NCBI RefSeq assembly: GCF_009712425.2
Contig: NZ_VCJR02000004.1
Span: 62,001 to 126,000 of the forward strand
From: Aquisalinus luteolus
GTDB taxonomy: Bacteria > Pseudomonadota > Alphaproteobacteria > Caulobacterales > Parvularculaceae
Reading direction: 5' to 3'
DNA: 64,000 nucleotides
Every line of letters starts with the position of its first letter. The first letter of the stretch is position 1. The notes below the pieces were generated by a model that ran no database searches, had not been told where the DNA came from, and saw only the letters and a program-made list of their open reading frames with translations. Shown here in pieces: positions 1 to 64,000 of the stretch. A program made the translations under genes and the position numbers.

Positions 1-883
1 CTCCGCCGCCGGGGCAGGCGATATCGTGGTGCTGGAAAACACCCGCTTTCACAAGGGCGAGGAAGCCAACGATCCGGACTTCGTCAAGGCGCTGGCCGAA
101 AATGGCGATCTCTATGTAAACGATGCCTTTTCCGCCGCACACCGCGCCCATGCCTCGACCGAGGGGCTGGCGCATCTGCTGCCGTCCGCCGCTGGCAAGG
201 CAATGGAAAAAGAACTCGATTACCTGACCCAGGCGCTGGCCGCGCCAACCCCGCCGATGATGGCCGTCGTCGGTGGCGCGAAGGTCTCCACCAAGCTCGA
301 CGTGCTGACCAACCTGATCGACAAGGCGCAATATGTCGTCGTCGGCGGCGGCATGGCCAACACGTTCCTGCTCGCCATGGGCATGGATGTCGGCAAGTCG
401 CTGGCAGAGCCGGACCTCGTCGGTACGGCGAAGGAGATCATGTCAAAGGCGGGCAATTCCGGTTGCGAGATCATCCTGCCGAAGGATGTCGTGGTCGCGA
501 AGGAGTTCAAGGCCGGCGCGAAATCGGAAGTGAAAGCGGCCGATAGTGTTGCGGCTGACGAGATGGTCCTCGACCTCGGGCCGGACAGTGTCGATCACAT
601 CGCCGAAATCCTCGAGAAGTGTAAGACGCTGGTCTGGAACGGTCCGCTCGGCGCGTTCGAGACCGAGCCGTTCCATGTCGCGACGGTCGAAGCGTCCAAA
701 TTCGCGGCGAAGCTGGCGAAAGAAGGCAAGCTCGTCGCCGTCGCCGGCGGCGGGGACACGGTCTCCGCGCTGAACATGGCGGGCGTCGTCGATGACTTCA
801 CTTATGTCTCGACCGCTGGCGGCGCATTCCTGGAATGGATGGAAGGCAAGGTCCTGCCGGGCGTCAAGGCGCTTGAGGCCTGA
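1..883 (+). CDS. pgk: Phosphoglycerate kinase (5'-truncated by window edge)
   Basis: This is the C-terminal two thirds of phosphoglycerate kinase, the glycolytic/gluconeogenic enzyme that transfers phosphate between 1,3-bisphosphoglycerate and ADP. The reading frame is open from base 2, so the true start lies outside the window. Visible family signatures are [12 protein letters not shown] near the left edge, [12 protein letters not shown] about base 270, [11 protein letters not shown] about base 350, the nucleotide-loop [10 protein letters not shown] about base 748, and the C-terminal [14 protein letters not shown]. The stop is at 881-883. It is followed by about 290 bp of non-coding DNA and then fructose-bisphosphate aldolase, so two glycolytic genes are neighbours. 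Identification is firm; only the missing N-terminus (substrate-binding Asp/Arg region) cannot be checked. Confidence 0.97.
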
Positions 884-927
884 GCCTGCGCCCAACCCCC
901 TGACGCTCCGTAAGCCAATAATCTCAC

Positions 928-961
928 TATAGCGCTAACATCGAAGTTTGTAGCGCTAACA
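928..961. promoter_or_regulatory. Tandem LacI-family operator-like palindromes upstream of fba
   Basis: Two copies of the core TAGCGCTAACA lie at 930-940 and 951-961, with AGCGCT centres 21 bp apart (two helical turns). The second is embedded in TTGTAGCGCTAACA, close to the symmetric TGTTAGCGCTAACA. This core resembles operators of alphaproteobacterial LacI-family sugar repressors such as Caulobacter XylR (from memory). The region 884-1175 contains no convincing gene; the operator pair sits about 215 bp upstream of the aldolase start, so a regulated promoter for fba is inferred. A 35-codon frame from 1082 behind a GGAGAG sequence overlaps the aldolase start and could be a leader, but there is no independent support for it. 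Confidence 0.55.
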
Positions 962-1175
962 CTCGCTTTTATGCAGCGCGCGCTATGGTGCACTGCGATA
1001 TCCTTCAGTTAGACTACCCTCAAGCGGCCGCGTCGGTATCGACGAAAAGAGCTGCCCGGACCTGATAACTGGAGAGAGTGAATGGAGACGATCCTGACTT
1101 GCGGTGCCCGGGGCGCCGCTCACGCCGGTGCGCGTGTTTCATTGAACCCTGAAAATTCTGTATGCGGAGGCCGTC

Positions 1176-2069
1176 ATGAGCAAGTCTGACATGGCCACCC
1201 AGATGGCCGAGAAGGGCGGCTTTATCGCCGCGCTGGACCAGTCCGGCGGTTCGACACCGAAAGCGCTGAAGGGCTATGGCCTCGAAGAGGGTGCCTATGC
1301 CAATGACGAGGAAATGTTCGCGCTGATGCACGAGATGCGGGCGCGGATCATCAAGTCGCCTGCTTTCACCGGCGAGAAAGTGATCGGCGCAATCCTGTTC
1401 GAGCGCACCATGGATGGCGAGATCGATGGCACCCCGACCGCTCAATATTTATGGGAACAGTGCAACGTTGTGCCCTTCCTAAAGGTCGACAAGGGGCTTG
1501 AGGAGGCGAAGGACGGCGTCAAGCTGATGAAGCCAATCCCCGGGCTCGATGCCCTGTGCGAGCGGGCCGTCGCCAAGGGTATCTTCGGCACCAAGATGCG
1601 CTCCGTCGTCGATGCCGCGAACCGGGACGGCATCGCCGCCATCGTCGCCCAGCAATTCGAGGTGGGGGAGCAGATCCGGGAGCATGGCCTGATGCCGATC
1701 CTCGAGCCGGAAGTCACCATCACCATCGCCGACAAGGCCGAGGCGGAAGATATACTTCTCGAAGAGATTTCAAATCATCTCAATGCCTTGCCGGAGAATA
1801 CTCAGGTAATGCTGAAGCTGTCGCTGCCAAGCAAGGCAAATCACTACCGTTCCCTGATTGAGCACCCGAAGGTGATGCGCGTCGTCGCCCTGTCCGGTGG
1901 CTATTCCCGCGACGAGGCGAACGAGAAGCTGGCGCAGAACACCGGCATGATCGCATCCTTTTCCCGGGGCCTGACCGAGGGGCTGTCGGCACAACAGTCG
2001 GACGAGGAATTCAATGTCATGCTCAAGGCAGCGATTGACTCGATCTGTGAAGCCTCCAAAGCTGGCTGA
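1176..2069 (+). CDS. Class I fructose-bisphosphate aldolase
   Basis: A 297-residue Schiff-base (class I) aldolase that interconverts fructose-1,6-bisphosphate with dihydroxyacetone phosphate and glyceraldehyde-3-phosphate in the cytosol. Seen: the N-terminal phosphate-binding LDQSGGSTPKAL (residues about 20-31), the glutamate in ILEPEV (about 175), and the MLKLSLPS segment whose lysine (about 214) is the expected imine-forming residue. A C-terminal ALSGGYSRDEA loop binds phosphate in this family. The ATG at 1176 is preceded by GGAGG about 8 bp upstream. It follows pgk and two LacI-like operators, suggesting sugar-responsive control of lower glycolysis/gluconeogenesis. It belongs to the bacterial class I type rather than the zinc-dependent FbaA type. 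Confidence 0.95.
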   Translation: MSKSDMATQMAEKGGFIAALDQSGGSTPKALKGYGLEEGAYANDEEMFALMHEMRARIIKSPAFTGEKVIGAILFERTMDGEIDGTPTAQYLWEQCNVVPFLKVDKGLEEAKDGVKLMKPIPGLDALCERAVAKGIFGTKMRSVVDAANRDGIAAIVAQQFEVGEQIREHGLMPILEPEVTITIADKAEAEDILLEEISNHLNALPENTQVMLKLSLPSKANHYRSLIEHPKVMRVVALSGGYSRDEANEKLAQNTGMIASFSRGLTEGLSAQQSDEEFNVMLKAAIDSICEASKAG

Positions 2070-2089
2070 GTGCTGCTGACGGAGACTTC

Positions 2090-2488
2090 ATGCTGACCCA
2101 GATAGACCGCGACCTCATCCTGTGGCCGGTTGCGGTCCATCTGGCACTGATCGTGTTCCTCTATGCGTGGCTATCACTCATCCGAAAGTACCAGCGCGAG
2201 GGCCGGGATGTGAAAGCGCTGGAGGTGCGGGTCAGCGCCAACCTCTCCAACCAGTTCGAGGCCCCGGTGCTGTTCTATGCCTTGGTCGCCATGTTGTGGG
2301 CTGGCGACATGGTGAATAGCGTTTATTTCATTCTCGCCTGGGCCTTCACCGCCGGGCGGCTCTGGCACTTCTATGTCGCGACACTATCGACAGACATCAT
2401 CCGCCGCGGACTGATCTTCACCATCAACTTCCTTGCGATCTTTTCCATGTGGGCGCTGTTCCTGTTCCAGCGGCTGATCCTCACCTGA
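2090..2488 (+). CDS. MAPEG-family integral membrane protein
   Basis: A 132-residue protein with four predicted membrane segments (about residues 8-26, 58-76, 78-95 and 108-128). The segment following the first helix, with the pattern R..N..NQFEAPVLFYAL, is typical of the MAPEG superfamily (membrane-associated proteins in eicosanoid and glutathione metabolism). Bacterial members are mostly uncharacterised; some have glutathione transferase or peroxidase activity, so a precise reaction cannot be assigned. The start at 2090 lies 20 bp after the aldolase stop with a GGAGA sequence before it, so co-transcription with the aldolase is likely. Confidence 0.8.
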   Translation: MLTQIDRDLILWPVAVHLALIVFLYAWLSLIRKYQREGRDVKALEVRVSANLSNQFEAPVLFYALVAMLWAGDMVNSVYFILAWAFTAGRLWHFYVATLSTDIIRRGLIFTINFLAIFSMWALFLFQRLILT

Positions 2489-2533
2489 GCGTAAGCCCTT
2501 GCGCCACAATGCAATTGCGCCTTAATCAGTGTC

Positions 2534-3181
2534 ATGACCGACTGCCAGCTCTACCTCATCACGCCGCCGGCGATCGACGATGTCGATGCCTTTGCGAGCC
2601 TCTATGCCGATGTGCTCGCCGCCGGGGCTGACACGCCAGCGCAGATCGCCTGTCTCCAGTTGCGGCTGAAGGATGTGCCGGACGAGGCAGTCCTGCGCGC
2701 TGCTGACGCCTTGCTGCCGCTATGCCAGCGTTTCGATGTGGCGTTTCTGATCAACGACCATCCGCACCTCGCCAGGAAGGCCGGCGCAGACGGCGTTCAT
2801 ATCGGCCAGAGCGACACCCCCTATGACGAGGCGCGCAAGATCCTCGGGCCGGATGCCAGCATTGGCGTGACCTGTCACAACTCCACCCATCTGGCGATGG
2901 AGGCGGGCGAGGCGGGGGCGGACTATGTCGCGTTTGGCGCGTTCTATCCCACCGGCACGAAGCAGGTCGTGCATCGGGCCGAGCCGGATATTCTCGATTT
3001 CTGGTCGAAGGCGACGACCGTGCCCTGCGTCGCCATTGGCGGCATCACGCCGGACAATGCCGCGCCGCTGATCGAGGCTGGCGCTGACTTCATTGCCGTC
3101 TCCGGCGCTGTCTGGAACGCGCCCGACGGCCCCGTCGCGGCCATGGGTCGCTTCGCCGCTGTGCTCGGCAACAAGCGTTAA
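2534..3181 (+). CDS. thiE: Thiamine-phosphate synthase
   Basis: A 215-residue TIM-barrel enzyme that joins hydroxymethylpyrimidine pyrophosphate to the thiazole phosphate to make thiamine monophosphate. Seen: LQLRLKDV near residue 37, the substrate-loop INDHPHLARKAGADGVHIGQ (about 74-93), GAFYPTGTK (about 137), and the phosphate-binding AIGGITPDN (about 167). The N-terminus has an insert around DVLAAGADTPAQIA compared with short ThiE proteins, a variation common in alphaproteobacteria (family knowledge). No TPP riboswitch could be recognised upstream. The partner thiD lies about 18 kb away in this same window rather than next to it. Confidence 0.92.
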   Translation: MTDCQLYLITPPAIDDVDAFASLYADVLAAGADTPAQIACLQLRLKDVPDEAVLRAADALLPLCQRFDVAFLINDHPHLARKAGADGVHIGQSDTPYDEARKILGPDASIGVTCHNSTHLAMEAGEAGADYVAFGAFYPTGTKQVVHRAEPDILDFWSKATTVPCVAIGGITPDNAAPLIEAGADFIAVSGAVWNAPDGPVAAMGRFAAVLGNKR

Positions 3182-3193
3182 CCGCGCATTAAC
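3178..3193. promoter_or_regulatory. Candidate CtrA-binding box
   Basis: The sequence TTAACCGCGCATTAAC fits the full CtrA consensus TTAA-N7-TTAAC exactly. It overlaps the thiE stop codon and ends about 70 bp upstream of the start of the Sel1-repeat gene, a position compatible with promoter control. CtrA is the alphaproteobacterial cell-cycle response regulator. A chance match is possible in a 64-kb window, so the call rests on exactness plus position. Confidence 0.5.
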
Positions 3194-3261
3194 GCTTGAG
3201 GCATTGATTGCCATGGTGTGGCTATCCTTTTGCCCCTGAATCATGAGCATGTGTGGCGTAT

Positions 3262-4482
3262 ATGCGTAAAAGCCTGACATATCTGACGCTGTTGCCATTC
3301 AGCTTGGTCATTGCGGTTCCTGCCGCAGGTGCCGTTCAGGCTGTGCCGCTTCAAGGTGGGAATGGGCAATCCGTGACGCAGGCAAGCTCCCTGCGCCCGG
3401 CGCTCGAGGCCTATCGCGCGAAGAACTATGAAGAAGCCCGCAGGCTCGCCGCGCCGCTCGTCGCCATGGATGACCCGGACGCCCAATTCCTGATGGCGCA
3501 GCTGAACGAGAAGGGGCTCGGTGGCCCGCAGGACAAGCCTGCCGCGCGCAATCTCTATGTCAAATCCGCCATGGCTGGGCACCCGTTCGCGCAATACGCG
3601 CTGGGTGAACTGGCCTTCAAGGGCGACGGCGTCCAGCAGAACTATAACCGCGCCGCCGGCTGGTATGCCAAGGCGGCCGAGTCCGGCCACACCCTCGCCA
3701 TGGTCCGCCTCGGCTATCTCTATTCCACTGGTCAGGGCGTGCCGGAGGATGCCAATCGCGCTACCGAGCTGTTCGAGCAGGCCGCAGAGGTAGGCGAGCC
3801 CGCCGCGCAATATCATCTCGGCCTTGCCTATCTCACCGGAACCGGCAAGCCGCACAGCTACGCCCAGGCCGCAAACTGGTTCGAAAAGGCCGCCGAACAG
3901 GGCGATGCCGACAGCCAGTACAATCTCGCGCTCATCCTCGAAGCCGGGCTTGGCATCGACAGCGATCCGGAACGTGCCGTCTATTGGCTGAAACAGGCAG
4001 CGGCGCAGGGCCTCTTGCCTGCCTACACCTCGCTTGGCCTGCTCGCCTATAACGGCAAGGGCATGCCGCAATCCTCGAAGGAAGCCGCCGACTGGTTCCA
4101 GAAAGCGGCAGAGGGCGGCGATGCCGAAGGCCAGTTCCTCTATGCCGTCGCGCTGGCAGAAGGCACAGGCAGGCCGCAGGATCTCGCAAGGGCGCTTAAC
4201 TGGGCGGAGAAATCCGTCGCCTCATCGGCAGGCGAGCCGCAGGAGGTCGTTGCCGAGCGCACCGGCCTGCGTGACCAACTGGAAGAAATGCTGATCGCCC
4301 AGCGCACCGTGCGCCCGCAGCCCAGAAACCAGACTTACGCCTCGCAAACGCCAGCTACCGAGACGACTGTCCGGGCCCAGTCTCAGGAGACACGCGTTGC
4401 CTCCGTCGAACCTGAAAAGGTCGAAGAACCGGAAGAAGACGAGGAAGACGACAAGCCCAAGCGCCGCAAGCTGCGCGACTGA
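3262..4482 (+). CDS. Secreted Sel1-like repeat (tetratricopeptide) protein
   Basis: A 406-residue protein with a Sec signal peptide (MRKSL, hydrophobic core, PAAGA about residues 20-26), then about seven consecutive Sel1-like repeats of roughly 36 residues between residues 45 and 320. The repeats show the pattern A...G...AQY.LG..Y..G.GV..D...A..W..KAAE.G. The C-terminus is low complexity: a Gln/Thr-rich linker and a strongly acidic EPEE/DEEDD run ending in a basic KPKRRKLRD. Sel1 proteins are protein-interaction scaffolds, often periplasmic. A GTG at 3253 in the same frame is a possible alternative start, but 3262 gives a normal signal peptide. The CtrA-like box just upstream suggests cell-cycle control. 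Specific partners cannot be inferred. Confidence 0.85.
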   Translation: MRKSLTYLTLLPFSLVIAVPAAGAVQAVPLQGGNGQSVTQASSLRPALEAYRAKNYEEARRLAAPLVAMDDPDAQFLMAQLNEKGLGGPQDKPAARNLYVKSAMAGHPFAQYALGELAFKGDGVQQNYNRAAGWYAKAAESGHTLAMVRLGYLYSTGQGVPEDANRATELFEQAAEVGEPAAQYHLGLAYLTGTGKPHSYAQAANWFEKAAEQGDADSQYNLALILEAGLGIDSDPERAVYWLKQAAAQGLLPAYTSLGLLAYNGKGMPQSSKEAADWFQKAAEGGDAEGQFLYAVALAEGTGRPQDLARALNWAEKSVASSAGEPQEVVAERTGLRDQLEEMLIAQRTVRPQPRNQTYASQTPATETTVRAQSQETRVASVEPEKVEEPEEDEEDDKPKRRKLRD

Positions 4483-4572
4483 TCGTCCCCCAATTCAGGC
4501 GCAAACCTCGGCTTTTTGCAAAAGATCGCGCAAAGTGTTCGCCTTGTGTTCGAACTCCCCTATGCTGGTCCC

Positions 4573-5091
4573 ATGAGTGAAATGATTCGAATTCTGGGCA
4601 TCGATCCGGCGCTGCGCTCTGCCGGCTGGGGCGTGATCGAGGCCGATGCCGCAGGGCGGCTCGCCTTCGTCGCGGCGGGGGAGATAAAGCCCGACCCGAA
4701 GCTTGAGATGGGCGCGCGTCTCGCCTGCCTGCATGCTGACCTGATGGCGATCCTCGCAGAATTCCGCCCGGCCATGGCCGCCGTGGAAGAGACCTTCGTC
4801 AACGCCAATCCGCGCTCTGCCCTGATGCTGGGGCAGGCCCGTGGCGTCTGCCTGCTGGCCCCGGCCAGTGCTGGCCTGCCGGTCGCCGAATATCCCGCCA
4901 ACTCAATCAAGAAGGCGGTGACCGGCGTCGGCCATGCCGACAAGCGCCAGGTGCAGGCGATGATCCGTGTGCTGTTGCCCAAGGCCGGCAAGCAGGGCGC
5001 GGACGCTGCCGACGCACTCGCTGTCGCCATCTGCCATTCCCATCACGCCGCTGCGGCCGGCGTCAGTGCGCAGGCACGGAGGTCCGCATGA
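4573..5091 (+). CDS. ruvC: Holliday-junction resolvase RuvC
   Basis: A 172-residue endonuclease that cuts Holliday junctions during recombinational repair. The RNase H-like acidic residues are visible: Asp11 in LGIDPAL, Glu72 in VEETFVNANP, and Asp144/Asp147 in GADAADALAVAICH. The start at 4573 places the first catalytic Asp at the usual distance from the N-terminus; an ATG at 4582 is an alternative. The frame is open further upstream but that part has no family similarity. Its last four bases overlap the ruvA start (ATGA), giving the classic ruvC-ruvA-ruvB operon. Confidence 0.97.
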   Translation: MSEMIRILGIDPALRSAGWGVIEADAAGRLAFVAAGEIKPDPKLEMGARLACLHADLMAILAEFRPAMAAVEETFVNANPRSALMLGQARGVCLLAPASAGLPVAEYPANSIKKAVTGVGHADKRQVQAMIRVLLPKAGKQGADAADALAVAICHSHHAAAAGVSAQARRSA

Positions 5092-5747
5092 TCGGTCATC
5101 TGAAAGGCACGGTGCTCAGCGTATCCACCGAGACGGCGATCATCGACGTCCACGGCGTCGGCTACGAAGTGAACGGCACCGCCCGCATGCTCGACCGGTT
5201 GCAGCCGGGCGAGGCGGCGAGTCTGTCCATCGACACGGTGGTGCGCGAGGATTTCATCCGGCTCTATGGCTTTGCCAGCGAGGCGGAGCGTCATTGCTTC
5301 CGCCTGCTCCAGACCGTCAATGGCGTCGGTGCCAAGGCCGCGCTGGCGATCCTGCAGGTGCTCGACCCGGCTGGCCTGCTCGATGCCATATCCGTTGGCG
5401 ACGATGCTGCCGTGGCGCGGGCGCAGGGCGTCGGCAAGAAAATCGCAACACGGATCGTCACCGAGCTGTCGGGCAAGGCGCCGGACCTGATGGCGGTGGT
5501 CGCGGGCAATGCCGGTCTCGCCAAGACATTGGCGGGCAAGGGCGGCAAGGCCCCGGCTGAAGCTGCTGCGACACCACCGGCAGCCGCCCCGACCGGTGCG
5601 AAAGCCGACGCCATCTCAGCACTCGGCAATCTCGGTTATGACCCGACAATCGCCAGGCAGGCCGTAACCCGGGCGGCCACTGATAATCCGCAGGCGGACG
5701 TTCAGGCGCTGATAAAGGCCGCCCTGAAGGAACTGGCAACGACATGA
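5088..5747 (+). CDS. ruvA: Holliday-junction branch-migration protein RuvA
   Basis: A 219-residue junction-binding subunit of the RuvAB branch-migration complex. It begins with the typical [14 protein letters not shown]-fold strand, carries helix-hairpin-helix segments ([13 protein letters not shown] about residues 76-88 and [13 protein letters not shown] about 107-119), then an Ala/Pro-rich linker (about 155-175), and a C-terminal domain [16 protein letters not shown] that contacts RuvB. Overlap of 4 bp with ruvC and a 10-bp gap to ruvB indicate translational coupling in one operon. Confidence 0.97.
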
Positions 5748-5757
5748 AGGTTGGCGC

Positions 5758-6792
5758 ATGAGCAACACGATGCCAGAGGACAGGATCATCGATGGCGAGC
5801 GCAGGCCGGAAGACGCGGATGCGGCTCTGCGGCCCAAACGGCTGTCTGACTTCGTCGGCCAGCGCCAGGCCAAGGACAATCTGTCCGTCTTCGTCGAAGC
5901 CGCCGCCCGGCGCGGCCAGGCAATGGACCACGTTCTCTTCCATGGCCCACCCGGCCTCGGCAAGACCACGCTCGCCCATATCGTTGCCAATGAGCTGGGC
6001 GTGAATTTCCGCGCCACCTCCGGCCCGGTCATCACCAAGGCGGGCGATCTCGCAGCGCTGCTGACAAACCTTGAAGAAAAAGACGTCCTCTTCATCGACG
6101 AGATTCATCGGCTGACCCCTGCGGTGGAGGAAGTGCTCTATCCGGCGATGGAGGATTTCGAGCTTGATTTGTTGATCGGGGAGGGGCCGTCCGCCCGCTC
6201 GGTCAAGATCGACCTGCCTCGTTTCACCCTGATCGGCGCGACGACGCGGTCGGGCCTTCTGTCCAAGCCACTGCTTGACCGCTTCGGTATCCCTGTCCGG
6301 CTCGATTTCTATGACGAGAAAGAACTTACACAGATCGTCACCCGCGGTGCCGGCAAGCTGGGCGCGGAGATGGCTGAGGAAGGCGCGCGGGAAATCGCCC
6401 GTCGCTCACGTGGCACGCCGCGGGTCGCCGGGCGCCTGTTGCGCCGGGTCTGCGATGTCGCGCTGGTCGAGGATGCCTCGATCATTGACCGCAATGTCTC
6501 CGACCGCGCCCTGACGCGGTTGGAGGTCGACACGCTCGGCCTCGACGTGCTCGATCGGCGCTATCTTCGTCTGATTGCGGAGCATTTCGGCGGCGGCCCG
6601 GTCGGTGTCGAAACCATCGCCGCATCGCTCGCCGAGGCCCGCGATGCGGTCGAGGATGTCATCGAACCTTTTCTCTTGCAGCAAGGCCTGATCCAGCGCA
6701 CCCCGCGCGGCCGCCTGCTCGCGCCCCGCGCATGGGCCCATCTTGGCCTGCAGGCACCGAAGTCCGCCGGGCAGGATTTGTTCGGGAAGTAG
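5758..6792 (+). CDS. ruvB: Holliday-junction helicase motor RuvB
   Basis: A 344-residue AAA+ ATPase that drives branch migration with RuvA. Walker A is [13 protein letters not shown] (about residues 61-73), Walker [11 protein letters not shown] (about 112-121), sensor-1 IGATTR, and the sensor-2/winged-helix region [18 protein letters not shown]. The C-terminal winged helix ends with [16 protein letters not shown]. Length and order are normal for the family. Confidence 0.97.
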
Positions 6793-6832
6793 TGTGAAGA
6801 AACAGAGTTCGTCGCAATCATGGGAGAGAGCC

Positions 6833-7294
6833 ATGGATGGTGGATGTTTTTGCGGGCAGGTGCGTTACCGACTGCTCGAGAAGCCGATGTTCGTGAACTG
6901 CTGCCATTGCAGCGACTGCCAGTGCCAGACGGGCGGTGCCTTCGCTATCAACGCCATCATCGAGACTGCGAATGTGGAAATACTGGACGGTACACCGGTG
7001 CCGCAGGCGATGCCGACCTCCAGCGGCAGGCCGCACATTGTCTGGCGGTGTGAGACTTGCCAGACCGCCTTGTGGAGCGATTACGGCGCACGCGAGGTGA
7101 TGATCTTCGTTCGTGTACAGACGCTGGACAAGCGTCACACGATCAAGCCCGACGCCCATATCTTTATCCGCTCGAAAGTGCCATGGGTGACGATCCCTGA
7201 CGACCAGCCTGCCTTCGAAATCTTCTATGACCTTCCGACCCAATGGTCGGCGGAAAGCCTCGCTCGGCGCGAGGCCCTGAATCTGGTACGGTGA
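6833..7294 (+). CDS. GFA-family (CENP-V/glutathione-dependent formaldehyde-activating type) zinc protein
   Basis: A 153-residue protein with the GFA zinc-binding signature: CFCGQVRY (residues about 5-12), CCHCSDCQCQTGGAF (about 28-42) and CETCQTAL (about 80). The family contains the glutathione-dependent formaldehyde-activating enzyme of Paracoccus, but most members have no proven substrate, so only the fold is claimed. The ATG at 6833 has GGGAGAGAG upstream and gives the usual short N-terminus. The stop overlaps the next start by one base (TGATG), so it is coupled to the HD-domain gene. Confidence 0.85.
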   Translation: MDGGCFCGQVRYRLLEKPMFVNCCHCSDCQCQTGGAFAINAIIETANVEILDGTPVPQAMPTSSGRPHIVWRCETCQTALWSDYGAREVMIFVRVQTLDKRHTIKPDAHIFIRSKVPWVTIPDDQPAFEIFYDLPTQWSAESLARREALNLVR

Positions 7295-7779
7295 TGAATA
7301 ACGTGAGCATCAAAACCATCACCCGTGCCTATGTTTTCGCTGCCGAGCGCCATGAAGGCCAGGCGGATGAGGGCGGTGTGCCGTATCTCTGGCATGTGCT
7401 CGATGTCGCCCGCCGCGCCCGACCCCTCGGCGCGGACTACGAGATCGTCGCCGTATTGCATGACACGGTCGAGAAGACGGACACGTCACTTGACGAGATT
7501 GAGGCCGCCTTCGGCAAGACGATCCGCGACGGTGTCGATGCCATGAGCAAGCGGGACGGGGATGATTTCTTTGCAGACTACATGCCCCGGGTCCTGGCCA
7601 ATGACCTTGCCCGCGCAGTGAAATATTGCGATGCCAGCGATAACCTGTCCGGCGTCGATGCGATCCCCGATCCTGAGACCCGGGCCAGGAAGGAAGCGAA
7701 ATACCGCAAGGCGCTGGTAATGCTGGAAGAAGTATTGCCGCCGGAAACGGTGGAAACGATCAGGAGCGTTTATGGCTGA
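7294..7779 (+). CDS. HD-domain protein resembling the RelA/SpoT hydrolase domain
   Basis: A 161-residue single-domain protein. The pattern A...H.GQ...G.PYLWHVLDVA (residues about 14-36) followed by VAVLHDTVEKTDTSLDEIEAAFG (about 51-73) and a late AVKYCDASDN (about 109) matches the metal-binding HD fold of the (p)ppGpp hydrolase part of RelA/SpoT and the MESH1 group. No synthetase, TGS or ACT domain follows. A small alarmone or nucleotide pyrophosphohydrolase is plausible, but the substrate is inference. Coupled upstream to the GFA gene (1-base overlap) and downstream to the DUF3052-like gene (8-base overlap). Confidence 0.8.
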   Translation: MNNVSIKTITRAYVFAAERHEGQADEGGVPYLWHVLDVARRARPLGADYEIVAVLHDTVEKTDTSLDEIEAAFGKTIRDGVDAMSKRDGDDFFADYMPRVLANDLARAVKYCDASDNLSGVDAIPDPETRARKEAKYRKALVMLEEVLPPETVETIRSVYG

Positions 7780-8200
7780 GGCAGGCTATTCCGGCACACC
7801 CTTGCTGAAGAAGCTCGGCTATCGCCACGGCCAGCGGGCATTGCTGATGAATGTGCCCGAGACCCTGCCGCAATTGTCCGGGTACGATGGGTTTGCCGCA
7901 CGCAAGCTGGTCAAGACGTGGCGCGGCCTGTCCGGCGGGCCGTTCGACCTGATCCATGTCTTCGTCACCCGCGCCGACAAGCTGCAGGTCTATATGGCGA
8001 TCATGCGCGACCAGCTGTCGCAAGATGGCATGATCTGGCTGAGCTGGCCAAAAAAGACGTCAGGTGTCGAGACGACTGTGAACGAACAAGTCGCCCGTAC
8101 TACAGCGCTGGAAAACGGGCTGGTCGATATCAAGAAATGCGCTGTCGATAAAGTCTGGTCCGGGCTCAAACTGGTGATCCCCGTGAAGGACAGGTATTAG
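7772..8200 (+). CDS. DUF3052-like protein
   Basis: A 142-residue soluble protein starting MAEAGYSGTPLLKKLGY, a start typical of the DUF3052 family, followed by an alternating hydrophobic region containing FDLIHVFVTRADKL and MIWLSWPKK. The fold suggests a Rossmann-like domain without a recognisable catalytic signature. Function is unknown. Its start lies inside the preceding HD gene, so the GFA, HD and DUF3052 genes form one translational chain. The stop overlaps by 4 bp the end of the convergent PH-domain gene. Confidence 0.7.
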   Translation: MAEAGYSGTPLLKKLGYRHGQRALLMNVPETLPQLSGYDGFAARKLVKTWRGLSGGPFDLIHVFVTRADKLQVYMAIMRDQLSQDGMIWLSWPKKTSGVETTVNEQVARTTALENGLVDIKKCAVDKVWSGLKLVIPVKDRY

Positions 8201-8799
8201 CGGGCAGGCGGCGCAGTCCGTGTCGCAATGAGGGGTTTATGTCCTGCTGCCGGACGGGGCGATGGCCGGGAGGCCTGCCGGGTGTGCGGGCCAAGCGGGA
8301 CGTTGAAATGCGTATTTGCGCTCTGGCCTTCGACACCAGCTCCGGGAGGTACGGTGAATTCGTCATCATGGTCGATCCGCACCTTCGGATTGCGCGCATG
8401 GGCGATAGCCTCGGAGAGCACACGGCGGAAGGCGACAGGACGTGCTATCGGCGGTGTTGTAATCTCGCCTTCACCGGAGCCATGCATTTCCAGCGTGCCG
8501 AAGTTGAATATCTGTCCGATCAGGCTCTGGCGCACCTCGACCTGTTCGACGCTGGCAAGGCCCAGCTCCATAGTGCGCTTGTTGAACAGCCCGCGCTTTA
8601 TCAGCACCCGCTGGGAAGTCACGCCGACTTCGGTGACCGAAAAATGGATCTGCATGCGCGCCCAGATATAGATGCCGATGAGGAACCAGCCGAGCGTGAA
8701 CAGGGCAATCCATGACAGGGCATGGTACGGCCACGGGAAATTGCCTTCAGCCAGCAATTGTTCCTCGTGGGTAAGGCTCTGGCGCACGTAGCTGGTCAT
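8197..8799 (-). CDS. Membrane PH-domain (bPH2/YdbS-like) protein
   Basis: A 200-residue protein with one membrane hairpin (about residues 25-50, PYHALSWIALFTLGWFLIGI) followed by a bacterial pleckstrin-like domain: the pattern FSVTEVGVTSQRVLIKRGLFNKRTMELGLASVEQVEV is typical. The last ~50 residues are Pro/Arg/Ala-rich and probably disordered. The start at 8799 has GGAGGGAAG a few bases upstream on the minus strand; the frame stays open further but without PH-like sequence. The role of such proteins is unknown. It converges on the GFA-HD-DUF3052 genes. Confidence 0.75.
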   Translation of the reverse strand: MTSYVRQSLTHEEQLLAEGNFPWPYHALSWIALFTLGWFLIGIYIWARMQIHFSVTEVGVTSQRVLIKRGLFNKRTMELGLASVEQVEVRQSLIGQIFNFGTLEMHGSGEGEITTPPIARPVAFRRVLSEAIAHARNPKVRIDHDDEFTVPPGAGVEGQSANTHFNVPLGPHTRQASRPSPRPAAGHKPLIATRTAPPAR

Positions 8800-8898
8800 A
8801 GTCTGCTTCCCTCCGGGCGTGCCGACCGTCCTCGGCTTGCCATTGGCCGGCAAATACCGGATCACTCCACAAACATAATTAAGGAAGGGCGGTTCCCC

Positions 8899-9327
8899 AT
8901 GCCAGCGGCCAACCCATATGCCATCGAAGTCAGGGTCTATTATGAAGATACAGACTTTTCCGGCGTTGTTTATCACGCCAATTACCTGAAATTCTTCGAG
9001 CGCGGCCGGACTGAAGCGCTGCGTGAGACAGGCATCGGCCATGCGGCGCTGCTGGAAGGCGAGGAGAAGCTGGCCTTTACCGCCCGGCGCATGAGTGTCG
9101 AGTTCATACGCCCGGCCCACATCGACGATCTCCTGCAGGTGCGCAGCACTGTTAACGCCGCAAAAGGCGCAAGGCTCTGGTTTAAGCAGGAAATCTGGCG
9201 CGGCGAGGAACAGCTTGCATCGGCGGAAGTAGAGATAGCCTGTATCTCCCTCGATGGCAGGCCACGCCGCCTGTCGGCCGAGTTGATGGAGAGAATTGCC
9301 CCGGCAGGAAAAGACGATCAGCCCTGA
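8899..9327 (+). CDS. ybgC: Tol-Pal-associated acyl-CoA thioesterase YbgC
   Basis: A 142-residue hot-dog-fold thioesterase. The signature VRVYYEDTDFSGVVYHANYLKFFERGRTE holds the catalytic Asp in YEDTDFSG (about residue 19). The ATG at 8899 is preceded by AAGGAAGGGCGG. As in many proteobacteria it opens the tol-pal cluster, with tolQ beginning about 170 bp later. Known members hydrolyse short-chain or ACP-linked acyl thioesters; the link to Tol function is genetic rather than mechanistic. Confidence 0.92.
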   Translation: MPAANPYAIEVRVYYEDTDFSGVVYHANYLKFFERGRTEALRETGIGHAALLEGEEKLAFTARRMSVEFIRPAHIDDLLQVRSTVNAAKGARLWFKQEIWRGEEQLASAEVEIACISLDGRPRRLSAELMERIAPAGKDDQP

Positions 9328-9500
9328 CCCGGCATTAACCGATTATTCACCATGGATTAAATCATTGTCAGGCGGGCCGTAGAGGCTGCCGTCTGCCTTA
9401 TTTTGTCCTAGAACAGTCGTACTAAATGCCGTCAGATGTGCTAGACGGGCATGATTACGGTTAACAGGCGCTGCAGCGCCGCAATTTTGAGGGGTCTTCC

Positions 9501-10220
9501 ATGCAGACTGAAGTGTCCATCACGACGGACGCCGCGCTGGGTCACGATTTCAGCATCTGGGGCATGTTCATGCAGGCCGATCCGCTGGTGAAGGCGGTGA
9601 TGGTCATTCTTGTACTGGCCTCCATCTGGTCCTGGGCAATCATGATCGACAAGTCGATGCTGCTCGGCAAGCTGAAGGGCAAGTCGTCAAAGTTCGAGGA
9701 TGCCTTCTGGTCCGGAAAGCCACTCGACGAGCTGTACATGAAGCAGCGCGACAAGGCCGATCACCCGATGGCGCGCGTTTTCGTCGCCGCCATGGGCGAG
9801 TGGGAGCGGGCGAGGGGGATGGTCAAATCCTCTTCTCTCGCTGTCGGGGCCCAGGACCGTATCGAAAAGGTGATGAACGTCACCATCAACCGCGAACTTG
9901 AAAAGGCCGAGCAGGGCCTTTCTATCCTCGCAACGATCGGTTCGGCTGCCGTGTTCATCGGCCTGTTCGGTACCGTCTGGGGCATCATGAACGCTTTCCA
10001 GGCCATCGCGCAGCAGGGCGACACCTCGCTGGTCGCCGTTGCGCCCGGTATCGCCGAAGCGCTGTTCGCCACGGCTCTCGGTCTCGTCGCCGCCATCCCG
10101 GCGGTCATGGGTTATAACCATTACTCCTCGGCCCTGAACTCCTACGCTGTCAGGCTGCAGGGTTTCGCCGACGAGTTTGCCACCATCCTGTCGCGCCAGT
10201 TCGACGAAAGGGCCAAATAG
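9501..10220 (+). CDS. tolQ: Tol-Pal motor subunit TolQ
   Basis: A 239-residue inner-membrane proton-channel subunit of the ExbB/TolQ/MotA family, which energises outer-membrane constriction at division. Three transmembrane segments are visible: about 25-45 ([20 protein letters not shown]), about 140-165 ([20 protein letters not shown]) and about 180-205 ([22 protein letters not shown]), the last two carrying the conserved [10 protein letters not shown] and [15 protein letters not shown] motifs. RBS GAGGGG precedes 9501. The stop abuts tolR directly. Confidence 0.96.
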
Positions 10221-10637
<417 letters not shown>

Positions 10638-10666
10638 TTTACGGCCCAGGAGGCAGTTTCCCGGCG

Positions 10667-11593
10667 ATGCGTTTTGCCACCCTCATATCAGCCATGCTGC
10701 ATGTCGCGGCGGTCGGCGTCTGGTTCATCATCCCGGCGAGCTGGCGGCCCGTGGGCCCGTCCGATCCGATCGTCCCGATCGAGATCATCTCCGAGGCCGA
10801 GCTGTCGGACCGCCTGTCCGTTGTCGAAACGCGGGTAGAGCCGGAGGCTGAAGCCGTGGAGCAGCCCGCGCCGGAAGAGAGAGAGGAGCAGCCCCCTGTT
10901 CCGACCACCCAGCCCGAACAGCCGCAGGAACAGCAGCCTGAGCCCGAACCAGAGCCCGTTCAGCTGCCGCCAGAACCGGAGCCAGAACCGGAAGAGCAGG
11001 AACCTGAGCCCATAGAGGAGCCAGAGCCAGAACCGGAGCAGCCGAAAGAAGAGCCCAAAAAGGAAGAGCCGAATAAGGACCCTCCGAAGAAAGATCCGCC
11101 GAAGCAGGAGCCGCCCAAGGAGCCGGAGCTCGACCTGTCAGCGCTGGAAAGCGCCCTGACGGATCTCGACCGTGAGGAAACCAATGCCCCGCGCGAGGCG
11201 CCGACCGAAACCGGTCAGGCCCAGCAGGGTGACCGCGATGTCAACCAGGTCGGCCTCGGCGATCGCCTGTTGGCAAGCGAGGAAGCAAAGATGAAAGCGC
11301 GGATGGCGGAATGCTGGAGTGCCCAGGCCTTCCTTGGCGCCCCAAAACCTGAGACTTTGATCGTCACTCTGTCTTTCGAACTCAATCGTGATGGCTCGCT
11401 GAAAAGCACTCCGAAAGTGCAGAACGCGATCCAGATAAACACATCGGGTAATCCATTCTGGAAAGTTGCAGAACGCAGTGCAATCAATGCCGTGATCGAT
11501 TGTGCCCCTTACAACTTCCTCTCACTTGACCGCTACAATGAATGGAAATCGTTCGAAATGACTTTCAATCCGGCCGAAATGGTCGGGTTCTAG
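10667..11593 (+). CDS. tolA: TolA-like energy-transducing protein with Pro/Glu-rich stalk
   Basis: A 308-residue protein with an N-terminal membrane anchor (about residues 3-24), a long low-complexity stalk (about 60-165) and a C-terminal domain with two Cys (AECWSAQ and VIDCAPYNF) typical of TolA/TonB C-domains. The stalk is made of Pro-Glu, Glu-Gln and Lys-Glu-Pro repeats, whereas gammaproteobacterial TolA has an Ala/Lys helical stalk; this looks TonB-like but position between tolR and tolB and the C-domain favour TolA. An AGGAGG lies about 12 bp before the start. It should link TolQR in the inner membrane to Pal/TolB. Confidence 0.9.
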   Translation: MRFATLISAMLHVAAVGVWFIIPASWRPVGPSDPIVPIEIISEAELSDRLSVVETRVEPEAEAVEQPAPEEREEQPPVPTTQPEQPQEQQPEPEPEPVQLPPEPEPEPEEQEPEPIEEPEPEPEQPKEEPKKEEPNKDPPKKDPPKQEPPKEPELDLSALESALTDLDREETNAPREAPTETGQAQQGDRDVNQVGLGDRLLASEEAKMKARMAECWSAQAFLGAPKPETLIVTLSFELNRDGSLKSTPKVQNAIQINTSGNPFWKVAERSAINAVIDCAPYNFLSLDRYNEWKSFEMTFNPAEMVGF

Positions 11594-11743
11594 TCAGCAG
11601 TGGCTGGATTGTGTGGACCTGACGGGATTGTAAGTCGGGAATTGCAAGTAGCATGGTCTAACTTTGGCCATGCTTGTCGCGGAAAAATCAGTGCAGTGGC
11701 CGACGGCTGGGCGCTGGAACATTTGGGTAACAAGAGAGATATT

Positions 11744-13075
11744 ATGATCCGTATGCCTATGAAAATCTTTTCGATATTTGCTGCGGCTATTGCTGGTGCT
11801 GTTGTCAGCCTGACACCCGCTGTTGCGCAGGTGAAGATCGAGATCACCCAAGCCAATAATGAACCCATGCCCATCGCTGTGCCGGCTTATCTCTCTGCCG
11901 GCTCGGAAACCTCTGCGCTGGCACAGGACCTGACCAATGTGATCATGGCGGACCTTGAACGCTCCGGGCTTTTCTCGCCGATCGACCAGCGCGCCTATGT
12001 ACAGAAGCTGGAGACGATCCACGAGCGTCCGCGTTTTGAAGACTGGCGCATCATCAACGCCCAGGTGCTGATTGCGGGCGAGGTGCTGCCGACCGACGAT
12101 GGCCGCATCCAGGTCAATACCCGCCTGTGGGACGTCTATGGCAATCAGCAGCTCGCTTCCATCGCCTTCAAGACGCCGGCTGAAAACTGGCGCCGCGCCG
12201 CCCACAAGGTCGCCGATTTTACCTATGAGCAGCTGACCGGCGAAAAGGGCTATTTCGACACCCGCGTCGTCTTTGTCGGCGAAACCGGCCCGAAGACGGA
12301 TCGCGTCAAGCGCCTGATGATCATGGACCAGGACGGTGCCAACCCGGTTCCGCTGACCGATGGTCTCGACTATGACGTGCTGACGCCACGCTTCTCGCCG
12401 ACCCAGCAGCAGATCACCTATCTTGCGCTGTTCGATTACCGTCCGGCGCAGGTCTATCTGTTCAACATCGAAACCGGTGAACAGGAAGCCCTCGGTGCCT
12501 ATCGCGGCATGACGTTTGCTCCAAGGTTCTCGCCTGACGGTACCAAGGTTGTGCTCAGCGCAGAGCGCAACGGCAATTCCGATATCTCGATCATGGACCT
12601 GCGCACGCGCCAGACAACTCAGTTGACGGATAACCCGGCGATCGACACCTCGCCCTCCATGTCGCCGGATGGCTCGCAAATCGCGTTTTCGTCCGACCGT
12701 GGCGGCTCGGAGCAGATATATGTCATGAATGCCGACGGCTCAAACCAGCGCCGAATCACCTTCAAGGAAGGTCGCTACGGTACGCCGGTATGGTCGCCCC
12801 GCGGTGATCTCATCGCCTTCACCCGCCAGCATCAGGGCCGGTTCTATATCGGCGTTGTCCGCCCCGACGGGTCAGGAGAGCGTCTGCTGACGGAGAGCTA
12901 CCTTGCTGAAGGGCCGACATGGGCACCTAATGGCCGTGTCATCATGTTCTCGCGCGAAAGCCACGCAGGCGGGCCGGTTTCCCTATGGTCCATTGACCTG
13001 ACAGGCCAGAATTTGCGCCAGGTTACGACGCCCGGTGAAGCATCAGACCCGGCCTGGTCGCCTTTACTGCCGTAA
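11744..13075 (+). CDS. tolB: Periplasmic Tol-Pal protein TolB
   Basis: A 443-residue secreted protein: a signal peptide (MIRMPMKIFSIFAAAIAGA ending about residue 27 after AVAQ), an N-terminal domain containing VIMADLERSGLFSPID, and a C-terminal six-bladed beta-propeller with recurring FSPDGTKV, MSPDGSQIAFSSDR and WSPRGDLIAF blades. It binds Pal and TolA. The start at 11744 has AAGAGAG upstream; an earlier in-frame start at 11600 would place a non-family extension before the signal peptide. A 150-bp gap from tolA may hold an internal promoter. Confidence 0.95.
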   Translation: MIRMPMKIFSIFAAAIAGAVVSLTPAVAQVKIEITQANNEPMPIAVPAYLSAGSETSALAQDLTNVIMADLERSGLFSPIDQRAYVQKLETIHERPRFEDWRIINAQVLIAGEVLPTDDGRIQVNTRLWDVYGNQQLASIAFKTPAENWRRAAHKVADFTYEQLTGEKGYFDTRVVFVGETGPKTDRVKRLMIMDQDGANPVPLTDGLDYDVLTPRFSPTQQQITYLALFDYRPAQVYLFNIETGEQEALGAYRGMTFAPRFSPDGTKVVLSAERNGNSDISIMDLRTRQTTQLTDNPAIDTSPSMSPDGSQIAFSSDRGGSEQIYVMNADGSNQRRITFKEGRYGTPVWSPRGDLIAFTRQHQGRFYIGVVRPDGSGERLLTESYLAEGPTWAPNGRVIMFSRESHAGGPVSLWSIDLTGQNLRQVTTPGEASDPAWSPLLP

Positions 13076-13251
13076 ATGGGTGAAGTTTTAGCAACAATCT
13101 TCAGTCCTTATTGAAAAAAGCTGGAATAAGAGTAGATTCAGCGCGGTCAACAGGCTTATGGGGAGCCTAACCCTGCATACAAGGGGGCTTTAGAGGGACC
13201 TTCAACGCCTCAAACAGCCTTGCAGAACGCAAAGTGGAGCTGAAGTTTAAA

Positions 13252-13779
13252 ATGCCTATCAAAAAATTTCTTCTGAATACCGGTATCGTTGTTGCCCTCG
13301 CGGCCGTAGCTGCCTGTTCTTCTACACCTGAAGAAACAGAAGTTGTCGACAACACACCGACCCGTGAAGTCGTAACGCCGAGAACGCCGGTCGAAACATC
13401 TTCCATCGTCCCTGGTTCCCAGGAAGATCTGGAAGAGAACGTCGGTCACCGCGTCTTCTTCGGTTACGACGAGTACAATCTGACCAGCGAAGCTCAGGCC
13501 CAGCTGTCCCGTCAGGCCGCCTGGCTCAAGCAATATCCGGAAGCCCGCGTGCGCATTGCCGGTAACTGCGACGAGCGCGGTACGCGTGAATACAACCTGG
13601 CCCTCGGTGCCCGCCGTGCAAACGCCGCCAAAGCTTATCTGACGAGCCTTGGTATCGATGCATCGCGCATCACCACCATTTCCTACGGCAAAGAACGCCC
13701 GATCGCATCGGGTTCCAATCCGCAGGCATGGGCCCAGAACCGTAACGCCTCCACCATGCTGGTCACCACAGGCGCCTAA
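13252..13779 (+). CDS. pal: Peptidoglycan-associated lipoprotein Pal
   Basis: A 175-residue outer-membrane lipoprotein. The lipobox AAVAAC places the lipidated Cys at about residue 22, followed by an acidic/Thr-rich linker and a C-terminal OmpA-like domain with VFFGYDEYNLTSEAQAQL and GNCDERGTREYNLALGARRA, the diaminopimelate-binding signature. A GTG at 13234 is an alternative start but would lengthen the n-region unusually. A strong terminator follows at 13814, closing the tol-pal transcript. Confidence 0.95.
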   Translation: MPIKKFLLNTGIVVALAAVAACSSTPEETEVVDNTPTREVVTPRTPVETSSIVPGSQEDLEENVGHRVFFGYDEYNLTSEAQAQLSRQAAWLKQYPEARVRIAGNCDERGTREYNLALGARRANAAKAYLTSLGIDASRITTISYGKERPIASGSNPQAWAQNRNASTMLVTTGA

Positions 13780-13813
13780 GGCGTCGCGTGACTGCCATTG
13801 TGGTAGAGTTCAA

Positions 13814-13843
13814 ATGCGCCAGACATGTTCTGGCGCATTTTTT
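13814..13843 (+). terminator. Rho-independent terminator after pal
   Basis: A perfect 10-bp inverted repeat ATGCGCCAGA / TCTGGCGCAT with a 5-base loop is followed directly by a T run. It lies 35 bp after the pal stop and separates the tol-pal unit from cpoB. Confidence 0.9.
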
Positions 13844-13941
13844 GTTTCAGGACGGCGAATGCCGTCTGTCACAGTTTAACCATCGTTGCCTGACAGGCTG
13901 ACGCTGAGTATTGTGATGATATCAAACAGATGAGGTCGACC

Positions 13942-14991
13942 ATGTCCCAGATCAGGCTCTTTCGCCAACCACTGAAAAAAGCCTGTGTGCTGACGGTTAT
14001 TGCCCTGTCGGGCACCAGCCTTTTCGCTGTGGCCAGTGCCCAGCAGGAACCGGTGACGCCGGAACGGCTGAACCGTATCGAGCGTGCGATTTCTGACCTG
14101 CAGGGGGTTGTCTATTCCGCCGAGGGCAACCGGTTCGATCCATCTCGCGTGACAGGTCAGTCTGCCCTGCCGCAAGGCCAGGATGGTTCCGCTGCGTCAA
14201 TGACAGTGCGCGTCAGCCAGATCGAACGCGAACTGCAGACCCTAACCGGGGAAGTGGAGCGGCTGCGCTATGAGCTCGACCAGAACAACCGCCGTATTGA
14301 ATCGCTGACGCAGGCCCTGTCGGTCATGGGCCAGCAGCAGGCACAGGGCGGTTATGATGGCGGTGTTGGTGACGGCTATGGCGGCGAACCCTATGATGAC
14401 GGGTCAGGCCTTCTGTATGAAGACGATTATTCCGGCCAGTCCGGTGGCGGTGCCACGGGCGGCCCATCGGACCTGCGTGGCCGTGCGCCGGTGCGTCCGG
14501 CTGATGGCGGCAATGGCGGCACGATGAATAATTCCGGTCAGGGTACAGGCCTTCCCGCGGGTGTCGACAGCCCGTTCCCTGTCATCAATGACGCCGAGGA
14601 CAGGCTGATGGACCCGGATGCCGCCTATGAAGGCGCGTTCGATGCGCTGCTCAGCGGCAATTATCAGGAGGCGGAGCAAGGTTTCGCCCAGTTCCTGCAG
14701 GATTATCCGGAAGATCCGCGCGCAGCCGATGCGCAATACCGGCTGGGCGAGATCTATCTCGCGACCGGTGCCAATTCCCGCGCCGCCGTTGCGTTTCTCG
14801 ACCATATCAAGAAATGGCCAGACGATGCCCGCGCGCCGGAAAGCTATCTGAAGCTCGGCATTTCCTATAACCGTCTCGGCAAGAATGCCGAGGCCTGCCA
14901 GATCTATACGGTCATGGGCAGCAAGTTCCCGAACATGACGCCCGCCCTGCAGGACCGCATGGCGATCGAACGCGGCAAGGCCGGGTGCTGA
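13942..14991 (+). CDS. cpoB: Cell-division coordinator CpoB (YbgF)
   Basis: A 349-residue periplasmic protein: signal peptide (to about residue 35, AVASAQQ), an N-terminal coiled coil (about 70-120, QIERELQTLTGEVERLRYELDQNNRR) for trimerisation, a Gly/Tyr/Asp-rich linker (about 130-190) and C-terminal tetratricopeptide repeats (from about 215, AFDALLSGNYQEAEQGFAQF). CpoB couples Tol-Pal to PBP1B-dependent septal synthesis in E. coli. Start 13942 is chosen because GAGG lies 6 bp upstream; an in-frame ATG at 13930 lacks this. The stop overlaps the GTG start of tilS by 7 bp. Confidence 0.92.
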   Translation: MSQIRLFRQPLKKACVLTVIALSGTSLFAVASAQQEPVTPERLNRIERAISDLQGVVYSAEGNRFDPSRVTGQSALPQGQDGSAASMTVRVSQIERELQTLTGEVERLRYELDQNNRRIESLTQALSVMGQQQAQGGYDGGVGDGYGGEPYDDGSGLLYEDDYSGQSGGGATGGPSDLRGRAPVRPADGGNGGTMNNSGQGTGLPAGVDSPFPVINDAEDRLMDPDAAYEGAFDALLSGNYQEAEQGFAQFLQDYPEDPRAADAQYRLGEIYLATGANSRAAVAFLDHIKKWPDDARAPESYLKLGISYNRLGKNAEACQIYTVMGSKFPNMTPALQDRMAIERGKAGC

Positions 14992-16316
14992 CCAACAACC
15001 ACACAAAGCTCATCGAACAGGTGACACAGGCGCTCGCTCATTACCGGGGCGAGCGTCTTGCTGTTGCGGTCTCGGGCGGTGCCGATTCCATGGTGCTGCT
15101 CTGGGCAGTGGCACAGGCTTTCCCGAAAGAGCGTATCCTGGCCCTGACGGTCGATCACGGCTTGCGGTCACAGGCTGCCGCCGAAGCAGCGATGGTCGCT
15201 GACTGGTGTTCCGGGCAGGGGACAGAACACCTGACCCTGCAATGGACGGGCGACAAGCCATCAAGCGGCATTCAGGCAGCGGCCCGGGCAGCCCGATATC
15301 GCCTGCTTGCTGGTGCCTGCAATCGGCAGGGCGCAACTGTCCTGCTGACGGCTCACCATGCCGACGACCAGGCGGAGACCGTGCTGGCGCGGCTCGCACG
15401 CGGCAGCGGGGCAGAAGGGCTCGCGGCCATGCGACCGGAAAGGCTGATCGCTGCCGGGGCGGGGGCACCCGTCGCGCTCGTCCGCCCGCTCCTCTCCTGG
15501 CGGCGGTCGGCCCTGCGCAACATCGCGGAAACCAACGACCTGCCCATCGCTGACGATCCTTCCAATGACGATCCCACCTATGAGCGCGTGCGCCGCCGTG
15601 CCTTTCTTGCCGCAGCGGGCGTTCAGGATTTTCTCAGTGTCGATGCCCTGAACCGGACGGCAACATCCCTTGCCGAGACGGCAAGCCTGCAGGAAGCGCA
15701 GCTGGATGATGCTTTTCGCGCAGCCGGTGGCTGGGTGACGGGTTCCGGCACCGTCATGCTTTCGCGCAGGCGGTTGGCTGATCTGCCTGGAGGGCTGGCG
15801 TACAGGCTGCTCGCCCGGGCGATCGAGGCCGCAGGCGGCAGCGATATGCCGGTCTCCCCCACCGATGTCCCGAAAGGGGGGCTGGAAAAGACGATCACCC
15901 TTGCCGGTGCCATGTGTACCGTGGACGGTGACGACCTCATCATCATGCGTGAACCGGCGGCACTGAACGGGCGGGCGGATGGCGCTGGCGGCGGGGCGGT
16001 GATGCCGATCAACGCCGATACGCCCGGCCGTGTCTTGTGGGACCGGCGATTTATCGTCGCAATTCCGCCAACTGCCCGAAAACAAAGCGGTTTTTCGCTT
16101 GGCCCCATCGGCTTTTCAGCCCCCGGGCCGGTGACAAGGACCCGTCTTGCCTCTACCATGCCGGGCCTGTGGCACGATGGCCGGTTATTTGCAGTGCCAT
16201 CTTACGCAAAAACAATGCTTTGGCATGCCGCTGCGCCTTGGAACGAGGCCCGCGCCGACTTACATGTAGAAGCGTTAACCGAAGAACGACTTTTTCGCCG
16301 GATCATTCGTTTCTGA
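14985..16316 (+). CDS. tilS: tRNA(Ile)-lysidine synthase
   Basis: A 443-residue N-type ATP pyrophosphatase that modifies C34 of the CAU-anticodon isoleucine tRNA to lysidine. The PP-loop [12 protein letters not shown] is at residues about 28-39, followed by VDHGLR (about 53) and [18 protein letters not shown]. The C-terminal half is poorly conserved, as usual. The start is GTG inside the end of cpoB, implying translational coupling. ftsH follows after 47 bp. Confidence 0.93.
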
Positions 16317-16363
16317 ACGGTCCCGAACCGAAATACGACCCGAAGCAAGAACAGGATTTTTCA

Positions 16364-18286
<1,923 letters not shown>

Positions 18287-18307
18287 TGGTTTGAACTGAC
18301 TGTGAAG

Positions 18308-18338
18308 AAGCCGCATGTTCTCCGCATGCGGCTTTTTT
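18308..18338 (+). terminator. Rho-independent terminator after ftsH
   Basis: Inverted repeat AAGCCGCATG / CATGCGGCTT with a 7-base loop and a T run, 20 bp after the ftsH stop and only 14 bp before the folP start. Read-through or a promoter overlapping ftsH is needed for folP expression. Confidence 0.88.
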
Positions 18339-18351
18339 GTTTCGAGGGTTT

Positions 18352-19152
18352 ATGAGCAGTTTCCAGATCATGGGGATCGTCAATGTCACCCCGGACAGCT
18401 TCTCCGATGGCGGGCGCTACTCGGAGGCTGCCCGTGCTGTCGAGCATGGCCTGCAGCTGGTGGAGGAGGGCGCGCATATTCTCGACATAGGTGGTGAGTC
18501 CACCCGTCCGGGGGCAGACGATGTGCCGGTAGAAGAAGAAATCGCCCGTGTCGTCCCGGTGATCGAGGGCTTGGTGAAGCACACGAGCGCGACCATTTCC
18601 ATCGACACCCGCAAACCAGTTGTCGCCCGCGCCGCCCATGCTGCCGGGGCCCATATCTGGAACGATGTGAGCGCCCTGACCTGGGCCGATGATAGCCTGG
18701 AATCGGCTGCCGAACTGGCGATGCCGGTGGTGCTGATGCATGCCCAGGGTGATCCGAAAACCATGCAGCAGAACCCGGTCTATGGCGATGTCGTTGAGGA
18801 GGTCACCGGCTGGCTTGGCGAGCGGATCGAAGCCTGCATCGCCGGGGGCCTGCCGAAGGACCGCCTTATCGTCGATCCCGGCATCGGCTTCGGCAAGACT
18901 GTGGCGCATAATCTTGCCCTGCTGGCAGGGCTGGATCGCCTGACGACGCTGGGCTGCCCGGTGCTGCTCGGGGCATCGCGCAAGCGCTTCATATCCGCCA
19001 TCGACCGCGACATGCCTGCCAATGACCGCCTCGGCGGCTCTATCGCTTCGGTCCTCGCCGGTGCGTCACGGGGCGCAACAATGTTCCGTGTCCATGATGT
19101 CGCCGCCACGCGACAGGCTCTGGCCATGTTTTCAGCAATAGAAAGCCATTAG
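18352..19152 (+). CDS. folP: Dihydropteroate synthase
   Basis: A 266-residue TIM-barrel enzyme of folate synthesis that condenses p-aminobenzoate with dihydropterin pyrophosphate; target of sulfonamides. Seen: GIVNVTPDSFSDGG (residues about 8-21), DIGGESTRPGA (about 48), SIDTRKP, WNDVSAL, DPGIGFGKT, and the sulfonamide-region LLGASRKRFI. The start ATG at 18352 follows GAGGG; an in-frame TTG at 18337 lies inside the terminator and is unlikely. Expected ftsH-folP-glmM order. Confidence 0.95.
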   Translation: MSSFQIMGIVNVTPDSFSDGGRYSEAARAVEHGLQLVEEGAHILDIGGESTRPGADDVPVEEEIARVVPVIEGLVKHTSATISIDTRKPVVARAAHAAGAHIWNDVSALTWADDSLESAAELAMPVVLMHAQGDPKTMQQNPVYGDVVEEVTGWLGERIEACIAGGLPKDRLIVDPGIGFGKTVAHNLALLAGLDRLTTLGCPVLLGASRKRFISAIDRDMPANDRLGGSIASVLAGASRGATMFRVHDVAATRQALAMFSAIESH

Positions 19153-19248
19153 AACGTTAACGGTTCGTCGCAATTTGTGATGTAGGATGCGCTCGAATTC
19201 AGGCGTGCCTCTTGTTACACACGCTTGTGACCGCTTTACGAGGTCATT

Positions 19249-20652
19249 TTGGGTAAGAAGAAAAAGCATAAAGAGAAAGCCATGCGCGGCGACGAAGCAA
19301 AGACACCGGAACGCGAAATTTTCGGCACGGATGGCGTGCGTGGACTGGCCAATGCCGGCGCAATGACGCCTGCCAATATCCTGCGTATCGGCATGGCCGC
19401 CGGTCGTGTTTTCCGCCGGGGAGAGCATCGCCACCGGGTCGTCATCGGCAAGGATACGCGGCTCTCCGGTTACATGATCGAGCCGGCGCTGACCGCCGGT
19501 TTCACCGCCGCCGGCATGGATGTGTTCCTGCTCGGCCCTTTGCCGACTCCGGCCATGGCAATGCTGACCCGCTCCCTGCGTGCCGATATCGGGGTAATGA
19601 TCTCCGCCTCCCATAATCCGTATCATGACAATGGCATCAAGTTTTTCGGCCCGGATGGCTACAAGCTGTCCGACGAGGTGGAGCTGGAAATCGAACGCCT
19701 GATGGCTGACAGCCCGGATGTTGGCCTCGCCGATGCTCAGGACCTTGGCCGCGCCAAGCGTATCGACGAAGCCGGTGCGCGTTATATTGAATTCGCCAAG
19801 GGCACGTTTCCGCGCAGCCTGTCCCTTGAAGGCCTGCGCGTCGTCCTCGACTGCGCCAATGGTGCAGCCTACAAGGTCGCCCCCAGTGTTCTCTGGGAAC
19901 TGGGCGCGGATGTGAAATCGATCGGCGTCAATCCCAATGGCTTCAACATCAACCGTGGTGTCGGCTCGACCGCACCAAAGGCGATGCAGGAAGCTGTCGA
20001 GGAATATCGCGCCGATATCGGCATCGCGCTCGATGGTGACGCCGACCGTGTCATCATATGCGACGAGAAAGGCCGCATAATCGATGGCGACCAGATGATG
20101 GCGACCGTCGCTGCCCACTGGCAATCGCGGGGCCGCCTGCGCGGTGGCAAGGTCGTCTCTACCATCATGGCCAATATGGGTTTCGAGAAATATCTCGAAG
20201 ATCTGGGCCTCGGCCTGACGCGCACGAAAGTCGGCGACCGCTATGTGGTCGAGGCGATGCGCGAGAGCGAGGCCAATATTGGCGGCGAACCGTCCGGTCA
20301 CGTCATTCTGACCGACTACGCGACCACCGGTGACGGCCTGATCACCGCGCTGCAGGTGCTCGCTGTCGTGGCGGCGGAGGATAAGCCGGTCTCCGAGGTC
20401 TGCAATCGCTTCAAGCCATTCCCGAGCCTACTTGAGAATGTCCGCTATACGGACGGCGACCCGCTGAATGACAAGCAGGTCAAAAAAGCAATCGAGGATG
20501 CAGAAGCCGCCTTCAACGGCAAGGGCCGTGTCGTCATTCGCAAATCCGGTACCGAGCCGGTTATCCGCGTGATGGCCGAAGGCGAGGACGAAGCGCTGGT
20601 CAAGCGCGGCGTGAAGGATATTATTGCGGCGCTCGAAGAAGCGATTGGCTAA
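19249..20652 (+). CDS. glmM: Phosphoglucosamine mutase
   Basis: A 467-residue (from TTG 19249) alpha-D-phosphohexomutase that converts glucosamine-6-phosphate to glucosamine-1-phosphate for UDP-GlcNAc. The catalytic phosphoserine is Ser121 in [16 protein letters not shown]; the metal loop DGDADRVI and the phosphate-binding [12 protein letters not shown] are present. The TTG has GAGG about 5 bp upstream and adds a lysine-rich head (GKKKKHKEK) before the usual [10 protein letters not shown]; an ATG at 19282 would remove it but has a poorer RBS. Pairs functionally with glmU and glmS at 53-56 kb. Confidence 0.94.
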
Positions 20653-20695
20653 GACAACCCTGACTTGCTAGGCTCTCTTCGAGAAAGGAGAAGCT

Positions 20696-21223
20696 ATGGT
20701 CAAGGGCATTGCGATCGTCCTGTTTCGTCTGTTAGGCGTATTTTTCTGTCTCACGGCCTTGCTGACATTGCCTTGGACGATCAGCGACTTTTTCCAAGTT
20801 GGGGGTGATGCCCTGACGGGCCTCATTCATTTCGCCATCCTGTTTTCCAGTGGCTTAATGCCTATCGCTTTTTCAAAATCACTAGCAGGCCTGATCGTGC
20901 CTCGAGACGAGAATAATGGCCTGGCGGAAACAGCTGTCAGCGCCGAGGAGATCGTCTCGGCAGGGACAATTCTGATCGCTCTATATCTGCTAATTGTTGG
21001 TATCGGTAATCTCGTCGCTCCAATCTTGGAACTCATGGAATTTCTTTGGACAAAAACCGTCGTGATGTCACAGGATCACGATGAAGACTTTATCGCAGAA
21101 GGCCAATCCATCATTGGCCGCTACGATTATCTGATCGCTGGCGTTGCCAAGGTTGTTCTTGCGCTTATTGTCCTCCTTTTCCATCCCCGTATTGCAAAAC
21201 TCGCAAGGAGGAAATCTGCATGA
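20696..21223 (+). CDS. Uncharacterised four-helix membrane protein
   Basis: A 175-residue protein I do not recognise. It has a predicted membrane pair at the N-terminus (about 8-27 and 42-66), a third helix (about 92-115) and a C-terminal one (about 148-165) ending in a basic ARRKSA tail. Between helices three and four is an acidic loop SQDHDEDFIAEGQ. The start has GAAAGGAG upstream. Base composition looks slightly poorer in GC than neighbours. It overlaps the thiD start by 4 bp (ATGA), so it is co-translated with thiamine salvage; a role in precursor transport is conceivable but unsupported. Confidence 0.7.
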   Translation: MVKGIAIVLFRLLGVFFCLTALLTLPWTISDFFQVGGDALTGLIHFAILFSSGLMPIAFSKSLAGLIVPRDENNGLAETAVSAEEIVSAGTILIALYLLIVGIGNLVAPILELMEFLWTKTVVMSQDHDEDFIAEGQSIIGRYDYLIAGVAKVVLALIVLLFHPRIAKLARRKSA

Positions 21224-22017
21224 AAGGTCGTGTCCTGATCATTGCTGGGTCAGACCCCTCCGGCGGGGCGGGCATCCAGGCCGATATCAAGGCGGTGACG
21301 GCGCTTGGCGCCTACGCCGCAACGGCGATCACGGCAGTGACGGTGCAGAACACGCAGGGCGTCACAGGCATACACCCCATTCCTGGCGACATCATAAAAG
21401 GCCAGATCGATGCCGTGCTGTCGGATATTGGCGCAGACGTCATCAAGATTGGCATGATCGGCTCTGTTGCAACGGCTGAGATCATCGAGGAAACGCTGAA
21501 GGCCAATCCCGGCATTCCGGCGGTACTCGACCCCGTGCTGGTCGCGACCTCCGGCGACTCGCTCGGCGACAGTGATGTCGCGACCTTCATCCAGGACAGG
21601 CTATTACCGCTGACGGCGCTCGTCACGCCGAACATGCCGGAGGCAGAGGTGCTGACCGGCCTGACTGTGACGGGTGAGGCAACACAGAAGCTCGCAGGCC
21701 AGAGCCTGGTCGGGGCAGGGGCCAAGGCTGCCCTCGTCAAGGGCGGCCATGGCGGGGGGCAGACGGTCACCGATGTCCTGTGCACCAGTGATCATCCACC
21801 CCGGTCGTTCCTGAAGCCGCGCATCCGCTCGACCAACACCCACGGCACCGGCTGCACGCTGGCCTCGGCCATCGCCGCCGGAATGGCGCAAGGGCTCGAT
21901 ATCGACCACGCGGTGACGCAGGCGCTCGATTATGTCTGGAAGGCGATCAAGACCGCCCCGGGGCTCGGTTCGGGAAATGGACCCCTGAACCATGCCCACT
22001 CGCTGGACAAGGGCTGA
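21220..22017 (+). CDS. thiD: Hydroxymethylpyrimidine/phosphomethylpyrimidine kinase
   Basis: A 265-residue ribokinase-fold kinase that phosphorylates HMP and HMP-phosphate for thiamine synthesis. Seen: the N-terminal IIAGSDPSGGAGIQADIKA (residues about 6-24), AITAVTVQNTQGV (about 37-49), VLDPVLVATSGD (about 103), TPNMPEAEVL and the anion-hole/catalytic motif NTHGTGCTLASAIAA with its Asp-equivalent context near residue 210. An AAGGAGG precedes the ATG inside the upstream gene. Confidence 0.95.
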   Translation: MKGRVLIIAGSDPSGGAGIQADIKAVTALGAYAATAITAVTVQNTQGVTGIHPIPGDIIKGQIDAVLSDIGADVIKIGMIGSVATAEIIEETLKANPGIPAVLDPVLVATSGDSLGDSDVATFIQDRLLPLTALVTPNMPEAEVLTGLTVTGEATQKLAGQSLVGAGAKAALVKGGHGGGQTVTDVLCTSDHPPRSFLKPRIRSTNTHGTGCTLASAIAAGMAQGLDIDHAVTQALDYVWKAIKTAPGLGSGNGPLNHAHSLDKG

Positions 22018-22097
22018 TCACTTCGACCAGCAAAGCCACAAAAACTTAATCTGCGTGGGTGGTTGCGCCCAGCCCGACATGGCATAGAAGACCCGCC

Positions 22098-23357
22098 ATG
22101 AGAAACGCCATCCTGTCCGTCTTTTCCCTGCTGGTCGCCGCTGCCATCCTGCTCGGCGCCAACGGGCTGCAATCGACGCTGCTTTCCCTGCGCGCGAATA
22201 TCGAGGGCTTTCCGCTCTCGGCCATCGGCTTTCTCACCTCGTCCTATTTCGTCGGCTTCATTCTCGGCTGCCGCTATGCGCCGCGCTTTATCAAGAATGT
22301 CGGGCATATCCGGGCGTTCACGGCGCTCGCCTCCGTCGCTTCCGCCGCGACGCTGGCACACATCCTGTTCGTCGAGCCGGTCTCGTGGCTGGTCATGCGG
22401 GCGCTTGCCGGCTTCTGCTTTGCCGGGCTGCACATGATCATCGAAAGCTGGCTGAACGAGCGCGCGACGAACGAGAACCGCGGCACGGTACTCTCGATCT
22501 ATCGCATTGCCGACTTCACCGCCGTCACCGCCGGCCAGTTCATGCTGAATGTCGCCGACCCGGCCGGCTTCGTCCTGTTCGTCGGCGTGTCCATCCTCAT
22601 CTCCCTGTCGCTGGTGCCAGTCGCGCTGACGACCGCTGCCGCGCCAAAGCCGATCAAATCGGCCAAGCTGAATATCCCGAAACTGTGGAATCTCTCGCCG
22701 CTCGCCTGCGGGGCGGTTGTCGCTGCGGGCGCGTCAGGCAGTGCCTTCTGGGCGCTGGCCCCGGTTTTCATTCAGGATATCGGCTATGATGTCAGTGTCG
22801 TTGCCCTGTTCATGAGTGCCATCATTGCCGGTGGCGCACTGGCGCAATTCCCGATCGGCTGGTTGTCTGACCGTATCGACCGGCGGCGCGTCATCGTCGG
22901 CACGGCGTTTCTTGCCGGAACGGGTGCCTTGCTGATCAGCCTGTTCGGGCCAGATGCCCAGAACCTGCTCATCGTCTTTGCGCTCATGCTCGGCATGTTT
23001 CACCTGCCGCTCTACGGGCTCGGCGTCGCCAATGCCAATGACTTCGCCGAAGCGGAGGATTTCGTCTCCATCAATGGCGGCCTCCTTCTGCTATACGGCT
23101 TCGGTGCCGTGACAGGCCCGATCATCGCGCCGTTCGTGATGAAGGGCTTCGGTGCGTCATCGCTGTTCTTCTACAATGCGACCGTCTACGGATTGCTGAC
23201 CATCTTCGGCCTCTATCGCCTGACCCAGCGCAAGCCAGTGCCGGTGGACGAGAAAACGGAAGACTATGTTCCCGTTCCGGCAGGTGCTGCGCCAGCGGTC
23301 TTCGAGATCGACCCGCGCGTGCCGGAGGATGAAGAAGGATCGCCGACAAAGGCCTGA
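22098..23357 (+). CDS. MFS transporter, YcaD-like
   Basis: A 419-residue, 12-helix major-facilitator protein. The first helix region ILLGANGLQSTLLSLRANIEGFPLSAIGF and the second-helix loop YFVGFILGCRYAPRFIKNVGHIR resemble the YcaD-type subfamily, and a second-half MFS loop appears as PIGWLSDRIDRRRV (about residue 250). The cytoplasmic tail after about residue 380 is acidic and rich in Pro/Glu. Substrate is unknown. Nothing couples it to thiD upstream (80 bp gap). Confidence 0.82.
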   Translation: MRNAILSVFSLLVAAAILLGANGLQSTLLSLRANIEGFPLSAIGFLTSSYFVGFILGCRYAPRFIKNVGHIRAFTALASVASAATLAHILFVEPVSWLVMRALAGFCFAGLHMIIESWLNERATNENRGTVLSIYRIADFTAVTAGQFMLNVADPAGFVLFVGVSILISLSLVPVALTTAAAPKPIKSAKLNIPKLWNLSPLACGAVVAAGASGSAFWALAPVFIQDIGYDVSVVALFMSAIIAGGALAQFPIGWLSDRIDRRRVIVGTAFLAGTGALLISLFGPDAQNLLIVFALMLGMFHLPLYGLGVANANDFAEAEDFVSINGGLLLLYGFGAVTGPIIAPFVMKGFGASSLFFYNATVYGLLTIFGLYRLTQRKPVPVDEKTEDYVPVPAGAAPAVFEIDPRVPEDEEGSPTKA

Positions 23358-23428
23358 TCTCCCCTGAACAGGGAAGGGACAGGCCAGACCCGGCGATCTA
23401 TAAATCTCCCTCACAAAAGGAGATTTGA

Positions 23429-24163
23429 ATGCTCAGCTATCTGCGTACCATGTCCGGCCGTCTTGTTTTCGGCATCGTCGTTTTTGCCCTTTACTGCGCG
23501 CTGCATGGCGCGGAGGCGAAGGACCAGAATGTGTTCACAGAGGAATTGAGAACCCTCCTCATGACGCCGGTCAACGGCTTCAACACCATCTACATTATGG
23601 AGCAGAAATACCTGAACCTCTATAACGACCCTTCCCTGAGCGAAGAGCAGAAGGCCATGGTGCTTGCGAGCCGGGCAGGCTTCCGCGGGTCGGAGGGCGA
23701 CAACAAGGTCGGCCAGCTTGCCGATCTGGATTTGCTGGTGCAGCTCTATCCGAATGCAGAAAGCGCCGAGCGGTACAAGGAAGATCGCGCCTATGCCTAT
23801 GTCCAGACCTGGCATATGACAAACCGTATCCTGAAAGGGCAGAACGAAGACAAGATGTTCGCCGAACTATGGAGCCTCGGGTACTGGGATGATGCGGTCG
23901 ATGTGCTGACCAAGGCCAAGCGTCCGGTCGAACTCGATGGCATCCTGATCAGGGACCTGCAGCGCGAGGGCTATATCAAGGGCGCATCGAGCGGCAAGGG
24001 TGGGGGCAGTAGCAGTTCCCGCAGGACAATCGTGCGGGATGATCACGATCAGGAGTTTGCCATCAATGGCTATAACCTCGATGCGCCGAACGAAAAGCTG
24101 GGGGATAACCTGAAGACCTCGCTGGAGGCCCTGCGGACCAAGGCCGCTCAGTACAAGGACTGA
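23429..24163 (+). CDS. Secreted protein of unknown function
   Basis: A 244-residue protein with an N-terminal signal peptide (hydrophobic residues about 12-26, cleavage probably after HGAEA) and a mainly helical body without a family I recognise. There is a Gly/Ser-rich linker (KGGGSSSSRR, about 191-200) before a short C-terminal segment. RBS AAAAGGAGA lies upstream of 23429. It is convergent with the aldehyde dehydrogenase gene that ends 4 bp downstream. No metal or catalytic motif is visible. Confidence 0.75.
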   Translation: MLSYLRTMSGRLVFGIVVFALYCALHGAEAKDQNVFTEELRTLLMTPVNGFNTIYIMEQKYLNLYNDPSLSEEQKAMVLASRAGFRGSEGDNKVGQLADLDLLVQLYPNAESAERYKEDRAYAYVQTWHMTNRILKGQNEDKMFAELWSLGYWDDAVDVLTKAKRPVELDGILIRDLQREGYIKGASSGKGGGSSSSRRTIVRDDHDQEFAINGYNLDAPNEKLGDNLKTSLEALRTKAAQYKD

Positions 24164-24167
24164 TCGT

Positions 24168-25589
24168 CTACTTTCCGATCTGCCAGTTGATGAATTTCTT
24201 CATCAGCCCGGAATAGGGCGGGGCGAGCAGCCCCGCCGGCAACCAGCCGGGCAGGCGGAAGATCGAGCGCTCGTGGGAGAATTCCCGGAAGCCCCGCTCG
24301 CCGTGATAGGCGCCATAGCCTGACTTTCCGACGCCGCCGAAAGGCAGGTCCTCGACCGCCAGGTGCAGGATCGTGCCGTTAACGCACACGCCGCCGGAGG
24401 TCGTCTTCGCCAGCACCTCGTCGGCAGCGCGATTGTCTTTCGAATAGACATAAAGCGCCAATGGATGGTCACGGGCTGTGACATGCTCGACCATGTCCGC
24501 TGTCGTCGGCTTCTCGATGATCGGCAGGATCGGCCCGAAAACCTCTTCCTGCAGGATCGCAGCCTCAGTTGGCGGATTGAGAACGATGGTCGGCGCCAGC
24601 TTGCGGGCCGCCTTCATCGCGTCGGCATCATGGGGCGGCTGTATGATGGTCGCGCCGCCTTGCCGTGCTTCCTCGATCATGCCGGTCAGGCGCTGGTAAT
24701 GCTGGCCGGAGATGATGCCGGAATAGTCCGTATCCGTGACGAGGTCCTCGAAGCTCTCCGCGACAGCGCCCATCAGCGCATCGGCCCAGGCCTTGCCCTT
24801 TCCCTCAGGTACCAGCAGGTAGTCCGGCGCGACGCAGGTCTGCCCGGCATTGTAGAACTTGCCGAAGGACAGCGTGGTGGCCGACTTGGCCATGTCGGCA
24901 TCGGGCAGCATGATGGCCGGCGATTTGCCGCCCAGCTCCAGCGTGACCGGTGTGAGATTCTTCGCCGCCGCCATGGCGATCAGCCGCCCGACGCGGGTCG
25001 AGCCGGTGTAGAACAGGTGGTCGAAGGGCAGGGCGGAGAACGCCTCGCCGACATCGGGTCCGCCGGTGATGACGGCGACTTCAGTCTCGTCGAACATCTG
25101 TGCCAATAGCTGCTTCAACAGGGCCGACGTATTCGGCGTTATCTCCGATGGTTTCAGCAACACCCGGTTGCCGGCGGCAAGCGCTGTGATGACCGGCACC
25201 ATCGCCAGCTGGAAAGGATAATTCCAGGGTGAGATGATGCCGACGACGCCTTTGGGCTGGTATTGCAGCTGCGCGGTGCCGGGAATGGAAGAGTGGTTCC
25301 AGACAGATCGTGTCCTCGCCCAGCGATGGAGGTTCTTGCGGATGTGTTTAGAGTTGGTGATTGTCAGCGCCACTTCCGACGATAGTGTCTCGACCGCGGA
25401 GCGCGTACCGAAATCGGCATTGATTGCCTCGACGATACGGTCCTTGTACGATGCAATCAGGCTTTCAAGCTTCTTCAGCGTCGCCCGGCGCTGCGCGATC
25501 GACGGCGCACTGGCAAAGGAGAACGCATCGCGCTGGCGCTGGAACAGCGCGTTCAGGTGATCGAGTGCGGCATCGGATGATGCGTCCAT
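24168..25589 (-). CDS. Aldehyde dehydrogenase, coniferyl-aldehyde-dehydrogenase-like
   Basis: A 473-residue NAD(P)-dependent aldehyde dehydrogenase. Seen: the cofactor/oxyanion region ISPWNYPFQLAMVPVI (about 113-128), the glutamate in TLELGGKSPAI (about 213) and the nucleophilic Cys in NAGQTCVAPDYLL (about 247), plus EEVFGPILPI. The short N-terminus and C-terminal PPYSGLMKKFINW tail resemble the coniferyl aldehyde dehydrogenase/ALDH3-like group, which oxidises aromatic or medium-chain aldehydes. The start at 25589 overlaps the crotonase stop by one base (TAATG) with GAGGAGG-like sequence before it, so the two act in one operon, perhaps in aromatic side-chain or fatty aldehyde breakdown (inference). 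Confidence 0.88.
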   Translation of the reverse strand: MDASSDAALDHLNALFQRQRDAFSFASAPSIAQRRATLKKLESLIASYKDRIVEAINADFGTRSAVETLSSEVALTITNSKHIRKNLHRWARTRSVWNHSSIPGTAQLQYQPKGVVGIISPWNYPFQLAMVPVITALAAGNRVLLKPSEITPNTSALLKQLLAQMFDETEVAVITGGPDVGEAFSALPFDHLFYTGSTRVGRLIAMAAAKNLTPVTLELGGKSPAIMLPDADMAKSATTLSFGKFYNAGQTCVAPDYLLVPEGKGKAWADALMGAVAESFEDLVTDTDYSGIISGQHYQRLTGMIEEARQGGATIIQPPHDADAMKAARKLAPTIVLNPPTEAAILQEEVFGPILPIIEKPTTADMVEHVTARDHPLALYVYSKDNRAADEVLAKTTSGGVCVNGTILHLAVEDLPFGGVGKSGYGAYHGERGFREFSHERSIFRLPGWLPAGLLAPPYSGLMKKFINWQIGK

Positions 25590-26467
25590 TATTCCTCCTC
25601 GCCCGAGACTTTCTTCAGCGGTGGCAACGGCGCGAACTTGCCCGGCTCGCCGGACTGTTTCGCCATCATTGCTGTCATTACCTCGGATTGTTTCAGCATG
25701 GAGGCATTCCACAGCGCGATATAATCCAGCGTCTCTGCCGTCTTGTGGTCGCGGGCATGGGTGATGATGTTCTTGATGCCATGCACCGCCATCGGCGCCT
25801 TGGTGGCGATCTCGCGAGCCATTTCCATCACGCCGTCCATCATCGCGGCATGATCCGTGTACACTTTATTGGCCAGGCCGTAGCGGGCGGCTTCCTCCGC
25901 GCCCATCTTGCGGCCGGTATAGGAAAGCTCCCGCACGATGCCCTCAGGCAGCAGGTTGAGGAGCCGCGGGAAGGTGCCGACATCCGCCGTCATGCCGATA
26001 TTGATCTCGTACACGGTGAAATAGGCATCTTCGGTACAGAACCGCATGTCGCAGGCCGACACCATATCGACACCGCCGCCGATGCACCCGCCCTGAATGG
26101 CTGCGACCACCGGCACGCGGGCAGATTCCAGTGCTGTGAACGCATCCTGCATGCGTTTTGCCATTGCATAGAAATCGAGTCCGCGATTGGCCTCGCGGTG
26201 AATGTCGCTCTCGCCCGCGCCGAGATTGCCGGTCATGTCGGCAAAGCCGGTCAGGTCGATTCCGGCGGTGAAATGCGGACCCGTAGAGGAGATGACGATC
26301 ACGCGCACCTCGCCGGACTTGTCCAGCATACGGATGGCTTCAGGCAGTTCGTCCCAGAAGGCGCGGATCATCGCATTGCGCTTTTCCGGGCGGTTGAGGG
26401 TTATGTGGGCGATGCCGTGATCGTCCGTTGCGATCTCGAAGCATTGCCAGTCGCGGGTCTCGCTCAT
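25589..26467 (-). CDS. Enoyl-CoA hydratase/isomerase (crotonase) family protein
   Basis: A 292-residue crotonase-fold enzyme. The N-terminal ITLNRPEKRNAM (about 23-34), oxyanion-hole GPHFTAGIDL (about 62-71) and IQGGCIGGGVDMVSACDMRFC (about 113-133) are diagnostic; the downstream DVGTFPRLLNLLPEGIVRELSYTGRKMGAEEA matches the delta3,5-delta2,4-dienoyl-CoA isomerase subgroup, where Asp in the DVG motif is catalytic. Start 26467 has GGAG 6 bp upstream; an in-frame ATG at 26479 is an alternative. It is the first gene of the pair with the aldehyde dehydrogenase. Confidence 0.88.
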   Translation of the reverse strand: MSETRDWQCFEIATDDHGIAHITLNRPEKRNAMIRAFWDELPEAIRMLDKSGEVRVIVISSTGPHFTAGIDLTGFADMTGNLGAGESDIHREANRGLDFYAMAKRMQDAFTALESARVPVVAAIQGGCIGGGVDMVSACDMRFCTEDAYFTVYEINIGMTADVGTFPRLLNLLPEGIVRELSYTGRKMGAEEAARYGLANKVYTDHAAMMDGVMEMAREIATKAPMAVHGIKNIITHARDHKTAETLDYIALWNASMLKQSEVMTAMMAKQSGEPGKFAPLPPLKKVSGEEE

Positions 26468-26571
26468 GCGCGTCTCCATTTTATTTCCTTGCAGAATGGC
26501 CTATGCCTGTCAGCCAGACAATGATGAACAACAGCCCTGAATCAAAGCCGGAAAAGGGTGCGGAGGAATGA

Positions 26572-27213
26572 ATGGCTGAGATCCTGGCGCTCTTTTGGCC
26601 GTCGCTAGCCTGCATCATCGCAGCGGTCGGGCTCACGGTTGCAGAAGTGCGCGGCTGGCAGGCCGGGCAATGGGCGTTCAAGCCGCTCGCCTCGCTGATG
26701 TTCGTAACGCAGGCGATGCTGATGGGCGCGTTCGGCTCGCTTTATGGCATTCTCGTATTCGCTGCACTGTTCCTGTGCCTTATCGGCGATGTGATCCTGA
26801 TCATCCGCGACCGGGAAGCGCTGTTCAAGGCCGGTATCGGCGTCTTCCTGCTGGGCCATGTCGTGTATATCGCTGCCTTTGCCAGCACGGGCCTCGTCCT
26901 CATGCCGATGCTTCTGGGGGCGGTCATCATGGCCGCGGTGACGTTTCTGTACTGGCGCTATATCAGTGCCCGGCTGGCGCCGGACTTCAAGGGGCAGGTC
27001 GGCGCGTACACAGCCGTCATCAATGTCATGGTGATCACCGCCTTCGGCGCAAGCACGCCGGGTGGGTGGACGGTACCGCTCGCCGCGGTGATGTTTGCCC
27101 TGTCAGACATGATGGTCGGGCGCGATCGCTTCGTTGCGTCCACGCCGGTCAATTTCATCGTCATCACACCGCTTTATTTCGGCGCTCAGCTGCTGTTCGC
27201 CGCCAGCGTCTAG
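26572..27213 (+). CDS. YhhN-family membrane protein (lysoplasmalogenase-like)
   Basis: A 213-residue protein with about eight predicted membrane helices. The YhhN/TMEM86 pattern is visible: FKPLASLMFV (about 36), FLCLIGDVILII (about 66), GIGVFLLGHVVYIAAF (about 87) and LAAVMFALSDMMVGRDRF (about 170). Eukaryotic and a few bacterial members hydrolyse the vinyl ether of lysoplasmalogens; here that is only family inference. RBS CGGAGG precedes. It overlaps the end of the convergent MipA/OmpV-like gene by 4 bp. Confidence 0.82.
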   Translation: MAEILALFWPSLACIIAAVGLTVAEVRGWQAGQWAFKPLASLMFVTQAMLMGAFGSLYGILVFAALFLCLIGDVILIIRDREALFKAGIGVFLLGHVVYIAAFASTGLVLMPMLLGAVIMAAVTFLYWRYISARLAPDFKGQVGAYTAVINVMVITAFGASTPGGWTVPLAAVMFALSDMMVGRDRFVASTPVNFIVITPLYFGAQLLFAASV

Positions 27214-28046
27214 GTGTCGGAGGCGAAGCGACGCACGAAGATGATGCCATAGCGGAAGGTGTCTTCCTCGTTCTTGCTGTCGAGGATCAGCGGACTGTCC
27301 GCCGCAACGTCGATGGCGCGCTCGTAATTGACGAAACCGCCGACGCCGTAGTCATCAAGGATCGGAATGGCGAGCAGGGCGGCGACACCCCCGCGCGTGA
27401 AGCCGGCGCCCGGATCGTAGAAATCGTAATCGGTCGCCGCCGCTTCCTCCTCGGTGATGCCGAGATAGGTCATGTTGCGATTGGCATCCCCGGCCGACAG
27501 ATAGGCGGTCAGGTTCAGCAGGCCGACGCGCGTGATAGACTGTTGCGAGACTTGCGCGAAATAGCTTGTCCCGTCGGAAACGTCCGTGACGTCGCGCTGG
27601 ATGCGGCCGCCGATCACGACATTGCCCGGCAGGCGCTGATAGGCATAGGCCGTCAGGTCGGCCCCGAACTCGGCAAGCTCCAGGCCCTCAAGCTCCGATT
27701 CAGCGCCATAGGCAGGGCGTAGGGCAACACCCATGCGCAGCCTGTCCTGCTTGACGATGTTATAGCCGATGCCATCGAGGCCGTTGGCAAAGATACGGTC
27801 CTTGTAGCTGGCAGAGCCCCAGAAGGTGAAGTTCAGCTGGTCCGACGCGCCGCCACCGGGATTGAATCCGTAAATGCCACCACCACCGACATCCACGCGC
27901 CAGTCGCGGACCTCCTCAACAGCCTCGTAGGGATGGGTCTGGGCCAGCGCCTGGCCAGCGCTGAACGCTGCCATACCGGCAAGACTGGCCATCGCAGAGA
28001 CAATAGTTTTTCTGCTTACGTTTGGGCGGGATAACAAATGGGACAA
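27210..28046 (-). CDS. MipA/OmpV-family outer-membrane protein
   Basis: A 278-residue secreted beta-rich protein: a signal peptide (about residues 14-36, ending GQALAQ), then DWRVDVGGGGIYGFNPGG, alternating amphipathic strands, and a C-terminal FRYGIIFVRRF with an aromatic near the end, as in outer-membrane barrels. The early strand and overall length match the MipA/OmpV scaffold-porin family, although the similarity is only moderate. Function of most members is not established (MltA-interacting scaffold in E. coli). An internal Met at about residue 18 is an alternative start. Confidence 0.65.
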   Translation of the reverse strand: MSHLLSRPNVSRKTIVSAMASLAGMAAFSAGQALAQTHPYEAVEEVRDWRVDVGGGGIYGFNPGGGASDQLNFTFWGSASYKDRIFANGLDGIGYNIVKQDRLRMGVALRPAYGAESELEGLELAEFGADLTAYAYQRLPGNVVIGGRIQRDVTDVSDGTSYFAQVSQQSITRVGLLNLTAYLSAGDANRNMTYLGITEEEAAATDYDFYDPGAGFTRGGVAALLAIPILDDYGVGGFVNYERAIDVAADSPLILDSKNEEDTFRYGIIFVRRFASDT

Positions 28047-28168
28047 TTCGCACCTCGATCAGACAAGCATGCATAACAACATCGAGCCCACCATCGTTCC
28101 CTTGGCAAAACCATTCTTCAGGCAGGGGGCTGGTCTGGTGCCGTGTCTAGATCAGCACGCAGGCGATG

Positions 28169-28696
28169 TCAGCCTTTGCGGTCGAGCGTCAGCATTCGGG
28201 CGGCATACTGGTTGCGGTCATCGGAGGTGATCTCCTGCGCAACGGACCGGTCCCAGTCATCCATGGAAAATTCCGGGAAGTGGGTGTCGCCGTCTATGTC
28301 GGCATCGATCTCGGTCAGATAGATGCGTGAGACATTGGGCAGGGCTTCGGCATAGATTTGCGCGCCGCCGATGATCGCGACCTCGTTCACTTCGCGGGCG
28401 ATGGCAAAGGCCTCTGCAATGGCAATGGCGTCTTCCATGTCGCTGGCGACGGTAACGTTCTCTTCCTGAAAATCGCTGTTCCTTGTAATGACGATATTGT
28501 CCCGGCCCGGCAGCGCTTTGCCGATCGAATCGAACGTCACGCGACCCATGATGATCGGCTTGCCCATGGTCACCTGGCGGAACCACTTCAGGTCTTCCGG
28601 CAACTGCCAGGGCAGGCCCTCATCCTTGCCGATCACATAGTTGCGCGCCATCGCCACGACGATGGCGAGGCGGATATTCGTCTGTCTGTCAATCAT
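28169..28696 (-). CDS. folA: Dihydrofolate reductase
   Basis: A 175-residue NADPH-dependent enzyme that regenerates tetrahydrofolate. Seen: VVAMARNYVIGKDEGLPWQLPEDLKWFR (residues about 13-40) with the substrate-binding Asp after PWQLPED, GRVTFDSIG and the cofactor loop IIGGAQIYAEAL (about 112-123). The start at 28696 is 28 bp after thyA, with which it forms the usual thymidylate cycle pair; the longer open frame upstream (into thyA) is not family-like. Confidence 0.96.
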   Translation of the reverse strand: MIDRQTNIRLAIVVAMARNYVIGKDEGLPWQLPEDLKWFRQVTMGKPIIMGRVTFDSIGKALPGRDNIVITRNSDFQEENVTVASDMEDAIAIAEAFAIAREVNEVAIIGGAQIYAEALPNVSRIYLTEIDADIDGDTHFPEFSMDDWDRSVAQEITSDDRNQYAARMLTLDRKG

Positions 28697-28724
28697 TGCC
28701 CTGTTCCAGCAGTTATCCCGCGTC

Positions 28725-29519
28725 CTAGACCGCAATCGGTGCCTTGATGGACGGGTGCGCTTCATACCCTTCGATCCTTATATCATCGAACGTGAAGGCG
28801 AACAGGTCTTTTACCTCAGGGTTCAGCACCAGCCGGGGCAGGGGCAGGGGCGAGCGCGAGAGCTGCAAATCCGCCTGCTCAAGATGGTTCAGGTAGAGAT
28901 GCGCATCGCCGAGCGTGTGGACGAAATCACCTGCTTCCAGCCCGCAGACCTGCGCGATCATGTGCGTCAGCAGCGCATAGGATGCGATATTGAACGGCAC
29001 ACCGAGAAAGATGTCGGCAGAGCGCTGGTAGAGCTGGCAGGAGAGCTTGCCGTCGGCGACATAGAACTGGAACAGGCAGTGGCAGGGCGCCAGCGCCATC
29101 TCGTCGAGCTGCGCCGGGTTCCACGCCGACACGACCAGGCGGCGGGAATTGGGGTTCGTCCTGATCTCGCCCAGCAGCCACTCGATCTGGTCGATCGTGC
29201 CGCCCTTATGCGACGGCCAGGAGCGCCACTGCGCGCCATAGACCGGGCCGAGATCGCCATTCTCGTCGGCCCATTCGTCCCAGATCGTGACTTTGTTGTC
29301 CTTCAGGTAGCCGATATTGGTCTCGCCAGACAGAAACCAGAGCAGCTCATGCACGATGGATCGGATATGCAGCTTCTTCGTCGTGACCATGGGAAAGCCG
29401 TCCGACAGGTCGAACCGCATCTGATAGCCGAAGACCGAGCGCGTGCCCGTGCCTGTGCGGTCGCCACGCTCAACGCCGTGGTCGCGCACATGAGTGAGAA
29501 GGTCGAGATATTGCTGCAT
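28725..29519 (-). CDS. thyA: Thymidylate synthase
   Basis: A 264-residue enzyme, the same length as E. coli ThyA, which methylates dUMP using methylene-tetrahydrofolate. Seen: [26 protein letters not shown] with the phosphate-binding Arg, the catalytic Cys in [12 protein letters not shown] (about residue 146), [20 protein letters not shown] and the terminal SIKAPIAV. The open frame extends upstream to 29771 but the extension lacks similarity. It feeds dihydrofolate to FolA next door. Confidence 0.97.
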
Positions 29520-29645
29520 GGCTTCCAACTGTAGGGATTCGCGCGGGATTGGCGAGCGCCAGTTACTCACATTGCAGAGTGGCGAGGCAGGTGACGAGCA
29601 GGACTTGCTGCGATAGTATCGCCGCTGGAATGGGGTTTTGAGTAC

Positions 29646-30716
29646 ATGTTCGTCACGCGGGAAGAGCGCGAGCCCTTGGGGGGGATTTTCAGCTACTGGC
29701 TGCCGGTCAGCGCCGCAGGCGCGCTGGTACTCTATGCGTTGGTTTCGGTTTCTTTCCTCAGCGCAATGCATACATGGTTCGACCAGAAAATGGGTATGTC
29801 CATTTGGGCTGCTGGCGCTTCCCTTGCCGCAACTCTGTTCTTTCTCGGCGGAAAGGGGCGGTGGTTGAAAACCCTCATCGCGTCACTTGTCATCGGTGCC
29901 ATGACCGGAGCGTGGGTCTGGCTCGGCCATGACTGGCCGGGCGCCTTTGCGTGGCTCTTCGCCGTAGCGCTGGCCGCCGGCATCATCGATCAGCGCGGGC
30001 AGGCTGCCGGCCTGTGGCCCGACTGGCCTATCGTCTTCGCGCGGCTGGTCGCGATACCTGTCACGGTGATCATGTTCGCCTTCATCGCCGCGCTTGTGAC
30101 AATTCCAGCCTTCGCGGTGATGGATATTGGCGGGATCGAGGTTCAGGAAGCGGAGGGGCTGGAACTGGTTCTTCTTGCTGGAGGACTGGCGCTGGCCGGG
30201 CTGCTCGCCGCCTTTGTGCGCCGTCAGCGCGTGATGATTGGGGCTGTGCGCTATGCGCTGATCTGGGCGGCGCAATTCGTGCTGCCGGTGACACTTGTCA
30301 TCGCGCTGGTGCTGGTCGCCAACATTGCCCTCAGTCCGGCAGGAACCGGGCCTGTGGGCGAAGCGGCGCTGGGCTGGTTGCCATACATTATCGCCGTGGC
30401 TGGCGTGCTGTTGTACCAGACCGGACATGCGCGCGCACCGGGGCTTTTCCTGCGTAGCGTGATGAGCCTGACGCCATTTGTTCTCGCGGCATTGCTCTAT
30501 GGTTCATTCCGGATAACAGGCGATGCTGGCGGCATGCTCAAGCCAGCCGCGCTTGTCCTGATGGCGCTGTGCCTGTGCCTGTTGATTGGTGTCGGGTCTC
30601 AGCCGTTCTTCCGCAAGGCATGGATGGCGCCGCTTGCGCCGATGCTTGTTATGCTGACGGGACTGTGCGCCGTGCTGCCATTGATCGTGACCGGAATTGA
30701 ATTCGCGCGGAACTAG
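29646..30716 (+). CDS. Uncharacterised polytopic membrane protein
   Basis: A 356-residue, very hydrophobic protein with roughly ten predicted helices and a short charged N-terminus ([10 protein letters not shown]). I do not recognise the family with confidence; the layout recalls large DUF-type permease-like proteins, but no substrate or enzymatic motif is visible. It is divergent from thyA (127 bp apart), and its end overlaps by 4 bp the end of the convergent XRE gene. Confidence 0.7.
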
Positions 30717-31021
30717 TCCTCGCTGACGCCCTCATTGGCCTTTTCAAGCTCACCGACGGTCAGCGGCACATCGGCCTTGGTTGGTTTCTCATGCTTGTCG
30801 CGGTGGTGAGTCTTGCGGTGCGGACCACGATAATCCTCGATGCCCTGCGCAACGGCATAACAGGCAAGGCGCACGGTCAGCGGGATGACGACCTTGTCGC
30901 CATTGCGCTCGCCCTTTTCGTAATACTGGATCATCCGACGTTTCAGGCCGAGCGCATGGGCTGCGTCCTTCTGCGACATATCGAGCGATTTACGCCACTT
31001 TTTGAAATCTGAGGATTCCAT
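30713..31021 (-). CDS. Small XRE-family DNA-binding protein
   Basis: A 102-residue protein: an N-terminal helix-turn-helix of the Cro/CI type (KWRKSLDMSQKDAAHALGLKRRMIQYYEKGER, about residues 7-39), a hydrophobic helix VIPLTVRLACYAVAQGI (about 45-61) and a charged His/Lys-rich tail. The start at 31021 is chosen because it places the HTH at the N-terminus and has GAGAGA upstream. It is transcribed away from ssrA. Its target is unknown; autoregulation of the 31.0-31.1 kb gap would be typical. Confidence 0.82.
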   Translation of the reverse strand: MESSDFKKWRKSLDMSQKDAAHALGLKRRMIQYYEKGERNGDKVVIPLTVRLACYAVAQGIEDYRGPHRKTHHRDKHEKPTKADVPLTVGELEKANEGVSED

Positions 31022-31147
31022 CTCTCTCAACCCTGACCGGTCTTCATCTCGCGTTATACCGCGCAATTATTGCGCTATTGTTACAAGATTGAAGTTTTCT
31101 TCCACCTCAGCGGCTTCAAATCCTGCGTGTTTACCCCTATATCAAGT

Positions 31148-31467
31148 AGTGCCGGGCAACCGGCTATGGCGATAAAAGGCGTTCATAATAAGCGGATCGG
31201 ACCCGGGGGCGGTACCCGGCGGCTCCACCAGAGGACCTGATAGCTGAGCAAAATCAGTCACTTCGGGTCTTGCGGCGGGGCCGAAATAGGATCGACGAAC
31301 GTGTAAAGGCTCTGCTTTCGCCCGGATGGCTTCCGTTATTGGGCCACTATTATAGTTGCAAATGACAACTACGATGAAGAGTTCGCACTCGCAGCGTAAT
31401 GCAGCGCGTGTAACTCGCTTTTAAAAGCCCCACGCCTCTTATCAAGGCCTGGGCGGGGTTTCCCGGC
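31148..31467 (+). ncRNA. ssrA: Circularly permuted two-piece tmRNA
   Basis: The gene has alphaproteobacterial permuted order. The acceptor piece comes first and ends with CGGCTCC-ACCA at 31220-31230. A 46-bp spacer (31231-31276) follows, then the coding piece starting GGGGCCG at 31277. The two 7-mers pair into the acceptor stem with a G-U at the third position, the alanine identity element. The resume frame at 31358-31399 encodes the tag ANDNYDEEFALAA followed by TAA. GAACG after the 5' end pairs with CGTTC near 31180 (helix 2). A stem CCCCACGCC / GGCGGGG follows the tag. Outer ends (about 31148 and 31467) are estimates. Rescues stalled ribosomes with SmpB. Confidence 0.93.
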
Positions 31468-31895
31468 GCACCTGGCAACAGAAGCGTCGGACTTAACTTT
31501 CCCTCCAGATACTCCTTGAATATCCAACGGGCCGAGAGCCAGTAGGTGCGCCTTTTCATAAGCTTAGCGGGCCACAGGCCCGCTGGCACCTGGCAACAGA
31601 AGCGTCGGACTTAACTTTCCCTCCAGATACTCCTTGAATATCCAACGGGCGGAGAGCCAGTAGGTGCGCCTAATCTTATGAGTAGCGGGCCGCAGGCCCG
31701 CGCGCACCTGGCAACAGAAGCGTCGGACTTAATTTCCCTCTAGATACTTCTTGAACATCCAGCACGCTGAGAAACAGTAGGTGCGCCTTTTCATACCACT
31801 AGCGGGCCGCAGGCCCGCGGGCACTCCTTTGTGTCTTGGGTACCGGAAGCGACGAACTTGTTTCTTCTCATCCAGATGCCAAACAAACGCGAAGC
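31468..31895. repeat. Tandem ~118-bp hairpin-ended repeat array downstream of ssrA
   Basis: Three copies start with GCACCTGGCAACAGAAGCG at 31468, 31586 and 31704 (periods 118, 118, 117 bp). Copies 1 and 2 are nearly identical; copy 3 has scattered substitutions and a deletion. Each ends in a GC-rich palindrome, GCGGGCC / GGCCCGC with a 3-base loop (about 31567-31583, 31685-31701, 31802-31818). A decayed fourth copy follows from 31821 to about 31895. The period is not a multiple of three, and reverse-strand frames break in copy 3, so the array is not a protein repeat. It begins right at the inferred 3' end of the tmRNA coding piece. No gene lies between 31468 and 32054. Confidence 0.85.
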
Positions 31896-32054
31896 AAACA
31901 CCCACTCACGCAAGTGAGTATTTGCTCTGTGTACTGTATGGTAAAAATAAACCATTTCAGTACTTTCTCCTCTCAAAAACCCTCTTGCCGCCACATTCGC
32001 GTCATGATCAGACTGCCATCTGGGATCGGAACAAACCGGGAGAGGGGATACCTC

Positions 32055-33638
32055 ATGAAAAAGATTTTTCTGGCAACTGCATCACTCGCCATTCTGGCGG
32101 CATGTACAACGCGCGACGAGGCGGCAGTCGGATATGCGCCTGTCATGGCAGAGGTTGCGATGCCATCTGCAAGCGCTCGAATGGCTGCGCCCGCCCTGAT
32201 GGCACCACCACCCGAGCCGATGAATACGGAGCAATATGACAATGGCGAGGAGAACCCCGTCAAGCTGGTGCTTGAGGAACCGGTCTCGACATTCTCCGCC
32301 GATGTCGATACGTCCTCCTACTCTCTTGTTCGCCGGTCGCTGACCCGCGGCTCCATGCCGCCATCCGAAGCTGTCCGGGTGGAAGAGATGCTGAATTATT
32401 TCGACTATGATTATGGCGAGCCGAAAAGCGCTGACGAGCCTTTCGCCGCTACGGTCTGGACCTATCCGACACCATGGGACGATACCACGAAGCTGATGCA
32501 GATCGGCGTGAAGGGCTATGATGTCGAGCCCGATGAAGAACTGGACACCAATGTCGTGCTGTTGCTCGATGTTTCCGGCTCCATGAACAATGATGACAAG
32601 CTGCCGCTGCTGAAAAAGTCGCTCGGGCTTCTTGTCGACCAGATGGACGAGGACGATACCGTCTCCATCGTTGTCTATGCCGGCGCCGCCGGCGTGGTGC
32701 TGGAGCCGACCGCAGGCAACAAGAAGACAAAAATCATGCAGGCCATGGACAAGCTGTCCGCAGGCGGATCGACGGCAGGCGGGCAGGGTATCGAGCTTGC
32801 ATATTCGCTGGCGGAAGAAAACTTCGCCGACGACAAGGTCAATCGTATCATCCTTGCGACCGATGGCGATTTCAATGTCGGCATTGCCGACCCGCAGCGG
32901 CTGGAGGATTATGTCGCCCGCAAGCGGGAGGAGGGTATCTTTCTTACCGTTCTCGGCTTCGGCGGTGGCAATTATAATGACGTGATGATGCAGAAGCTGG
33001 CCCAGTCCGGCAACGGCATCGCCGCCTATATCGACACGCTGGACGAGGCCCGCAAGGTTCTGGTGCGCGAGCTGAACTCGTCGATGTTCCCCATCGCCAA
33101 CGACCTGAAATTCCAGGTCGAGTTCAACCCTATGGCGGTCAAGGAATATCGCCTCATCGGCTATCAGACGCGGCTGTTGAACCGAGAAGACTTCAACGAC
33201 GACAAGGTCGACGCAGGCGATATCGGCTCCGGCCACATGGTCACCGCAATGTACGAGATAACCCTTGTCGGTGACCAGGGCAGTATCGATCCCTTGCGTT
33301 ATTCTACGAATGCTGAGGAGCCGTCAGCAGGCGATGCCAGCGAGCTGGCCTTCCTGAAGATGCGCTACAAGCTGCCGGGCGAGACCGAGAGCGTGCTGAT
33401 CGACCAGCCGATCCTGGCCGCCGATATGTATGGCAGCTTCAACGCCGCGCCGGACGATGCCCAGTTCGCGGCCATGGTCGCCGCCTTCGGCCAGCGCCTT
33501 GCCCGCGTGTCCGAGGTCGAGGACCTGCCCTATGGCAAGATCGCCGACATGGCGACGAAGGTGAAGGGCCGCGACCGCTATGGCGAGCGGGCCGAATTCG
33601 TCAAGCTGGTCGATATCGCCGAGAACATGGAAAAGTAG
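32055..33638 (+). CDS. vWA-domain lipoprotein, YfbK-like
   Basis: A 527-residue lipoprotein. The lipobox SLAILAAC puts the lipidated Cys at residue 17. After a low-complexity region comes an N-terminal module (FSADVDTSSYSLVRRSLTRG, about 75-94, with YFDYDYGEP), then a von Willebrand factor A domain with the metal-dependent adhesion site DVSGSM (about 174-179) and TDGDFNVG, and a C-terminal module ending in EDLPYGKIADMATKVKGRDRYGERAEFVKLV. This three-part order is the YfbK type; members sit at the cell envelope and their role is unclear. The ATG at 32055 has GAGAGGGG upstream; a longer frame overlaps the repeat region and is rejected. A terminator follows. Confidence 0.9.
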   Translation: MKKIFLATASLAILAACTTRDEAAVGYAPVMAEVAMPSASARMAAPALMAPPPEPMNTEQYDNGEENPVKLVLEEPVSTFSADVDTSSYSLVRRSLTRGSMPPSEAVRVEEMLNYFDYDYGEPKSADEPFAATVWTYPTPWDDTTKLMQIGVKGYDVEPDEELDTNVVLLLDVSGSMNNDDKLPLLKKSLGLLVDQMDEDDTVSIVVYAGAAGVVLEPTAGNKKTKIMQAMDKLSAGGSTAGGQGIELAYSLAEENFADDKVNRIILATDGDFNVGIADPQRLEDYVARKREEGIFLTVLGFGGGNYNDVMMQKLAQSGNGIAAYIDTLDEARKVLVRELNSSMFPIANDLKFQVEFNPMAVKEYRLIGYQTRLLNREDFNDDKVDAGDIGSGHMVTAMYEITLVGDQGSIDPLRYSTNAEEPSAGDASELAFLKMRYKLPGETESVLIDQPILAADMYGSFNAAPDDAQFAAMVAAFGQRLARVSEVEDLPYGKIADMATKVKGRDRYGERAEFVKLVDIAENMEK

Positions 33639-33665
33639 GTTTTTCCATTTTCGGGGGGAGTGAGG

Positions 33666-33690
33666 CGGGTCCGGTTTTCGGACCCGTTTT
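33666..33690 (+). terminator. Rho-independent terminator after the vWA gene
   Basis: Inverted repeat CGGGTCCG / CGGACCCG with a 5-base loop followed by TTTT, 27 bp past the stop codon. Confidence 0.85.
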
Positions 33691-33720
33691 GTTATGCGGT
33701 ATCCCAATCAGGCAGTTTAA

Positions 33721-33734
33721 GGCAAACGATTGCA
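33721..33734. promoter_or_regulatory. LacI-family operator-like site upstream of the GH43 gene
   Basis: GGCAAACGATTGCA differs at only a few positions from the symmetric LacI-family consensus TGCAAACGTTTGCA and has the central CG. It ends about 80 bp before the glycosidase start. Sugar-inducible repression of the glycosidase is inferred; no LacI-type repressor gene is in the window. Confidence 0.5.
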
Positions 33735-33811
33735 TTCGCCTTCGCATGACTATTCCGGTTGGGCCGAGTAAGGTAATCCGGGACTAGAGGAAAACGACCG
33801 GGAGGAAGAAT

Positions 33812-35905
33812 ATGGCTGCGAAATCATATACCTGGAAGAAGCGGGCAATGGTGGCAAGCGCTTTGACGGCCATCGCCTTTGCCGGCTTCGGAGCGAGCAC
33901 TGCCTCGGCGCAGGACGAGCGGCCGCTGCGGGAGAGCTGGAGCGCCGATAATGGCAATGGCACCTATACCAATCCGCTGTTCTATGACGAGTTCTCTGAT
34001 CCGGACATGATCCGTGTGGGCGATGATTACTATCTCACCGGCACCACCATGCACTCCATGCCCGGCCTGCCGGTGCTGCATTCCAAGGACCTCGTCAACT
34101 GGGAATTCCTGTCCTATGCGATGGATCGTCTGGACCTGAGCCCGGCGTTTCGCCTTGAGGATGGCGGTCAGGAATATGGGCGTGGACTTTGGGCGCCAAC
34201 CTTCCGGCACCATGACGGCACGTTTTACATCTTCAGCAATGTGAACGGCCACAACACCCAGAAATTCACTGCCACCGATCCGGCTGGCCCATGGACGCAT
34301 TCGGAGATGGATGAGAGCTTCCACGACCTCTCCATCCTTTTCGACGATGACGGCAAGGCCTATATCGTCTGGGGATACCAGCAGATCCGCGTTGCCGAGC
34401 TGAACGAGGACCTGACCAATATCGTTCCCGGTACGGAGCAGGTGGTGCTCGAAGCGGGCTCGGGCCTTGGCGAAGGCATCCATTTTTACAAGTTCGACGA
34501 CACTTATTTTCTGATCAGTGCCGAATATCGCGACTCCATGCGCATGCCTGCGGCGCGGGCACCGTCGCCCTATGGTCCGTGGGAAGTGATCCGCGCGATT
34601 TCAGAGCATGAGGATTTCGGCCTGATGAAGGGCCGGGGGATCAACACCGGTAACATCTTCCTGCGCGACCAGGAACCGCCATTCGAGTTGACGCCCGCCG
34701 ACCCGTCCTCCCGCGACCGGCTGTCCCTGCATCAGGGTGGCATTGTCGAGACGCCGGAAGGCGAGTGGTGGGGCTTTTCCATGTATGACGCCAATTCCAT
34801 CGGCAGGCTGACGGCCCTGTCGCCGATCACCTGGAAAGATGGCTGGCCGTGGTTCGGCCTGCCCGGCAATCTGGAACGCACGCCGCGCACATGGGTCAAG
34901 CCCGCCACAGGGCCGGTGCAGGCGCCCAAGGCGCCATATGAGCGCGATGATGAGTTCAACGGCCCGGACCTCGCCAATGTCTGGCAGTGGAACCATGTGC
35001 CGGTCGAGGATGACTGGTCGCTGACCGAGCGGCCCGGCTATCTGCGGCTCAAGGCCGACGCAGCGGAAAACCTGCTGCGCTCAACGACGACGCTTACCCA
35101 GCGCGCCATCGGCCCGCGCTCCGTCCCGACAACGATCCTCGATGCCAGCGGTATGGCAGAAGGGGACCGCGCGGGGCTCGCCCTGTTCAACCGGCCCTAT
35201 GGCTATATCGCGGTTGAGAAAACGGCGGACGGTCTCGATATCATCCGCGTTGACGAGAATGAGGGCGGGGTAACCGACCGTGTCAGCATCGATGCCACCC
35301 GTGTCTGGCTGCGGGCCGATGCCGACTTCATGAGCGAGGAAGCGCAGTTCAGCTGGTCCGTGGACGGAGAGACTTTCGAAGACATTGGCGATCCCTTCTT
35401 CACCGTCTACCAGCTCTTCACCTTCCAGGGCGTGCGCTATTCGCTATTCGCGTTCAACACAGGCGGCACGACTGGCGGCTATGCCGATTTCGATGCCTTC
35501 GATGTCCATGAACCCGCCTCCTATGGCCTTGCGCCGATTCCCTATGGGCGTGAGATCATGCTTTCGGTCGCCATGCTCGAGAACCCACCGGAAAACGATC
35601 TATTGAAACTGCCCTACACCGTGGTCGACCATGGCAAGGGGCAGGTCTCCTTCCGGCGCGATGGCATGGCGTTGACGCCAAAGCGCAACAACGTGATCGA
35701 CCTGACCAAGGGAGAGCTTGAAGACCAGTTGTTCCAGTGGTCGGAAACACCGACCGGCGAGATCGTGCTGATGTCGCTGGAGTCGAACCGCTTCCTGCGG
35801 CTTGACCCTGACGGGGGTTACCTGATCGCCGACAGCCCGGGCCCTGACCCGGACGGCCAGGACGGGGTCCGGTTCAAGTGGACGCTGGCGGACGCATCGC
35901 GCTAG
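33812..35905 (+). CDS. Secreted glycoside hydrolase family 43 protein (xylosidase/arabinosidase type)
   Basis: A 697-residue secreted enzyme. Signal peptide to about residue 33 (ASTASAQ), then a GH43 five-bladed propeller: FSDPDMIRVGDDYYLTGTTM with the general-base Asp (about residue 61), HDLSILFDDDGKAYIVWG with the pKa-tuning Asp (about 172-189), and GLGEGIHFYK with the general-acid Glu (about 223). A C-terminal beta-sandwich starts near residue 380 (YERDDEFNGPDLANVWQWNH), as in two-domain GH43 enzymes that remove xylose or arabinose from hemicellulose. Substrate is inference. It is preceded by a GGGAGGAAG RBS and the LacI-like operator; no transporter is adjacent. Confidence 0.9.
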   Translation: MAAKSYTWKKRAMVASALTAIAFAGFGASTASAQDERPLRESWSADNGNGTYTNPLFYDEFSDPDMIRVGDDYYLTGTTMHSMPGLPVLHSKDLVNWEFLSYAMDRLDLSPAFRLEDGGQEYGRGLWAPTFRHHDGTFYIFSNVNGHNTQKFTATDPAGPWTHSEMDESFHDLSILFDDDGKAYIVWGYQQIRVAELNEDLTNIVPGTEQVVLEAGSGLGEGIHFYKFDDTYFLISAEYRDSMRMPAARAPSPYGPWEVIRAISEHEDFGLMKGRGINTGNIFLRDQEPPFELTPADPSSRDRLSLHQGGIVETPEGEWWGFSMYDANSIGRLTALSPITWKDGWPWFGLPGNLERTPRTWVKPATGPVQAPKAPYERDDEFNGPDLANVWQWNHVPVEDDWSLTERPGYLRLKADAAENLLRSTTTLTQRAIGPRSVPTTILDASGMAEGDRAGLALFNRPYGYIAVEKTADGLDIIRVDENEGGVTDRVSIDATRVWLRADADFMSEEAQFSWSVDGETFEDIGDPFFTVYQLFTFQGVRYSLFAFNTGGTTGGYADFDAFDVHEPASYGLAPIPYGREIMLSVAMLENPPENDLLKLPYTVVDHGKGQVSFRRDGMALTPKRNNVIDLTKGELEDQLFQWSETPTGEIVLMSLESNRFLRLDPDGGYLIADSPGPDPDGQDGVRFKWTLADASR

Positions 35906-35944
35906 GGTGCTTCAATCCGGCGTCTGGCTGGTAGAGGGAAGCAC

Positions 35945-36463
35945 ATGAAGGCAGCCGCGCTGAAGATTCTGACCACTTTGAGAGTGGCCGATAGCGGTAT
36001 GCTTGTATATATCGCCCGGACCCTGCCGGTGCTGACACTGCCTGTCTTCCTGTATACTGCGGCGCTGCAGATTGTTCGAGGCGGTTCTTTTTCCGGGTTA
36101 CCGGACATGGATCAGGCGATCGATTACTATCTCCTGTTTCAGAGCCTGATTTTTTCGCCAGTCTTTACCACACTTCTCTTCGGCGCAGGCGTATGGGTAC
36201 TAAGGCGTATTGGTGTATCGGATGCGGGCATCGTCGGGGTCAGTGTTGCAGTATGGGTGCTCATATCCGGCCTTGTCACACATGTTCTCTGGCTTGCCGC
36301 CGATGTCTGGCTGTATTTCGTCATCACGGTGGTGATGCTGACCTGGTTGCGTAAAGCAGGATGGAGAAAGGCAATCACGGTTGCGATTATGTTGCTGTGC
36401 CTGCACAGCGCCGCCATGATCGCAGGCAACACGGCTCTGGCTTCGATCAGTGATATCTTGTGA
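35945..36463 (+). CDS. Uncharacterised membrane protein
   Basis: A 172-residue protein with four predicted membrane helices (about 20-40, 57-85, 91-118 and 125-160) and no recognised domain. GAGGGAAG-like sequence lies just upstream of 35945, about 40 bp after the glycosidase stop, so co-transcription is possible. It ends 8 bp from the end of the convergent SGNH hydrolase gene. Function unknown. Confidence 0.65.
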   Translation: MKAAALKILTTLRVADSGMLVYIARTLPVLTLPVFLYTAALQIVRGGSFSGLPDMDQAIDYYLLFQSLIFSPVFTTLLFGAGVWVLRRIGVSDAGIVGVSVAVWVLISGLVTHVLWLAADVWLYFVITVVMLTWLRKAGWRKAITVAIMLLCLHSAAMIAGNTALASISDIL

Positions 36464-36470
36464 GCGGTCG

Positions 36471-37703
36471 CTAGTCCGCCTCGAACAGCTCCAGCGGCAC
36501 AGCATTGGCGATGGCCTCATAGCCCGCGACTGACGGGTGCAGGTGATCATTGTCGTATTCGGCTTTGAGGCGTTGCGGGTCTTCCGGATCGCGCAGGGCC
36601 GCATCGAAATCGAGCACACCATCGAACTTCCCTGAGTTCCTGATCCAGTCATTGATCTGCTGGCGGGCATTTTCCGTGTTCTCGTTGAAGGTGTAGTAAT
36701 CGCCGCCCTTGAACGGGGTGATCGTACCGCCATAGGCCTTGATGTCATGGGCATGGGCGCGGGCAATCAGCTGTTCGTAGACGGCGATGATCTGGGCGAC
36801 CAGTTCATCATGGGCTTCCTTGTCCTCGGGTGCATTCCGGGCTAGGCCACCGAGGTCGTTGATACCTTCGAAAATGATCACATGACCGATATTGGGATGG
36901 GCGATCACATCGCGCTCGATGCGGGAGGGCACGTTGGGCCCGAGACAGTTGCGGGTCACGCAGTTCCCGCCAAACCCCATATTCAGTACGGAGACATTCT
37001 GTGTTGCCGGGTTCGCCTGCAGGCGGCGGGCGAGGAAGTCCGTCCACCGGTCATTACCGTTAGTAGTCGATCCATACCCATCAGTGATGGAGTCGCCGAT
37101 GACGGCGACAGACGCATGGTCCGCCGGGGCCAGCACGTCGATGCCAGCGATATAATACCAGCGCGGCTGGTTTCCGGAGCTTTCCGTGATCTCGTCATCC
37201 TTCGACGCGAACCAGGTCGTGGTGCGAGAGCCGGGATGACCGGTCTGGTTCTCCGGCGCATCGCCAACCGTCATCGTAAGCGCGATATCGTCAAAGGGGG
37301 TAACTTTGAAATCGACCGGGTCGGAATACCACGCCGCACCTTGCGGGATCGTCACACCGGAAGCCCCGGAAAAGGTGAGGGTGACGGCGCTGCCATCCTC
37401 TATCTCGATGCTGCCCGATGCACTCGCGTCGGCAACAGTCACGCTTTCTATTTCCAGCGGTCCGTCGCCGAACTCGTTGGAAAAGCGTACCCGGATGCGC
37501 TCGCCGGCCAATGTGGGATGGACGGTCTGGTGAATGATCACGTCATCGGTGAAGCCTTCCGGCAGCTCGTTGCGCTCCTCGACCAGCTGCTGGCCCGTCC
37601 CCCAGGAGCCGACCCATTCCAGGTCGTCTGTCTGTGCCGTCGCACTGGTCAGTGCTGCGATTGCGCACGCCGAAATGCCGAATAGTAACCTGCCGATGGC
37701 CAT
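36471..37703 (-). CDS. Secreted SGNH/GDSL hydrolase
   Basis: A 410-residue secreted esterase-like protein. Signal peptide to about residue 24 (LTSATAQ). An N-terminal beta-sandwich-like part (VGSWGTGQQL to about residue 180) precedes the SGNH core: block I VIGDSITDGYGST with the nucleophilic Ser (about 205), the Gly of block II GFGGNC, block III EGINDLGG with Asn, and block V DNDHLHPS with the Asp-His pair. Proteins of this layout act on acetylated polysaccharides or lipids; the neighbouring GH43 enzyme favours hemicellulose deacetylation (inference). The first residues include a short basic head MAIGR. Confidence 0.88.
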   Translation of the reverse strand: MAIGRLLFGISACAIAALTSATAQTDDLEWVGSWGTGQQLVEERNELPEGFTDDVIIHQTVHPTLAGERIRVRFSNEFGDGPLEIESVTVADASASGSIEIEDGSAVTLTFSGASGVTIPQGAAWYSDPVDFKVTPFDDIALTMTVGDAPENQTGHPGSRTTTWFASKDDEITESSGNQPRWYYIAGIDVLAPADHASVAVIGDSITDGYGSTTNGNDRWTDFLARRLQANPATQNVSVLNMGFGGNCVTRNCLGPNVPSRIERDVIAHPNIGHVIIFEGINDLGGLARNAPEDKEAHDELVAQIIAVYEQLIARAHAHDIKAYGGTITPFKGGDYYTFNENTENARQQINDWIRNSGKFDGVLDFDAALRDPEDPQRLKAEYDNDHLHPSVAGYEAIANAVPLELFEAD

Positions 37704-37787
37704 GGTCTTTCCTCCAGTATTTTTTGAGGAAGACTATGCAATGGGCCATCGGTCAGGTCCAGTGTTAACGCTCACTTTTGACGCCGG

Positions 37788-39308
37788 TCAGGCTTGCCGG
37801 GTAATTGTGTGCGCCTCTGTAAACTCGAACAGGCCTTCCTTGCCCATCTCCCGACCGACGCCTGACAGGCGGAAGCCGCCGAAGGGGGCGCGGTCATCCA
37901 GCGAGTTGGCGTTGTGGGTGTTGATCCACGTCGTGCCGGTACGCAGCCTGCGGGCAACACGGGTGGCGTGGCCAATGTCGGCACACCAGACCGAGGAACA
38001 CAGCCCGGCCCATTCCTCGTTCAACCTGTCGACCAGCGCATCCTCATCGTCGAATTTCACGATGGGCAGGGCGGGGCCGAACTGTTCTTTTGCGACGATG
38101 CCACTGTCTTCCGGCGGATTGAGAACCAACGTAGGTTTCAGGAACCAGCCGCCGGTCTTGGCGGTATCGGTCAGCGTGCCGAGTTCGCGGATTTCGCATC
38201 CCGCCTCGCGCGCTTCCTCGACCAGCCTGGAGACGAAATCGCGCTGGTCCTCGTCGATCAGCGGGCCCATGCGCACATCGTCTTCCGTACCATGACCGAC
38301 AAGCCATTGGTCGAGTTCCGCGCTCAGCTTCTCGACCAGCTCGTCATAATGAGAGGAATGCACATAGACGCGTTTGATGCCCATGCAGACCTGACCTGCC
38401 GTCATGAAGGACGTCAACGCCAGATGGCTGATCGTCTCGTCTGAAAGGCCGGCGCCTTCTAGGAAAATCACCGGGTCATTGCCGCCCAGCTCCAGCGTGG
38501 TGCGAGCGAGGTTCTCCGTCGCCAGTTCCATGATCTTCTGGCCACCGCCGGTCGACCCGGTGAAGGAGACATGCTGTACGCGCTTGTCGGTGATCAGCGG
38601 TTCGATCACCTCATGACCGCCGGAGACGATGTTCAGCACACCGGCAGGCAGGCGTTCGGCCAAGTGTCGGATCGTCGTTGTCAGGGCCAGTGGGTTGGAC
38701 GAGGGCGGCTTGATCGTCACGCAATTGCCCGCGATCAGGGCATAGGGAAGGGTCGCGGCAGTGATCGCCACCGGCCAGTTATAGGGGGCTATGATTGTAA
38801 CAAGGCCCATCGGTTCGCGACGGACTTCCGTTTTGAATTTATACGGCTGGCGGCCCTTCACGCTTTCTTCCGTCTCCGGATCGAACGTCTCGACCTCGTT
38901 CAGGGCCGGGGCGAGTTCCGCGGCAAGCCGGCAGCGGTCGACGAAGACCTGCATCTCGATCTGCGATTCCATCAGCGGCTTGCCGTTTTCCAGCGTGTTC
39001 AACCGGGCGCGTTCATCAGCGGTCTTGTCGAGGCCTTCCAAGGCCGCGATCAGTTTCTCCGCGCGCTCTTCGGGTGACAGAGCTGCCCATGATCTCCAGG
39101 CTTTCCATGCGCCATCCAGAACTTCTTTCGACTGCGCCTCGGTTGCCTGACCGATCCGCCCGACAAGTGTATCAGGCTTGCCGGGGTCGAAGACATCTTT
39201 CGTCTCACTGGTCTGCAGATCCTTGCCATTTGCATAAAGGGGAAGGGTGACGGGCTGTGCTTCCCTTGGCTTGCGGGAGCCGAAACCGAGGCGGCGCATG
39301 AATTCCAT
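37788..39308 (-). CDS. NAD(P)-dependent aldehyde dehydrogenase
   Basis: A 506-residue aldehyde dehydrogenase. Seen: cofactor-fold IIAPYNWPVAITAATLPYAL (about 178-197), glutamate in TTLELGGNDPVI (about 283), the catalytic Cys in TAGQVCMGIKRVYV (about 323), and KEQFGPALPIVKFDD. It differs in the Cys and Glu segments from the enzyme at 24-25.6 kb, so the two are not recent duplicates. Start 39308 has GGAG about 7 bp upstream; the in-frame MFVSTT start at 39338 lies further out. Substrate not predictable. Confidence 0.88.
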   Translation of the reverse strand: MEFMRRLGFGSRKPREAQPVTLPLYANGKDLQTSETKDVFDPGKPDTLVGRIGQATEAQSKEVLDGAWKAWRSWAALSPEERAEKLIAALEGLDKTADERARLNTLENGKPLMESQIEMQVFVDRCRLAAELAPALNEVETFDPETEESVKGRQPYKFKTEVRREPMGLVTIIAPYNWPVAITAATLPYALIAGNCVTIKPPSSNPLALTTTIRHLAERLPAGVLNIVSGGHEVIEPLITDKRVQHVSFTGSTGGGQKIMELATENLARTTLELGGNDPVIFLEGAGLSDETISHLALTSFMTAGQVCMGIKRVYVHSSHYDELVEKLSAELDQWLVGHGTEDDVRMGPLIDEDQRDFVSRLVEEAREAGCEIRELGTLTDTAKTGGWFLKPTLVLNPPEDSGIVAKEQFGPALPIVKFDDEDALVDRLNEEWAGLCSSVWCADIGHATRVARRLRTGTTWINTHNANSLDDRAPFGGFRLSGVGREMGKEGLFEFTEAHTITRQA

Positions 39309-39433
39309 GGGGGTACTCCTTGTTGTGCTCACAAACACAACAAGGATGGCAGGCCAGCGTTCCGGTCCCTGTGACTACTGGCGCTCAAGAATAGGTGAGT
39401 GAGGTGCCCATTTTGCGGCTATTGCAGTGGTTG

Positions 39434-39832
39434 TTATTGCAAGGGGCCGAGCGCCTGCAGCCAGTCGGCGAAGACCAAACGCAGGATCACGCCGCCCCCT
39501 ATATAGAGCGGGAAGGTCAACAGGGCGCCGCGGCACAGCATGTCATGCCGCTTCTGGTCTTCCTCATCCTCGATATAGAACTGGCTGGCTATCGCAAGGC
39601 AGACAAAGGTGATGACCATGGCGATTGCCATGCCTGTCAGGAAGAGGGTTGCGACCTGTGGTGCATAAACTGCACCGTGTGCGGACGTATAGATGACGAT
39701 GGAAAGCCCGCCGACGATGGCGGCGATGCTCATCGGCGTGAAACCGGACAGGAACGCGCTGGTGAAGAAAAAGGATGGCCACGCGCCGGAGCGCTTCATG
39801 GCGTTGAGCAGCGGTTGTTCCTTCAGTGACAT
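39434..39832 (-). CDS. Small membrane protein A of a tandem paralogous pair
   Basis: A 132-residue protein with three predicted membrane helices (about 30-50, 60-85, 105-122). The N-terminus MSLKEQPLLNAMKRSGAWP parallels MSIKEAPLIRAVSHYGPLP of the next gene, and both continue with F.F/L.T....GF.P..; this is clear paralogy. No known family recognised. The pair is separated by 13 bp and transcribed in the same direction. Confidence 0.75.
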   Translation of the reverse strand: MSLKEQPLLNAMKRSGAWPSFFFTSAFLSGFTPMSIAAIVGGLSIVIYTSAHGAVYAPQVATLFLTGMAIAMVITFVCLAIASQFYIEDEEDQKRHDMLCRGALLTFPLYIGGGVILRLVFADWLQALGPLQ

Positions 39833-39845
39833 GGTAGAGCCCTAT

Positions 39846-40253
39846 CTAGAAGAATGTGAGTTGGTGATCGGAGGCCCAACCATTGATGGTAGGCAAGAAC
39901 AACCAGTCCAAAAAAAACAGGAACGCAATAGCCAAGACTATTCCAAACCCAAATAGCGAATAGAACACCCGATCGTCGCCGATAATCAGTCCCCGTATAA
40001 ATGCGATCATCAAAAAGGGAACGGAGAGTATTAGGCCAATAATTGCAGCAACCCTGATACCATTGACTGCGCCGTTCAGTTGCGAGTTCGGAACATGGAC
40101 CTCCATACCCAGAAAAAAAGCGACGCAGGCAAGAGTAATTGTCGAAAGGATGACGGGGATAAATCCGTTCAGGATCGGATTGGTAAACAGAAAGCCGGGC
40201 AAGGGACCGTAATGGCTGACAGCCCTGATCAGCGGCGCTTCCTTGATACTCAT
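39846..40253 (-). CDS. Small membrane protein B of a tandem paralogous pair
   Basis: A 135-residue membrane protein with helices at about 30-50, 66-86 and 98-120. It shares the N-terminal MS.KE.PL......G..P.F pattern and the FL-(S/N)GF-P segment with protein A, then diverges. Its base composition looks more AT-rich than protein A. Upstream lies GGGAGGAG. As the first gene of the pair it would set expression of both. Function unknown. Confidence 0.75.
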   Translation of the reverse strand: MSIKEAPLIRAVSHYGPLPGFLFTNPILNGFIPVILSTITLACVAFFLGMEVHVPNSQLNGAVNGIRVAAIIGLILSVPFLMIAFIRGLIIGDDRVFYSLFGFGIVLAIAFLFFLDWLFLPTINGWASDHQLTFF

Positions 40254-40346
40254 GATGCGTCTCCTCCCTCAGATCCTGACGCAACTTTTAATAGATATGG
40301 GGAGGAGGGAGTGGCCAGGCAAGGGCGGTTATGCCCTTGCCAGCAT

Positions 40347-40871
40347 TTATTCAGCTGCCGGCGATCCGAAGAACATCTTGTCGACGTAAAACGGTGCGCA
40401 GGCTGATTGCTGTTGGCAGATCACGCGGATGATGTTGAACTTTTTGCCGCTGACGCCAATCTCATCGAGATTGATCGAAACCGGGCTCCAGGTCGTTGCC
40501 TTCAGCTCGATCACATAGGTCTCGCCAATCTGTTCATCGACATTGGCGAATTGCACGGCGATGCGTTGGCCGCCACCGGTGCCGCCATTGATGTAGAAAT
40601 CGAGCGTCAGGCCTTCGGGCACCATTACCTTGTCCTGACGGCCCAGTTGCAGTGCTTCCCATTCGTCTGCCGTGATCTTGATCGGATAGATCTCGCCGCC
40701 GACCGGGCTCTGCATTTCAATTTCTGCCCAGCTCCAGTCCTGCCAGCCGCCCTGCAGGCCACCGGCATTGCCGTCATAGATATCACTGGATTGCGCTGAC
40801 GCCGTGCCGGGCAGAATGGTCAGTGCCAGTGCCGCCATAGCTGCGAAGATGGGTGTGAGTGCTGATTTCAT
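40347..40871 (-). CDS. Secreted beta-rich protein of unknown function
   Basis: A 174-residue protein with a clean signal peptide (MKSALTPIFAAMAALALTIL, cleavage after GTASA about residue 26). The mature part alternates short hydrophobic strands and includes LDFYINGGTGGGQRIAVQFAN and a C-terminal Cys pair (ICQQQSACAPF, about 155-163), suggesting a carbohydrate-binding-like jelly roll. I do not recognise the family by name. A perfect GGCAAGGGC / GCCCTTGCC hairpin lies just downstream (40318-40341) but lacks a T run. Confidence 0.7.
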   Translation of the reverse strand: MKSALTPIFAAMAALALTILPGTASAQSSDIYDGNAGGLQGGWQDWSWAEIEMQSPVGGEIYPIKITADEWEALQLGRQDKVMVPEGLTLDFYINGGTGGGQRIAVQFANVDEQIGETYVIELKATTWSPVSINLDEIGVSGKKFNIIRVICQQQSACAPFYVDKMFFGSPAAE

Positions 40872-40977
40872 CGTTAAACTCCCTCTGTCCCGGCGCTTCT
40901 TGAGACGAGCGCCTGAGCTCAGGAGTCTAGCATGAAAAGCAATTCCACGGATAAAATGTTTCGGGCCGGACTCCAGG

Positions 40978-41802
40978 CTAGCCGACAAACGCCTTTTCGA
41001 TGACGAATTGCGACGGGGCGGCGTTGGAGCCTTCTTCGAGGCCTGCCTTTTCGACCAGCGCCTTGGTGTCGTTGATCATGTCCATCGAACCACAGATCAT
41101 GACCCGGTCGGTTTCCGGGTTCAGCGGCGGCACGTTCAGGTGCTCGAACAGGGCGCCGGTCTCGATCAGGTCGGTGATGCGGCCGACATGCTTGAACTCC
41201 TCGCGGGTGACGGAGGGGAAGTATTTCAGCTTGTCGCCGACGAACTCGCCGATCAGCGGATCGTTGGGCAGGCTTTCCACCAGCTGTTGCGAATATTGCA
41301 GCTCGGCCACTTCGCGGCAGGTATGGGTGACGATGACCTCGTCGAATTTCTCATAGGTTTCCGGGTCACGGATGACGCTGGCAAAGGGTGCAAAGCCGGT
41401 GCCGGTAGAGAACATGTAGAGCCGCTTGCCCGGCGTCAGTGCGTCATGGACGAGCGTGCCGACAGGCTTGCGTCCGAGCAGCACGGTGTCGCCCGGCTGG
41501 ATCTTCTGTAGGCGGGAGGTGAGCGGCCCGTCCTCGACCTTGATCGAGAAGAACTCAAGCTCCTCGTCCCATGACGGGGAGGCGACGGAATAGGCGCGCA
41601 GGATCGGTTTCGGCTTTTCAGCACCGGGTTCTGCCGGCAGGCCGATCATGATGAATTCGCCGGAACGGAAGCGGAAGCTCATCGGACGGGTGATGCGGAA
41701 CGAGAAGAGGCGGTCAGTATAATGCTCGACCGAGAGGACTTTTTCCTCGGTCGGGGCGTTCGGGTTCGCCGGTTTCGGTGCTGCTGTCGCCGTCTCTGAC
41801 AT
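40978..41802 (-). CDS. Ferredoxin--NADP(+) reductase, Fpr type
   Basis: A 274-residue flavoprotein of the bacterial class that moves electrons between NADPH and ferredoxin/flavodoxin. Seen: FAD-binding RAYSVASPSWDEELEFFSIKV (about residues 70-90), GPLTSRLQ, the NADP-fold LYMFSTGTGFAPFASVIRDPETYEKF (about 130-155), HTCREVAEL and MICGSMDMINDTKALVE; the C-terminal end FVIEKAFVG is typical. A short Ala/Pro-rich N-terminal head is extra. Confidence 0.92.
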   Translation of the reverse strand: MSETATAAPKPANPNAPTEEKVLSVEHYTDRLFSFRITRPMSFRFRSGEFIMIGLPAEPGAEKPKPILRAYSVASPSWDEELEFFSIKVEDGPLTSRLQKIQPGDTVLLGRKPVGTLVHDALTPGKRLYMFSTGTGFAPFASVIRDPETYEKFDEVIVTHTCREVAELQYSQQLVESLPNDPLIGEFVGDKLKYFPSVTREEFKHVGRITDLIETGALFEHLNVPPLNPETDRVMICGSMDMINDTKALVEKAGLEEGSNAAPSQFVIEKAFVG

Positions 41803-41824
41803 GAGCCTGCCTCATCACGTTTAG

Positions 41825-41864
41825 AAAAACTGATACGGCTGCCGTCCATCAGGGCAGGCAGCCG
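41825..41864 (-). terminator. Possible terminator between alanine dehydrogenase and Fpr
   Basis: Inverted repeat CGGCTGCC / GGCAGCCG (41836-41843 and 41857-41864). On the minus strand it is followed after 6 bases by a T run (41825-41829). It lies 103 bp past the alanine dehydrogenase stop. The spacer before the T run makes it imperfect. Confidence 0.45.
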
Positions 41865-41966
41865 CTTGTCTCAGCTAATTAGAGCCGCACACCGGTTTTT
41901 GCAACGCGATAATCGCCCACAAAAGCGTCAGTCCGGCGATTTATTCGGGACTATTGGTTAGAAAAA

Positions 41967-43079
41967 CTAAATGAAGCTCTCGGCCTCTTTCATTTTCATG
42001 CCCAGCGCTTCCGCGACAGCCTCGTGGGTGATCCAGCCATCGGCGACGTTCAGGCCGTTGCGCAGGTGCCGGTCGGCCTTCAGCGCCTTTTTCGGGCCCA
42101 TGTTTGCGATGTTGACCACATGCGGGATGGTGCGGTTGTTCAGCGCGAAGGTCGAGGTGCGGGCAACGGCGCCCGGCATGTTGGCAACGCAGTAATGGAC
42201 GATGCCGTCGACCTCATAGGTCGGATTGTCGTGGGTCGTCGCCTTGGAGGTCTCGAAGCAGCCACCCTGGTCGATGGCGATATCGACGAGGACCGCGCCC
42301 TTCTTCATTGTCGACAGCATGTCCTTCGTGATCAGCTTCGGGGCCGAGCCGCCCGGCACCAGCACAGCGCCGATGACGAGGTCTGCATCCTTCACCGCCT
42401 CGGCGATGGCCCCGGCGGTGGAATAGACGGTCTGCACGCGATTGCCGAAATGGTTGTCCAGCTCCTCCAGCCGGTTCAGCGACCTGTCGAAGATGGTGAC
42501 ATCCGCATGCATGCCGACGGCCATCTGCGCGGCATGGAAGCCGGAAACGCCACCACCGAGCACCATGACATTGGCGGCGGAGACGCCCGGCACACCGCCG
42601 AGCAAAACGCCGCGCCCGCCGGAGGCCATCTGCAGGGCATTGGCGCCGACCTGGATCGACATGCGCCCGGCAACCTCTGACATCGGCTTCAGCAGCGGTA
42701 GGCCACCCTGGTCGCTCGTTACCGTCTCATAGGCAATCGCCATGCAGCCGGATTTGACCAGCGCTTCGGCCTGCGGTTTGTCGGCGGCGAGGTGGAGATA
42801 GGTGAACAGGGTCTGGCCCTCGGACAGCATCGCGCATTCGTTCAGCTGCGGTTCCTTCACCTTCACGATCAGCTCGGCTTTTTCGAAGATCTCTTCCGGC
42901 GTGTCGACGATGCTGGCCCCGGCGGCGCGGTATTCGTCATCGGTGAAGTCGATGGCGGTGCCGGCATTGGTCTCGATCATCACCTCGTGGCCAGCGCGGG
43001 TCAGCTCCAGCACGCTGTCAGGCGTCAGGCCGACACGGTATTCGCGGGTCTTGATTTCCTTCGGGCAGCCAACGCGCAT
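41967..43079 (-). CDS. ald: Alanine dehydrogenase
   Basis: A 370-residue NAD-dependent enzyme that interconverts L-alanine and pyruvate plus ammonia. It starts with the family signature MRVGCPKEIKTREYRVGLTP (pyruvate-binding Arg and Lys) and carries KVKEPQ (Lys about 74), the His in YLHLAADK (about 96), the NAD-fold VMVLGGGVSGFHAAQMA, the Asp-containing VDIAIDQGGCFETSK and CVANMPGAVARTSTFALNN. The start 43079 has AAGGAGA upstream. It is divergent from the prp operon with 261 bp between; that gap shows no clear operator. Confidence 0.95.
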   Translation of the reverse strand: MRVGCPKEIKTREYRVGLTPDSVLELTRAGHEVMIETNAGTAIDFTDDEYRAAGASIVDTPEEIFEKAELIVKVKEPQLNECAMLSEGQTLFTYLHLAADKPQAEALVKSGCMAIAYETVTSDQGGLPLLKPMSEVAGRMSIQVGANALQMASGGRGVLLGGVPGVSAANVMVLGGGVSGFHAAQMAVGMHADVTIFDRSLNRLEELDNHFGNRVQTVYSTAGAIAEAVKDADLVIGAVLVPGGSAPKLITKDMLSTMKKGAVLVDIAIDQGGCFETSKATTHDNPTYEVDGIVHYCVANMPGAVARTSTFALNNRTIPHVVNIANMGPKKALKADRHLRNGLNVADGWITHEAVAEALGMKMKEAESFI

Positions 43080-43340
43080 GGTGGGTCTCCTTGTGATCGA
43101 TCGGTATGGTTTCTGGAACTGATTCCACTCGCGGCCTTTTCCCTTAAAAGCCGCAACGTGAAAAGAGCCCCGTGACAACTCGCTATGATGTTGCGCGAAA
43201 TCGCGGCGCGGCCAGTCCGGCGCGGCGTCTGGACGGCGGGGCTTGGACGCTTATGCTCATGCTGGGCAGGGATGTTGCCAGCCTGCCGGGTTTGAGCCAT
43301 GTAACGACCAAGAATTCATACAATTTCAAGAGGATGCCCC

Positions 43341-44873
43341 ATGATCGATCATGAAGTCAGAGCCCACCCGTCAAAGGATGAGCTGAAGCGCGAAGACCAG
43401 CTGGCCTGGAAGATGGCCGAGGTTGCCGCCGACCCCGTCGCCATCGATGACGACGTTCAGGACATGATCATCAACCGCATTATCGACAACGCCTCCGTCG
43501 CCATCGCCTCGCTGAACCGCGGGCCGATCAAGACGGCGCGGGCACAGGCCCTGACCCATCCGCGCGAGGTCGGCGCAAGCCTGTTCGGCCTCGGCATCGG
43601 GGCCCACGTCTCCGCCGAATGGGCAGCATGGGCCAATGGCACGGCGGTGCGCGAGCTGGACTATCACGATACTTTCCTTGCCGCCGATTATTCTCACCCC
43701 GGCGACAACATCCCGCCGATCCTCGCCGTCGCCCAGCAGATGGGCAAGGACGGCAACGAGCTGATGCGCGCCATCGCAACGGGCTATGAGATCCAGGTCA
43801 ACCTCGTCAAAGGCATCTGCCTGCACGAGCACAAGATCGACCACATCGCCCATATCGGCCCGTCTGTTGCTGCCGGCCTCGGCACGCTGCTCGGACTTGA
43901 TAAAGAGATCACCTATCAGTCGATCCAGCAGGCGCTGCATTGCACGGTCACGACGCGCCAGTCGCGCAAGGGCGAGATTTCCACCTGGAAAGCCTTTGCC
44001 CCTGCCTATGCCGGCAAGACCGCGATTGAGGCAGTCGACCGCTGCATGCGCGGCGAGGGCGCGCCGAGCCCGATCTATGAAGGCGAGGATTCCATCATCT
44101 CCTTCATCCTCAATGGCCGCACGGCGCGGGACAAGGGCGACAGCCCATACGGCCCGACCTATATCGTGCCGCTGCCAGGCAATGGCGAGGCGAAACGCGC
44201 CATCATGGATACCTACACGAAGGAACATTCCGCCGAGTACCAGTCCCAGGCGCTTATCGATCTCGCCTTCCGCATGGGCAAGAAGATCGACGACTTCGAC
44301 AAGGTCAAGTCAATCGTTCTGCACACGTCTCACCACACCCACTATGTCATCGGCACCGGCTCCGGCGACCCGCAGAAGATGGACCCGAAGGCGAGCCGCG
44401 AAACGCTCGACCACTCGATCATGTATATCTTCGCCGTCGCCCTGCAGGATGGCGAATGGCACCATGTGAAATCCTACGCCCCGGAGCGGGCCCAGCGCGA
44501 GGATACCGTGCGCCTGTGGCACAAGATTTCCACGACCGAAGACCCGGAATGGACGCGCCGCTATCACAGCCATGACCCGAACGAGAAGGCCTTCGGTGCC
44601 CGCGTCGTCATCACCATGCAAGACGGCTCGACCATCGAGGACGAGCTGGGCGTCGCCAATGCCCACCCGTTCGGCGCGCGGCCCTTCGTGCGCGAGCACT
44701 ACATCCAGAAATTCCGCACCCTGACCGACGATATTCTCGAGAAGGAAGAAAGCGAGCGCTTCCTAGACCTCGTCCAGCGCTTGCCGGAGCTGACCGCCGC
44801 CGATGTGCGCGCCCTCAACCCCGCCGCGCCACGTGAGTATCTGGAAACGAATGAATTGAAGGGGATATTCTAG
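43341..44873 (+). CDS. prpD: 2-methylcitrate dehydratase, PrpD type
   Basis: A 510-residue MmgE/PrpD-family enzyme that dehydrates 2-methylcitrate in propionate breakdown. Family features: an all-helical N-terminal part with [29 protein letters not shown] (about residues 83-112), [24 protein letters not shown] (about 145-168), [27 protein letters not shown] and a C-terminal lid. The catalytic iron-sulfur cluster is absent in this family, so an aconitase-like enzyme elsewhere is needed for hydration to 2-methylisocitrate. AGAGGA precedes the ATG. First gene of the operon. Confidence 0.93.
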
Positions 44874-44877
44874 CGCC

Positions 44878-45069
44878 ATGGCAAGGAACAAACCCCGCCC
44901 CATCACCTATGGCATGGCGATCGGCCTGACCTTCGGGCTGCTCGTCCTGCTGGCTATACAGATCATCTGGATTGCCGTGCTCGTGGGCGTGGTCTCCGGT
45001 CTCGTTATCGGGATCAGCCTTCTGGTCAATTACCGGCGGGTCAAGGGGAAGAAAGGACTGAAGCGATGA
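44878..45069 (+). CDS. Small membrane protein 1 in the prp operon
   Basis: A 63-residue protein with a basic head (MARNKPRPITYG), two membrane helices (about 12-30 and 33-52) and a basic tail (RRVKGKKGLKR). It starts 4 bp after prpD and its stop overlaps the next start by 4 bp (ATGA). The segment IIWIAVLVGVVSG resembles EIVWIAIMVVVII of the next protein. Family unknown; tight coupling argues it is a real gene. Confidence 0.72.
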   Translation: MARNKPRPITYGMAIGLTFGLLVLLAIQIIWIAVLVGVVSGLVIGISLLVNYRRVKGKKGLKR

Positions 45070-45230
45070 AACTGTTCGGATTTGCCTTGTTGGCAGCTCT
45101 TATCGTCGGTGCCCTGATCGTCGTACTGGTCGAGATCGTCTGGATCGCGATCATGGTGGTGGTGATCATTGCGCTCGCTGGCGCGATCTTCGCGTTGTGG
45201 AAAGGGCGTATCGCTGGAGGTGATGACTGA
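45066..45230 (+). CDS. Small membrane protein 2 in the prp operon
   Basis: A 54-residue protein that is almost entirely two membrane helices (about residues 3-21 and 24-45) with a short acidic end AGGDD. It overlaps the previous gene by 4 bp and the next by one base (TGATG). The helix-turn IVWIA is shared with protein 1, suggesting an ancient duplication with opposite tail charge (basic in 1, acidic in 2). No recognised function. Confidence 0.68.
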   Translation: MKLFGFALLAALIVGALIVVLVEIVWIAIMVVVIIALAGAIFALWKGRIAGGDD

Positions 45231-45463
45231 TGGCAGACAAGCCGGAAAAACAGACACCCGAGAAACAGGCCATGAACCCGGCAGGCTTTGCGCTCGGTAT
45301 CGGTGTCGGCATATCCATCGGTACATCGCTCGGCGTGGCTCTGGACAATGTCGCCCTTGGGATTTCTCTCGGTGTCGCCATCGGGGCAGGGATTGGTGCC
45401 GCCTTTGCCGTGGCCATGGGCAGTTCAGACAATACGGACAAAACGGATGACGAGGATAAATAA
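45230..45463 (+). CDS. Small glycine-zipper protein 3 in the prp operon
   Basis: A 77-residue protein: a charged Lys/Glu head (about 1-17), a membrane segment with regular glycine repeats (GFALGIGVGISIGTSLGVAL and GISLGVAIGAGIGAAFAVAMG, about residues 19-66), and an acidic tail DNTDKTDDEDK. Glycine zippers usually pack helices into oligomers. It is coupled upstream by a one-base overlap and downstream to prpB by TAATG. Confidence 0.7.
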   Translation: MADKPEKQTPEKQAMNPAGFALGIGVGISIGTSLGVALDNVALGISLGVAIGAGIGAAFAVAMGSSDNTDKTDDEDK

Positions 45464-46374
45464 TGCTCTTTACAAAGAAAACCGCTGAACAGAAGCGCCG
45501 CGATTTTCGCGACCAGCTGGCCGATGGCAAGCTGCACCAGTTTCCGGGTGCCTTTAACCCGCTCTGCGCCCAGCTGATCGAACGCATGGGCTTTGACGGC
45601 GTCTATGTCTCCGGTGCCGTCATGGCTGCCGATCTGTGCCTGCCGGATATCGGCATCGCCAACCAGGAAGAGTTCGTGACACGTGGCAAGCAGATCGCCC
45701 GTGTCACCGACCTGCCGGCCTTCATCGACATCGACACCGGCTTCGGCGAGCCGATGAGTGCGGCCCGCACCATTCGCCTGATGGAAGAGGCGGGCCTCGC
45801 CGGCTGCCATATCGAGGACCAGGTGATGCCGAAACGCTGCGGCCATCTGGATGGCAAGGAGATCGTCGACACCCACACCATGGTCCAGCGTGTGCGCGCC
45901 GCGGCTGATGCGAAGCTCGACCCGAATTTCGTGCTCATCGCCCGCTCCGACGCCCGCGCGGTGGAGGGGCTGGAGGCTTCCATCGACCGGATGAAGGCCT
46001 ATGTCGATGCCGGGGCGGACATGATCTTCCCCGAGGCGATGAAATCCGAAAAGGAATTCGAAGCCGTGCGCGAGGCGCTCGACGTGCCGATTCTCGCCAA
46101 CATGACCGAGTTCGGCAAGAGCCGCCTACTCAACAAGAAAGAGCTCGAAGACCTCGGCTTCAACGTCGTGATCTATCCGGTGACGACGCTGCGCCTCGCC
46201 ATGGGCGAGGTCGAGCGCGGGCTGGACCACATCCTCACCAATGGCGACCAGAACGGCATTCTCGACAGGATGCAGCACCGCAAGGACCTTTACGACCTGT
46301 TGCGTTACGAGGAATATAACCGCTTCGACCAGTCGCTGTATAACTTCGAGGTCGGCGACACACCAATGGATTAA
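45463..46374 (+). CDS. prpB: 2-methylisocitrate lyase
   Basis: A 303-residue TIM-barrel isocitrate-lyase-family enzyme that splits 2-methylisocitrate into pyruvate and succinate. Seen: VYVSGAVMAADLCLPD (about 48-63), FIDIDTGFGEP with metal-binding Asp (about 88-98), the catalytic loop KRCGH with Cys126, and MIFPEAM. The start overlaps the preceding small gene by one base, tying its translation to the chain from prpD. Confidence 0.95.
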   Translation: MLFTKKTAEQKRRDFRDQLADGKLHQFPGAFNPLCAQLIERMGFDGVYVSGAVMAADLCLPDIGIANQEEFVTRGKQIARVTDLPAFIDIDTGFGEPMSAARTIRLMEEAGLAGCHIEDQVMPKRCGHLDGKEIVDTHTMVQRVRAAADAKLDPNFVLIARSDARAVEGLEASIDRMKAYVDAGADMIFPEAMKSEKEFEAVREALDVPILANMTEFGKSRLLNKKELEDLGFNVVIYPVTTLRLAMGEVERGLDHILTNGDQNGILDRMQHRKDLYDLLRYEEYNRFDQSLYNFEVGDTPMD

Positions 46375-46397
46375 TCCCGGAGGAGGGGAGAGGGATC

Positions 46398-47063
46398 ATG
46401 ACACTGAAGGTAATCGGCGCGGGATTGGGCCGTACGGGAACGTTTTCGCTTAAGTTCGCGCTGGAAAAGCTGATGGACCAGCCGTGCTATCACATGTTCG
46501 AGCTGATGAAGCGGCCGCAGGACCTGCCGACATGGAAGGCGGCCTTGGAAGGCGAGCCGCACGACTGGTCGGTGCCGTTCGCAGACTATGGCGCAGCCGT
46601 CGATTACCCGGTCGCTTACTTCTGGGAAGAGATCCTCGCCGCCTATCCGGATGCCAAGGTGGTCCTGACCGTGCGCGACCCGGAAAGCTGGTATGAGAGC
46701 GCCAAGAATACGATCTATCAGTTTGAGCCGAACACGGCGGAAAAACTCTCCATCGGCATGCGCTGGCTGTTCAAGCCCAGCCTGCGGACCATGGTGAAGA
46801 CCGGCCTCTATGCCGAGAAGCTGGTCTGGAAGACCCATTTCGAGGATCGCTTCGATGACAAGGATTTCGCGATCTCCGTCTTCGAGAAGCATAACCAGCA
46901 TGTTCGCGACACCGTGCCTGCCGACCGGCTCTTGGAGTTCAATGTGAAGGAGGGCTGGGCCCCGCTCTGCGACTTCCTCGGAACGCCGGTGCCTGACGGC
47001 CCGTTCCCCCATGAGAATGAGCGCGCCGCTTTTGCCGAACGCCGCAAGGAAATGATGGGCTGA
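46398..47063 (+). CDS. Sulfotransferase-family protein
   Basis: A 221-residue protein of the short sulfotransferase family common in alphaproteobacteria. Seen: the PAPS 5'-phosphosulfate-like loop VIGAGLGRTGTFSLKFALEKL (about residues 5-25), CYHMFELMKRPQDL, and the 3'-phosphate-like VVLTVRDPESWYES (about 88-101). A sulfated substrate is unknown, and some members have lost transferase activity. GGAGGGGAGAGG lies upstream; the stop overlaps the following ABM gene by one base. It sits inside the prp operon, between prpB and prpC. Confidence 0.82.
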   Translation: MTLKVIGAGLGRTGTFSLKFALEKLMDQPCYHMFELMKRPQDLPTWKAALEGEPHDWSVPFADYGAAVDYPVAYFWEEILAAYPDAKVVLTVRDPESWYESAKNTIYQFEPNTAEKLSIGMRWLFKPSLRTMVKTGLYAEKLVWKTHFEDRFDDKDFAISVFEKHNQHVRDTVPADRLLEFNVKEGWAPLCDFLGTPVPDGPFPHENERAAFAERRKEMMG

Positions 47064-47410
47064 TGACCAGTTTCGCCGAGGGGCTCACGCCGCCCTATTA
47101 CGCGGTAATCTTCGCCAACCAGCTGCGCGAGCCTGCGCCGGGCTATGAGGCGATGGCAGATCGCATGGCGGCGCTGGCCGAGACCATGCCTGGCTATCTT
47201 GGCATTGAATCGACACGCAATTCGGAGGGTTTCGGTATCACTGTCTCTTACTGGGAAAGCGAGAGCGCAATCGTGAACTGGAAAAAGCAGTCGGATCACC
47301 TGGCGGCACAAGACAAGGGCATACGTGAATGGTATGCCCACTATCAATTGCGCGTGGCGCGGATCGAGCGGGCCTATTCCGGCCCCGATGGCCGCCCCGC
47401 GGTGAAATAA
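47063..47410 (+). CDS. Antibiotic-biosynthesis-monooxygenase (ABM) domain protein
   Basis: A 115-residue ferredoxin-like dimeric alpha/beta barrel protein. The pattern ANQLREPAPGYEAMADRMAALAETMPGYLGIESTRNSEGFGITVSYWESESAI.NWKKQ is characteristic of the ABM family, which includes monooxygenases and haem-degrading or stress proteins. It is coupled to the sulfotransferase-like gene by TGATG. Substrate unknown; its conserved presence in this operon would have to be checked in relatives. Confidence 0.82.
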   Translation: MTSFAEGLTPPYYAVIFANQLREPAPGYEAMADRMAALAETMPGYLGIESTRNSEGFGITVSYWESESAIVNWKKQSDHLAAQDKGIREWYAHYQLRVARIERAYSGPDGRPAVK

Positions 47411-47431
47411 GATAATAGTACGGAGGAAATG

Positions 47432-48565
47432 ATGAGCGACGATATAAAATACGGCCTTGCCGGTGTCGTGACCGACGATACCGCGATCTCAAAGGTGATG
47501 CCGGAAACGAACTCGCTGACCTATCGCGGCTATGCTGTGCAGGACCTGGCAACGCAAGCCGATTTCGAGGAAACCGCCTATGTGATCTGGAATGGCGACC
47601 TGCCGAGCGCGAGCGAGCTGGAGGAGTTCAGGAAGCGTGAGAAAAGCGAGCGCGGCCTGTCGGATGATTTGCTCTCCGTCATTGCGCGGTATAATCGCGA
47701 TGCGCATCCGATGGACACGGTGCGCACCTCGGTCAGCTTCCTCGGCCAGGAAGATCCGACCGCCGATGATTCATCGCCGGAAGGGCTTTACGACAAGTCG
47801 ATCCGCATGATGGCGAAGATCCCGGAAATGGTTGCGGCGGACTATCGCCATCGCAAGGGCGAGAAACCGATCGGGCCTGACGAGGGCTTGAGCTTCTCGG
47901 AGAACTTCTTCCACATGTGTTTCGGCGAGGTGCCGGCACCGGAAGTGATCAAGTGTTTCGATATTTCCATGACGCTGTATGCGGAGCATTCTTTCAATGC
48001 CTCGACCTTCGCCGCGCGGGTCATCGCCTCGACGACGTCCGATATCTATTCTGCCGTCACCGGCGCCATCGGCGCACTGAAAGGCCCGCTCCATGGCGGC
48101 GCGAACGAAGCGGTCATGCACATGCTGAAGGAAGTCGGCGAGCCGGAGAACGCCCGCGAGTGGATGCTGACGGCCCTGAAAGAGAAGCGCAAGATCATGG
48201 GCTTTGGCCACCGGGTCTATCGCTCGGGCGACTCACGCGTGCCGACCATGACCGACGCGTTCAAGGCCATGGTCGATATTATCGACACGGACGAGGCGCG
48301 CAAATACTGGGAGATGTCGCGCATTCTCGACGACACCATGGTCGAGGCGAAGGGTATCTATCCCAATCTCGATTTCCCAGCGGGGCCTGCCTATTACCTT
48401 ATGGGTTTCGATATCCCGATGTTCACGCCGCTGTTCGTCATGTCACGGATCACCGGCTGGACGGCGCATATCGCCGAGCAGCTGGACGAAAACAAGCTGA
48501 TCCGTCCGCTGTCGAACTATACCGGTCCTGACGAGCGGTCGGTCACGCCGATCGGCGAGCGCTGA
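47432..48565 (+). CDS. prpC: 2-methylcitrate synthase
   Basis: A 377-residue citrate-synthase-family enzyme that condenses propionyl-CoA with oxaloacetate. Seen: YRGYAVQDLATQADFEETAY (about residues 30-49), YAEHSFNASTFAARVIAST with the first catalytic His, LHGGANEAVMHML with the second, and IMGFGHRVYRSGDSRVP with Asp nearby in the C-terminal helix (the YKSG motif is YRSG here). The type with short N-terminus and these motifs is the 2-methylcitrate-synthase group. Start 47432 is preferred: GGAGG ends 6 bp upstream; the ATG at 47429 is too close. Confidence 0.93.
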   Translation: MSDDIKYGLAGVVTDDTAISKVMPETNSLTYRGYAVQDLATQADFEETAYVIWNGDLPSASELEEFRKREKSERGLSDDLLSVIARYNRDAHPMDTVRTSVSFLGQEDPTADDSSPEGLYDKSIRMMAKIPEMVAADYRHRKGEKPIGPDEGLSFSENFFHMCFGEVPAPEVIKCFDISMTLYAEHSFNASTFAARVIASTTSDIYSAVTGAIGALKGPLHGGANEAVMHMLKEVGEPENAREWMLTALKEKRKIMGFGHRVYRSGDSRVPTMTDAFKAMVDIIDTDEARKYWEMSRILDDTMVEAKGIYPNLDFPAGPAYYLMGFDIPMFTPLFVMSRITGWTAHIAEQLDENKLIRPLSNYTGPDERSVTPIGER

Positions 48566-48572
48566 GAAAACG

Positions 48573-49943
48573 TCAGGCGCGGCCCGGTTTCGCGCCGGGC
48601 CCGCCAGAGGCGTATTGCCTGAATATCCCCGAGCGGACTTTATAGTTGCCGTGAATTTCCGATGAGGATGCGGCAGGGGAGAAGAGAACGATCTCTCCCT
48701 CCTTTGCCGCCGCAGCGGCCATGGTGATCGCGTCTTCCAGCGTTTTGGCGCCGTGGAAGCGCACGCCGAGGGCGGCTTCCTCAGCCGCATCGGCGATCTT
48801 GCCCGCTGTGTCGCCAAAGCCATAGATACGCACATCCTGGCGCAGGGCGCAGGTCGCCATCAGGTCGCCGAAAGACTGGCCGCGATCCTTGCCTCCAAGA
48901 ATCAGATGTATGGGCGTGCGAGCCCAGCGGGTCAGCGCAGACTCCGTTGCCTCGGGCACGGTGGCGAGGGAATCGTCGACCCAGATCTTGCCGTCCGTCG
49001 AGGTGATGATCTGCTGGCGGCATTCAAGGCCGGACCATGTCGGCAGGTGCTTTTCCAGCGCGTCATACATGGTGGCCGGTTCGGCGAGGCCGCGCGCCTT
49101 GGCGATGGCGATGGCGGTGCGCAGGGCCATAACCATGGTCGGGGCCTTGAAGGCCTCATTGTAATCGGCCGGGCGGAAGGTCAGTCCCTGACCGAGAAAG
49201 ATCGTGCCCGCCGTAATGGGCACCACATCCTCGAAATAGCGCACGCCGTCGGGTTTCTCCAGCAGGTAGGGCTTCAGTTCGCCACTGGTCAGGCCCGGTG
49301 CGGGCGGGTCGAAGAACCAGGGCCGCATCTTCGCCTCGGCATAAGCCTCATGAGTGCCGTGCCAGTCGGTATGCTCCGTATAGAGAGAGGTGACGGTGTG
49401 GAAGATATCCGCCTGCGGCAGGTCGTGCATCATGTAGGATGAGAGTTCGAACACGCAGATCGTGTCCGGCCCGGGATTGGCCTCATAGGGCGTGCGCCCG
49501 ATATTGCCCATTTCTTCGGCCTTGACGCCGCACCATTTCAAGAGGCTTGCCGTCAGGCTGGCGGTCGAGCTCTTGCCCTTGGTGCCGGTAATGGTGATCG
49601 TCCCCGCCGGGGCGTGCTGCGCAATCCAGTAGCCGGTCGGTGTCGTTGACGCGATACCGGCCTCGGCGATGGCGGCAACGACCTTGTTGCGCGGCGGGAT
49701 GCCGGGCGAGCGCAGATAGAGCGTCGTGTCGTGGTTCTCTTCCGGTATAGTGACCCGGTTTTCTTCGACAAAGCTGATACGCTCGTTGCGGCGCAGTTCC
49801 TCTGGCAGGCGCTCGACGGCTTCCGCCTTGTCGATGGCGATGATCCGGCAAGTTGAACGCTCGAGGAACCAGGGCAGGGTGGCGCGGCCCTCGACGCCGA
49901 GGCCATGCATGATCAGCAGGCTGATGTCCTGTTCAGAGCGCAC
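48573..49943 (-). CDS. murD2: MurD2-type UDP-N-acetylmuramoyl-L-alanine--L-glutamate ligase
   Basis: A 456-residue Mur ligase. Seen: the N-terminal LLIMHGLGVEGRATLPWFLE (about 10-29), the P-loop TITGTKGKSSTASL (about 117-130), the central-domain glutamate/tyrosine patch IGRTPYEANPGPDTICVFELSSYMM, HTDWHG and a C-terminal domain LILGGKDRGQSF. It differs from classic MurD in many positions and is encoded with a MurL-like gene, the arrangement described for Xanthomonas MurD2, which adds L-Glu to UDP-MurNAc-L-Ala. Its start overlaps the murL end by 11 bp. Confidence 0.82.
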   Translation of the reverse strand: MRSEQDISLLIMHGLGVEGRATLPWFLERSTCRIIAIDKAEAVERLPEELRRNERISFVEENRVTIPEENHDTTLYLRSPGIPPRNKVVAAIAEAGIASTTPTGYWIAQHAPAGTITITGTKGKSSTASLTASLLKWCGVKAEEMGNIGRTPYEANPGPDTICVFELSSYMMHDLPQADIFHTVTSLYTEHTDWHGTHEAYAEAKMRPWFFDPPAPGLTSGELKPYLLEKPDGVRYFEDVVPITAGTIFLGQGLTFRPADYNEAFKAPTMVMALRTAIAIAKARGLAEPATMYDALEKHLPTWSGLECRQQIITSTDGKIWVDDSLATVPEATESALTRWARTPIHLILGGKDRGQSFGDLMATCALRQDVRIYGFGDTAGKIADAAEEAALGVRFHGAKTLEDAITMAAAAAKEGEIVLFSPAASSSEIHGNYKVRSGIFRQYASGGPGAKPGRA

Positions 49944-51291
49944 GGGCAGCCTCCATGAATTTCTGCGGCACGAAATGGCGTGGTGCTTCAGTCAGGCCTT
50001 CATCCCAAAAGGCCTGCAATTCTTCTGGCGTATTCTGCGCCAGCACTTCCGGCAGCAAGTCGCGCACGAAGGCCATGTCCTTCCAGTCCTCCATCAGGCT
50101 CATCTGATAAAGCGTCGCGCGGCACTCATCGATGGTGCCGACGCAGTCCCACGGCTTGGTATCGGTCAGGCCGAGCAGCTCGCGATAGACCGGCAGCAAG
50201 TCTACCTTGTCCGGAAAGAGAGTGGGGAAGATTGTCTCCGCCTCATGACGGCGCATGTGCGGGGCGAGCATCAGCGAGGTGAAGGCGCATTTGGCGCATT
50301 CCCCGCACCAGCGCGGGCTGTCGTCGCCGGTGATCTGGAAATTGCGGTTACAGCTGGTGAACTTCACCTTGGGTAGCGTCGTGCCGGCGAAAGCACGGGC
50401 GATCCAGATTTCCGAGAAGGGGCGCAGGATGGAGAAATAGTCCGGTGCACCGGGATCGGCGGCGTGGATCGCGGCGCGCAGTTTCTCCTCGAAAAAGCTC
50501 GACTTGGAATATTGGTGATTGGCGCTGATGCCGCCCAGATCCATGGTCGGTTCGTCTGCGGAGCGTTCATTGGCAAAGATCGCGTATCTCGCTCCCGTCA
50601 GGCGCCCAAGAATGACCAGCATCAGCGAGTTGATCGCGGTAATTGGCACATGGCCGTTGAACGCGCCTTGATTATTTACCTCACGGATTTTCGGATCGAG
50701 CGTGCGGCGCATGAAATGGACCGGCGTGACGGACGTGCCCTGGATCGTGTTGGCGACCTTATCCGACATGACCGAGGATGACGCCGCCCAGGAGACGCCG
50801 GCTTCTTCCACGATGCGTTCGGCGACGTAGGAGTCCTTGCCACCACCAAAGGCGACGAGCGCTTCGGCGATCTGAGGGAAGGGGGCTGCCCCGCCCCTGT
50901 GGGGCTGGTGGCGCTTGCCCTCGAACTCGAAAGACAGGTCAGCCGGCCATGGCAGTCCGGCGCGGACATAGAACTCGGCAAGGCCATCTGTATAGAGACT
51001 GACGGCCATCTCCCGTGCTTCGGGGCCAAGGTCGCCGGGCAGGGCCAGCGTATGGGCCGCCGCGCATTTGAAATAGCTGACACCAAGGGCCGCATGCAGG
51101 AGGTCGATCAGCCCGGCCAGCCCCTCATCGATATGACCTTTCAGCGGCGCGCCCAGCATCGGCCAGGCGACGGTCTCGCGAAACGCGCCGAAGCGCGAGC
51201 AGGTGAAATCGAAATGGATGGCGGGGTCGGTTTCGTCGGCCTGCCATCCGGCAAGCGCGAACCGGTCGGCCCGCTTGGGGGTGTCTGTCAT
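49933..51291 (-). CDS. murL: MurL-type UDP-MurNAc-L-Ala-L-Glu epimerase
   Basis: A 452-residue ATP-dependent epimerase that converts the terminal L-Glu of UDP-MurNAc-L-Ala-L-Glu to D-Glu (role as reported for Xanthomonas). Seen: an N-terminal part, a PP-loop-like VAFGGGKDSYVAERI (about 147-161) as in ATP pyrophosphatase folds, ANERSADEPTMDLGG (about 245-260), and a Cys cluster WCGECAKCAF (about 331-340) that could bind metal. This protein with MurD2 would make D-glutamate racemase dispensable for peptidoglycan. Previous annotations of such proteins are often hypothetical; assignment rests on motif and pairing, not on a search. Confidence 0.78.
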   Translation of the reverse strand: MTDTPKRADRFALAGWQADETDPAIHFDFTCSRFGAFRETVAWPMLGAPLKGHIDEGLAGLIDLLHAALGVSYFKCAAAHTLALPGDLGPEAREMAVSLYTDGLAEFYVRAGLPWPADLSFEFEGKRHQPHRGGAAPFPQIAEALVAFGGGKDSYVAERIVEEAGVSWAASSSVMSDKVANTIQGTSVTPVHFMRRTLDPKIREVNNQGAFNGHVPITAINSLMLVILGRLTGARYAIFANERSADEPTMDLGGISANHQYSKSSFFEEKLRAAIHAADPGAPDYFSILRPFSEIWIARAFAGTTLPKVKFTSCNRNFQITGDDSPRWCGECAKCAFTSLMLAPHMRRHEAETIFPTLFPDKVDLLPVYRELLGLTDTKPWDCVGTIDECRATLYQMSLMEDWKDMAFVRDLLPEVLAQNTPEELQAFWDEGLTEAPRHFVPQKFMEAARAL

Positions 51292-51384
51292 GCGTCGTTC
51301 CGTTTCCCCTCATCTGTAGAGGCAATTGCCTTAACAAGACAATATTCGCCCCCAAAATGCGGCGAGAGCATGATCTCTGCGTTA

Positions 51385-52095
51385 TCAGTGGAAACGGATG
51401 GAGACGGTGACGGTTCCGATGATGTCGGTCAGCTTGTCGACATACAGTGTCTCGTGGTTCGGATCGCTGGAATAGGGCTCGAGCCGCGACGGCTCCTTGC
51501 GCCAGCGCCGAAGCAGGGGGGTGCCGTCCTCGCGCCGGATCAGCACTATGTCGCTGTCTGCGGGAACGCGGTGATTATAGTCGATGACGACCAGCGTGTT
51601 GGACGGGAAGGCGAGGTTCATTGCCGCGTCAGCCGAGAAGAAGCCGAACATGCGCTCACTGCCCGACGTGACCGGGATGTAGTCGGTCGCGATCTCATGC
51701 GGGTCGAACGCCTCGTGATCCAGCATCTGCACAGTCTGGGAATAGGGGATGACCGGCACATGGTGGATCGCCCGGCGCAGATATGCGGCGGCGGGGTGCT
51801 TGTCCCGTTCGGCCATGGAACGCTCGCCGGAGGCAAGCCAGCCGAGATTGACGTGCAGTGCCTCTGCGAGCTTTGCCAGCATCAGCTGGCGCGGGTCGTG
51901 AACGCCGGTTTCCCAGTTCGCGACGGTCGGCTGGGAAACGCCCAGGCGCAGGGCGAGATCGGCCTGGTTCAGGCCGATTGTCTTGCGGGCGGATTTGATT
52001 CTCGCCCCGATTGACCCCACATCCCCTTCAGCTGCCGGTTCGGGCGCATTCTGGTTGGGATAGGCATATCTCGCCATGATCTTCATTCTGTCCAT
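51385..52095 (-). CDS. XRE/S24-type repressor with apparently inactive peptidase dyad
   Basis: A 236-residue regulator. An N-terminal disordered head precedes a Cro/CI helix-turn-helix (GARIKSARKTIGLNQADLALRLGVSQPTVANWETG, about 30-64) and a C-terminal LexA/CI-like (S24) domain from about residue 110 (VIPYSQTVQM). Where active S24 proteins have G-D-S-M, this has A-D-A-A-M (about 161-165), and the Lys position reads LLRRW, so self-cleavage is probably lost. Possible starts: 52095, 52086 or 52077. Operator-like repeats lie in the AT-rich gap upstream. Confidence 0.82.
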   Translation of the reverse strand: MDRMKIMARYAYPNQNAPEPAAEGDVGSIGARIKSARKTIGLNQADLALRLGVSQPTVANWETGVHDPRQLMLAKLAEALHVNLGWLASGERSMAERDKHPAAAYLRRAIHHVPVIPYSQTVQMLDHEAFDPHEIATDYIPVTSGSERMFGFFSADAAMNLAFPSNTLVVIDYNHRVPADSDIVLIRREDGTPLLRRWRKEPSRLEPYSSDPNHETLYVDKLTDIIGTVTVSIRFH

Positions 52096-52099
52096 ATTA

Positions 52100-52218
52100 T
52101 TAGCCTAACCTATAGAATATTATATAACAACATATTTGAGCAGTGAATGTTAGCGCTAAACAAGGATTTTGCACTGCAACAAATGAATTTCCTATAAATG
52201 TTATCAGGCTAAACTATT
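52100..52218. promoter_or_regulatory. Pair of candidate operators for the S24-like regulator
   Basis: TTAGCCTAACCTATA (52100-52114) and TCAGGCTAAACTATT (52204-52218) match at 11 of 15 positions. The first contains the perfect quasi-palindrome TTAG-C-CTAA just 5 bp from the regulator start. The surrounding gap is AT-rich with TATATAA. This arrangement fits autoregulation plus control of the gene at 52298; it is inferred. Confidence 0.45.
52148..52162. promoter_or_regulatory. LacI-family operator-like palindrome
   Basis: TGTTAGCGCTAAACA has the same AGCGCT core and flanks as the two sites upstream of the aldolase gene (928-961). It is the most symmetric of the three. It lies about 135 bp before the 66-residue orphan gene and 52 bp from the S24-type regulator start. 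Confidence 0.5.
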
Positions 52219-52297
52219 TTTCGTGTGGACAAGATAAGGATTCTCTGCTTGCTTATGGGCATAAAAAGTTCACCCAAGCACAGGAGGAATTCGATCA

Positions 52298-52498
52298 ATG
52301 TCAGACTTGTGTACAAAGGACGGCGCTCACCGTTTGCAAAATCTGATCAACGATTACTGGCGTAAAAAAGGGTTTGATGTTGATGTGAAGCTCGTCAATG
52401 AGGGCTTTGTATCAACCATGCGTTCCGCCCGGACGGATATCCGCAGCGACATGGTCAATGGCATGCCGCGGCGAATCAACCAGCAGGCGCATGCATAG
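52298..52498 (+). CDS. Small orphan protein
   Basis: A 66-residue soluble, mainly charged protein with a possible helix QNLINDYWRKKGFDV (about 14-28) and a conserved-looking middle NEGFVSTMRSARTDIRSDMVNG. The start is strongly supported by CAGGAGGAATTC upstream. I do not recognise a family, but the segment RSARTDIRSDMVNGMP resembles small conserved proteins of alphaproteobacteria. The 3' end lies 10 bp from the convergent gph stop. Confidence 0.72.
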   Translation: MSDLCTKDGAHRLQNLINDYWRKKGFDVDVKLVNEGFVSTMRSARTDIRSDMVNGMPRRINQQAHA

Positions 52499-52508
52499 GC
52501 TGACTTGA

Positions 52509-53180
52509 TCAGTCACACATTTTCGATAAAAGGCCGGGCAGGGCGTCGAAGGCGTCGAACCACCCGGCCTTTTTCTTTTGTTCACCGGTAAAGCTGCCAT
52601 AGCCAAATGAGGCGATGAGGCAAGGCATGTCGGCGGCAAGGGCAGCCGACAGGTCGGTCATGGTGTCGCCGATCATGACGCCGCTCTGTCGGCCTGTGCG
52701 CGTGACGCATTCCAGCAGCGGTTCCGGTGCCGGTTTGTAAGTTGCCAGCGTGTCGCGGCAGATGATCGTCTCGAACCGGTCTTTCAGGCCGATTGCCTCG
52801 AGCAGGGCAAATCCCAGCCTTTCGGTCTTGTTGGTGCAGACGGCGAGCGCCGCGCCATGGGCGGCAAGGGCATCCAGCATTTCCTCGCAGCCCGGGAACG
52901 GCCTGCTGTCATCGGCGATGTGATCGACATACCAGTCGATAAAGGTGCCGATATGGCGCTCCATCTCTTCCGTGGCGATATCGGTATGGTCATATTCGGC
53001 AAAGCCGCGTTCCAGAAGGGCGCGGGCGCCATTGCCGACGAGGCTGCGGACTTTTTCCAATGGCAGGGGCGGGTGGCCTTCCAGAGCCAGCACATGGTTC
53101 ATGGCGCCGGCCAGATCCGGTGCCGAATCGACCAGCGTGCCGTCGAGATCGAAAATCACCACCATGTCCTGAAATGCCAT
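52509..53180 (-). CDS. gph: Phosphoglycolate phosphatase (HAD family)
   Basis: A 223-residue haloacid-dehalogenase phosphatase. Seen: motif I VIFDLDGTLVDSAPDLAGAMN (about residues 9-29) with nucleophilic Asp, motif II AVCTNKTER with Thr (about 114), motif III lysine in YKPAPEPLL (about 150), and motif IV MIGDTMTDL with paired Asp. This arrangement is typical of Gph, which removes phosphate from 2-phosphoglycolate formed in DNA repair or photorespiration. Start 53180 is preceded by AAGGGGC. The upstream open frame has no family similarity. Confidence 0.9.
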   Translation of the reverse strand: MAFQDMVVIFDLDGTLVDSAPDLAGAMNHVLALEGHPPLPLEKVRSLVGNGARALLERGFAEYDHTDIATEEMERHIGTFIDWYVDHIADDSRPFPGCEEMLDALAAHGAALAVCTNKTERLGFALLEAIGLKDRFETIICRDTLATYKPAPEPLLECVTRTGRQSGVMIGDTMTDLSAALAADMPCLIASFGYGSFTGEQKKKAGWFDAFDALPGLLSKMCD

Positions 53181-53344
53181 GCAACTTGCCCCTTCATGCG
53201 TTTCTAAGCCTTCTAGGGTGACGCGGGGAAAAGAAAAACCCGTCTTAGGGCGTTGATTACCAAGGCAGTGCCATAATACGAAACGAATCGTCATTTAGAG
53301 AGCGGGCGAAAGCCCGTTAAGCCAGATTCTGAAGGACCCTAAAT

Positions 53345-54700
53345 ATGGCAGGCACCCACATGAGCGGCACCGCGATCGTGATACTGGCCGCAGGCCATGG
53401 CACCAGGATGAAATCATCCCTGCCAAAGGTGCTGCACCCGGTCGCCGGCCTGCCGATGCTGGGTCATGTGATCAAGACGGCGAAAAGCCTGTCGCCGGAA
53501 CGGCTGTGTGTCGTCATCGGCGACCATGCCCCGCAGGTGGGGGAGGCGGCGACCGCCTTTGCGCCCGAAGCACAGATTTTCGTCCAGTCGCCGCCGCGCG
53601 GCACGGGCGATGCCGTCAGTTGCGCCCTGCCAGGACTTGAGGGCTTTCAAGGCTCTGTCTTCGTGCTCTATGCCGATACGCCGCTGATCACGCCGCAGAC
53701 GCTGCAGCGCATGGCTGACGGGATGGCAGATGGCACCGCCGTCAGCGTGCTCGGCTTTACCCCGCCTGACCCCGGTGCCTATGGCCGGTTGATCGTCGAG
53801 GGCTCCGGCGCTCTGGCCCGCATCGTCGAGGCAAAGGACGCGAGCGAAGAGGAACTATCCGTACGCCTGTGCAATTCCGGCGTCATGGCGATCCGTTCCG
53901 ACGTGTTGTTCGGGCAATTGCCGAAGATCGGCAATGACAATGCCAAGGGCGAGTATTACCTGACCGATATCGTCGGGCTTGCGCGTGAGGCTGGCGGCAC
54001 CTGCGCCGTTGTCGAAGGCGATGCGGAAGAAGTGCTGGGCGTCAATTCTCGTGTCGAACTCGCCGAGGCCGAGGCCGTGTTCCAGAAACGCACACGCCAG
54101 CGGATGATGGAGGAGGGGGTAACCCTCGCCGATCCGTCCACGGTATACTTTTCCTATGACACACAAATCGGAAACGATGTGATGGTCGGCCAGAACGTCG
54201 TGTTCGGACCCGGCGTCAGTGTGGAGAGCGGCGCGCAGATCAAGCCGTTCAGCCATCTGGAAGGGGCGGTGGTGAAATCCGCTGCCTCCATCGGACCCTA
54301 TGCCCGCCTGCGCCCGGGCGCGGAGATCGGCAAAAAAGCCAAGATCGGCAATTTCGTCGAGATCAAGAAGGCGGTGATCCATGAGGGCACAGCCGTAAGC
54401 CATCTCAGTTATATCGGCGATGCGGAAATCGGCGCGGGCTGCAATATCGGCGCAGGCACGATCACCTGCAATTATGACGGTTACAGAAAATACAAGACCA
54501 CGATCGGCGAGAACGTCTTTATCGGCTCGAACACGGCGCTGGTCGCCCCGGTGACGGTGGGCGATGGCGCCTTTGTCGGGTCCGGCTCTGTCGTTACCGA
54601 CGATGTGCCGGGGGACGCCCTGGCGCTCGGGCGCGGGCGCCAGGTCGAGAAGCCGGGCTGGGCGATCGCCTTTCGCAAGAAAATGACGGAAACGGAGTAA
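53345..54700 (+). CDS. glmU: Bifunctional UDP-N-acetylglucosamine pyrophosphorylase/GlcN-1-P acetyltransferase
   Basis: A 451-residue enzyme that acetylates glucosamine-1-phosphate and activates it to UDP-GlcNAc. The N-terminal nucleotidyltransferase has VILAAGHGTRMKSSLPKVLHP (about residues 12-32) and YADTPLI. The C-terminal left-handed beta-helix of hexapeptide repeats begins around residue 250 (VTLADPSTVYFSYDTQIGND) and includes IGNFVEIKKAVIHEG and NIGAGTITCNYDGYRKYKTTIG with catalytic His/Asn surroundings. glmS follows after 6 bp, so the two are co-transcribed; with glmM (19 kb) they complete the pathway. Confidence 0.97.
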   Translation: MAGTHMSGTAIVILAAGHGTRMKSSLPKVLHPVAGLPMLGHVIKTAKSLSPERLCVVIGDHAPQVGEAATAFAPEAQIFVQSPPRGTGDAVSCALPGLEGFQGSVFVLYADTPLITPQTLQRMADGMADGTAVSVLGFTPPDPGAYGRLIVEGSGALARIVEAKDASEEELSVRLCNSGVMAIRSDVLFGQLPKIGNDNAKGEYYLTDIVGLAREAGGTCAVVEGDAEEVLGVNSRVELAEAEAVFQKRTRQRMMEEGVTLADPSTVYFSYDTQIGNDVMVGQNVVFGPGVSVESGAQIKPFSHLEGAVVKSAASIGPYARLRPGAEIGKKAKIGNFVEIKKAVIHEGTAVSHLSYIGDAEIGAGCNIGAGTITCNYDGYRKYKTTIGENVFIGSNTALVAPVTVGDGAFVGSGSVVTDDVPGDALALGRGRQVEKPGWAIAFRKKMTETE

Positions 54701-54706
54701 AGACGC

Positions 54707-56536
54707 ATGTGCGGCATTATCGGTATCATCGGCACACGGGAAGTTTCCGACAGGCTGGTCGAGGGGCTCGCCCGGCTTGAATATCGCGGCTATGACAGTG
54801 CCGGTATTGCGACGCTGAACGATGGTGCCATCGAGCGCCGCCGCGCCGTCGGCAAGCTGCAGGCCCTGCGCGAGACACTGGCGGGTAACGCGCTGCCGGG
54901 TGTCATCGGCATTGGCCATACGCGCTGGGCAACCCATGGTGCGCCGACGGAGGGTAATGCCCACCCGCATGCGACCGAACGGGTGGCGGTGGTGCATAAT
55001 GGTATCATCGAGAATTTCGCCGACTTGAAAGACGAGTTGCAGCAAGAGGGTCACCGTTTTGCGACGCAGACGGACACGGAAGTCATTGCCCATCTGGTTA
55101 CATTTTATCTGGAAGAGGATAATGATCCGGTTACGGCCTTTCACAAGGCACTGCAGCGGCTGGAGGGCGCATTCGCCATTGCCGTGCTGATCCGTGGCGA
55201 GGATGACCTGATGCTCGGTGCGCGCAAGGGCTCGCCGCTTGCCATCGGTCGCGGCGAGGGGGAGATGTATCTCGGCTCCGACGCCTATGCACTGGCGCCG
55301 TTCACCAACCGCGTCACCTATCTGAAGGATGGCGACTGGGCGATCATCACCCGCAATGCCATCGATGTGCGCGACATGTCGGGCAAGCCGGTCGCGCGGG
55401 AGGAGAGGATTTCCGATGCCTCCGCCGCGCTGGTCGACAAGGGCGGCCACCGCCATTTCATGGCCAAGGAAATCTATGAACAGCCGGAAGTCATCGGCCA
55501 TACGCTTTCATCCTTCATCGATCCGATCGCCAGCAAGGTGCGCCTGCCGGGGGACGGGATTGACTTCAAGGGGATCGACCGACTGACGATCTCCGCCTGC
55601 GGCACGGCCTATTTCGCCGGGCTGATCGCCAAATACTGGTTCGAGGAATGGGCCCGCCTGCCCGTGGAAATCGATATCGCGTCCGAGCTGCGCTACCGCC
55701 ACGTTCCGTATCCGGAAAAAGGCGTCGCCCTGTTCATCTCCCAGTCCGGCGAGACGGCAGACACGCTCGCAGCGCTGCGCGATGCGCGTGAGCATGGCCA
55801 GACCATCGCCGCGCTCGTCAACGTGCCGGAGTCCACGATTGCCCGCGAGGCCGATGCCCTGTTCCCGACCCATGCCGGGCCGGAGATCGGCGTTGCCTCG
55901 ACGAAAGCCTTTACCTGCCAGCTTGCCTCGCTCGCAGCCGTTGCCATCGCTGCCGGTGTCCAGCGCGGGCATCTGGACGAGCAACAGGAAAAGCACCTGG
56001 TCGAAAGCCTGCTCGGCATGCCGCGTCATATGTCAGAGGCGCTGGGCGCGGCGAAGGCGATCGAGAGTATTGCCGGAGACCTCGCAAAGGCGCGGGACGT
56101 ACTTTATCTGGGGCGCGGCATTTCCTTCCCCATGGCACTGGAAGGGGCGCTGAAGCTGAAGGAAATCTCCTATATACATGCCGAGGGCTATGCCGCCGGC
56201 GAGCTGAAACACGGGCCCATCGCGCTGATCGATGAGAAGGTGCCGGTCATCGTCGTTGCGCCGGAAGATGCGCTGTTCGACAAGACCATCTCCAATATGC
56301 ACGAGGTTATGGCCCGCGGGGGCAAGTGCATGCTGATATCGTCTGAAAAGGGCATCGCTGCCGCCGGTCGTTCCAGCGACCTGTGGGCCTCGCTTGCCGT
56401 GCCGGAGTGCGATCCGCTGCTGGCGCCGCTGCTCTATGCGATCCCGATCCAGCTTCTCGCCTATCATACAGCCGTTGCGAAGGGCACGGATGTCGACCAG
56501 CCGCGCAATCTCGCCAAATCGGTAACGGTTGAATAA
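54707..56536 (+). CDS. glmS: Glutamine--fructose-6-phosphate aminotransferase (isomerizing)
   Basis: A 609-residue enzyme making glucosamine-6-phosphate. N-terminal glutaminase: MCGIIGIIG with Cys2 nucleophile, RLEYRGYDSAGIA, GHTRWATHG and the HPHATE loop. Two sugar-isomerase (SIS) domains follow (from about residue 285: SACGTAYFAGLIAKYWFEEWA, and about 455: ARDVLYLGRGISFPMALEG), ending with the typical DVDQPRNLAKSVTVE. No glmS ribozyme upstream; the 6-bp gap from glmU leaves no room. Confidence 0.98.
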   Translation: MCGIIGIIGTREVSDRLVEGLARLEYRGYDSAGIATLNDGAIERRRAVGKLQALRETLAGNALPGVIGIGHTRWATHGAPTEGNAHPHATERVAVVHNGIIENFADLKDELQQEGHRFATQTDTEVIAHLVTFYLEEDNDPVTAFHKALQRLEGAFAIAVLIRGEDDLMLGARKGSPLAIGRGEGEMYLGSDAYALAPFTNRVTYLKDGDWAIITRNAIDVRDMSGKPVAREERISDASAALVDKGGHRHFMAKEIYEQPEVIGHTLSSFIDPIASKVRLPGDGIDFKGIDRLTISACGTAYFAGLIAKYWFEEWARLPVEIDIASELRYRHVPYPEKGVALFISQSGETADTLAALRDAREHGQTIAALVNVPESTIAREADALFPTHAGPEIGVASTKAFTCQLASLAAVAIAAGVQRGHLDEQQEKHLVESLLGMPRHMSEALGAAKAIESIAGDLAKARDVLYLGRGISFPMALEGALKLKEISYIHAEGYAAGELKHGPIALIDEKVPVIVVAPEDALFDKTISNMHEVMARGGKCMLISSEKGIAAAGRSSDLWASLAVPECDPLLAPLLYAIPIQLLAYHTAVAKGTDVDQPRNLAKSVTVE

Positions 56537-56592
56537 TCCTCGAACTGCTATATTCCTAGGGTCAGTAGAGGACACAACCCGAGGAGAGAGAC

Positions 56593-56976
56593 ATGGGTTT
56601 CGTTGACGCCGTAAAGACGGTTTATACAAATTACGTGAATTTGCAGGGCCGTTCAGGTCGCGCCGAATTCTGGTGGTATTTCCTGTTCTATCTCGTTGTC
56701 GGTACTATTCTGTATCTGATCAACGATTTCCTGTATTTCATCTTCGTACTCGGCTCTTTCCTGCCGTCACTCGGCGTTACGGTTCGCCGCCTGCACGATA
56801 CCGGCCACACGGGCTGGCTGGTCCTGCTGTTGATCATCCCGCTGGTGAACATCATCGCGTTCTTCGTGTTGCTCTTCATTTCCTATATCAAGCCGAGCGC
56901 AGGCCCGAACCAGTATGGTCCGCCGGCTGAAGGCGGCGGCGCAATGCCGATGGGCGACGACAGCACGACTGTCTGA
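56593..56976 (+). CDS. DUF805 membrane protein
   Basis: A 127-residue inner-membrane protein of the DUF805 family. The NLQGRSGRAEFWWYFLF start and VTVRRLHDTGHTGWLVLL loop (about residues 14-32 and 63-80) are diagnostic, with three membrane helices. Function of the family is unknown. GAGGAGAGAG precedes the start. An imperfect terminator-like hairpin follows at 57006. Confidence 0.92.
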   Translation: MGFVDAVKTVYTNYVNLQGRSGRAEFWWYFLFYLVVGTILYLINDFLYFIFVLGSFLPSLGVTVRRLHDTGHTGWLVLLLIIPLVNIIAFFVLLFISYIKPSAGPNQYGPPAEGGGAMPMGDDSTTV

Positions 56977-57005
56977 GCCTTACGCCGATAATCAGTATTC
57001 TGTGC

Positions 57006-57036
57006 AACCCCGCCCTGCTTCGTCAGCGGCGGGGTT
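57006..57036 (+). terminator. Terminator-like hairpin after the DUF805 gene
   Basis: AACCCCGCC / GGCGGGGTT (57006-57014 and 57028-57036) is a perfect 9-bp stem with a 13-base loop. The T run after it is weak (TTCTG), so it could be a terminator or an attenuating structure. Confidence 0.55.
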
Positions 57037-57122
57037 CTGCATGTACGGACTGTGGTGAGCGCCCTTGCGGTTCGCCCTGGATTTTGCTTTAGCTTGGCAC
57101 AAACAGGTATGAGGAAAATTCT

Positions 57123-57830
57123 ATGTCCGCCGACGCCCAGAAAAGACGCGCAGCCGCTGCGGCGCTGGACCATGTATCGAACGGGATGACCCTCGGCATC
57201 GGCTCCGGCTCTACGGCGAAACATCTCGTCGATTTGCTGGGCGAGAAGGTCAGGGCCGGGCTCACCGTGCGGGGTATCCCGACTTCCGAGGAAACCAGGC
57301 GCCTGGCGACGGAGGCCGGGATCGAGCTGGTCGAGCCGGACGAGATGACCCGCATCGACCTCGTCATCGATGGGGCCGATGAGGTCGATCCGGACCTTAA
57401 CCTGATCAAGGGCGGCGGTGGCGCGCATCTGCGCGAGAAGATCATCGCGGCGGCTGGTGCGCGAATGATCGTGATCGCCGACAAGTCCAAGAAGGTCGCC
57501 CAGCTTGGCAAATTCCCGCTGCCCGTCGAGATCGAGCGGTTCTCATGGCCGCTGACGGTTCAGGCGATCCGCAAGGCGCTTGCTGCGAACGGGTTGAAAT
57601 CCGCCAGCCTGAAACTGCGGCCCGGCTCTCGTGAGGCTGGTGGCGGCGTCTACCTGACCGACAGCAACAACTATATCGTCGATATTCAGTGTACGCGCAT
57701 CGATGATGCGGCAGCCCTCGATGCATCGCTGCGGGCCATCCCGGGCGTGATCGAGACCGGCCTGTTCATCGGCATCGCCAGCCTTGCCATCTTCGGAACC
57801 GACCGGGGTGTCGAGACATTGGGCGAATAG
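57123..57830 (+). CDS. rpiA: Ribose-5-phosphate isomerase A
   Basis: A 235-residue isomerase of the pentose phosphate pathway. Seen: MTLGIGSGSTAKHLVDLLGEK (about residues 21-41), the catalytic acidic segment LVIDGADEVDPDLNLIKGGGGAHLREK (about 80-106) with Asp, Glu and Lys, and VQAIRKAL. ATG at 57123 has GAGGA upstream. The following gene starts 33 bp later and may be co-transcribed. Confidence 0.95.
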   Translation: MSADAQKRRAAAAALDHVSNGMTLGIGSGSTAKHLVDLLGEKVRAGLTVRGIPTSEETRRLATEAGIELVEPDEMTRIDLVIDGADEVDPDLNLIKGGGGAHLREKIIAAAGARMIVIADKSKKVAQLGKFPLPVEIERFSWPLTVQAIRKALAANGLKSASLKLRPGSREAGGGVYLTDSNNYIVDIQCTRIDDAAALDASLRAIPGVIETGLFIGIASLAIFGTDRGVETLGE

Positions 57831-57862
57831 CCCCGCGAGCAGGCCCGAAAGACATTTTGCGC

Positions 57863-58405
57863 ATGACCGACAACACGACTTCCACCCAGACTTCAGGCGA
57901 CAGCCCCTATGATGAGCTGAAACGCGCCGTCAGCGATTACGGCAAGGCGGCGATGGATAACCTGCTCCACTGCAAGGCTTTCGGTCGCGCCGTGATGGAC
58001 GGCTATGCCGGGTGGCTGGGGTGCGAGCCGGAGCGTGTTGTCGGCGTGCCGGCGAAAGGCCAGTTCGATCCGCATCACGATTATGGCGATGCGGCCTTCA
58101 GCTTCTATCAGAGCCCGGTGATCCGGCTGGAACCGGTGGCCTTCGGCGTCTGCGTGACGATCGACAATGTCGAAGATTCCGGCTCGCTCTGGCTACGCAC
58201 GGCGGTGCGGGTCGATATGGCCGGGCAGGGGCTGGACGTCTTTGTCGGCACCCAGCCGATGGTGAACGTGCCGGTGGAGTTCACCGGCCAACTCGACCCG
58301 GTCTTCAGGGCCATCCATGCAGAGATGCTGGCGGTGTTCTCGCAGGAATTGCAGGAATTTCGCGATGACCGTTTCAAGGGCGGCATTGGCTTTATCGCCG
58401 ACTGA
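57863..58405 (+). CDS. Protein of unknown function
   Basis: A 180-residue soluble protein with helical N- and C-terminal parts (YDELKRAVSDYGKAAMDNLL and FRAIHAEMLAVFSQELQEF) and a beta-rich middle with His-rich FDPHHDYGDAAFSFYQSPV. No known family assigned. The ORF could start at TTG 57857, but ATG 57863 is more likely. Sits between rpiA and glutathione reductase. Confidence 0.68.
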   Translation: MTDNTTSTQTSGDSPYDELKRAVSDYGKAAMDNLLHCKAFGRAVMDGYAGWLGCEPERVVGVPAKGQFDPHHDYGDAAFSFYQSPVIRLEPVAFGVCVTIDNVEDSGSLWLRTAVRVDMAGQGLDVFVGTQPMVNVPVEFTGQLDPVFRAIHAEMLAVFSQELQEFRDDRFKGGIGFIAD

Positions 58406-58489
58406 TCTCAGCCGGTTCCAGTCACATTCCTGTGGAGCGCCTGATCGGAGAGCTTGTTTTCCGGCGGCAAAGCCCCCACAACCAGCACC

Positions 58490-59854
58490 ATGAAATACGA
58501 CTATGATCTGTTTGTGATAGGCGCGGGGTCCGGCGGTGTGCGGGCCTCTCGCCTGGTGTCCCAGACCGGGGCGAAGGTCGGCCTTGCCGAGGAAAGCCGC
58601 GTCGGCGGCACCTGCGTCATCCGTGGCTGCGTGCCCAAGAAGATGTTCGTCTATGCCAGCGAATTCGGCCGTGCCTTTGACGATGCGCAGGGCTATGGCT
58701 GGGTGCAGCATGGCGAGCGCGACTTCAACTGGCAGCTGCTGGTCGACAACAAGGACCGGGAGATCGACCGGCTGAACGGGATCTACCTGACCAATCTTGA
58801 AAAGGCAGGGGTGGAAGTGCTGCACACCCGCGCCGTCCTGAAAGACGCCCATACGGTGCATCTTGTTGGTGAAGATCGCGATGTGACAGCGGACAAGATC
58901 CTGATCGCCGTCGGCGGCACGCCTGTGCGCGACACGTCGATCGAGGGCAATGAACTGGGCATTACATCGGCTGAGGCTTTCCACCTGCCGGAGCTGCCCA
59001 AGCGTATGGTTATCGCCGGGGGCGGGTATATCGCCATAGAGTTTGCGTTCATCTTTGCCGGGCTCGGCGTGGAGACCACACTGGTCTATCGCGGGCCGAG
59101 GCTGCTGAAATATTTCGATGAGGACCTGTCGAAGCAGCTGCATGTCGAAATGGAGCACAAGGGTATACGGCTGATCACCGAGACAATCTTTACGAAGATC
59201 GAAGAGAGGGAAGGCGAGAAGATCGTGCATCTTGCCAATGGCGATACGTTGCACACGGATGTCGTCTTCTGGGCCATTGGGCGCTCGCCCAAGGTCGACG
59301 GGCTGGGCCTGAAAGAGGCGGGCGTTCAGACACGCCCGAGCGGCGCGGTCATCACCGATGACGAGCACCGGACCAGCCAGGAGAATATCTTTGCGCTGGG
59401 CGATGTGACCGACAAGGTGAACCTGACGCCGGTCGCGATCCGCGAGGGTGTCGCCTTTGCCGAGACGCAGTTCAAGAACAATCCGACGAAGATGGATTAT
59501 GACTGCATTCCGAAGGCTGTCTTTTCCCAGCCGCCCATCGGCACGGTCGGCATGACGGAGGCCGAGGCGCGCAAGGAATTTGGCGAGGTCGATATCTACA
59601 AATCCGATTTCCGGCCGATGAAGCATGTCCTTGCCAACAATCCGGAGCGCATGCTGATCAAGCTGGTTGTTCATCCGGAAACAGACCGTGTTCTGGGCTG
59701 TCACATCATTGGTGATGATGCGGCCGAGATAATCCAGGCTGTTGCGATTGCGGTAAAGGCCGGGCTTACCAAGGCCCAGTTCGATAACACTGTGGCCCTG
59801 CACCCGACCGCGGCAGAGGAGCTGGTGCTCATGCGGGAAAAAGCCGTCAACTAG
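58490..59854 (+). CDS. gor: Glutathione-disulfide reductase
   Basis: A 454-residue FAD/NADPH flavoenzyme that reduces glutathione disulfide. Seen: FAD motif LFVIGAGSGGVRASRL (about residues 7-22), the redox-active pair Cys42/Cys47 in GGTCVIRGCVPKK, NADPH fold MVIAGGGYIAIEFAFIFAGLG with downstream Arg residues (YRGPR), IFALGDVTDKVNL, and the catalytic C-terminal HPTAAEELV. It pairs with the GFA and MAPEG genes as part of a glutathione-using cell. A terminator-like hairpin follows at 59894. Confidence 0.95.
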   Translation: MKYDYDLFVIGAGSGGVRASRLVSQTGAKVGLAEESRVGGTCVIRGCVPKKMFVYASEFGRAFDDAQGYGWVQHGERDFNWQLLVDNKDREIDRLNGIYLTNLEKAGVEVLHTRAVLKDAHTVHLVGEDRDVTADKILIAVGGTPVRDTSIEGNELGITSAEAFHLPELPKRMVIAGGGYIAIEFAFIFAGLGVETTLVYRGPRLLKYFDEDLSKQLHVEMEHKGIRLITETIFTKIEEREGEKIVHLANGDTLHTDVVFWAIGRSPKVDGLGLKEAGVQTRPSGAVITDDEHRTSQENIFALGDVTDKVNLTPVAIREGVAFAETQFKNNPTKMDYDCIPKAVFSQPPIGTVGMTEAEARKEFGEVDIYKSDFRPMKHVLANNPERMLIKLVVHPETDRVLGCHIIGDDAAEIIQAVAIAVKAGLTKAQFDNTVALHPTAAEELVLMREKAVN

Positions 59855-59893
59855 GCTTGTAAAGCTTGCGTCATCCGTGGAACGTTTTGTGAG

Positions 59894-59928
59894 ATGCCCG
59901 GTGCGGAACCATCCGTGCCGGGCATTTG
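59894..59928 (+). terminator. Probable terminator after gor
   Basis: ATGCCCGG / CCGGGCAT (59894-59901 and 59918-59925) with inner CGG/CCG pairing, followed by a short T-rich stretch (TTTGTTATTTC). It lies 40 bp beyond the gor stop. Confidence 0.7.
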
Positions 59929-59972
59929 TTATTTCATCACTCCAAAGATTTACAGAGAAATTTTCAGGACTG

Positions 59973-61589
59973 ATGAAACATATGACGCATAGACGTAAAC
60001 TGACGATCGCCCTTCTTTCCGCGACGTGCCTGCTGATCCCGGCCTGTTCGGAAGAAACGAGCAGCGCCGGTGTGCAGCCAGTCGGCGAACAGGCGCAAGA
60101 GGATGAAAAAGCACGTCTGACTGCTGCCCTGCAGGACCAGCCTGAATGGATGCAGGTTGCCTATAGCGATACGGACTATCGCATGATCTGGACGGGTATG
60201 TTTGACCGTCCGACCCGCAACTACGACCAATTGACCACCTATCTGCGCGAGGCCGAGGAAAATGGCGTGATGGTCACCAGCCGTCGCGTGCAGCAACTGG
60301 AGGATGCCCGCAATGCGACGCCGGTGGAACGGGAGATCATCGCTGCCCGCGTCTTCGCCGAAACGGTTGAAGAGCTACGAAATGGGGTGACGACACCGCT
60401 GTTCGAAATCCCCGATGTGGAGGAGCTGACCGACCGCCAGGAGAGCTATGATGCGATCCTGCAGCAGGCCTATACACGCGAGAACCCCGCCGAGCTGATC
60501 AACATGGCGCTGGAAGACAATTTCATCGTCGCCAACCTGCTCGACGCCCTTGAGGAATATCGTGGCTACAAGGAGCAGGGAGGCTGGGCGCAAATCAGCT
60601 TCGATGAGCGCAAGATCGAGGTCGGTGCGACGGACGAATCCATCCCGCTGGTGCGCGCGCGTCTCGAGGCAGAAGGTTTCGAGACGGGAGCAACGCCGGA
60701 AGATCCCAACCTGTTCGATGAAAACCTTGAGCAGGCGTTGATGGACTTCCAGCGCACGCGCAGCATGATGGAAGACGGCATCATTGGGCCGAGCACGATC
60801 GACGCGCTGAACGAGAGCGTCGATGACCTGATTGCCAAGCTGGAGATCAATATCGAGCGGGCGCGCTGGTTGCCGGAAAGCCTTGGCGAGAAAGCCGCCT
60901 TCGTCAATATCGCCGACTACAAGGTGCGTATGCTGAAAGGCGATCGTATCGTCGACGAGATGGATGTGATCGTTGGGGAGGTGAACAACCAGACGCCTGT
61001 CTTTGCCGACAAGATGGAGACGGTCGTCATCAACCCATACTGGAATGTGCCGAGCAGCATCACCATTGGCGAGATTGCGCCAAAGCAGCTGAGCAATGCG
61101 AATTACATCGCCAGCCAGAACATGGAAGTGCTGATTGGTGGTGACATCGTCTCACCATCGAGCGTTGACTGGTCGGCTGCCGCCAATGGCGACTTGAATT
61201 TCCGCGTTCGCCAGCGCCCGGGCGATAATAACGCCCTTGGTCAGATCAAGTTTCTGTTTCCCAATCAGTATGCTGTCTATCTGCACGACAGTCCGGCGGA
61301 ACAGCTTTTCTCGCAGGATCTGCGTACCTTCTCTCATGGTTGCATCCGTCTGCAGGACCCGATGCGTTTTGCGGCGTTCGTCACGGAAAGTGCCAGCGGC
61401 TGGGACCGTGCCAAGGTCGAGCAGGCAGTTGCGTCCAAGGAACGGGTCGAATTTCAACTCGACGAGCAGTTCCCAGTCTATATCACCTATTTCACGGCAT
61501 GGGCCGGTCCTGAAGGCAATGTCAGCTTCGCCCGCGATGTCTATGAACGTGATGGGCGGATCGCCAGCGCGCTACAGACCCGCATCTAG
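59973..61589 (+). CDS. L,D-transpeptidase (YcbB/LdtD-like) lipoprotein
   Basis: A 538-residue lipoprotein. The lipobox LLIPAC gives the lipidated Cys at about residue 24. A helical region (about 40-230) with an internal DYRMIWTGMFDRPTRNY segment, a peptidoglycan-binding domain (about 205-295, PLVRARLEAEGFET and LEQALMDFQRTRSMMEDGIIG), then the YkuD L,D-transpeptidase core starting RARWLPESLGEKAAFVNIADYKVRML with the catalytic HDSPAEQLF...SHGCIRL Cys (about 454). The scaffold matches the YcbB group that forms 3-3 cross-links or attaches proteins. It converges with the M15-like gene (12 bp gap); both are envelope remodellers. Confidence 0.9.
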   Translation: MKHMTHRRKLTIALLSATCLLIPACSEETSSAGVQPVGEQAQEDEKARLTAALQDQPEWMQVAYSDTDYRMIWTGMFDRPTRNYDQLTTYLREAEENGVMVTSRRVQQLEDARNATPVEREIIAARVFAETVEELRNGVTTPLFEIPDVEELTDRQESYDAILQQAYTRENPAELINMALEDNFIVANLLDALEEYRGYKEQGGWAQISFDERKIEVGATDESIPLVRARLEAEGFETGATPEDPNLFDENLEQALMDFQRTRSMMEDGIIGPSTIDALNESVDDLIAKLEINIERARWLPESLGEKAAFVNIADYKVRMLKGDRIVDEMDVIVGEVNNQTPVFADKMETVVINPYWNVPSSITIGEIAPKQLSNANYIASQNMEVLIGGDIVSPSSVDWSAAANGDLNFRVRQRPGDNNALGQIKFLFPNQYAVYLHDSPAEQLFSQDLRTFSHGCIRLQDPMRFAAFVTESASGWDRAKVEQAVASKERVEFQLDEQFPVYITYFTAWAGPEGNVSFARDVYERDGRIASALQTRI

Positions 61590-61600
61590 GCAGGGTCCGG

Positions 61601-62731
61601 CTACCGGCCCCAACGGGCCGGTGCGCCGCGCGTGTCGACATGGACAAATGGTCCGTGGGCGGCGTTTGCGCCATATTCGCCGATGCCACCTTGGCGCAAG
61701 CCGATATCAAGCGCCGTATTGTCCAGTTCCTCGGCCATGTCATAGAGCCAGGCAGCATCGGCGCGGGTGATCTCGCCGTCATCATTGAGGTCATCGATGA
61801 CGCCGTCATTGCCGATTTCGTCGATATAGATGTCCGAGGCATCTCCATAGACATGACGGCTGTAAGGCACGTTGCCGATAGACTTATTGTAATAAGGCGT
61901 GCGGTAACCACTCATGATGAAGATGGTGTCGGCTTCGACGCCCCGGCGCGCATTCACGTTCTCCAGCAGTTGCTCCAGCTTAAGGATCAGGGCCGGCTGC
62001 ACCAGCAAATATTTCACGTCCGACGAGGTAGCCTGCTTGCACAAGAACTGGTCGATGGTGAAATGCGGCGAGATGGGTAGCCCTTCCATATCCTCCGTGT
62101 ACTCAACCAGGCCGGCAGGCTTGTTATAAACCGGGTTTCCGGCGAGGGGGACATCTTCATACTCGCCAATGCGATAGCCGTTCAGAACGCCATCCTCTTT
62201 TTCATCCAGCGGGCGAAGTACGAACAGGGTGATTTCCATCTGCTCGCCCGTGTTTGGATCTTTGATGGTAAGTCGGTAGTGACCCGGTTCATCTGGTGCT
62301 TTCCATGCGATGGCGGCCTCCCCGGTGAGGGATTCGCCTGCATCCGGCAGTTCGAAGGTGAAGGGCTGTTCCGTATCCGGCGGGACCTCTATATCGAACT
62401 CGACAAGTTCGCCTGGCAGGGCGAGGGCGAAGAAGCGCTGATAGTTCACCGGCTGGTCTTGCACCTGCACGGTAAAGGAGAGGCGCACCGGCTGGTCTGC
62501 CAAGGCCTCGAAAACATCCTTTTCCTGACGGGCAAGCTCTGTATCTTCGGGGCTGGTGACAGGCGGGGGCAGGTCTTCGGCCAGTTGTGAGGCGGCCTCA
62601 TCCCGTACTTGTGCATCTGCCCTTGCCGTCCCGGTCGCGTTATCGCATGCGGCGGTGCCGATTAGCAGGCAGAGCGCGCTCGCGGACAGGGCCAAGCCGT
62701 GGTGGCTAAAGGGTTTGCAGACATGTGTCAT
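61601..62731 (-). CDS. M15-type/DUF882-like peptidase lipoprotein with EF-hand-like loop
   Basis: A 376-residue lipoprotein (lipobox LIGTAAC, Cys about residue 29). A beta-sandwich-like part (about 80-175, VNYQRFFALALPGELVEFDIEVPPDT) is followed by an M15-family core: FIMSGYRTPYYNKSIG (about 270-285), the zinc motif YSRHVYGDASDIYID with His and Asp (about 288-302), and a C-terminal HGPFVHVDTRG with His. Between the two zinc motifs lies DLNDDGEITRADAAWL (about 310-325), which fits the EF-hand pattern DxNxDGxIxxxD. Family predicts D-alanyl-D-alanine or endopeptidase-type hydrolysis of peptidoglycan. Confidence 0.82.
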   Translation of the reverse strand: MTHVCKPFSHHGLALSASALCLLIGTAACDNATGTARADAQVRDEAASQLAEDLPPPVTSPEDTELARQEKDVFEALADQPVRLSFTVQVQDQPVNYQRFFALALPGELVEFDIEVPPDTEQPFTFELPDAGESLTGEAAIAWKAPDEPGHYRLTIKDPNTGEQMEITLFVLRPLDEKEDGVLNGYRIGEYEDVPLAGNPVYNKPAGLVEYTEDMEGLPISPHFTIDQFLCKQATSSDVKYLLVQPALILKLEQLLENVNARRGVEADTIFIMSGYRTPYYNKSIGNVPYSRHVYGDASDIYIDEIGNDGVIDDLNDDGEITRADAAWLYDMAEELDNTALDIGLRQGGIGEYGANAAHGPFVHVDTRGAPARWGR

Positions 62732-62796
62732 CCATATGACCTATGCCGGACAGGCAGCAGTTCAAGCGCCGGACGAGTGCTATCGCGCAAGCTGCG

Positions 62797-63639
62797 TTAG
62801 CTTTCGCGCCGGGCGAGGAAAGCGAGCCGCTCGAAGAGGTGCACGTCCTGCTCGTTTTTCAGGAGCGCACCATGCAGCGGCGGAATTGCCTTGCGCGGAT
62901 CGCGTTCGCGCAGCACGCTTTCATCGACATCATCGGACATCAGCAGCTTCAGCCAGTCGAGCAGTTCCGACGTGGACGGTTTCTTCTTCAGTCCAGGCGT
63001 CTCGCGCAGGGCGTAGAAGACTTTCAGCGCTTCCGCGACGAGGGATTTCTTGATGCCCGGGAAATGGACCTCGACGATCTCGTTCATCGTGTCGGTATCA
63101 GGGAACTTGATATAGTGGAAGAAACAGCGTCGCAGGAAGGCGTCCGGCAGTTCCTTCTCATTGTTCGATGTGATGACGATGATCGGGCGCTGGCGTGCAC
63201 GGACGGTTTCGCCGGTCTCGTAGACGAAGAACTCCATGCGGTCGAGTTCCTGCAACAAATCGTTGGGAAACTCGATGTCTGCCTTGTCGATCTCGTCGAT
63301 CAGCAGGATCGGGCGTTTCTCCGACGTGAACGCCTCCCACAGCTTGCCGCGCTTGATGTAGTTGGCTACGTCCGTTGCACGCTCGTCGCCAAGCTGCGAA
63401 TCGCGCAGGCGTGCGACGGCGTCATATTCATAGAGGCCCTGACGCGCTTTCGTCGTCGACTTGATATGCCATTCGATCAGCGGCGCATCCATCGCGTCGG
63501 CCATCTCCTGTGCCAGCACGGTCTTGCCCGTGCCTGGCTCGCCCTTGATCAGTAGAGGCCGCTCCAGGGTGACAGCGGCATTGACCGCGACCTTCAGGTC
63601 ATCCGTTGCGATATAGTCTTTCGTGCCTTCGAATTTCAT
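62797..63639 (-). CDS. MoxR-family AAA+ ATPase
   Basis: A 280-residue AAA+ ATPase of the MoxR type. Walker A LLIKGEPGTGKTVLAQEM (about residues 29-46), Walker B PILLIDEIDKADIEF (about 109-123), sensor-1 IVITSNNEKELPDAFLRRC with the Arg finger, and a lid with PSTSELLDWLKLL. MoxR ATPases usually work with vWA-domain proteins as assembly chaperones; the vWA partner CoxE-like gene should lie just downstream on the minus strand, but here 62732-62796 contains no such gene, and the neighbour is the M15-like lipoprotein. Confidence 0.9.
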   Translation of the reverse strand: MKFEGTKDYIATDDLKVAVNAAVTLERPLLIKGEPGTGKTVLAQEMADAMDAPLIEWHIKSTTKARQGLYEYDAVARLRDSQLGDERATDVANYIKRGKLWEAFTSEKRPILLIDEIDKADIEFPNDLLQELDRMEFFVYETGETVRARQRPIIVITSNNEKELPDAFLRRCFFHYIKFPDTDTMNEIVEVHFPGIKKSLVAEALKVFYALRETPGLKKKPSTSELLDWLKLLMSDDVDESVLRERDPRKAIPPLHGALLKNEQDVHLFERLAFLARRES

Positions 63640-64000
63640 GCGTCGTCCATTCAGGTGTCTGTTTCATGGCGAAGATAGCAGGGCTGACCATCAGGACAAG
63701 GCAGGCCTGCAGTGGCTGGAGACAGAGCGTCACTCAGTACCGGGAGGGTCGCGTGCCCGACATGAAGAGCGGCGGGTTTCGCGAGGGGCAGGTGCCGGGT
63801 TTGAGTGGTGTGAAAGGGGAATCAACCCATCGAAAAACCTGATATTTTCATTGCGAAACTGTCAGAAATCGAGTTTGGCAGATGATGGAACCCCGAAAAA
63901 ATGGTCTGCGGTATCGAAAAAATTGTCCATTAAAATCAGTATTGTAACTGGTTTTCAGCAGAAAAATGCGCCTGCGGAGTGTCCTTTAATAGTTCGTAAC
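63640..64000. other. Gap without a supported gene at the right edge
   Basis: About 360 bp with an AT-rich right half (AAAAAATGG, GAAAAAATTG). A 78-codon frame on the plus strand (63606-63842) has no RBS and no family-like sequence. I see no tRNA, terminator or repeat here; it probably holds promoters for the MoxR gene and a gene outside the window. Confidence 0.6.

Follow-up and report, generated by a model that had tools for sequence, protein, structure and literature searches.

Known glycine-zipper proteins and the prpD-prpB locus

Tiny membrane proteins encoded together with enzymes, such as CydX and KdpF, serve membrane complexes. Glycine-zipper segments occur in the Pfam families Gly-zipper_Omp (PF13488) and Gly-zipper_YMGG (PF13441), and short glycine-periodic proteins with no other domain are annotated as "glycine zipper family protein", a phrase that occurs in at least two papers. 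Of the described glycine-zipper proteins encountered for the order, the Cdz bacteriocins of Caulobacter crescentus come closest; CdzC and CdzD are small glycine zippers with a charged or polar C-terminus, which have a leader peptide and need the CdzAB exporter encoded adjacent to them (PMC5380434).

P3, the last of three small genes between prpD and prpB in Aquisalinus luteolus, resembles the proteins annotated as "glycine zipper family protein" in being short, glycine-periodic and devoid of other domains, but it reaches no curated cut-off. Against the curated Pfam and NCBIfam models none of P1, P2 and P3 scored above cut-off, the best match of P3 being DUF3482 (19.8 bits versus 29.2), and the matches of 24 P3 relatives are weak and scattered (Pfam, at most 4/24 per model, best E 8.6e-05; NCBIfam, at most 7/24 per model, best E 0.00043). 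The P3 family has glycine-zipper segments in common with Gly-zipper_Omp and Gly-zipper_YMGG, which match weakly 3/24 and 2/24 members only, and P3 has no match at E 1. Unlike CydX and KdpF, members of the P3 family have soluble enzymes as neighbors and their host operon varies.

The window, by which we mean the whole 64,000-nt stretch analyzed (genome G000), carries on its forward strand prpD at 43341–44873 (MmgE/PrpD; Pfam MmgE_PrpD N- and C-terminal domains; NCBIfam NF042438, 859 bits, under its cut-off of 950) and the methylisocitrate lyase gene prpB at 45463–46374 (TIGR02317, 407 bits, cut-off 354). Between them, three open reading frames follow one another on the same strand. P1 (63 residues, 44878–45069) begins 4 nt past the prpD stop, P2 (54 residues, 45066–45230) overlaps P1 by ATGA at 45066–45069, and P3 (77 residues, 45230–45463), a free-standing glycine-zipper helical hairpin by profile and structure prediction, is joined to P2 by TGATG at 45228–45232 and to prpB by TAATG at 45461–45465. 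The sequence-only reading had described three proteins of just these lengths between prpD and prpB, and its coordinates and overlaps proved exact. After prpB, a Sulfotransfer_4 protein, an ABM monooxygenase-like protein and prpC are encoded on the same strand (46398–48565, domain matches); the stop of the Sulfotransfer_4 gene and the start of the ABM-like gene share position 47063. Elsewhere, the window contains an alphaproteobacterial tmRNA at 31111–31493, which the permuted-tmRNA Rfam model matches too, and an HTH_3 regulator at 51388–52095 that also matches a phage CI repressor HTH model.

Aquisalinus flavus (G004) served as the comparison genome for the trio, and its prpD-prpB interval is 589 nt long, as in the window genome. 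P1, P2 and P3 are genuine genes under purifying selection, with dN/dS of about 0.1–0.2. Substitutions at codon positions 1/2/3 number 6/4/23 in P1 (dN/dS 0.088/0.608, 0.14), 9/2/19 in P2 (0.108/0.628, 0.17) and 7/9/34 in the long form of P3 (0.112/1.010, 0.11); pooled, third codon positions account for 76 of the 113 differences (binomial p 2e-13). The low dN/dS together with this third-position excess thus marks the trio as real genes, and purifying selection speaks for their translation. In this comparison prpB (0.013/0.405) and prpC (0.022/0.464) are under tighter constraint than the trio. Neutral passengers, that is, short ORFs arising in a variable intergenic slot, would agree with a slot content that varies by genome and with P1 and P2 coming from two species only; the substitution figures of all three genes already disfavor this explanation, P3 relatives occur in several phyla and in archaea, and we regard it as very improbable.

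The trio had also been called a conserved-looking chain, which holds for part of it. The ATGA of P1/P2, the TAATG of P3/prpB and the 4-nt prpD-P1 spacing are preserved in A. flavus (two species), as is the AAAGGA located 8 nt ahead of the P2 start. The first ATG of P3, however, reads ACG in A. flavus, and the TGATG overlap of P2 and P3 is therefore not conserved. The Shine-Dalgarno-like GGAGGTGAT at 45216–45224 of the forward strand, 5 nt upstream of the long-form start of P3, is degraded there as well. The changes in this ATG and in GGAGGTGAT suggest that P3 may start at Met15 in both species, giving a short form of 63 residues (45272–45463, forward strand); Met15 (window 45272) is the only ATG start of P3 common to the two, and several P3 relatives from the prp slot start at its alignment column.

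A family of glycine-zipper hairpin microproteins

AlphaFold predicts for P3 two helices (residues 17–38 and 41–66) separated by a turn at Asp39-Asn40 and followed by a charged tail, with pLDDT block means of 88–92 across residues 21–50 and a pTM of 0.47. Glycines 27, 31, 35, 48 and 52 (P3 numbering) are invariant in 24 sequences, and Asn40 is found in 90% or more. The five invariant glycines, the predicted hairpin and the profile membership described below bear out the earlier description of P3 as a glycine zipper, and hydropathy that of all three proteins as membrane-type, the helices of P3 being modestly hydrophobic (19-residue windows reach 2.04). In the membrane, the P3-family hairpin would form a tightly packed pair of helices and associate via their glycine faces. 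Among solved structures no match is better than E 0.079 by sequence or 3.6 by fold, and the predicted P3 hairpin has no significant PDB match.

Relatives of P3 were classed by the genes beside them, and a profile built from one class was scored on the others. Against a profile of fadA/fadB members alone, P3 reaches 73.6 bits (best of 200 shuffles 27.1, glycine-fixed 39.0), and against the trxB-member profile 66.0 bits (200 shuffles at most 16.0, glycine-fixed 46.1). The cross-class test used 9 prp, 10 gcv, 29 fad and 24 trx members, a subset of those found; here the profile of the 29 fadA/fadB members gave mean scores of 71, 58 and 61 bits for the prp, gcv and trxB classes, compared with 2, −2 and −2 bits for core shuffles and 15, 14 and 11 bits for shuffles with the glycines kept. 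Every one of the 9 prp, 10 gcv and 24 trxB members outscores all 200 of its own shuffles, glycine-fixed ones included, and the trxB-member profile agrees. We therefore place P3 in a large, widespread and unnamed family whose members are free-standing glycine-zipper hairpin microproteins. What the shuffles speak against is a match by composition alone; they do not bear on convergence, of which short hydrophobic proteins are capable.

A profile of 16 P3 relatives (A1) detected members in 29 of the 62 family genomes (E 1e-4), 95 of 249 order genomes (E 1e-6) and 11 of 289 genomes of the class (E 1e-4), 8 of them from other orders. In a contig scan, where E-values relate to candidate stretches only, the best 80 of 136 confirmed matches came from Caulobacter, Brevundimonas, Henriciella, Lysobacter, Idiomarina and relatives, and from Bacteroidota, Paenibacillus, Microbacterium, Streptomyces, Chloroflexi and haloarchaea. 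A viral origin of the family was rejected, with none of 134 pattern-matching stretches in viral contigs confirmed.

An antibacterial peptide akin to Cdz or the class IIb bacteriocins, with P1 and P2 as partner or immunity proteins, would fit the Caulobacter system, in which small glycine-zipper proteins are accompanied by an immunity protein that is a small membrane protein (PMC5380434); PF25184 (YxzE-like putative bacteriocin) also matches 1/24 P3 relatives weakly (E 0.001). However, where CdzC and CdzD have a leader and an adjacent exporter, neither was found at the P3 locus: the sequence of P3 has no leader ending in G[G/A/S] ahead of the zipper, a criterion drawn from the Cdz system (PMC5380434), and no ABC exporter or membrane-fusion domain was present in 26 window ORFs scanned from 31.8 to 59.9 kb (ORFs of 200 aa or more, shorter ones within 40–50 kb, and a minority of the overlapping antisense ORFs). 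With the genes placed in housekeeping operons, a bacteriocin is highly unlikely.

Small holin-like membrane permeabilizers are scarcely credible. P1 matches PF07332 (Phage_holin_3_6) weakly, at 16 bits and E 0.013, and misses the curated cut-off of 28.4. Matches to PHROGs are weak and scattered; P3 hits a tape measure protein (E 0.003) and one of the 24 relatives a holin (E 0.003), while no P3 relative was confirmed in viral contigs and no lysis gene was recognized among the nearby ORFs scanned.

Host operons and gene junctions

The trio had been proposed as a membrane complex tied to propionate metabolism, with its absence from related prp operons named as one half of a refuting condition, the other half being no translation in ribosome profiling. 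We found prpD in 35 of 61 related genomes (E 1e-80), and 33 prpD-prpB intervals were readable, comprising the window and the fetched regions (33 fetched, one piece being too short). Their length ranges from −1 (two genomes) to 2062 nt, and their content differs among the 33 family genomes (window and L064–L096), with SnoaL-like, 4HBT thioesterase and glyoxalase/VOC genes, a MazE-type antitoxin with a PIN protein, an alpha/beta hydrolase and YetF/DUF421 proteins, identities that were Pfam-confirmed on single examples. The complete trio occupies two of the intervals, those of the window genome and A. flavus, and is missing from the other 31, so that methylcitrate operons do not regularly contain it; elsewhere in the searched genomes no confident relative of P1 or P2 turned up. 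A P3-like protein is found in the prp slot in all six genomes of the genus (at least one each) and in five of another genus. Against a propionate-linked complex, relatives of P3 are hosted by operons for beta-oxidation-type enzymes or glycine cleavage, or adjoin the thioredoxin reductase gene. As the P3 family is at home in more than one kind of core-metabolism operon, a machine specific to propionate is an improbable reading of the trio.

In 102 order genomes, 108 family loci were classed by the marker genes found up to 500 nt away, and different lineages proved to have different host operons. Thirty-four loci (3 families, 11 genera) lie between a fadA-like thiolase and a fadB-like gene, and 18 follow gcvH, 17 of them with gcvPA next. 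Another 27, in Caulobacteraceae-type genomes (one family, 3 genera), are divergent from trxB and not inside an operon; a member in this position in Caulobacter vibrioides DSM 9893 (L162 / L284, G439) makes the function testable in a model species. The prp slot accounts for 10 of the 108, with three between prpD and prpB, four ahead of prpB and three placed by reading (L110, zipper then prpB at a contig end; L097 and L101, more than 500 nt from a marker). The remaining 19 comprise 18 loci with no marker within 500 nt and one with a thiolase on one side only. Second tandem copies are excluded from the 108; five further family matches were read separately, among which only L356, a second copy in G071, lies in a host operon and brings the prp slot to 11 genomes. 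Outside the order, members lie between sufB and sufC in two genomes (L129, L130), and in an alphaproteobacterial MAG (L153) a member follows a sufB-like gene by 50 nt (by eye).

Marker identities were checked on one example each. The fadA-like gene matched acetyl-CoA C-acetyltransferase (NF006090, 708 bits, cut-off 514), with the FadA models proper under cut-off, and the fadB-like gene has enoyl-CoA hydratase and 3-hydroxyacyl-CoA dehydrogenase domains; GcvH, GcvPA, thioredoxin reductase, SufB and SufC were confirmed. The ORF caller, trained on prp genes, overlooked or truncated some ORFs whose codon usage differs, which makes unlabeled neighbors uncertain.

In these operons the zipper gene is closely packed. 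Both neighbors were called at 31 of the 34 fadA/fadB loci (a second zipper being the downstream neighbor in two), and there the upstream gap is −1 to 9 nt in 27 of 31 and the downstream gap −20 to 39 nt in 29 of 31. After gcvH, the zipper gene starts with a 4-nt overlap in 10 of 14 called cases.

The same junctions are often closed. Zipper-free fadA/fadB junctions were checked in 21 genomes, 16 without a P3-like match and five with a member in prp or gcv; where fadB was in view the gap is 14–95 nt in 17 of 20 genomes, and 527–1047 nt with other genes in the other three. In the window genome and A. flavus, fadA/fadB is closed at 21 nt and gcvH/gcvPA at 27 nt. Among 28 genomes without a detected member at gcvH/gcvPA, the gap is 0–50 nt in 20; the other eight include two junctions with divergent zipper-like hairpins that had escaped detection (G010, G028), two with VOC-like genes (by eye) and four of 69–142 nt that had no small ORF among those examined. 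Since some fadA/fadB and gcvH/gcvPA junctions hold non-zipper genes, cargo of several kinds can be accommodated there, the zipper being one of them. By eye, the cargo of zipper-free junctions was DUF559-like at L305 and L323 and VOC-like at L331 and L344.

The idea of one host operon per genome was rejected, as both gcv and prp copies occur in G071, and fad and gcv copies in G453. Within the family, 16 genomes have a gcv member, 11 a prp member and one has both, a distribution of little weight because the genomes are related by descent; for members of one genus, too, genome counts are therefore not independent events.

We favor, at a probability of roughly 60%, the reading that P3-family genes encode membrane microproteins riding in core enzyme operons, with a role that is not propionate-specific. 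The zipper gene would be a tenant between consecutive core-operon genes (fadA-like/fadB-like, gcvH/gcvPA, prpD/prpB), with frames that overlap or nearly touch, and its protein would be produced together with the enzymes of the operon that hosts the gene, probably by coupled translation. A membrane role not tied to propionate is suggested because the host operon varies while the protein stays recognizable, and because the enzymes of many relatives do without it. The Caulobacteraceae-type members count against such tenancy, being divergent from trxB rather than in an operon, and recurrence in three enzyme operons may itself signal a link to those enzymes.

Such a link is the core of the main rival, membrane docking or a metabolon anchor, in which the hairpin would bring soluble complexes (FadA/FadB-like, GcvH/GcvP, PrpD/PrpB) to the inner membrane, with members adapted to their operon. 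The recurrent position between genes of interacting or sequential enzymes in three operons fits this rival, as do charged tails lying outside the P3-family hairpin. On the other hand, the same enzymes have a closed junction in many genomes, the window genome and A. flavus included, and among the loci listed, members also lie at unrelated places in other bacteria and haloarchaea; we consider docking unlikely. More doubtful is a transferable membrane-targeting module, a hairpin of ~60 residues that, translated between two cytosolic enzymes, would hold the translating polysome or the completed enzyme complex at the inner membrane. This one module would have entered beta-oxidation-type, glycine-cleavage and methylcitrate operons and, beyond the order, SufB/SufC operons.

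With the reading that these microproteins ride in core operons, a two-species curiosity becomes an order-wide pattern, an unnamed microprotein family at core-enzyme gene junctions of several operons. It would be either an overlooked membrane partner of soluble central-metabolism enzymes or a membrane microprotein that exploits core operons for expression. Among the literature matches listed (full text, with few subscription papers), none describes the P3 family or places proteins of this kind in a prp, gcv or fad operon, and an operon-junction habit of glycine-zipper proteins is likewise absent.

P1, P2 and chains of zipper genes

P1 has one long hydrophobic stretch at about residues 12–50 with basic ends, and its AlphaFold model, from a two-sequence alignment, is a single helix (residues 11–62). 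P2 is hydrophobic over about residues 4–45, with Glu23 and Trp26 mid-stretch. The sequence-only reading had given the two a common WIA motif and tails of opposite charge. The WIA match is present and weak, as 9 and 28 of 5000 P2-core shuffles score at least as high (two species), and duplication of one from the other is suggestive only; opposite charges are not clear, P1 having 10 K/R and no D/E and P2 three of each over the whole protein. Strong matches to P1 were confined to G000 and G004 among 61 relatives and 249 order genomes (others no better than 3e-4), and those to P2 to the same two genomes among 62 family genomes (next E 0.009).

P1 may be a degenerate, borderline relative of the glycine zippers. 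It scores 11.8 bits against the fadA/fadB profile and 14.7 against the trxB profile, above all full shuffles, and 10/200 and 2/200 glycine-fixed shuffles, respectively, score as well. Against the zipper profile, P1 with 14.9 bits is outscored by zippers, whether clear or divergent, and exceeds the remaining hydrophobic background by a small margin (next 13.7), while P2, at −3.7 bits, lies inside that background and failed as a member. P1 and P2 would be lineage-specific membrane companions, with P1 perhaps an old duplicate of a zipper gene; duplication of zipper genes followed by drift could plausibly have given rise to P1, and perhaps to P2.

Chains of zipper genes occur elsewhere. Two zipper-like proteins are encoded in tandem in gcv operons (L108, L120), and in G453 gcvH, two zipper-like ORFs and gcvPA are consecutive, the last two junctions being ATGA overlaps. 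At L156, a hydrophobic 46-residue ORF lies upstream of the zipper. One genus of the family has a gene cluster (L022, L357, L358, L303) that combines zipper-like microproteins with small hydrophobic proteins and, by eye, a small HTH protein.
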